A stretch of 20,017 nt of DNA, from IMG/VR virus record IMGVR_UViG_3300031111_000041, positions 1 through 20,017 of that record; one strand, 5' to 3'. The translations under genes and the position numbers were made by a program. Every line of letters starts with the position of its first letter. Positions within the stretch are counted from its first letter, which is position 1. The notes below the pieces were generated by a model. It worked only from the letters and a program-made list of their open reading frames with translations, had not been told where the DNA came from and searched no databases. This stretch comes from a virus. Shown piece after piece: positions 1 to 20,017 of the stretch.

Positions 1-669
1 GCCGTCCACCTTGCGCTCGATATAGAAGCCATCCTCCTGAGTGGAGCCGGAGGTGTTGTCAGTCCAGCTCAGATCCACTTTGGGCCCGGTGGCCACGCTG
101 GCTTGCAGGTCAGAGGGCGCGGCCCCGGTGGTGAGCACGGTGACATTTAGATAGGGCTCCAGGCCGCCGCCCTGGTCGGCCGCGGCGACGGCGTACCAGC
201 GGTTCTGGGCGATGCCCCCCTCATCCTGATAGACCAGCACAAAGGCGATGTGGCTCAGACCGGCCGCCTTGGCCGCTTGCACCCGGGAGGTGACGTTGAC
301 CGTGATCCAGCCGTTGGGCGTGCTGGGGGTGATCACCGTGCCCAGGCTGGCCCGGACCGCGTAGCTCCAGTCGCCGAAGTCCAGGGGCCCGAAGTCGCTG
401 ATCTCGTAAAGAGAGACCCCGGCGGTCGGTGAGGTTCTGCCGGCCAAGTAGAAATGAAGCGAGGCCGCGGTGACCGTGCCAGTGACCGCGGTCAGGGCTA
501 CGCGGATGTAGGCCCGATAGACCGCGTTGGCGCTGCAGGGGCGATCAGTGCCCACGTGGAGCATCTTGCCGTAGGCCTGGGTGTAGTAGTCCCACACCTG
601 CTTGCCGCAGAGGTTGGGATTGGCAAGGAAGCCGTCGCCATAGAGGCCGGTTTGGGCCTTGATGATCAT
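1..669 (-). CDS. Tail fibre/tail-tip protein with FN3 domain, 3' end cut by the window
   Basis: The frame is open from an ATG at 669 to the left edge (223 codons) with no stop, so the C-terminus is missing. The ATG overlaps the stop of the gene before it as ATGA. Residues about 50-178 look like a secreted beta-sandwich of the DNRLRE/carbohydrate-binding type: alternating strands, 'GWITVNVTSRVQ' near 120-131 and 'HIAFVLVYQDE' near 140-150. From about residue 183 a fibronectin type III domain begins ('APSDLQAS', then 'VDLSWTDNTSG', then 'GFYIERKVDG' at the edge). FN3 and sugar-binding sandwiches are common in phage tail tips and fibres. Its place after the tape measure and one tail protein fits an adhesion role at the distal tail. 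The receptor cannot be inferred. I am confident of the frame and of FN3, less so of the first domain. Confidence 0.8.
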   Translation of the reverse strand, partial: MIIKAQTGLYGDGFLANPNLCGKQVWDYYTQAYGKMLHVGTDRPCSANAVYRAYIRVALTAVTGTVTAASLHFYLAGRTSPTAGVSLYEISDFGPLDFGDWSYAVRASLGTVITPSTPNGWITVNVTSRVQAAKAAGLSHIAFVLVYQDEGGIAQNRWYAVAAADQGGGLEPYLNVTVLTTGAAPSDLQASVATGPKVDLSWTDNTSGSTQEDGFYIERKVDG

Positions 670-1175
670 GCTTCCTCCGGGGGCACGTACACATTGGGCG
701 GGATCTGCACCTTGAAGACCATTTCGTCCCGGCCGTAGAAAGGCAGTGAACTGGGCGAGGGATGGCCCATGTAGCCGTTGAGCAGTTCGGCCCAATCCTC
801 CCAGTCCAGGTCCGGGCCGCCCTGATAGATCACTATGGGCTGGCCGTAAAAGGCATAATCCCCGCCCACCAGTTCATCGGCCCTGACCTGGTTGAGGGGG
901 TCCAGGAAGCTGCCTGAAACCAGGCTCAGGCCCAAGGCCCCGAACACCGGCCGGCTCACCCCGTGAGTGATGATCTGGGTGGAGTACTCGATCGTGGGGC
1001 CAGTAGTAATCACCGGCTCATAGAAATAGACCCCATCCCACTTGCCGCCCAGGTCGGCCCAGAACAGCTCCAGGGGAGTCTGGTCCGCCACCCGGAGGGG
1101 AGTCAGCTGGGCCGCGATCACCTTGGTGGTGTCAGGATCAGAGGCCCAGGCGATGTAGGCCGGCGACAGGCTCAT
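666..1175 (-). CDS. Distal tail protein, family not recognised
   Basis: This 169-residue protein starts with an ATG that overlaps the tape measure stop by four bases (ATGA) and itself overlaps the next gene by ATGA, so the three are translationally coupled. It is rich in aromatics and probable beta strands ('DGVYFYEPVI', 'YAFYGQPIVIYQGG', 'FYGRDEMVFKVQIPP'), with no signal peptide or membrane segment. In siphoviruses the gene directly after the tape measure usually encodes a distal tail or tail-hub component, and I infer that role from position only. I see no motif that assigns it to a named family. The tail 'DEMVFKVQIPP' may be a strand used in ring assembly, which is speculative. Confidence 0.75.
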   Translation of the reverse strand: MSLSPAYIAWASDPDTTKVIAAQLTPLRVADQTPLELFWADLGGKWDGVYFYEPVITTGPTIEYSTQIITHGVSRPVFGALGLSLVSGSFLDPLNQVRADELVGGDYAFYGQPIVIYQGGPDLDWEDWAELLNGYMGHPSPSSLPFYGRDEMVFKVQIPPNVYVPPEEA

Positions 1176-4100
1176 ACCCGCACCTCCAGCTTGCGGGGCT
1201 GGGGTCCGCCGCCGTGCTCCATGTCTTGATAGACCTCCTGGCGCAGCACCCGGCCATCCGGGGTGACCACCTTGAGGTGGATGATCACCGGCTGGGAGGT
1301 GCCCTCCGGCTTGGCGGCCGGGGCCGGCGGGCTGGCCGGGGTCTGGATCATCACCGGCTCGGGCACGGTCATCACCGGCGGCCGACCGGTGTCATTGACC
1401 GTCTCCAGCCAGGGCTGGGTCAGATGGTTCACTGAGCCGGCCCGAACTACGTATTCGCCCATCTGCAGCTTGGCCAATACTTCATCACCGGCTAGGCGCA
1501 GCAGCTGTTCATAAGAAACCCAGCCCCAGGGCGCGATGTCCCCGCCGGAGTGCCGCACCAGGCCGCCCTGGTGGTAATAGCCGAACTCGGCATTGCTTGC
1601 AGCGGGGCCGGTGGACAGGCCCAGCTCATTAACCCCGCTGCCATAGTCCACAAAGGTGGCCATGCGAGTCCCTCCGGACAGCTGCTGGCCCGCAGACCCT
1701 ACTCCCTTCATGGAGTTGATTAGATTGCGGATTGCCTCGGCGCTGGCCCCGGCCCCCTCGGTGATCCCGCCCAGGGTATCGGCCACGAAGCGGTCCAGGG
1801 AGTCCCCGAAGGCGGCCGCCTCCTCGCCGCCGTAGGTGAAGCTGTTGCTCAACTCCCAAATCTTGCTCCGAAACTCCTCCGCCGCCTCACCGGTCAAACC
1901 CAGCCGGCCGGCCAGATCATCGATGCGTTCATTGAAGTTGCGGGATTCTGAACTGGTCATGGCCATGCTGTTGGTGGCCGCATTCATCTGCTCCACCAGC
2001 TGCTGGACCTCTCCCCCCAGAGTGTTGGCCGCCTGGCCACTGGCAATGAACTCTTGGGAGAGGGGGTCCATAGAGGCCACCATCGCGTCCACCTGGTCTT
2101 GGGTCATGGCCCCGGTGTCCACCAGCAACTGAAGGTCTTGTGCCGCCTCCCGGGCCGAGGCCCCAAACTGCTCAAATCCACTGCCCGTGAGGCCTGGGCT
2201 GTCGAAGGTCTGGCCGAGCTCCTGCATTTTGGCGGTCATGTTCTCGATAAAAGCCATCCAGCCCTGGCCCTGGCCGTCGGAGCCGCCGCCGCCAAACCAG
2301 TTGGCCATCGCCTTTTCAGGGGTCATGCCCTCGCCGCCCGAAAAGCCCTCCCAAATGGTCCCGGGGATCTCCCACAGGTGCGGCACACTCCCTTGGGTGC
2401 CTAACATTTCCGCCGCCATTAGGCCGGCCTCGTAGACTGCGGCGATTGAGCCGATCCCGGCCAGGACGCTGCCTCCGGCACCCACAGCGCCCTCCATGCC
2501 CGTTTGGCCGAACATGGCTGCATCGGCGGCCTGGGCGCTGGTGACCGTGTTGGCCCCGATTGCACCGCCGAATTCACCGCCCGCTCCCCAGGTGGAGGCT
2601 GCATATTGAGCCGCCCCAGAGGCCGCCTGGGAGCCCGCGAATTCTCCGGCCGCAGTAACCCCGTATTCAGCCGCCACCTTGGCCCCGGCCTCGGTGGCCG
2701 CCTGCACCGCTGCCTCGGAAATGGTTTCCGTGGCGGTCTCACTGAAGATCGCGGACCAAAGGGAAGTTTTGCCGGCAACAATATCGGCGGCGGTATCCAG
2801 GCCCAGGTAGCTAAGACCGGAGGCGATGGCGGGCCTGACAATCTGGCTGCCAGCCACGCTCGCCCCGGCGGAGGCCACGGTGTCACCAACTCCACCCTTT
2901 TCTGATCCCCCGCCCAGGATGCCGTCCAGGCCAAATCCTTTGAGGGTGTTCTCCCAGCCGGAGCCGCCCTTGAGAAGGTTGATCAGATCCTTCAGCAGGC
3001 CGGCGAAGCCGCTCACGGTCCATTGGGCGATGAGTTGGGCCAGCATTTGTTTCCAAATGTTCTCGATGGCATCGGTGAAGGCCTCAAAGTCGGCCAGGCT
3101 GCTGGCCAGATAGTTGCTCAGAGCCCCCTGCACCCCCTGGAGCATGTTCCGGGTGGCCTCGGGGATCACGGTCTCCATGTCCCCCCAAGAGTCCAGGGTG
3201 CGCTCCAGCCAACCCTTGTTGATCTCCTCCAGCTTCTGGGCCTTGTACTGCTCGATCAGGACCGCGCTGTGACCGGCCTCTTCCAGGTCCTGCAGCTCGA
3301 ACTGCAGCTGGGCCAGCTTGAGCTCGCGGCCCTTGAGACCGTAGAGCTGAGTGGACCGCAGGAGGCTCTGATCGTGCTTGGCCTGGGCCTTTTGCACTTC
3401 ATCCAGATACAGGACATTCAGCTTAGACTTAAGATCGGTGGCCTTCTTCTCGGTGATCACCCCGCCCAGCACCAGGTCATCGATGCGGTCCTGCGTGGTT
3501 TCGTATTTTTCCTTGAGTTGATCCAGGTTCTGCTCGTGGGCGGTCAGGCCCTGCCGACGGATCTGGTTTTCCAGATCCACCGACTCGGCGATCATCTTGA
3601 TGTACTCCCGCTGCTGTTTGGCCGTGGCCTCGTTTGCCTTAGCAATGAGCTTCTCGGCGTCGGTGAGCTTGTTGGAAGCAACAGAACCAATGTCCCACTT
3701 GGCCGTCCCGGCGCCCGTACCGCCAGTCCCGGCGCCGCGGTTGGCTTCTCCGGCCAGGAGTTGATTCAGGCTTGCGTAGGATCTGGAAAGACCGGTTTGT
3801 ACCTCGGCCATCAACTGAGATTCCAGGTCCGCGAAAGATGGAATTGCGGGGGCCTGGGTTTGCTGCTCACCCTGGGCAAGTTGGGCCAGGGCCCAGGCAT
3901 GGGCCTGCTGGGCGGCCTTGTCCCCAGAGGCCCAGGCCAAGAAATTGGTGATCGTGCCAGGCTCTCGGCCGGTGAGCTCGGCGAATTTCTGGTTATAAAG
4001 TTCTTGGTAGCGTTCGCCGGTGTCACCAACACCGGAGGCCTGTTTCATGAGCTTGCCGGTCTTGTCCATCCCGGCCGAGACCACGCTCATGGCCAGCATG

Positions 4101-5404
4101 ATCTTGCCGATCTTGCCCCCGAACAACACGGCGCCCAGGATGCCCCAGGTCTTGACCACCTCAGGCAGGCTGTTCCAGCCGTCCAAGGCGGTTTTGATCA
4201 GAGAGCTCACCGCACTGGCCACATTTTTAGTCTGTCGCCAAACCTCGCCGGCGCCCTTTTTGAAGCTTTCCCAGCGGGCCTCCCAAACGCTCCAGTTTTT
4301 GATGATGTTGTCTACAAAGCCAACGCCCTTTTTCAGTAGCCCCTCCACCGCCCTGCCGGCGCTTTCAGCCCAGCGGGTTATGGTGTCCTGGTGGGTGTCC
4401 AAGACATTGAGCAAACGCTGCAGCTGATTTTTCAGCAGATCGAACACCCCGGCGCTCATCATCTTCTGCCGGAACTGGAACCACTTGTCCGAGAGCATGG
4501 AGATCATGCCGTCCCAGTTCTTGGCCAGACCCTGGGAGGCCCCGGCGATCTTGCCGTCCGGGTCGGTGAAGGTGAGCAGCATCAGCTTGCGGAACTGGGG
4601 CAGGGTCAGCTTGGTGATGTCATCAATGCCGGCCTTGAGCTTGGCCGCATCCTTGATGATCTGCAGGATGCCCCTTTCCCGGAAGATGTCGGCCGCCCCG
4701 GCCCCGCCGGCATAGGCCCGGCCCAGAGCCTGGGCCGCCTCGGGCAGCTCGATGCCCATGACCGCGGCCAGATCGGTCAGGGGAGACAGCCACTGCTTGC
4801 TGTTGGCCCCGAAGGCCTCCAGCGAAGTGCCGGACTCCACCACCTGGCGCAGGGTGAAAGGCACTCCCGAGGCCACCTCCTGGAAGTAGCGCATGGCCTC
4901 GGTGGCCTTTTGCTGGGATCCCAGCAGGGTGGTCAGGCGGGTGTGGTAGTTCTCGGTTTCGCGGGAGACGTCCAGGAAGCTTTTGGCCACCAGGCCCAGG
5001 CCCAGGCCCACCAAGGCGCCCCGCAGACTGAAGACCGCACCGGTGATCCGGCGGGTGGTCTGCCAAAAGATGCTGCCCGCCCGATGCAGGCGGTTGAAGG
5101 CCCCCCGGCCGGCCTGGTGCAGGCGATCAAAGGCCCTCTTGCCGGTGCGGTAAAGGCCCTCAAAGGAGCCCCCCATGAGCTTGACCTTGCTGGTCAGGCT
5201 GCCCGCCCGGCGCTCCACCTCGGCCATAGCCCCTTCGGTTTCCTGGGCCCGGCGCGCTCCCTTGGCCATCGAGGCTCCCAGGCCCTCGGCCGAGCGCTCG
5301 GCCTGGCCGAAGGCCTGCTTGGCGCTTTCGGTGAATTTGATGAGCCTGGCGGTGCCCTTGTCGTCCACCACCAGCTCAATGCCTATGACGCGGTGGTTAT
5401 TCAT
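1172..5404 (-). CDS. Tail tape measure protein (1410 residues)
   Basis: The protein sets tail length and is ejected with the DNA. Residues about 115-330 match the usual N-terminal tape-measure region: a hydrophobic segment near 117-142, then 'SRETENYHTRLTTLLGS', 'VPFTLRQVVESGTSLEAFG' and 'QALGRAYAGG'. A second hydrophobic stretch lies near 419-446 and a third near 976-998. Residues about 580-730 are charged and helical, likely coiled coil. Residues 840-960 are rich in Ala and Gly. The C-terminus ('YYHQGGLVRHSGG', 'MGEYVVRAGSV') resembles the end of lambda gpH-type proteins. Two tandem 11-residue units occur at 86-107. The start at 5404 overlaps the chaperone frame by 8 bases. Using the known rule of roughly 1.5 angstrom per residue, a tail of about 200 nm is expected. 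Confidence 0.95.
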   Translation of the reverse strand: MNNHRVIGIELVVDDKGTARLIKFTESAKQAFGQAERSAEGLGASMAKGARRAQETEGAMAEVERRAGSLTSKVKLMGGSFEGLYRTGKRAFDRLHQAGRGAFNRLHRAGSIFWQTTRRITGAVFSLRGALVGLGLGLVAKSFLDVSRETENYHTRLTTLLGSQQKATEAMRYFQEVASGVPFTLRQVVESGTSLEAFGANSKQWLSPLTDLAAVMGIELPEAAQALGRAYAGGAGAADIFRERGILQIIKDAAKLKAGIDDITKLTLPQFRKLMLLTFTDPDGKIAGASQGLAKNWDGMISMLSDKWFQFRQKMMSAGVFDLLKNQLQRLLNVLDTHQDTITRWAESAGRAVEGLLKKGVGFVDNIIKNWSVWEARWESFKKGAGEVWRQTKNVASAVSSLIKTALDGWNSLPEVVKTWGILGAVLFGGKIGKIMLAMSVVSAGMDKTGKLMKQASGVGDTGERYQELYNQKFAELTGREPGTITNFLAWASGDKAAQQAHAWALAQLAQGEQQTQAPAIPSFADLESQLMAEVQTGLSRSYASLNQLLAGEANRGAGTGGTGAGTAKWDIGSVASNKLTDAEKLIAKANEATAKQQREYIKMIAESVDLENQIRRQGLTAHEQNLDQLKEKYETTQDRIDDLVLGGVITEKKATDLKSKLNVLYLDEVQKAQAKHDQSLLRSTQLYGLKGRELKLAQLQFELQDLEEAGHSAVLIEQYKAQKLEEINKGWLERTLDSWGDMETVIPEATRNMLQGVQGALSNYLASSLADFEAFTDAIENIWKQMLAQLIAQWTVSGFAGLLKDLINLLKGGSGWENTLKGFGLDGILGGGSEKGGVGDTVASAGASVAGSQIVRPAIASGLSYLGLDTAADIVAGKTSLWSAIFSETATETISEAAVQAATEAGAKVAAEYGVTAAGEFAGSQAASGAAQYAASTWGAGGEFGGAIGANTVTSAQAADAAMFGQTGMEGAVGAGGSVLAGIGSIAAVYEAGLMAAEMLGTQGSVPHLWEIPGTIWEGFSGGEGMTPEKAMANWFGGGGSDGQGQGWMAFIENMTAKMQELGQTFDSPGLTGSGFEQFGASAREAAQDLQLLVDTGAMTQDQVDAMVASMDPLSQEFIASGQAANTLGGEVQQLVEQMNAATNSMAMTSSESRNFNERIDDLAGRLGLTGEAAEEFRSKIWELSNSFTYGGEEAAAFGDSLDRFVADTLGGITEGAGASAEAIRNLINSMKGVGSAGQQLSGGTRMATFVDYGSGVNELGLSTGPAASNAEFGYYHQGGLVRHSGGDIAPWGWVSYEQLLRLAGDEVLAKLQMGEYVVRAGSVNHLTQPWLETVNDTGRPPVMTVPEPVMIQTPASPPAPAAKPEGTSQPVIIHLKVVTPDGRVLRQEVYQDMEHGGGPQPRKLEVRV
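5084..5149 (-). repeat. Two tandem 11-residue repeats in the tape measure protein
   Basis: Residues 86-96 (RTGKRAFDRLH) and 97-107 (QAGRGAFNRLH) are consecutive copies of one 11-residue unit. A decayed third unit starts at 108 (RAGSIFWQ). The DNA copies have diverged, so the pattern is mainly at protein level. Eleven-residue periodicity with a fixed aromatic is a known feature of tape measure proteins. Confidence 0.7.
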
Positions 5405-5834
5405 TGCTCTCGTCGGGACGGGCCGCCAGGTCCGCCTTTTGGCGGGCGGCGTGAATGGTGAGAATCTTGTTCATCAGGTCCTCGCGGCCGCCTTCTGGGC
5501 CGGGGTCCAGGCCCAGCCACCCCAGGGTTTTGATCACTCCCCCTATGTCCAAAGGCGGGGGGCGGAGTCCGGGGCGGGTCACGATCTTAAAGGTCATGCC
5601 GTTGCCCGCGGCGGCCAGGTGGCTTTCCTGGGACAGGGTTATGTCCTTAACCCAGTTGTAGGCCTCCCAGGCTTCGCGGTTTTCCGGCCATAGCTCCATG
5701 TCGGCCACCGGGCAGGGCTCCTGTCCTTCCTCCGGAAACACGCATTCAGGGACTTCTCCTTCCTCCAGGAGCCCCAGGCATTTTTCGCAATCAATTCTCC
5801 CCGGGGTAAACCACCACAGGGAGAACTTTAGGAG
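5397..5834 (-). CDS. Tail assembly chaperone T-like extension, reached by -1 frameshift
   Basis: After a slip at 5834-5840 the -1 frame is open for 145 codons to a TAA at 5397, giving a predicted G-T-type fusion of 291 residues starting at 6271. The new segment starts KLLKFSLWWFTPG and has a cysteine cluster (IDCEKC, then PEC, then PCPV) that may bind zinc, followed by 'ELWPENREAWEAYNWV'. A GTG at 5741 could start a shorter free protein of 114 residues, but no ribosome binding site is needed if frameshifting is used, and the region upstream of 5741 is open and protein-like. In lambda the gpG and gpGT proteins coat the tape measure before tube polymerisation. The gene lies immediately before the tape measure, as expected, and overlaps it by 8 bases. 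Confidence 0.85.
   Translation of the reverse strand, partial: LLKFSLWWFTPGRIDCEKCLGLLEEGEVPECVFPEEGQEPCPVADMELWPENREAWEAYNWVKDITLSQESHLAAAGNGMTFKIVTRPGLRPPPLDIGGVIKTLGWLGLDPGPEGGREDLMNKILTIHAARQKADLAARPDESNE
5795..5825 (-). promoter_or_regulatory. Stem-loop downstream of the frameshift site
   Basis: On the minus strand TTCTCCC (5825-5819) pairs perfectly with GGGAGAA (5801-5795) across a 17-base loop. The stem can be lengthened outward by a G-U and an A-U pair. It begins 8 bases after the slippery heptamer, the usual distance for a structure that stimulates -1 frameshifting. The function is inferred from geometry. Confidence 0.65.
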
Positions 5835-6271
5835 TTTCCCAGGGCGGCCTCCTTGTCCACCTCCTCGCGGAAGCCGTCCAGGTCATCCACCGTGTCGGCG
5901 ATCGCATTGGAAAACTCCGCGCTGTAGAGCAGCAGGGCCAGGACGTTCTTGCGGGTGAAGGGCAATTCATCCGGCAGGGCCTCGGGCTCTACCGGTATCA
6001 GCTTCAGGACCACGTCCTTGGACATGCCCCGCCAGCCAACGACCGCTTCGGCCAGTTTTCGGTGGGTGGCGTTGTAGGCCGCCTCGTCCTGGGCCGCCTC
6101 CCCGCCCCGGACCGAGTGAAGGCTTTTACGCAGCTTGCGCCAGGCCTTCTTGCCGATGTACTTCACGTCCACCTCGGCCCCGGGCCGCACCTCGATGGTG
6201 CGTATCAGTTCCTGGGAATGGGCCTGGGCGTGCTTTAGAAGATCAAAGCCTTCCGGCTGGTTCTCGTTCAT
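5828..6271 (-). CDS. Tail assembly chaperone, G-like (147 residues)
   Basis: The start chosen is the ATG at 6271 (MNENQPEGFDLL), preceded by an AAAGGA ribosome binding site. The frame is open further upstream to 6367 but would overlap the tail tube gene with non-protein-like sequence. The protein is soluble and mixed alpha/beta ('TIEVRPGAEVDVKYIG' near 28-43, 'FTRKNVLALLLYS' near 106-118), with an acidic C-terminal helix. It sits between the tail tube and tape measure genes, the conserved place for the first tail assembly chaperone. Its last codons contain a slippery heptamer, so most ribosomes should make this short form and some the 291-residue fusion. Family assignment rests mainly on position and the frameshift signature. 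Confidence 0.85.
   Translation of the reverse strand: MNENQPEGFDLLKHAQAHSQELIRTIEVRPGAEVDVKYIGKKAWRKLRKSLHSVRGGEAAQDEAAYNATHRKLAEAVVGWRGMSKDVVLKLIPVEPEALPDELPFTRKNVLALLLYSAEFSNAIADTVDDLDGFREEVDKEAALGNS
5834..5840 (-). other. -1 ribosomal slippery site GGGAAAC
   Basis: The minus strand reads CTG GGA AAC TCC TAA, so the heptamer G GGA AAC is in the correct X XXY YYZ phase, two codons before the stop of the G-like frame. Lambda uses the closely similar GGGAAAG between genes G and T. A slip changes the frame into the open T-like extension. Confidence 0.85.
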
Positions 6272-6302
6272 TTTGCGATCCTTTCTCCCTTGTCTGAACG
6301 GT

Positions 6303-7457
6303 TTAGAAGTAGGTGATCTTGGCCTCGTCCTCATTGGCCGCCGAAGGCAGCCCCACCAGTTCCACATTGAGATCCCGCCAGATGCTGTCCCCGCCCAGGG
6401 AGGGGGTGTTCATCTCGGCCTGGGGCAGCTCGAACTTCACCTGAGAGCCGGCCACGGCGCCGGCCTGCATGACTATGGCCCCCTGGATCTGGTTGCGGGC
6501 CCGGCTGAAGAAGCCGGCGAGCTCCCTCCGGAAGCGGCACTGCAGCTGGCCGCCGGCGTCGCGCATGCCGCCCTCGATGTCGCTGACAAAGTAGTCGCTG
6601 GTGAGCTCCTGATCGTCCTGGGCCAGGTTGTTGTTCAGGCTGCCGGTGGCGCTCATGATCTTGAGATCCGCGCCGTCCAGGGTCACCGTGCCGGTCTTGG
6701 CCTCCACCTTGGTTCCGCTGTAGCTGGGGGTGGGCAGGAAGCCCTTGACCACCACGTCGGCCGCCGGGGCGCCGCTCAGGGCCGGGGAAATGGTGATGGT
6801 GTCGTTGTCCAGGTCCACCGCGGTGATCAGGTAGCCGTCCCCGGAGTTGTCCTCGCTGCCCACCTGCACGTAGGCCCCGGCCGTGAACAGCTTGGCCCCG
6901 CCGCTGGCCAGCTTGAGCAGTTCGGTGGTGGAGTCGGCCACCGTCTCGCTGGTGCCCGCGAGCATCACCTTCTGGGCCAGGCCGCTGAAGCCCAGGTTGA
7001 GATAGCCCTTGGCCGCAAAGGCCCAGGACAGGTTGCCCACCTTGCAGCCGGCGGCGAAGAACCAGGTGTGGCCCTCCTTCCAGCACAGGCTGAAGCTGGG
7101 CAGCGCGATGGCCGGCGAATAGACCACAGACACCCCGGCGTTGACCGTCTTGAGGCCCAGGGCGCACTCCAGAAGCACGTCTTCCTGGGGCGGGGTGCCC
7201 GCCGCGCCCGAGGGCCGGGAATAGAGCTTCAGGTCGATCGGGGCGGCCGGGGTCTGATCCTGGGCGCGATCCGGCTTGGAGCGGCTGTTTTGCAGCTCTT
7301 CGCTGTCGCTAAAGGACTCCGGCTGGGATCCGGTAGGCACCGCGGTGACCTTGATGGCGTCGGTGGCCGCCGGAAAGGCCAGGGTGCCGAAGGTGGTCTC
7401 CTTCTTGACAAAAACCTCGGTTTCCTTGACCAGGGCCTTGTTGTTAATCAGCGCCAT
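6303..7457 (-). CDS. Major tail tube protein (384 residues)
   Basis: The ATG at 7457 has a near-perfect ribosome binding site (AAGGAGGTGA) and overlaps the preceding gene by 14 bases. The N-terminus (ALINNKALVKETEVFVKKE, then TTFGTLAFPAATDAI) is typical of siphovirus tube proteins that open with an alternative-start 'E..yGt' segment. The rest is beta-rich. Residues about 165-245 look like an inserted small beta-barrel ('GAYVQVGSEDNSGDGYLI', 'TAVDLDNDTITISPAL'), a module seen in many phage tail proteins that may decorate the tube surface. The C-terminal part (about 255-384) returns to the tube fold. Subunits stack into the non-contractile tube around the tape measure. There is no sheath gene next to it, which supports a siphovirus-type tail. 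An alternative role as another abundant tail protein is less likely given the chaperones that follow. Confidence 0.85.
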   Translation of the reverse strand: MALINNKALVKETEVFVKKETTFGTLAFPAATDAIKVTAVPTGSQPESFSDSEELQNSRSKPDRAQDQTPAAPIDLKLYSRPSGAAGTPPQEDVLLECALGLKTVNAGVSVVYSPAIALPSFSLCWKEGHTWFFAAGCKVGNLSWAFAAKGYLNLGFSGLAQKVMLAGTSETVADSTTELLKLASGGAKLFTAGAYVQVGSEDNSGDGYLITAVDLDNDTITISPALSGAPAADVVVKGFLPTPSYSGTKVEAKTGTVTLDGADLKIMSATGSLNNNLAQDDQELTSDYFVSDIEGGMRDAGGQLQCRFRRELAGFFSRARNQIQGAIVMQAGAVAGSQVKFELPQAEMNTPSLGGDSIWRDLNVELVGLPSAANEDEAKITYF

Positions 7458-7695
7458 TGCTCACCTCCTTCTTGCCTTTTTGGCTGGGGGCCGATTCCTC
7501 GGCCGGAGCCGCCTTTTGCTCCCTGGAACCGGGGCCCTTTTTCACGGGCCTGGGCTCCTGCCAGGCCTCGCTTTTCAGCAGGTGGACCGCCACCCGGGGA
7601 TCCACGCTCAGGCTCTTGCCCGGCGCGGCCTCCCCGTAGCCGGGCACCGCCTGGGCCACAGGCGAAACATTGATCACGCTTACTCGCTCGCTCAT
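7444..7695 (-). CDS. Small tail-region protein, unknown (83 residues)
   Basis: The ATG at 7695 overlaps the tail terminator stop by ATGA, and the end overlaps the tail tube gene by 14 bases, so the gene is certainly part of the operon. Residues 1-45 are protein-like ('VSVINVSPVAQAVPGYG', 'LSVDPRVAVHLLKSEAW'). Residues about 46-83 are a charged Lys/Pro/Ser/Ala-rich tail that is probably disordered. The N-terminal pattern recalls the short proteins that many phages carry between the tail terminator and the tube gene, whose function is not established. No catalytic motif or membrane segment is present. Confidence 0.75.
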   Translation of the reverse strand: MSERVSVINVSPVAQAVPGYGEAAPGKSLSVDPRVAVHLLKSEAWQEPRPVKKGPGSREQKAAPAEESAPSQKGKKEVSNGAD

Positions 7696-8114
7696 GAGAG
7701 CTCCTCCTCGATTTGTACGGCCAGCTCCAGCCAGGCCACGGCCTTGTTGGATCCATCCCAGCTGGCGTAGATCATCCGGGTGTCTCCCAGTTGGGACTGC
7801 AGGCAGGCCCCGCTCAGGTTGCGGTTCTGCTCCAGGGCCGAGCGGATCCTGCGGGACAGGGACAACACCAGATCCCGGGCCACCCTGGCGTCCCCCTGGT
7901 CGCGGCCGATCTCCTGGGCCACCCCTATGTCGATCTTTTGGCCCAGATCCAGACTGGTCACCGGGAGCTCCTCCGGCTCCAGGGGCCTTTCGCCCGGGAT
8001 GTCGATCATCACCGCTGGATAGTTTTGAGGGCTGTCAAAGGCGTTGTCCTGGACCTCGGCCACCCCTTCCACCGACCCCACGATGGCCACCAGACTGTCG
8101 ATCACTCCGCTCAT
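7692..8114 (-). CDS. Tail terminator / tail completion protein (140 residues)
   Basis: The ATG at 8114 overlaps the upstream stop as ATGA. Features include an N-terminal helix ('VIDSLVAIVGSVEGV'), a strand with 'YPAVMIDIPGE', a central segment with 'IDIGVAQEIGRD', a helix 'VARDLVLSLSRRIRSALEQ' and a C-terminal strand 'VAWLELAVQIEEEL'. This order of elements, the length of about 140 residues and the place between a gp10-like protein and the tube gene match the tail terminators that cap the tube at the head end (lambda gpU-like fold). The sequence of such proteins is poorly conserved, so position carries much of the weight. Confidence 0.75.
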   Translation of the reverse strand: MSGVIDSLVAIVGSVEGVAEVQDNAFDSPQNYPAVMIDIPGERPLEPEELPVTSLDLGQKIDIGVAQEIGRDQGDARVARDLVLSLSRRIRSALEQNRNLSGACLQSQLGDTRMIYASWDGSNKAVAWLELAVQIEEELS

Positions 8115-8533
8115 AGGCTCCTCAACACCTCCGCCAGGATTTCCTCGACCTCCGGCGCGGCCCGCTCGGCCGCCCGGTCCATGAAGGGGTTGGGCTTCTG
8201 GCCGGCCACGCTGGCCACCGGGTGGGCCGCCCCGGGCCAGAACAGAGCCTTCTTGTGCACCGGGCGGATGCGTGTCTTGTGCGGGCCCCAGATGCCGGTG
8301 CCCTGGTGCACGTACTTGGCATAAGCCGCATTGTTGGAGACAAAGACCTCTCCGCCGCCCTCTTGGGATTCACTGGTGATGGCGTTGACCAGGTTGCCGG
8401 TGGCATGAGGGGCCTGCTCCACCGCATGGCTCTCGATGGCCAGCAGGGCGGCCAGGGTCCCGCGCCGCACCCCTTGCGCAAAATCGCCGGGCAGCGTCAG
8501 GACCTCGCTCAAATCGGCCCTAAGTGTCGCCAT
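8111..8533 (-). CDS. HK97 gp10-like head-tail joining protein (140 residues)
   Basis: Three signatures of this family occur in order. A 'P..TGxL' motif appears as 'APHATGNLVNAI' (residues about 41-52). A strand ends in 'AAYAKYVHQGTG' (about 69-80), like the family's 'YA..vE.GT'. A C-terminal 'PNPFMDRAAERA' (about 113-124) matches the family's 'PFxxPA'. These proteins link the neck to the tail tube or help finish the tail. The ATG at 8533 has a GAAGGA ribosome binding site and overlaps the preceding gene by 14 bases. The stop overlaps the next start by ATGA. The His/Lys-rich centre ('GPHKTRIRPVHKKAL') is somewhat unusual. Confidence 0.85.
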   Translation of the reverse strand: MATLRADLSEVLTLPGDFAQGVRRGTLAALLAIESHAVEQAPHATGNLVNAITSESQEGGGEVFVSNNAAYAKYVHQGTGIWGPHKTRIRPVHKKALFWPGAAHPVASVAGQKPNPFMDRAAERAAPEVEEILAEVLRSL

Positions 8534-8945
8534 CCAAATCCTTCACCACCCCGCCCAGGGCCGCGGGGCTGATCAAATACGGCCCAGCCAGGCGCTCGGC
8601 CGCGGCCAGGTGCTGCTCGATCAGCTTCTCCACCTGGCCCGGGGTCAGAAAGCTGCTCTGGCCCTCGGTGTGGCTGGTTCCGCCCACGAAACCCAGGCCC
8701 TCGAAGTTGCCCGCCAGGGAGGTGAACATCTCCGCCAGAGCCAGGCGGGCCTCGGCCAGCTTGAGGACTGCGGCCCGCTCCGGATCGCCGGGGCTGGCCA
8801 GGCCGGCGTCGGCATAGGCGGAGGCCCCCACCCAGCGCTTGAGCCGTGCGGCCGCCGCGCCGAGGTGGGGGGCCACCGTGGCTGCCTCCACCTTGTCCGG
8901 CAGGTTGCCCACCTGCCGGACGTATGCTTCGTCAACCAGAGGCAC
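8520..8945 (-). CDS. Head-tail connector (adaptor), gp6-like (141 residues)
   Basis: The start is a GTG at 8945, seven bases after the capsid stop. The in-frame TAG of the capsid gene two codons upstream rules out an earlier start. The protein is mainly alpha-helical ('VAPHLGAAAARLKRWVG', 'ERAAVLKLAEARLALAEMF', 'VEKLIEQHLAAAERL'), with a Gly/Ser-rich loop between helices ('GFVGGTSHTEGQSS'). The size, helix content and place directly after the major capsid gene fit the adaptor that docks under the portal. I see no strong family motif. A ribosome binding site is weak, so translation may depend on ribosomes ending the capsid gene. Confidence 0.7.
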   Translation of the reverse strand: MPLVDEAYVRQVGNLPDKVEAATVAPHLGAAAARLKRWVGASAYADAGLASPGDPERAAVLKLAEARLALAEMFTSLAGNFEGLGFVGGTSHTEGQSSFLTPGQVEKLIEQHLAAAERLAGPYLISPAALGGVVKDLDGDT

Positions 8946-8951
8946 TTGCCG

Positions 8952-9983
8952 CTACAGCACCGTGGCGGCCACGTAGGCCTCGGGCTCCCAGGGCACCGGC
9001 AAAGGCCGGCTCTCGGCCAGCAGCCACAGCACGCTGGGATCCTTCTCCAGCCAGGACTTGGCGAAGTACTCCTCCATCACGTTGAGCCCGGCGTCCAGGT
9101 CCAGGATCAGACCGAACTCGATGGAGAAGCGGGCCGAGCTGTTGACCAGCACCACCTTGTCCGAGCCCACGATCTTGGTCTTGGAGCCGGCCGCGGTCTC
9201 GTACTCAAAGGGGTACTTGTAGACGTCCAGCCCCTTGTAGGGCCCGATGTACTCGGTCTTGAAGTCCGGCCGCAGCTCGCCCACGATGATGTGGCGCCGG
9301 TCATACTCGGCCTGCACCTTGTCATCGGCCAGGAACTTCTCCGCCGCCCCGGTGCCCAACAGCATCAGGTCCGGCCCGGAGCCGTAGGCCGAGAGGATCA
9401 GGTTGGCCCAGGCCTCGATGTTGGCCGGGATGTCGGCGCTGTCCCCGCCCCACTTGTTGTCCCCGGTGAGGCTGATCTTGTGCTCGGCCGGCAGGCGGTA
9501 ATCCACCTGAAAGGCGATGTTCTCCTGACTCACGGTCAGGGCGCCGGTGGCCAGGGCCTGGGCGCACATCCACTCCACGGTGCGGTCGATGCGCTGCTTC
9601 AGGTCCTTTTGCTCCATGCCCACCTTCTTTTCCTTCCAGGCGTTGATGTCGCCCGAGCCGGTGGCATAGATCTTGGCCCCGGGCCCCCGCTCGGTGAGCA
9701 GGGCCTGGGCGGCCAGGGGCTTCTTGGGCCGCAGGCGGGGAGTCTTGACCGCCCGCTGCTCGCGGCCCAGCTGGCCCACCACCGTGCCGCCCTCGATGGG
9801 CGAGACAAAGGGCACCAGCTTCTGGTTGCCCACGGTGATGTCCACGTCGATGGTGTCGCTGGGGTTGGTGTTGCGCTCTTTGAAGATGAGCTTCTGCAGC
9901 AACCGCGGCGGCACCTTGATCTGGTTGATGGCCGTGGTCAGGGCCCGCCAGTTGAGGAGGCCCAAGCCGAGGGGAGTGTCCAT
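8952..9983 (-). CDS. Major capsid protein, lambda gpE-like (343 residues)
   Basis: The ATG at 9983 has a strong AAAGGAGG ribosome binding site, expected for the most abundant protein. Length and motifs fit the gpE family: an N-terminal arm, 'FKERNTNPSDTIDVDI' near residues 50-65, 'VSPIEGG' and 'KTPRLRPKKPL' near 79-109, a helix 'LKQRIDRTVEWMCAQAL' near 147-163, 'LMLLGTGAAEKFL' in the A-domain region, and a beta-rich C-terminus ('VVLVNSSARFSIEFGLILD'). The protein should form the icosahedral shell with the HK97 fold. It follows a gpD-like decoration gene and a protease-scaffold gene, the standard head order. The C-terminal codons run in the same frame as the next gene, separated by one TAG. 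Confidence 0.92.
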   Translation of the reverse strand: MDTPLGLGLLNWRALTTAINQIKVPPRLLQKLIFKERNTNPSDTIDVDITVGNQKLVPFVSPIEGGTVVGQLGREQRAVKTPRLRPKKPLAAQALLTERGPGAKIYATGSGDINAWKEKKVGMEQKDLKQRIDRTVEWMCAQALATGALTVSQENIAFQVDYRLPAEHKISLTGDNKWGGDSADIPANIEAWANLILSAYGSGPDLMLLGTGAAEKFLADDKVQAEYDRRHIIVGELRPDFKTEYIGPYKGLDVYKYPFEYETAAGSKTKIVGSDKVVLVNSSARFSIEFGLILDLDAGLNVMEEYFAKSWLEKDPSVLWLLAESRPLPVPWEPEAYVAATVL

Positions 9984-10016
9984 GATTTATCCTCCTTTGC
10001 CCCTTGCGGGACGGGT

Positions 10017-10667
10017 TTACGCGCCAGTGATGGCCACGGCGTAGAGGCCCAGGCCGGCCAGCCGCTCCAGGGCCCGTACCTTCTGGGCCGCGCTGATGCT
10101 CTCGGGCCAGACCAGGGCCGCGGCGTAGAGCTCGCCGTGCACGATGACCACCGCGGCCTCATCGCCCTCGCTGGCGTCCACCGCCTCGGGCAGCACCGCC
10201 GCCGCCCGGGCCTTGCCGCCCGCGTCGTGGCTGTAGTCCGCGCTGATGGCGGTGTCGTCGTCCGGGGCGGTGTCAAAGGCCAGGCGGCAGTAGCCGCTGG
10301 CGTAATCGATGAAGCCGAGGCCCACCCCGGCGCCGGCCAGGCCGCCCTGACCGTCGTCAGTCATCTCCACCGCCCCGGCGCTGACCGTGGCCTTGATGGT
10401 CACCGAGCCGGGGATCAACCCCGGATTGGCCAACACCACATCAAAGGCGGTGAGCGCCCCGCCGGCGTCGGCCACCAGCTCCTCGTCAGTCACCGCCACC
10501 TCCAGGTCCAGGCTCACGTACTTGCCGTCTCCGTCCTGGCCCAGGACCTGCCCCTTGGCCGGGCTTTCTCCGCTGAGAATGGTGCCCGGCTTGCTGATAA
10601 GGGGATGGCCGCCTTCCAGGGCCACCGGGGTCAGGCTGTCGGATTGAACTCCATAGTCCCTAACCAT
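10017..10667 (-). CDS. Head decoration protein, lambda gpD-like with an inserted domain (216 residues)
   Basis: Residues 1-70 begin with a gpD-family pattern ('GGHPLISKPGTILSGESP', 'KGQVLGQDGDGKYV'). Residues about 150-216 complete it ('AVDASEGDEAAVVIVHGEL', 'ALERLAGLGLYAV'). Between them, about 76-146, lies an extra beta domain ('GSVTIKATVSAGAVEMTDDG', 'GFIDYASGYCRLAFDTAP') of a kind seen in other phage structural proteins. Lambda gpD itself is about 110 residues, so the insert roughly doubles the size. The trimer should clamp capsid three-fold sites, with the insert probably facing outward. The ribosome binding site is GGAGGAG, and the gene sits 26 bases after the protease-scaffold stop and 33 bases before the capsid start. 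Confidence 0.85.
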   Translation of the reverse strand: MVRDYGVQSDSLTPVALEGGHPLISKPGTILSGESPAKGQVLGQDGDGKYVSLDLEVAVTDEELVADAGGALTAFDVVLANPGLIPGSVTIKATVSAGAVEMTDDGQGGLAGAGVGLGFIDYASGYCRLAFDTAPDDDTAISADYSHDAGGKARAAAVLPEAVDASEGDEAAVVIVHGELYAAALVWPESISAAQKVRALERLAGLGLYAVAITGA

Positions 10668-10693
10668 TTGCTCTCCTCCTGTTCAGGCGGCCC

Positions 10694-11173
10694 TTAGCCG
10701 TCCTGGTTGACCCGGGCGGCCATGCTCTGGCCGGTCTTCTCGGGCTGGTCCTGGCCGTGCTCCTGCTCGGGCGGCTCCTCGCTCTCCAAACTGGAGCGGA
10801 TGGGCACCTCGGTCTTGCAGTTGGGGCAGACCGCGGTGAAGCTCCGGCCCAGCTTGCCCCCGAACTGCTCCACAAAGGCCTCGGCGGTGGCCAGGTCGGC
10901 CGCCTCGATCACCTTCTGCAGGTGCTCGGGCGCCTTCTTGTCTTCCGCGGTGGCCGCGGCCAGGCGCAGCGCCTCCTTGCGCACCGCCTCCAAATGGGCC
11001 TGGCCCACCTCGGCCATCGGCTGCAGCTCAACCACCTGGGCCTGCAGCTGGGTAACGGCCGCCTGCAGGTGATCCACCACCCGCTCGGCGGTCATCTGAT
11101 CCGGGGTAAGCTCCAGGGCCTGGCCCAGGGGAGCCAAGGCCGCCAGGGTCACAATGTTTTTGGCTTCGGCCAT
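10694..11173 (-). CDS. Nested scaffold protein from an internal start (159 residues)
   Basis: Codon 214 of the protease-scaffold gene is an ATG (MAEAKNIVTLAAL) with AAAGGAG exactly 7 bases upstream, a site as good as any in the window. It falls at the join between the protease and the helical scaffold. The product would be mainly coiled coil plus the CPNC segment. Mu I/Z and lambda C/Nu3 use the same design, in which free scaffold is made in excess of the protease fusion. Use of this start is inferred. Confidence 0.75.
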   Translation of the reverse strand: MAEAKNIVTLAALAPLGQALELTPDQMTAERVVDHLQAAVTQLQAQVVELQPMAEVGQAHLEAVRKEALRLAAATAEDKKAPEHLQKVIEAADLATAEAFVEQFGGKLGRSFTAVCPNCKTEVPIRSSLESEEPPEQEHGQDQPEKTGQSMAARVNQDG

Positions 11174-11812
11174 ATCGGCACTCCTTTCATCGGGCTGCCC
11201 TTGGCCGGGCTGGCCCAGGTTTGCATTCATTCCGGGATGGGCCAGGGCGCGGGCCCCGCGATCGGCCCCGGCCCAGACCAGGCTGAGCTCGGGCATCTCA
11301 TCGATCGAGGAGGCGATCCAGCGCACCACCTCTCCCTGGTGCTTCTCGCCCAGCAGGGCGTAGAACTCCGAATCGGTCAGATCCTGGTGGGACATCACGA
11401 ACTCCCCGAACCAGGTGATGGACACCGCCGCCTTGAGGGGAGGATCCGCGGTCATCTGGCGCAGCAGGCCCTGGGGCATCTCCTGCTTGTCCAGGCGCAA
11501 ACGGGCGTTGATGCCCGGCGCCCCCAGGCGAAGCTCATCGTTCCACCAGGTGTCGATCACCGTGCCCACCACCGTCTCCACGTAGTGCCAGTGGTTGAGC
11601 ATCACCGGCATGCCCTTGAGCAGGCCGGTGGCCCCCTTGAGCAGCTCGGCCGGGAACTCGAACCAATGGCCCGGGATCAGGCGGGCGCTGATGGCCCGCA
11701 CGTCCAAAAACAGGAAGTTTTCATCCTCCGACGGCTGATCCATCTCCGCCCGAGCGAAGACGATGGGCTGATCCGCCAGGGTCACCCGGTGTCGCTGCTG
11801 CTGATCGGCCAT
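10694..11812 (-). CDS. Prohead protease with C-terminal scaffold (372 residues)
   Basis: Residues about 30-190 look like an HK97-type (S78/U35-like) prohead protease. 'GMPVMLNHWHYVETVVGTVI' contains the likely catalytic His74, a 'GINARLRLD' strand follows, and 'AVSITWFGE' contains the likely Ser131. Residues 214-340 are a helical, Ala/Glu/Gln-rich scaffold ('DHLQAAVTQLQAQVVELQ'). The C-terminus has a Cys pair (CPNCKTEVPI, about 322-331) and a polar tail. Such proteases cut the scaffold and the capsid arm during maturation and destroy themselves. The ATG at 11812 has a GGAGGA site that directly adjoins the T-tract of a terminator. An internal start makes the scaffold alone. Assignment is by motif spacing, without a search. 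Confidence 0.83.
   Translation of the reverse strand: MADQQQRHRVTLADQPIVFARAEMDQPSEDENFLFLDVRAISARLIPGHWFEFPAELLKGATGLLKGMPVMLNHWHYVETVVGTVIDTWWNDELRLGAPGINARLRLDKQEMPQGLLRQMTADPPLKAAVSITWFGEFVMSHQDLTDSEFYALLGEKHQGEVVRWIASSIDEMPELSLVWAGADRGARALAHPGMNANLGQPGQGQPDERSADMAEAKNIVTLAALAPLGQALELTPDQMTAERVVDHLQAAVTQLQAQVVELQPMAEVGQAHLEAVRKEALRLAAATAEDKKAPEHLQKVIEAADLATAEAFVEQFGGKLGRSFTAVCPNCKTEVPIRSSLESEEPPEQEHGQDQPEKTGQSMAARVNQDG
11181..11187 (-). promoter_or_regulatory. Ribosome binding site AAAGGAG for the nested scaffold
   Basis: AAAGGAG on the minus strand lies 7 bases before the in-frame ATG at 11173, inside the protease-scaffold gene. A good match at the right spacing inside a coding region, exactly at a domain boundary, is unlikely to be accidental. 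Confidence 0.7.
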
Positions 11813-11824
11813 TTGGCTCCTCCC

Positions 11825-11860
11825 AAAAAAAGAAGGCCCAGGGGGTTTACCCCTGGGCCT
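11825..11860 (-). terminator. Intrinsic terminator in the leader of the protease-scaffold gene
   Basis: On the minus strand an 11-bp perfect stem AGGCCCAGGGG / CCCCTGGGCCT (11860-11850 with 11844-11834) with a 5-base loop is followed by TCTTTTTTT. It is the strongest hairpin-plus-T-tract in the window. The T-tract ends a few bases before the GGAGGA site of the gene starting at 11812, so there is no room for a promoter between them. Confidence 0.85.
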
Positions 11861-11927
11861 CTCTGGGCCTCTGTCGAATTAATTTATTTCAGGCGCTCTC
11901 TGGCGCTCAGGCGGCCTGGGCCGCGTT
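11861..11927 (-). promoter_or_regulatory. Candidate promoter/operator gap before the head genes
   Basis: This gap between the Com-like stop and the terminator holds an AT-rich island (AATTAATTTATTTC, 11877-11890), rare in this GC-rich window. Next to it are two 10-bp phased near-repeats (CAGGCGCTCT 11890-11899 and CTGGCGCTCA 11900-11909). A GCGGC/GCCGC inverted repeat lies at 11911-11924. On the minus strand the repeats lie upstream of the AT-rich part, the order expected of an activator-dependent promoter. I see no convincing sigma-70 -35/-10 pair, so this is a candidate only. Confidence 0.35.
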
Positions 11928-12104
11928 TTATATTTGCTTAGCCCCTTCCCTTGGCACATGCCCGTGGTGTGGCCTGCGGGCTGGATAAGGCGGCTTGGGG
12001 CCGAATCTCATCAGCCGGCCGCACTTGGGGCACTTGATCTCCACCCGCCCTCGCCCGTCGGACTCGCCCAGCTTGCGGCGGCAGGTGCACCTGAGATCCT
12101 GCAT
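11928..12104 (-). CDS. Com-like small zinc-finger protein (58 residues)
   Basis: The start at 12104 (MQDLRCTCRRKLGES) shares one base with the stop of the preceding gene (TGATG), so the pair is coupled. The protein matches the Mu Com family: 'LRCxCRRKL', a short variable loop, then 'VEIKCPKCGRLMRF'. Cys6, Cys8, Cys25 and Cys28 are the expected zinc ligands. The first pair is spaced C-x-C, where Mu Com has C-x2-C. Com binds the mom mRNA in Mu and opens its translation start, but no mom-like gene is in this window. Com-like proteins also occur in many prophages without mom. The C-terminal tail is basic (RRPHHGHVPREGAK), which fits RNA binding. The gene ends just before the regulatory gap. Confidence 0.8.
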   Translation of the reverse strand: MQDLRCTCRRKLGESDGRGRVEIKCPKCGRLMRFGPKPPYPARRPHHGHVPREGAKQI

Positions 12105-12433
12105 CAGGCCGCCTCCGGGAGATGCTCTTGGGGATAGTCGCCGTCGGCAATCCGATCCAGCCACCACCACCAATGAGACTCGGGAATCTTTTCCCGCTCC
12201 CGGAGTTCGGCGATCATATCTTCGCGCCAGTAGCCGGCCACCACCTCGGCCATCTCCAGCAGGGTCCGGTCCGCCTGGGCAACTAAGGCCTGCTCCTGCT
12301 CCTCGAGCCGATCCCACTGTTCGGCGATCCGCTCCCGGAGAATGGCCTTGCGTGAAACCGCCTCGGCCTCCAGCAGCTCCGGCGCCAGCCCCTCGGCCAG
12401 CCCGTCGGTGTAGCGCTCTACCGCGTCGTTCAT
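12104..12433 (-). CDS. Acidic 109-residue protein downstream of the portal-MuF fusion, unknown
   Basis: The ATG at 12433 overlaps the stop of the 909-residue gene as ATGA and the stop overlaps the Com-like start. The protein is helical and acidic, with many Glu/Asp over Arg/Lys, including 'QWDRLEEQEQALVAQADRTL' in the middle. The C-terminal part has a striking tryptophan run (HWWWWLDRIADGDYPQEHL). It has no membrane segment, signal peptide or recognised motif. Its tight coupling to a gene ending in a nuclease-toxin-like domain makes it a candidate immunity protein, since many nuclease immunity proteins are small, acidic and encoded directly downstream. It could equally be a head morphogenesis accessory. 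I do not recognise the family. Confidence 0.75.
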   Translation of the reverse strand: MNDAVERYTDGLAEGLAPELLEAEAVSRKAILRERIAEQWDRLEEQEQALVAQADRTLLEMAEVVAGYWREDMIAELREREKIPESHWWWWLDRIADGDYPQEHLPEAA

Positions 12434-15159
12434 GACTCAACCTCTACCCAGCCCCGCGGGGCCAGCCGGGCCTTCTCTTGCGACCAGTCAAAGTCGTATT
12501 TGGCATCCGGGCCGTAGAGTGTCTTCACTCCGGCCGCCCCGGCGCCCACTCGCTGATCCAGGTCAATTATTGCCATACGCCAGTCTTTCTGGCCACCCTT
12601 GACCAAGGCCATCTGCAGGCCGGCGGCGGGATCCATGCGCAACAGCACCCGATCGGGTGAGGCCTGCAGGCTCTTCAGGGCGGCGCGATAGCCCTCCGCA
12701 TCGGCCGCCACCTCCGGATGCACCCTGGCGTGATGCTTCAGGGTCTTGTCATTGCGCCAGGCGCCCTGGGCGGCATCGGTAATGCGATGTGCCTTGGCCT
12801 GTTCAGGCAGGCCTTCCCAGTAGCGCCAGGCTCTTTCCTGGGCCGCGTTGAGCTCCTCGGGCGGCTCCCCCGGCTCAGGCGGCGGATCCATGCTCAGCTT
12901 GAGCCGGGTGCGGCAGCGCACGTGATAGGGAGGCACCAGGTTGCCCCGGGCGGCCAGGCTGTCCACCCCGCCGGCCCGCACGCTCTCCGGCTGCAGGGCG
13001 CCGCCCTTCTTCAGGTGCGCCTCAAACTGATCCGGGGTCAGGCCGGAGAGGTAGTCCACCTCAGCTCGGGCTGCGGCCACTTGGATCTTGCGGCCATGCA
13101 TCTCCCGGCAGATGGAACTGGTGCGGCCGTCCAGGATGGCCCACACCGTGGCCCAGACCGCGCCGGCCTCGGCCAGCTGCTGCACGTTGGCCCAGTTGCG
13201 CAGGCGCTGCACCGTGGTGTCGGTGATGCGGGCGATCTGGCCCGAATCCAGCAGCCTCAACTCCTCATCCAGCTCCGCCCGGAAGGCGGCGATGGCCTCG
13301 GGATCGGTGCGGCCGAAGAGCCCGGCCCCCTTGTCCAGCCACTGCTCCTTGAGCACCTTCATGGCCCGGCGCCGGGCGCCGTCGTTGTCCAGATACTTGC
13401 CGAAGAAGTGCTGATCCAAACGGCCGGAGAAGTTCAAGACCCGCTGCTCGGATCCGCCCCAGGTCCATTCCTTGCGGCCGGCCCCGGCCAGGTCGCTGAG
13501 CAAACGGTACTGGCGGTAGATGGGCTCCACCAGCTGAGTGACCGCCTCCTTGACCCCCGGCGCCGCCCAGCCGGCGCGGTAGGCCTGGGCCAGGGCCGCG
13601 TGCACCTGACTCACGAACTCGGTCTCAGTCAGCTCCGGGCTGGTCGCCAGCAGCTCCTCCACCGTGTCCAGAGCCGTTTCCCGGATGGGCGAGGCCAGGC
13701 CCAGGGCCTCGCCGGTGTAGCGGGCCGCCCGGCCGTCGGCCTCGGCCTGCACCCGGCGCTCGATCTCCTCATCCGGGGGACCGTCCGCCGCCAGGCTCAG
13801 ACGGGGCCGGGAGTAGCCGCCCCGGCCGTCGCTGCTCAGCACCAGGCGCACCAACTGGCCGCCCGCCCCGGCCACAGCCGGCGCGGCCAGCAGGCGCTCG
13901 GCGTCGGCCGCTGACTCATAGCCCAGTTCCTGGGCCGCCTGATCCGGGGTGATGATCCCCTTCTCGGCCTTCTTGATGGCCACGTCCACCCGGGTCTGCT
14001 CCGCGTCGGCCGCCTCGCTGGGCTTGAGCTCGGGCTGGGGATTCCACTGCAGCTGGGGCTCCACCGCCCACAGCCCGGCCAGGGCCAGGGCCAGGCGATA
14101 GGTGCGCTCCAAGCGGCGCTTGATCAGGCGCTGGTACTGGGCCGCATACCTCAAGAGCAACCCATAGACCACCCCGGCGTAGGTCTCGGTGGTGCTGAAG
14201 CTCCGCCCGAACATGGCCGGGTCAATGCCCAGGGAGTTCATCATCAGCTGCTCGATGTTCTGGATGATCTTGCTGACCGGGTGGGCGCCGGTGGACACGT
14301 TCTTGACGTCAAACTCGTGGCTGTCCGGATACACGAACATGCCGTTCTTGTAGGCCTGATCATAGGCCTGGGCCACCCGGTTGAGGTGCTGCTGGGCCCG
14401 GGTCTGGAACTCCTGCTCGGTCTCCCCGGGCCGCCGCTCCGGCGGCTTGACCTTGATGCCCACCAGCCCATAGAGTCCCAGCTTCTTGGCATACCAGCGG
14501 AGGTTGGAGAGAATCTCCTGGAGCAGATCCTCCTGCTCGATCACCGACAGGAAGGGGGGCAGGCCGTAGGGGGGATGGCCCTCCAGGGTGTCCAGGGCAT
14601 AGTAGGCAAAGGTGTGGGGGTTGAGCTCCAGGGGCTCGGCTATGTCCGGCGCCTTCTGGTGCGGGGTCCACTCCCCCTCCCGGAGCTTGAACTTCACCGT
14701 GCTGGCCGGCAGCAGCACCGCCTGGCGCACCCCGGAGAAGTCCGGCTGCAGCACATCCTCGCTGGCCAGGGCCCCGGTCACCGCCAGCTGGCGGGTGTAA
14801 TGGTTGACCAGGCCGTCCACCCCGGCGCTGCGCCGGTACAGGGTGCGAGCCAGATCGCCCAGCAGCTCCTGGGCCTGGGCCGCCTGGCGCTTGGGCCCCT
14901 CCATGATCAGGTCATGGCCGGTGTTCACCGTGCCGGCCAGCAGCTTCACCGCCTGGCTGACAATGGGGCTGTAAAGGCTCAGGCGCTCCAGCAGGCCCAG
15001 CACCTGGGGATCATAGGGCTGCAGGCCCTGGTAAGTGGTCCACAGGCTGCTGACCCAGCCGCTCAGTTCCTCCTTGGGAGGCGCGCTGCTCCGGCCGGTG
15101 GGAGGCAGTTCACTGGCCTTCACCTTGCCGCGGCCTATCTCCAAGCCGAAGATCTTCAT
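12430..15159 (-). CDS. Portal-MuF fusion with a C-terminal nuclease-toxin-like domain (909 residues)
   Basis: Three parts are visible. Residues about 30-420 are a portal protein ('LSLYSPIVSQAVKLLAGTV', the helical 'EQEDLLQEILSNLRWYAKKL', 'MNSLGIDPAMFGRSFSTTET'), which should form the 12-subunit DNA channel. Residues about 480-755 are a Mu gpF-like minor head domain with its hallmark 'LDGRTSSICREMHGR' (676-690) and 'PPYHVRCRTRL' (743-753). Residues about 770-895 look like a nuclease-toxin of the phage barnase/EndoU/colicin E5-D/RelE-like group: 'LKHHARVHPEV' (807-817), 'GYRAALKSLQASPDRVLL' and 'WRMAIIDLDQRV' (860-871). Portal and gpF are separate in Mu. The ATG overlaps the large terminase stop as ATGA. 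Portal and MuF calls are firm. The toxin call is from pattern memory and less sure. Confidence 0.88.
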   Translation of the reverse strand: MKIFGLEIGRGKVKASELPPTGRSSAPPKEELSGWVSSLWTTYQGLQPYDPQVLGLLERLSLYSPIVSQAVKLLAGTVNTGHDLIMEGPKRQAAQAQELLGDLARTLYRRSAGVDGLVNHYTRQLAVTGALASEDVLQPDFSGVRQAVLLPASTVKFKLREGEWTPHQKAPDIAEPLELNPHTFAYYALDTLEGHPPYGLPPFLSVIEQEDLLQEILSNLRWYAKKLGLYGLVGIKVKPPERRPGETEQEFQTRAQQHLNRVAQAYDQAYKNGMFVYPDSHEFDVKNVSTGAHPVSKIIQNIEQLMMNSLGIDPAMFGRSFSTTETYAGVVYGLLLRYAAQYQRLIKRRLERTYRLALALAGLWAVEPQLQWNPQPELKPSEAADAEQTRVDVAIKKAEKGIITPDQAAQELGYESAADAERLLAAPAVAGAGGQLVRLVLSSDGRGGYSRPRLSLAADGPPDEEIERRVQAEADGRAARYTGEALGLASPIRETALDTVEELLATSPELTETEFVSQVHAALAQAYRAGWAAPGVKEAVTQLVEPIYRQYRLLSDLAGAGRKEWTWGGSEQRVLNFSGRLDQHFFGKYLDNDGARRRAMKVLKEQWLDKGAGLFGRTDPEAIAAFRAELDEELRLLDSGQIARITDTTVQRLRNWANVQQLAEAGAVWATVWAILDGRTSSICREMHGRKIQVAAARAEVDYLSGLTPDQFEAHLKKGGALQPESVRAGGVDSLAARGNLVPPYHVRCRTRLKLSMDPPPEPGEPPEELNAAQERAWRYWEGLPEQAKAHRITDAAQGAWRNDKTLKHHARVHPEVAADAEGYRAALKSLQASPDRVLLRMDPAAGLQMALVKGGQKDWRMAIIDLDQRVGAGAAGVKTLYGPDAKYDFDWSQEKARLAPRGWVEVES

Positions 15160-16706
15160 GCCGCGGCCCTCCCGGCGGGCAATACGCCGCTTGGCCAGGA
15201 ACGAAGCCCGGTTTCCATGAGATCCACGCCGCCCTCCACCGCATCCGGCCCGTCGTCATGAGGGAAGTTGGGGTAGTAGCAGAACTGCTCCACCAGCTCC
15301 CGCATGTCTGGAGTGCGGTCCGCCGGGCGAGGAAAGCGCAGCACCCCCCGTTGCACCATTGGGCTCAGGCGCATGATGCGCATTTCCTTGCTCACCCCTG
15401 AATGGGTTATGCCGGTGACCGGGATATAAACACTCTTTTCCTTGGCCAGGCGGGTCAGCTCCTGGCCCACCATCTCCTGGAAGGCGTTGTCCTCACAGCC
15501 GAAGTTGAAGAAGCGGTGCTGGCCGTGCATCACCATGATGTGGTTGTAGACCTGGGGCAGGGGCTCCTTGCGCAGGTAGGCGTCGTTTATCAGCAGATCG
15601 CCGTTGCCCGCCCGGGCAAGGCAGGCCACCGCCCTGAAGTCGGCCGTGGGCCGCCGGCTGATAGAGGGGTCCAGAAAGCCCACCGTGGGCAGCTGCCCCG
15701 GCGGGGCCTCGCCCAGCTCGAAGCCGTGCTTGTCGATCCACTCCCGGGGGAAGGCCGCGTCCTCATCGCTGGGCAGGTTCTGGTGCTCCTTGTTAAAGGC
15801 CCGCTCGCCCATGATCCGCTTGAGCTCCAGCAGGGTCTCCACCGGGAAGCGGGCCGGCCACAGGCTCCAAAAGCCGCCCCCCTGCTTTTCGTTCAGGCCG
15901 CGGTGGATCTTGCGTCGCCAGTTGCAGTAGGGCTCGGCGTCGGAGAGCATGATGGCCAGGGCCGAGCGCAGGGAGATTATGGTCCCCAGAATGAACAAGC
16001 TGCCCCGCACGTCCATGCCCGGCAGGATCTCCTCCAGGACCCAGTTGAGGCGCTTCTCTACCATCTTGGGGTTGACCACGCTCTTGTTGCTCTCCAGATC
16101 GTCCAGCACCACCAGGTCCGGCCGGAACTGGCGGTACTTGATCCCCCGCACCTGCTGGCCCATGCCCCGGGAAAGAATGGCGCAGCCCTCGGAGGTCACA
16201 AAGGCCACCGCCCCTTCCATCACCTCCTCGGCGGTCAGGCTCTGGCCCCAGTCGTATTGCAGCCGCCTATTCCCCTCGAACTCCGCCTTGATGGCCGCCA
16301 CCTGGCTGCTGGCCAAGCCCGCGGTCTCCGAGCCCAGAATGGTGAAACGGCGCTGCTTGGTCACCGTCTGTTGCAGGGGGTAGCCGAAAGACACGTTGGT
16401 GCTCTTGGCATAGCCCCGGGGAGCCGCCTCCACGTAGGGGGTGACCACCTGGTGCTGGGCCGGATCCGGCCGCCACTCCAGATCGGCGATCAGCTCCTGG
16501 TGAAAGGGAGCCGGATCGTCATAGAAGTAATGGGGCAGATAGGTCTTGAAAAAGAAGAAGGGCTCAGTCGCGGCCCGGGCCTTGCGCCGCTCCTTGTCCT
16601 GCTGGGAGCGGTCCTGAAAGGGGCTCACCTGGGCCTCGGCCCAGCGGGTCAGCTCCTGCACCTGGCGGTCGAAGCTGAGCTCGGTTATGTCCGGCCGGGA
16701 GCGCAT
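15156..16706 (-). CDS. terL: Terminase large subunit (516 residues)
   Basis: This is the ATP-driven DNA packaging motor and nuclease. The ATPase has a Walker-A-like 'AAPRGYAKST' (94-103), a Walker B 'LVVLDDLE' (198-205) and the coupling segment 'FILGTII' (238-244). The RNase H-like nuclease has Asp346 in 'GFLDPSIS', Glu405 in 'NFGCEDNAF' and the 'HDDGPDAVEG' motif (483-492) with Asp484/485/488. All key acidic residues are present, so it looks active. The ATG follows the small subunit stop with no spacer (TAGATG). The gene leads into the portal with an ATGA overlap. The order small subunit, large subunit, portal, MuF is that of Mu-like heads. Whether packaging is headful or site-specific cannot be read from the sequence. 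Confidence 0.95.
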   Translation of the reverse strand: MRSRPDITELSFDRQVQELTRWAEAQVSPFQDRSQQDKERRKARAATEPFFFFKTYLPHYFYDDPAPFHQELIADLEWRPDPAQHQVVTPYVEAAPRGYAKSTNVSFGYPLQQTVTKQRRFTILGSETAGLASSQVAAIKAEFEGNRRLQYDWGQSLTAEEVMEGAVAFVTSEGCAILSRGMGQQVRGIKYRQFRPDLVVLDDLESNKSVVNPKMVEKRLNWVLEEILPGMDVRGSLFILGTIISLRSALAIMLSDAEPYCNWRRKIHRGLNEKQGGGFWSLWPARFPVETLLELKRIMGERAFNKEHQNLPSDEDAAFPREWIDKHGFELGEAPPGQLPTVGFLDPSISRRPTADFRAVACLARAGNGDLLINDAYLRKEPLPQVYNHIMVMHGQHRFFNFGCEDNAFQEMVGQELTRLAKEKSVYIPVTGITHSGVSKEMRIMRLSPMVQRGVLRFPRPADRTPDMRELVEQFCYYPNFPHDDGPDAVEGGVDLMETGLRSWPSGVLPAGRAAA

Positions 16707-17234
16707 CTAGCCAAGCTCCGCATAACGGGCCTTGATCAACTCGCCCAGGGCCGGGATGTGGGGATGCACCATCTCCATCGAGGCGGGATCCTTTTCAGCC
16801 AGGGTCTTCACCACCAGCTCCAGCACCTCCATCGCCAGAGCCACCTTGTCCACCGCTCCGGCCTTGCCCGATTGCGCCAGAAGGTGCCTGCGTAAACCGT
16901 CGATCTTGAGCAGCAGCCCCACCCCATCCGCGAACTCCACCTGGTTGGCCTTGATCTTGGCCAGCAGATCGGTGCGCATGGCGCCGTAGGACTCGAGCAT
17001 CTCCGCGGTCACCCGTTCCGCGTCCAGGCTCAGGGCGGCCCGCCCCTCCTCGGCCTGCAGCTTCTCCAGGGCCTCCTTCCAGCCGCCCTTCTTCTCCCAG
17101 CGGCGCACCGTGTTGGCGCCCAGGTAGGTGTAGCCCTCCGAGCGCATGACCTGGGTGATCTCATCAAAGGACAGCCCGGCCAGGAACAGCTCCCGCGCGC
17201 GCTTGCGAACCTGGGGCTCGTACTTACGGGTCAC
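16707..17234 (-). CDS. terS: Terminase small subunit, Mu gp27/DUF1804-like (175 residues)
   Basis: The start is a GTG at 17234 that overlaps the previous stop by one base. An N-terminal helix-turn-helix ('ARELFLAGLSFDEITQVMRS', then 'ANTVRRWEKKGGW', residues about 14-51) should recognise DNA. The middle is a long helical oligomerisation region ('TAEMLESYGAMRTDLLAKI'). The C-terminal 'VDKVALAMEVLELVVKTLAE' and 'IPALGELIKARYAEL' recall the C-terminus of the DUF1804 family of Mu-like phages, in which a similar 'LA.AmeVL' helix precedes an end segment. It lies directly before the large subunit. The protein selects the phage genome for packaging. The HTH call is sound. The link to the Mu family is from memory of the pattern. 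Confidence 0.85.
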   Translation of the reverse strand: MTRKYEPQVRKRARELFLAGLSFDEITQVMRSEGYTYLGANTVRRWEKKGGWKEALEKLQAEEGRAALSLDAERVTAEMLESYGAMRTDLLAKIKANQVEFADGVGLLLKIDGLRRHLLAQSGKAGAVDKVALAMEVLELVVKTLAEKDPASMEMVHPHIPALGELIKARYAELG

Positions 17235-17470
17235 TATCCCTCCAACTCCGCGATCTGCCGGTTGAGCCCACCCCAGCGCTCCTGCTCCTGGGTTAGCTCA
17301 TCAATGGCCTGCTGCAGGGCACCCGTGTCCACGTCCGTGACCGGCCCCAGGGGGAAGGCCCTCATCCGGATCTCCTCTTGGAGGCGCTTCATGCGCTTCT
17401 CGCAGGCGGCCGCCTGATCCTTCAACTCGGCCAGCTTGCCCCGTCGCAAATAGTCTTCGGTTCGCGTCAC
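17234..17470 (-). CDS. Small coiled-coil protein before the terminase (78 residues)
   Basis: I chose the GTG at 17470, which overlaps the preceding stop as GTGA. A longer frame to 17608 is possible but its extra residues are Gly/Pro-rich shadow sequence of the overlapping gene. The protein is charged and helical ('LRRGKLAELKDQAAACEKRM', 'IDELTQEQERWGGLNRQI'), with a short break (FPLGPVTDVDTG) between two helices, so it likely folds as a helical hairpin or coiled coil. Mu-like phages carry small proteins of unknown function (gp24-gp26 region) at this place between lysis and terminase genes. No membrane segment or enzyme motif is present. Confidence 0.7.
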   Translation of the reverse strand: MTRTEDYLRRGKLAELKDQAAACEKRMKRLQEEIRMRAFPLGPVTDVDTGALQQAIDELTQEQERWGGLNRQIAELEG

Positions 17471-17847
17471 TTGGCCCCCCAGTGATTCACCGCCCAGGTC
17501 AGCAGCGGATTGAGGATCAGAGACAGAGCCAGGCCCATGCCCACGTACTTGGCCACCTGGATCCGCAGATTGCTTACCTGGGCCTCCAGCAGCGGGAAGC
17601 GCTCGCAAACCTGCTCCACCTTCACCAGCCGCTCCTTGGTGTTGGCGCTCTGACGGGCCAATTCGCGGGTGGTTTCCTCGAGGCGCTGATTGATCACGTC
17701 CTGTTTGGAAAGCTGCCCGCGCACCGCCTCGGTGAGCACACTGACTTCCCGCTTCACGTCCTGTACGTCGGCTTTCACTTCCACCGCCGAGGCCAGGCGG
17801 TTGATTGCCCTGCTGAAAGTGGAGATCTCTTGGGCCTCTTGGGTCAT
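17467..17847 (-). CDS. Coiled-coil protein with C-terminal membrane anchor, lysis region (126 residues)
   Basis: The ATG at 17847 overlaps the transglycosylase stop as ATGA. Residues about 8-95 are a long amphipathic helix ('KADVQDVKREVSVLTEAVRG', 'INQRLEETTRELARQSANTK'). Residues about 98-119 are a single hydrophobic segment ('VGMGLALSLILNPLLTWAV') followed by a short end (NHWGAK). The layout is that of a tail-anchored membrane coiled coil. Next to a peptidoglycan-cleaving enzyme, it may be a holin-associated or spanin-like factor, although spanins normally have an N-terminal anchor. Mu-like phages often carry a coiled-coil membrane protein in this slot. The role in lysis is inferred. Confidence 0.75.
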   Translation of the reverse strand: MTQEAQEISTFSRAINRLASAVEVKADVQDVKREVSVLTEAVRGQLSKQDVINQRLEETTRELARQSANTKERLVKVEQVCERFPLLEAQVSNLRIQVAKYVGMGLALSLILNPLLTWAVNHWGAK

Positions 17848-18401
17848 CGCCCTCCTCCGGGTCGAGTCAAACGGTCAAAGGTGCAATGGACGCGGGCCAC
17901 GTAGAGCAGGGCCGCCCGGCCGTCCGGGTTTGCCCCGCCGGCCTTGCGGCACTTGGGATGCTCCAGGTAAGGACCGGCCACCGCCCAGCGCTGCCACAGG
18001 CCGGCTTCATTCCGGCTGGCCACCCCGCAGTCGGCCCGGGCCAGCTTCAGGGCCCGGTTGATCCAGTCGCGGCCGCAGTTATAGGCGGCCAGGGCGAAGC
18101 TCAGGCGCTCCGAAGAGAGAACTTCCGGGAAGCAGTCCCACTGCTCCTTGAGATAGCGGAGGCCGGCGGTCAGGTTTTCCCGGGGCAGGAGCAGCTGCGC
18201 GGCCGAGAAGCCCAAACCCGCCCCGGTGGCCGGCATCAGCTGCATCAGGCCCAGGGCGCCAGCCCCGGAGCGGGCAGTTACTTCGCCTCCGCTCTCCACC
18301 ACCACCTGAGCCTCCAGGAGCCGCCCGTTGTAGCCGGGCCATTCCTTGGCAGCTACGTCGTAGATCAGGCCGCGCAGCCAGTCTGGGAGGCTTGGAGGCA
18401 T
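17844..18401 (-). CDS. Lytic transglycosylase, SLT-type endolysin (185 residues)
   Basis: The protein cleaves peptidoglycan glycan strands. I placed the start at the ATG at 18401, four bases after the membrane-protein stop; the frame is open further to 18482, but that part is the shadow of the upstream gene. The SLT fold shows 'AQVVVESGGEVTA' with the catalytic Glu36, then 'GALGLMQLMPATG' (48-60) and 'FALAAYNCGRDWI' (102-114, the family's AYNAG motif). All hallmarks are present, so it should be active. There is no signal peptide, so it needs a holin. Cys residues at several places are unusual for a periplasmic enzyme. It could also act as a virion-associated enzyme, but its place among membrane proteins favours lysis. 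Confidence 0.88.
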   Translation of the reverse strand: MPPSLPDWLRGLIYDVAAKEWPGYNGRLLEAQVVVESGGEVTARSGAGALGLMQLMPATGAGLGFSAAQLLLPRENLTAGLRYLKEQWDCFPEVLSSERLSFALAAYNCGRDWINRALKLARADCGVASRNEAGLWQRWAVAGPYLEHPKCRKAGGANPDGRAALLYVARVHCTFDRLTRPGGGR

Positions 18402-18405
18402 GCAG

Positions 18406-19281
18406 CTAGTTGATGCCCGGCAGGCTGATGCCCAGGTCCTTGAAAATGGCCAAGGTGCCGATGGTAATAGGCACCCGGACATACCAAGGGGCTTTGTCCC
18501 ACCAGGTTTCGTTGGCCTTCAGCTCATCCTTGACCGCTTGGCGGATGTCGGCCGCGGTCATGGCCGGCGCCGCCTGCCCGGCCGCACCGTAGGCCACCTG
18601 CCCGCCGCCATAGGCCGCGTTGCCGAGCCCCGCCAAAACACGCTGCTGGTTTACCCTGGCAGCCAGCATCAGCATGAGCGCGTCGTATTGGTTGGCCCCG
18701 TTGCCCGCGCCCAGCACCAGGGACTGAGCCTTGGCCGCGTCCACGTCGGCTTTAAGCTGAGTGTTCTGCTGGCTGAGCTTATTGATGGCCTCGAGCAAGG
18801 CGGCCGTCTGAGCCGGGGTAAGGGGCTCGCCATCCTGCTCCAAATTTAGGGCCTTCTTGATGGCGTTCCAGCCGGCCTTCACCGTGTCTGTGACCACGCT
18901 GTCCTTGCTGGTGGTGGCCGGCGCCGAAGTGGCGGGCATCGAAGGCGCGGAGTCCCCGGTGACCGTCCCGGCCAGGGCCGGTGCGGCCAGCAGGCCCAGC
19001 ACGCAGAGAAGCATCAGCCCGGTGGTCAGAGTCTTCTTCAGGTCGGTGCGCTTGGCGGTGTACCAGGTGGCCACCGCGCCGCACAGGCCGGCGCCGATCC
19101 CCGCGATCCACTTCAGGAAGTCCAGGTACGCGGCCCATCCCGGGTCTCCGGTGTTGACCTTGCCGAAGCCCAGCATGGCCAGGGCGCCCAGCATCAGGGC
19201 CAGGCCCGCCAGGATCAGCAGGCGCACGATGCCGTACTCGCTGGAGTCGCGGCCCTGCTTGAGTTGAACGTTCTCGGTCAT
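18406..19281 (-). CDS. Multi-pass membrane protein, possible holin (291 residues)
   Basis: The ATG at 19281 has an excellent ribosome binding site (AAGGAGG). Three hydrophobic helices stand near residues 18-40 ('IVRLLILAGLALMLGALAML'), 52-72 ('LDFLKWIAGIGAGLCGAVAT') and 83-104 ('LTTGLMLLCVLGLLAAPALA', ending like a signal-peptidase site). A soluble Ala/Gln-rich part follows, with a helix 'KLSQQNTQLKADVDAAKAQ'. Near the C-terminus 'VRVPITIGTLAIF' is a weaker fourth hydrophobic stretch. Phage membrane proteins placed just before an endolysin are often holins, but 291 residues is long and no holin family is recognised. The soluble part might instead interact with the coiled-coil partner downstream. 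The membrane nature is firm; the function is inferred from position. Confidence 0.75.
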   Translation of the reverse strand: MTENVQLKQGRDSSEYGIVRLLILAGLALMLGALAMLGFGKVNTGDPGWAAYLDFLKWIAGIGAGLCGAVATWYTAKRTDLKKTLTTGLMLLCVLGLLAAPALAGTVTGDSAPSMPATSAPATTSKDSVVTDTVKAGWNAIKKALNLEQDGEPLTPAQTAALLEAINKLSQQNTQLKADVDAAKAQSLVLGAGNGANQYDALMLMLAARVNQQRVLAGLGNAAYGGGQVAYGAAGQAAPAMTAADIRQAVKDELKANETWWDKAPWYVRVPITIGTLAIFKDLGISLPGIN

Positions 19282-19297
19282 GGCAAAAGCCTCCTTG

Positions 19298-19888
19298 TTA
19301 CTCGATCAAAAGCCAGGTGCGAACTTCCCACCCGTGCTTAATGCACCAATCGTCCATCTCCTCAGGCATGGGCACGCAGGGCTCGCGGCCCATGAAGTCG
19401 GGCATCTCCAGGCGCTCGATTTTGTACGCCCCCTGAGAGCAGTCATTTTCATCGTCCCTGGCCACCTTCTCGGCCAGCCGGTCAATCCCCAGTGTCGCCT
19501 CCATCAGGTGGGCGCCGATTACCAGCCAGGCATACTTTTGCAGCCGAATCAGGCTCTCGACACAAAGGTGATCCCGCTGGGCCAGGGTGTAGCCGGGCCA
19601 GCAGTAGGAGCGCACCATGTAGCCGGTGTAGTCTTTCAGCGAACGGAGCTCTAGTTCAGCTTGTTGGTCGATGACCAGCCCGCGGCCCAGATAGCGCATG
19701 ATGTGGCTGACGTCTGCCTCGCGGCCCAGAATGGCCGACTGGCTGGCCAAAATCCCCCCGCTGATCAGGCCATCGACCTTGGCCGTGCCGATCAGGTTCG
19801 CCCGGGTGAAACCGGGGAAGTGGCCCTTGGCCAGGTCATGAAAGCTCACCTGTACCGGCTCGAGTATTTGCAGGGGGTTCTCGACCAT
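19298..19888 (-). CDS. Unrecognised 196-residue protein upstream of the lysis genes
   Basis: The ATG at 19888 lies 13 bases after the T-tract of a terminator. The ribosome binding site is weak (AGAGACGG). The protein looks real: mixed hydrophobic and charged, low-repeat sequence with 'SFHDLAKGHFPGFTRANLIG', 'HIMRYLGRGLVIDQQAELEL', 'MVRSYCWPGYTLAQRDHLC' and 'MDDWCIKHGWEVRTWLLI'. It is aromatic and Cys/Trp-bearing, with no membrane segment, signal peptide or helix-turn-helix I can support. In Mu-like phages a late activator (Mor/C family) often sits just upstream of lysis genes, but I do not see that fold here. It ends 16 bases before the membrane-protein start. I leave its function open. Confidence 0.65.
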   Translation of the reverse strand: MVENPLQILEPVQVSFHDLAKGHFPGFTRANLIGTAKVDGLISGGILASQSAILGREADVSHIMRYLGRGLVIDQQAELELRSLKDYTGYMVRSYCWPGYTLAQRDHLCVESLIRLQKYAWLVIGAHLMEATLGIDRLAEKVARDDENDCSQGAYKIERLEMPDFMGREPCVPMPEEMDDWCIKHGWEVRTWLLIE

Positions 19889-19901
19889 TGCCCGTCTCTG
19901 T

Positions 19902-19944
19902 AAAAAGAGCCCGGGAGCCCACCTTACCCAAGAGGGTCCCGGGC
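19902..19944 (-). terminator. Intrinsic terminator before the 196-residue gene
   Basis: On the minus strand GCCCGGGA (19944-19937) pairs perfectly with TCCCGGGC (19916-19909), with two further weak outer pairs, then CTTTTT. An inner ACCC/GGGT hairpin (TCTT loop) can form in the 20-base loop. It would end transcription arriving from further upstream, but it also lies directly before the start codon at 19888. Confidence 0.75.
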
Positions 19945-20017
19945 CCAGGGAGATAAGGCTCGGATCAGGGTGTGGATTCGAGGGTGCGAGCCTAAGACGG
20001 GTTTAAGATATCAAGGG
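19945..20017. other. Right edge, no gene seen
   Basis: This stretch holds no reading frame I can support. The minus strand begins with TTGATATCTTAAAC, which has some resemblance to a -35 or -10 element, but the partner hexamer at proper spacing is missing. It probably belongs to the 3' flank of an upstream gene or to the leader of the late operon. Confidence 0.4.

Follow-up and report, generated by a model that had tools for sequence, protein, structure and literature searches.

A tandem Com-type hairpin element that overlaps a terminator at the start of a phage head operon: a candidate protein-operated attenuator

Introduction

Protein-stabilised antiterminators are a known kind of system. 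In the BglG/LicT/SacY systems with RAT, a protein-binding hairpin overlaps a terminator and excludes it. Lambda Q and the HK022 put RNA control the entry of polymerase into late genes, and they do so by modifying RNA polymerase.

At the com-mom locus of phage Mu, the element lies in the 3′ end of com, with the target hairpin beside a translation inhibition structure, and Com is described as a translational activator (PMC6483171, in excerpt). According to the same excerpt, in vitro selection with the Com protein of H. sputorum led to GAG(N)2CC, mostly present twice, and the sequence bound by Com is CC(N)2-3GAG, presented in the loop of a hairpin with a closing C-G pair. Studies of Com have so far dealt with its activation of the translation of a single DNA-modification gene. 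Com and its RNA motif are known parts, as are terminators between late operons. In the open-access literature, including PMC4461284 and PMC4378225 (both in excerpt), our searches brought up no description of a head operon under the control of Com, nor of a Com-type antiterminator/terminator switch.

Here we describe a stretch of 20,017 nucleotides from a viral record (the window), in which a Com-like gene, tandem hairpins of Com type and a predicted terminator lie directly before the gene for a head maturation protease.

Results and Discussion

Gene order and the terminator before the protease gene

The recognised head and tail genes of the window are all on the minus strand, in the order terminase subunits, portal/F-like fusion, a 109-aa ORF, a Com-like gene, protease, decoration, major capsid and tail. 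In the direction of transcription, the features are:

15156-16706, minus strand: large terminase (phrog_38)
12430-15159, minus strand: portal/F-like fusion (phrog_3753; PF04233 at E 3.8e-4, under its cut-off)
12104..12433, minus strand: 109-aa ORF between the portal/F-like and Com-like genes, with no Pfam or PHROGs family at E 0.001
11928..12104, minus strand: Com-like zinc-ribbon gene, 58 aa (phrog_6417, phrog_13819; PF10122 under its cut-off)
11926..11935, minus strand: A/T run at the com stop, weak candidate -10 element (best sigma-70-like score 7 of 12)
11892..11908, minus strand: hairpin H1, GAGCGCCAGAGAGCGCC, 4-bp stem 11906-11893, loop CAGAGA; strict motif, paired
11877..11889, minus strand: all-A/T spacer between H1 and H2, 13 nt, the longest A/T run of the window
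11855..11871, minus strand: hairpin H2, GAGGCCCAGAGAGGCCC, 4-bp stem 11869-11856, loop CAGAGA; strict motif, paired; proposed antiterminator
11833..11861, minus strand: terminator hairpin, 12-bp stem with 9 G-C pairs, loop UAAAC, -24 to -26 kcal/mol
11825..11831, minus strand: U7 tract of the terminator
11817..11824, minus strand: Shine-Dalgarno sequence, GGGAGGAG
10694..11812, minus strand: head maturation protease gene, which opens the head block (phrog_8158, E 2.6e-37)
10017-10667, minus strand: head decoration gene
8952-9983, minus strand: major capsid gene (PF02924 and PF03864 support the decoration and capsid pair)

The viral contigs hold no close relative of the protease or of the portal, and one of Com when it is searched alone; terminase and capsid relatives were uninformative, the best capsid relative (L008) having, by eye, another type of protease.

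Between com and the protease ATG lie 115 non-coding nt, the leader. A sequence-only reading had placed a hairpin and T-tract at 11813-11860, about 12 bases before the start codon. Both are real, the span is correct, and the distance from the U-tract to the ATG (11812, minus strand) measures 12 nt; the strand and the upstream leader, to 11927, are additions of the present analysis. The G-C-rich stem is followed at once by the U-tract, as in intrinsic terminators, so that termination is predicted at this site. The hairpin 11861-11833 has the top score in a terminator scan of the window, in which the count of candidates (14) is close to the shuffle mean (13.6), so the count alone is no proof. A d'Aubenton-Carafa-type score d, as coded for this analysis, is above zero at only two sites on both strands of the window: it reaches 43.3 at this hairpin and 19.1 at a site at 19906. 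The scorer is strict, as it misses the TransTermHP-annotated terminator before protease I of Mu. Folding of 11937-11790 gives z = -3.28, with equal stability in 1 of 200 shuffles.

Because only 12 nt separate the U-tract from the ATG, a promoter for the head genes must lie 5′ of the terminator or inside it, and any transcript that starts 5′ of the terminator must pass it. Transcripts may start inside the leader. The window has only two A/T runs of at least 9, both in the leader or at its edge, and neither a promoter scan of the window, which was at shuffle level, nor a sigma-70-like scoring, with a best value of 7 of 12, gave a convincing promoter.

Two hairpins of Com type in the leader

H1 consists of GAGCGCC twice around AGA and H2 of GAGGCCC twice around AGA; the loops are identical and the stems differ. 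Both fit GAG(N)2CC-(N)2-3-GAG(N)2CC, and both present CC(N)2-3GAG in a loop with a closing C-G pair. On both strands of the whole window the paired full motif occurs exactly twice, each time in the leader, while shuffles of the minus strand (n=300) hold a mean of 0.04. When the leader was shuffled 20,000 times with its dinucleotides preserved, 16 of the shuffles contained at least one motif and none contained two. Since H1 and H2 agree with Com-target RNA in both the loop and its flanks, we infer from these sequence features that a Com-type protein may bind here.

The candidate for that protein is encoded next door. The ATG of the Com-like gene overlaps the stop of the 109-aa ORF by one base (TGATG), and its 58-aa product matches phrog_6417 (E 1.1e-6) and phrog_13819, gpCom (E 6.9e-4), and falls short of the cut-off of PF10122, Zn_ribbon_Com (21.1 vs 22.9 bits, E 2.1e-4). 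Its first knuckle is C-x1-C and its second C-x2-C, and so it lacks the two CxxC pairs; the first knuckle is C-x2-C in all of the best 80 of 181 Com loci described below, from which the window differs. The altered knuckle and the missed Pfam cut-off would count against a role of this protein as an antiterminator.

The hairpin element in other Com loci

With a query profile built from five Com proteins, including that of the window, we obtained 181 confirmed relatives in viral contigs, of which the best 80 were used; these are partly redundant, as they contain 65 distinct element regions. In 74 of these best 80 of 181 loci there is a hairpin of this type 95-160 nt 3′ of the com start, and in 47 there are two, spaced by 22 nt in 44 cases. 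The stem is exactly 4 bp in 121/121, and the same hairpin is found elsewhere in those loci 60 times in 391,659 positions. The com hairpin of Mu, the positive control, was recovered at +112. The strict double motif is rarer than the hairpin, with 45/80 loci having it and 4/80 having it twice; 46 of its 49 copies are paired, and elsewhere in the same loci it occurs once in 396,859 bases. In the 47 loci with two hairpins (among the records L059-L138), the pair sits at the 3′ end of com, with 4-bp stems and a spacing of about 22 nt. The assignment of methylase-type neighbours to com rests on the annotated AP3, Smp131 and Mu mom, together with a reading of protein starts. In none of the best 80 of 181 loci does a terminator follow the com start at a distance of 90-260 nt, which indicates that the terminator goes with the head-gene version of the element.

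Covariation was examined in 21 distinct strict elements and covers the inner two pairs, as the outer two are fixed by the way in which elements were picked. At the inner pairs 96.4% of cells are paired (81.9% in shuffles) and 13 cells are changed on both sides (4.6 in shuffles), and none of 500 shuffles matched either measure; two other measures on the same elements, pairs with a double change and further pair types, are not above shuffles. A covariance model of the 21 Com-locus elements, none of them from the window, was searched against 31 sources (258 kb) and ranks H1 of the window second (24.1 bits, E 9.3e-4), after the Com element of AP3 itself. H1 of L161 and H1 of L150, two phages described below, follow at E 0.0063 and E 0.032. 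Two results of this search count against the identification: H2 of the window is not listed at E 5, and an unexplained match in L206 (E 0.063) comes close to H1 of L150. Rfam gave no match at the gathering threshold in four Com loci. The tandem element, frequent in the examined Com loci, can itself be searched for as an RNA family.

Overlap of H2 with the terminator

H2 and the terminator are mutually exclusive. The 3′ arm of H2 (11859-11856) lies wholly within the 5′ arm of the terminator (11860-11850), at the base of that arm, and the two structures therefore cannot coexist. H2 alone has -5.6 kcal/mol, vs -24.3 kcal/mol for the terminator. When H2 is held, the terminator keeps the six pairs of CAGGGG/CCCCUG, which leave a gap of four bases to the first U and of seven to the U7 tract. 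In folds of the growing transcript, the RNA that ends at 11856 has H1 and H2, and the RNA that ends at 11834 has the terminator. The shared arm and the order of folding together make up the anatomy of a terminator/antiterminator pair, with a hairpin of protein-binding type as the antiterminator. In this the window resembles BglG/RAT, from which it differs in the protein family, in the hairpin, in having tandem 4-bp hairpins and in having no link to sugar transport.

We consider it reasonably likely that the leader is a protein-operated attenuator, in which a Com-like protein, by holding H2, would keep the terminator from forming and open the head operon. Without Com, RNA polymerase would make H1 and the short H2 first; when the 3′ arm of the terminator emerged, the far more stable terminator would take over the GGCC of H2, and transcription would stop at the U-tract. 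With a Com-like protein on the loops of H1 and H2 (C[CNNNGA]G), H2 would be held and the terminator would be left without its lower pairs beside the U-tract; transcription would then continue into the protease, decoration and capsid genes. As Com would be made from the upstream transcript, expression of the packaging genes would license that of the head genes. Such a system would be a late-gene checkpoint that, unlike lambda Q, N or the HK022 put RNA, switches local RNA structure, and it would explain why a strong terminator stands 12 nt before an essential gene. With one small protein and a 115-nt RNA, the system is small enough for direct testing.

The sequence-only reading had preferred attenuation or antitermination to a plain end of operon, a preference that we share because the 5′ arm of the terminator is common to a Com-type hairpin and because the same layout precedes the head protease genes of three unrelated phages (below). 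Its suggestion of a Q- or Nun-like factor found no support within the window, and the candidate is instead the Com-like RNA-binding protein encoded next door. Nor did we find support for its proposal that the site sets the ratio of packaging to structural genes.

Like Mu com-mom, the window has a Com-like gene directly upstream, loops of the form C[CNNNGA]G and structured RNA close to where the following gene begins. Unlike in Mu com-mom, the target is the head operon, there are two full motifs, the terminator 5′ arm is common to H2, and the element is in a non-coding leader rather than in the 3′ end of com. Nor is this a com-mom/methylase operon, as the downstream gene is the protease (phrog_8158) and not a DNA-modification gene. 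The resemblance nevertheless raises the question of whether the switch is translational, with a hairpin masking the ribosome site of the protease gene, Com opening it and termination being of minor importance. This would agree with the action of Mu Com as a translational activator (PMC6483171, in excerpt) and with the unconstrained fold, where the loop region CCCAGA pairs with the U-tract and with the GGG of the Shine-Dalgarno sequence, and the latter is unpaired to only 0.23, as compared with 0.54 when H1 alone is held. However, with H2 held the Shine-Dalgarno sequence is still paired (unpaired 0.15), now to the freed GGCCUUC (-9.1 kcal/mol alone). Holding H2 would thus not be expected to raise translation, which counts against the attenuator reading as well as against a translational switch. 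That the Com proteins characterised so far work at the level of translation, and not of termination, also speaks against an attenuator. Simple unmasking of the ribosome site by H2 is not borne out by folding. The strong U-tract also points to transcription, and a terminator is present in all four head-gene versions of the element vs none of the best 80 of 181 Com loci. A mainly translational switch is in our view unlikely, if the best placed of the alternatives; a translational or mixed mechanism is possible.

Recurrence before head protease genes of other phages

Searching viral contigs with a DNA pattern of the tandem element yielded 64 loci. Our own profile finds a Com gene upstream in 41 and none in 23, and it can miss: one of the latter 23 loci is in a record (L151) that holds Com by phrog_6417. 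Several others without a profile match resemble, by eye, repeat-rich coding sequence. Both hairpins are paired in 39 of the 64 loci, and in five a terminator lies no more than 90 nt from where H2 starts. These five represent three phages: L150, L143/L144, which share 5 kb at 99.8% identity, and L161/L177, which show no difference in 10,959 bases.

In the window, L150, L177 and L143 alike, the H2 arm overlaps the terminator arm by 4/4 nt. The gene after the terminator is a head protease in L150 (phrog_976, PF10123) and in L143 (phrog_328, PF10123); in L177 it has a weak head protease match (phrog_80, E 0.0024) and no Pfam family. In all three phages a major head gene lies no more than two genes further downstream, and minor-head/head-morphogenesis genes lie upstream, together with a connector-type gene (phrog_5) in L177; at the corresponding place, a 149-aa ORF in L143 and a 73-aa ORF in L150 match no family. 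L150 and L161 each contain the strict paired motif exactly twice in 39.6 kb, both times at the protease junction. The four proteases (window, L150, L143 and L161/L177) show no significant blastp match to one another and the contigs no blastn match, while tblastx of the window against L161 gives four short matches only (E 0.001).

The order in L143 is that of the window: a Com-like ORF of 105 aa (own profile E 9e-8; PF10122 only at E 0.017, no PHROG), a promoter-like stretch, H1, H2, the terminator and the protease. The sigma-70-like promoter before H1, TTGACA-18-GATAAT, scores 11 of 12 and makes L143 the only one of the four head-gene versions with a good promoter, which is a point against the attenuator reading; a second promoter-like sequence, TTGACA-17-TAATAT, can also be read. 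Against the involvement of Com, PF10122 and phrog_6417 recognise no Com in the records of L150, L161 and L177, which may be incomplete, and our own profile reaches at best E 0.027 in L150 and E 0.042 in L161. L177 (2942-3238), like L161, encodes upstream of the element a 98-aa protein with two CxxC pairs, a possible Com substitute.

Mu-type phages and portal/protease relatives

In the record of Mu, a predicted terminator (17908-17953) and a late promoter (17977-18043) precede the start of the protease gene (18056), giving the order G, terminator, late promoter PI, protease I. The window has a predicted terminator at the same place in the gene order, and its hairpin could likewise be a plain operon boundary that ends the packaging transcript, with a separate promoter driving the head genes. 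Such a promoter would suit the two long A/T runs, the only ones in the window, that lie in the leader or at its edge. Among 16 annotated Mu-type phages, moreover, a terminator without Com hairpins precedes the protease gene by 33-52 nt in three: TJ1 (L208), RcapMu (L217) and RR1-B (L221), a count that excludes Mu itself because the scorer misses its terminator. In Mu, however, the promoter comes after the terminator and there are no tandem hairpins, whereas in the window only 12 nt lie between the terminator and the protease, which puts any promoter before or in the terminator, and the tandem Com hairpins with their terminator overlap are left unexplained. A plain boundary of this kind thus seems improbable, somewhat more so than a translational switch. 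Against the attenuator reading, the hairpins were found in none of the 16 stretches scanned before the protease gene; for Komp the protease start was estimated from a tblastn match, and for D3112 the scan covered only the stretch after the last small ORF, while a further scan of the whole gap before its protease showed neither the motif nor a terminator.

The 109-aa ORF, com and the terminator may alternatively be an inserted accessory cassette, a moron, past which the late transcript proceeds by general antitermination. Morons carry a promoter and a terminator (PMC4378225, in excerpt). In 30 of 32 portal/protease relatives a long ORF ends within 15 nt of the protease start, so the cassette of the window sits between genes that are adjacent in those relatives, and in none of the 32 do the 130 nt that precede the protease contain a terminator or a strict motif, a result that also counts in favour of the attenuator reading. 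Conservation of the hairpin among these relatives was accordingly rejected. The same slot in D3112 (L222:3628-4275) holds AcrF2 and two further ORFs. A moron does not, on the other hand, account for the fact that terminator and Com hairpin overlap in four unrelated phages, in two of which no Com gene could be recognised, and we rate it slightly lower again than a plain boundary. That the element is a captured com-mom relic, inert and next to an unrelated terminator by chance, is very improbable: the altered zinc knuckle and a protease downstream in place of a DNA-modification gene would fit, but 0/20,000 shuffles have two motifs, and identical loops stand on different, intact stems in four lineages.

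A wider reading, which we put forward tentatively as plausible but less secure than the attenuator itself, is that Com zinc ribbons and tandem GAGNNCC hairpins form a general RNA-switch module of phages. At DNA-modification genes the module would act on translation. Fused to an overlapping terminator, it would have come, on several independent occasions, to stand at the entrance of head operons, where Com, or an unrelated zinc-ribbon substitute, would be the antiterminator that orders late expression.

Other observations

A second site in the window with d > 0 (d 19.1), 19943-19888 on the minus strand, lies directly 5′ of a start codon (ORF 19298-19888) and has no strict Com motif in the motif scan of the window. 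The only Rfam match in the window, a weak one to anti-hemB (19902-19964, E 0.26), was discarded.

The 109-aa ORF may be an accessory gene, and the slot before the D3112 protease is likewise occupied by accessory genes (AcrF2 and two ORFs). In KS10 (L220:850-1248), the gene immediately in front of the protease gene is annotated as a late transcriptional activator (Mor). The window protease (10694-11812) has, by eye, a C-terminal scaffold-like stretch with a CPNC motif, to which CNNC of the related protein in L015 aligns, possibly as a small metal site.
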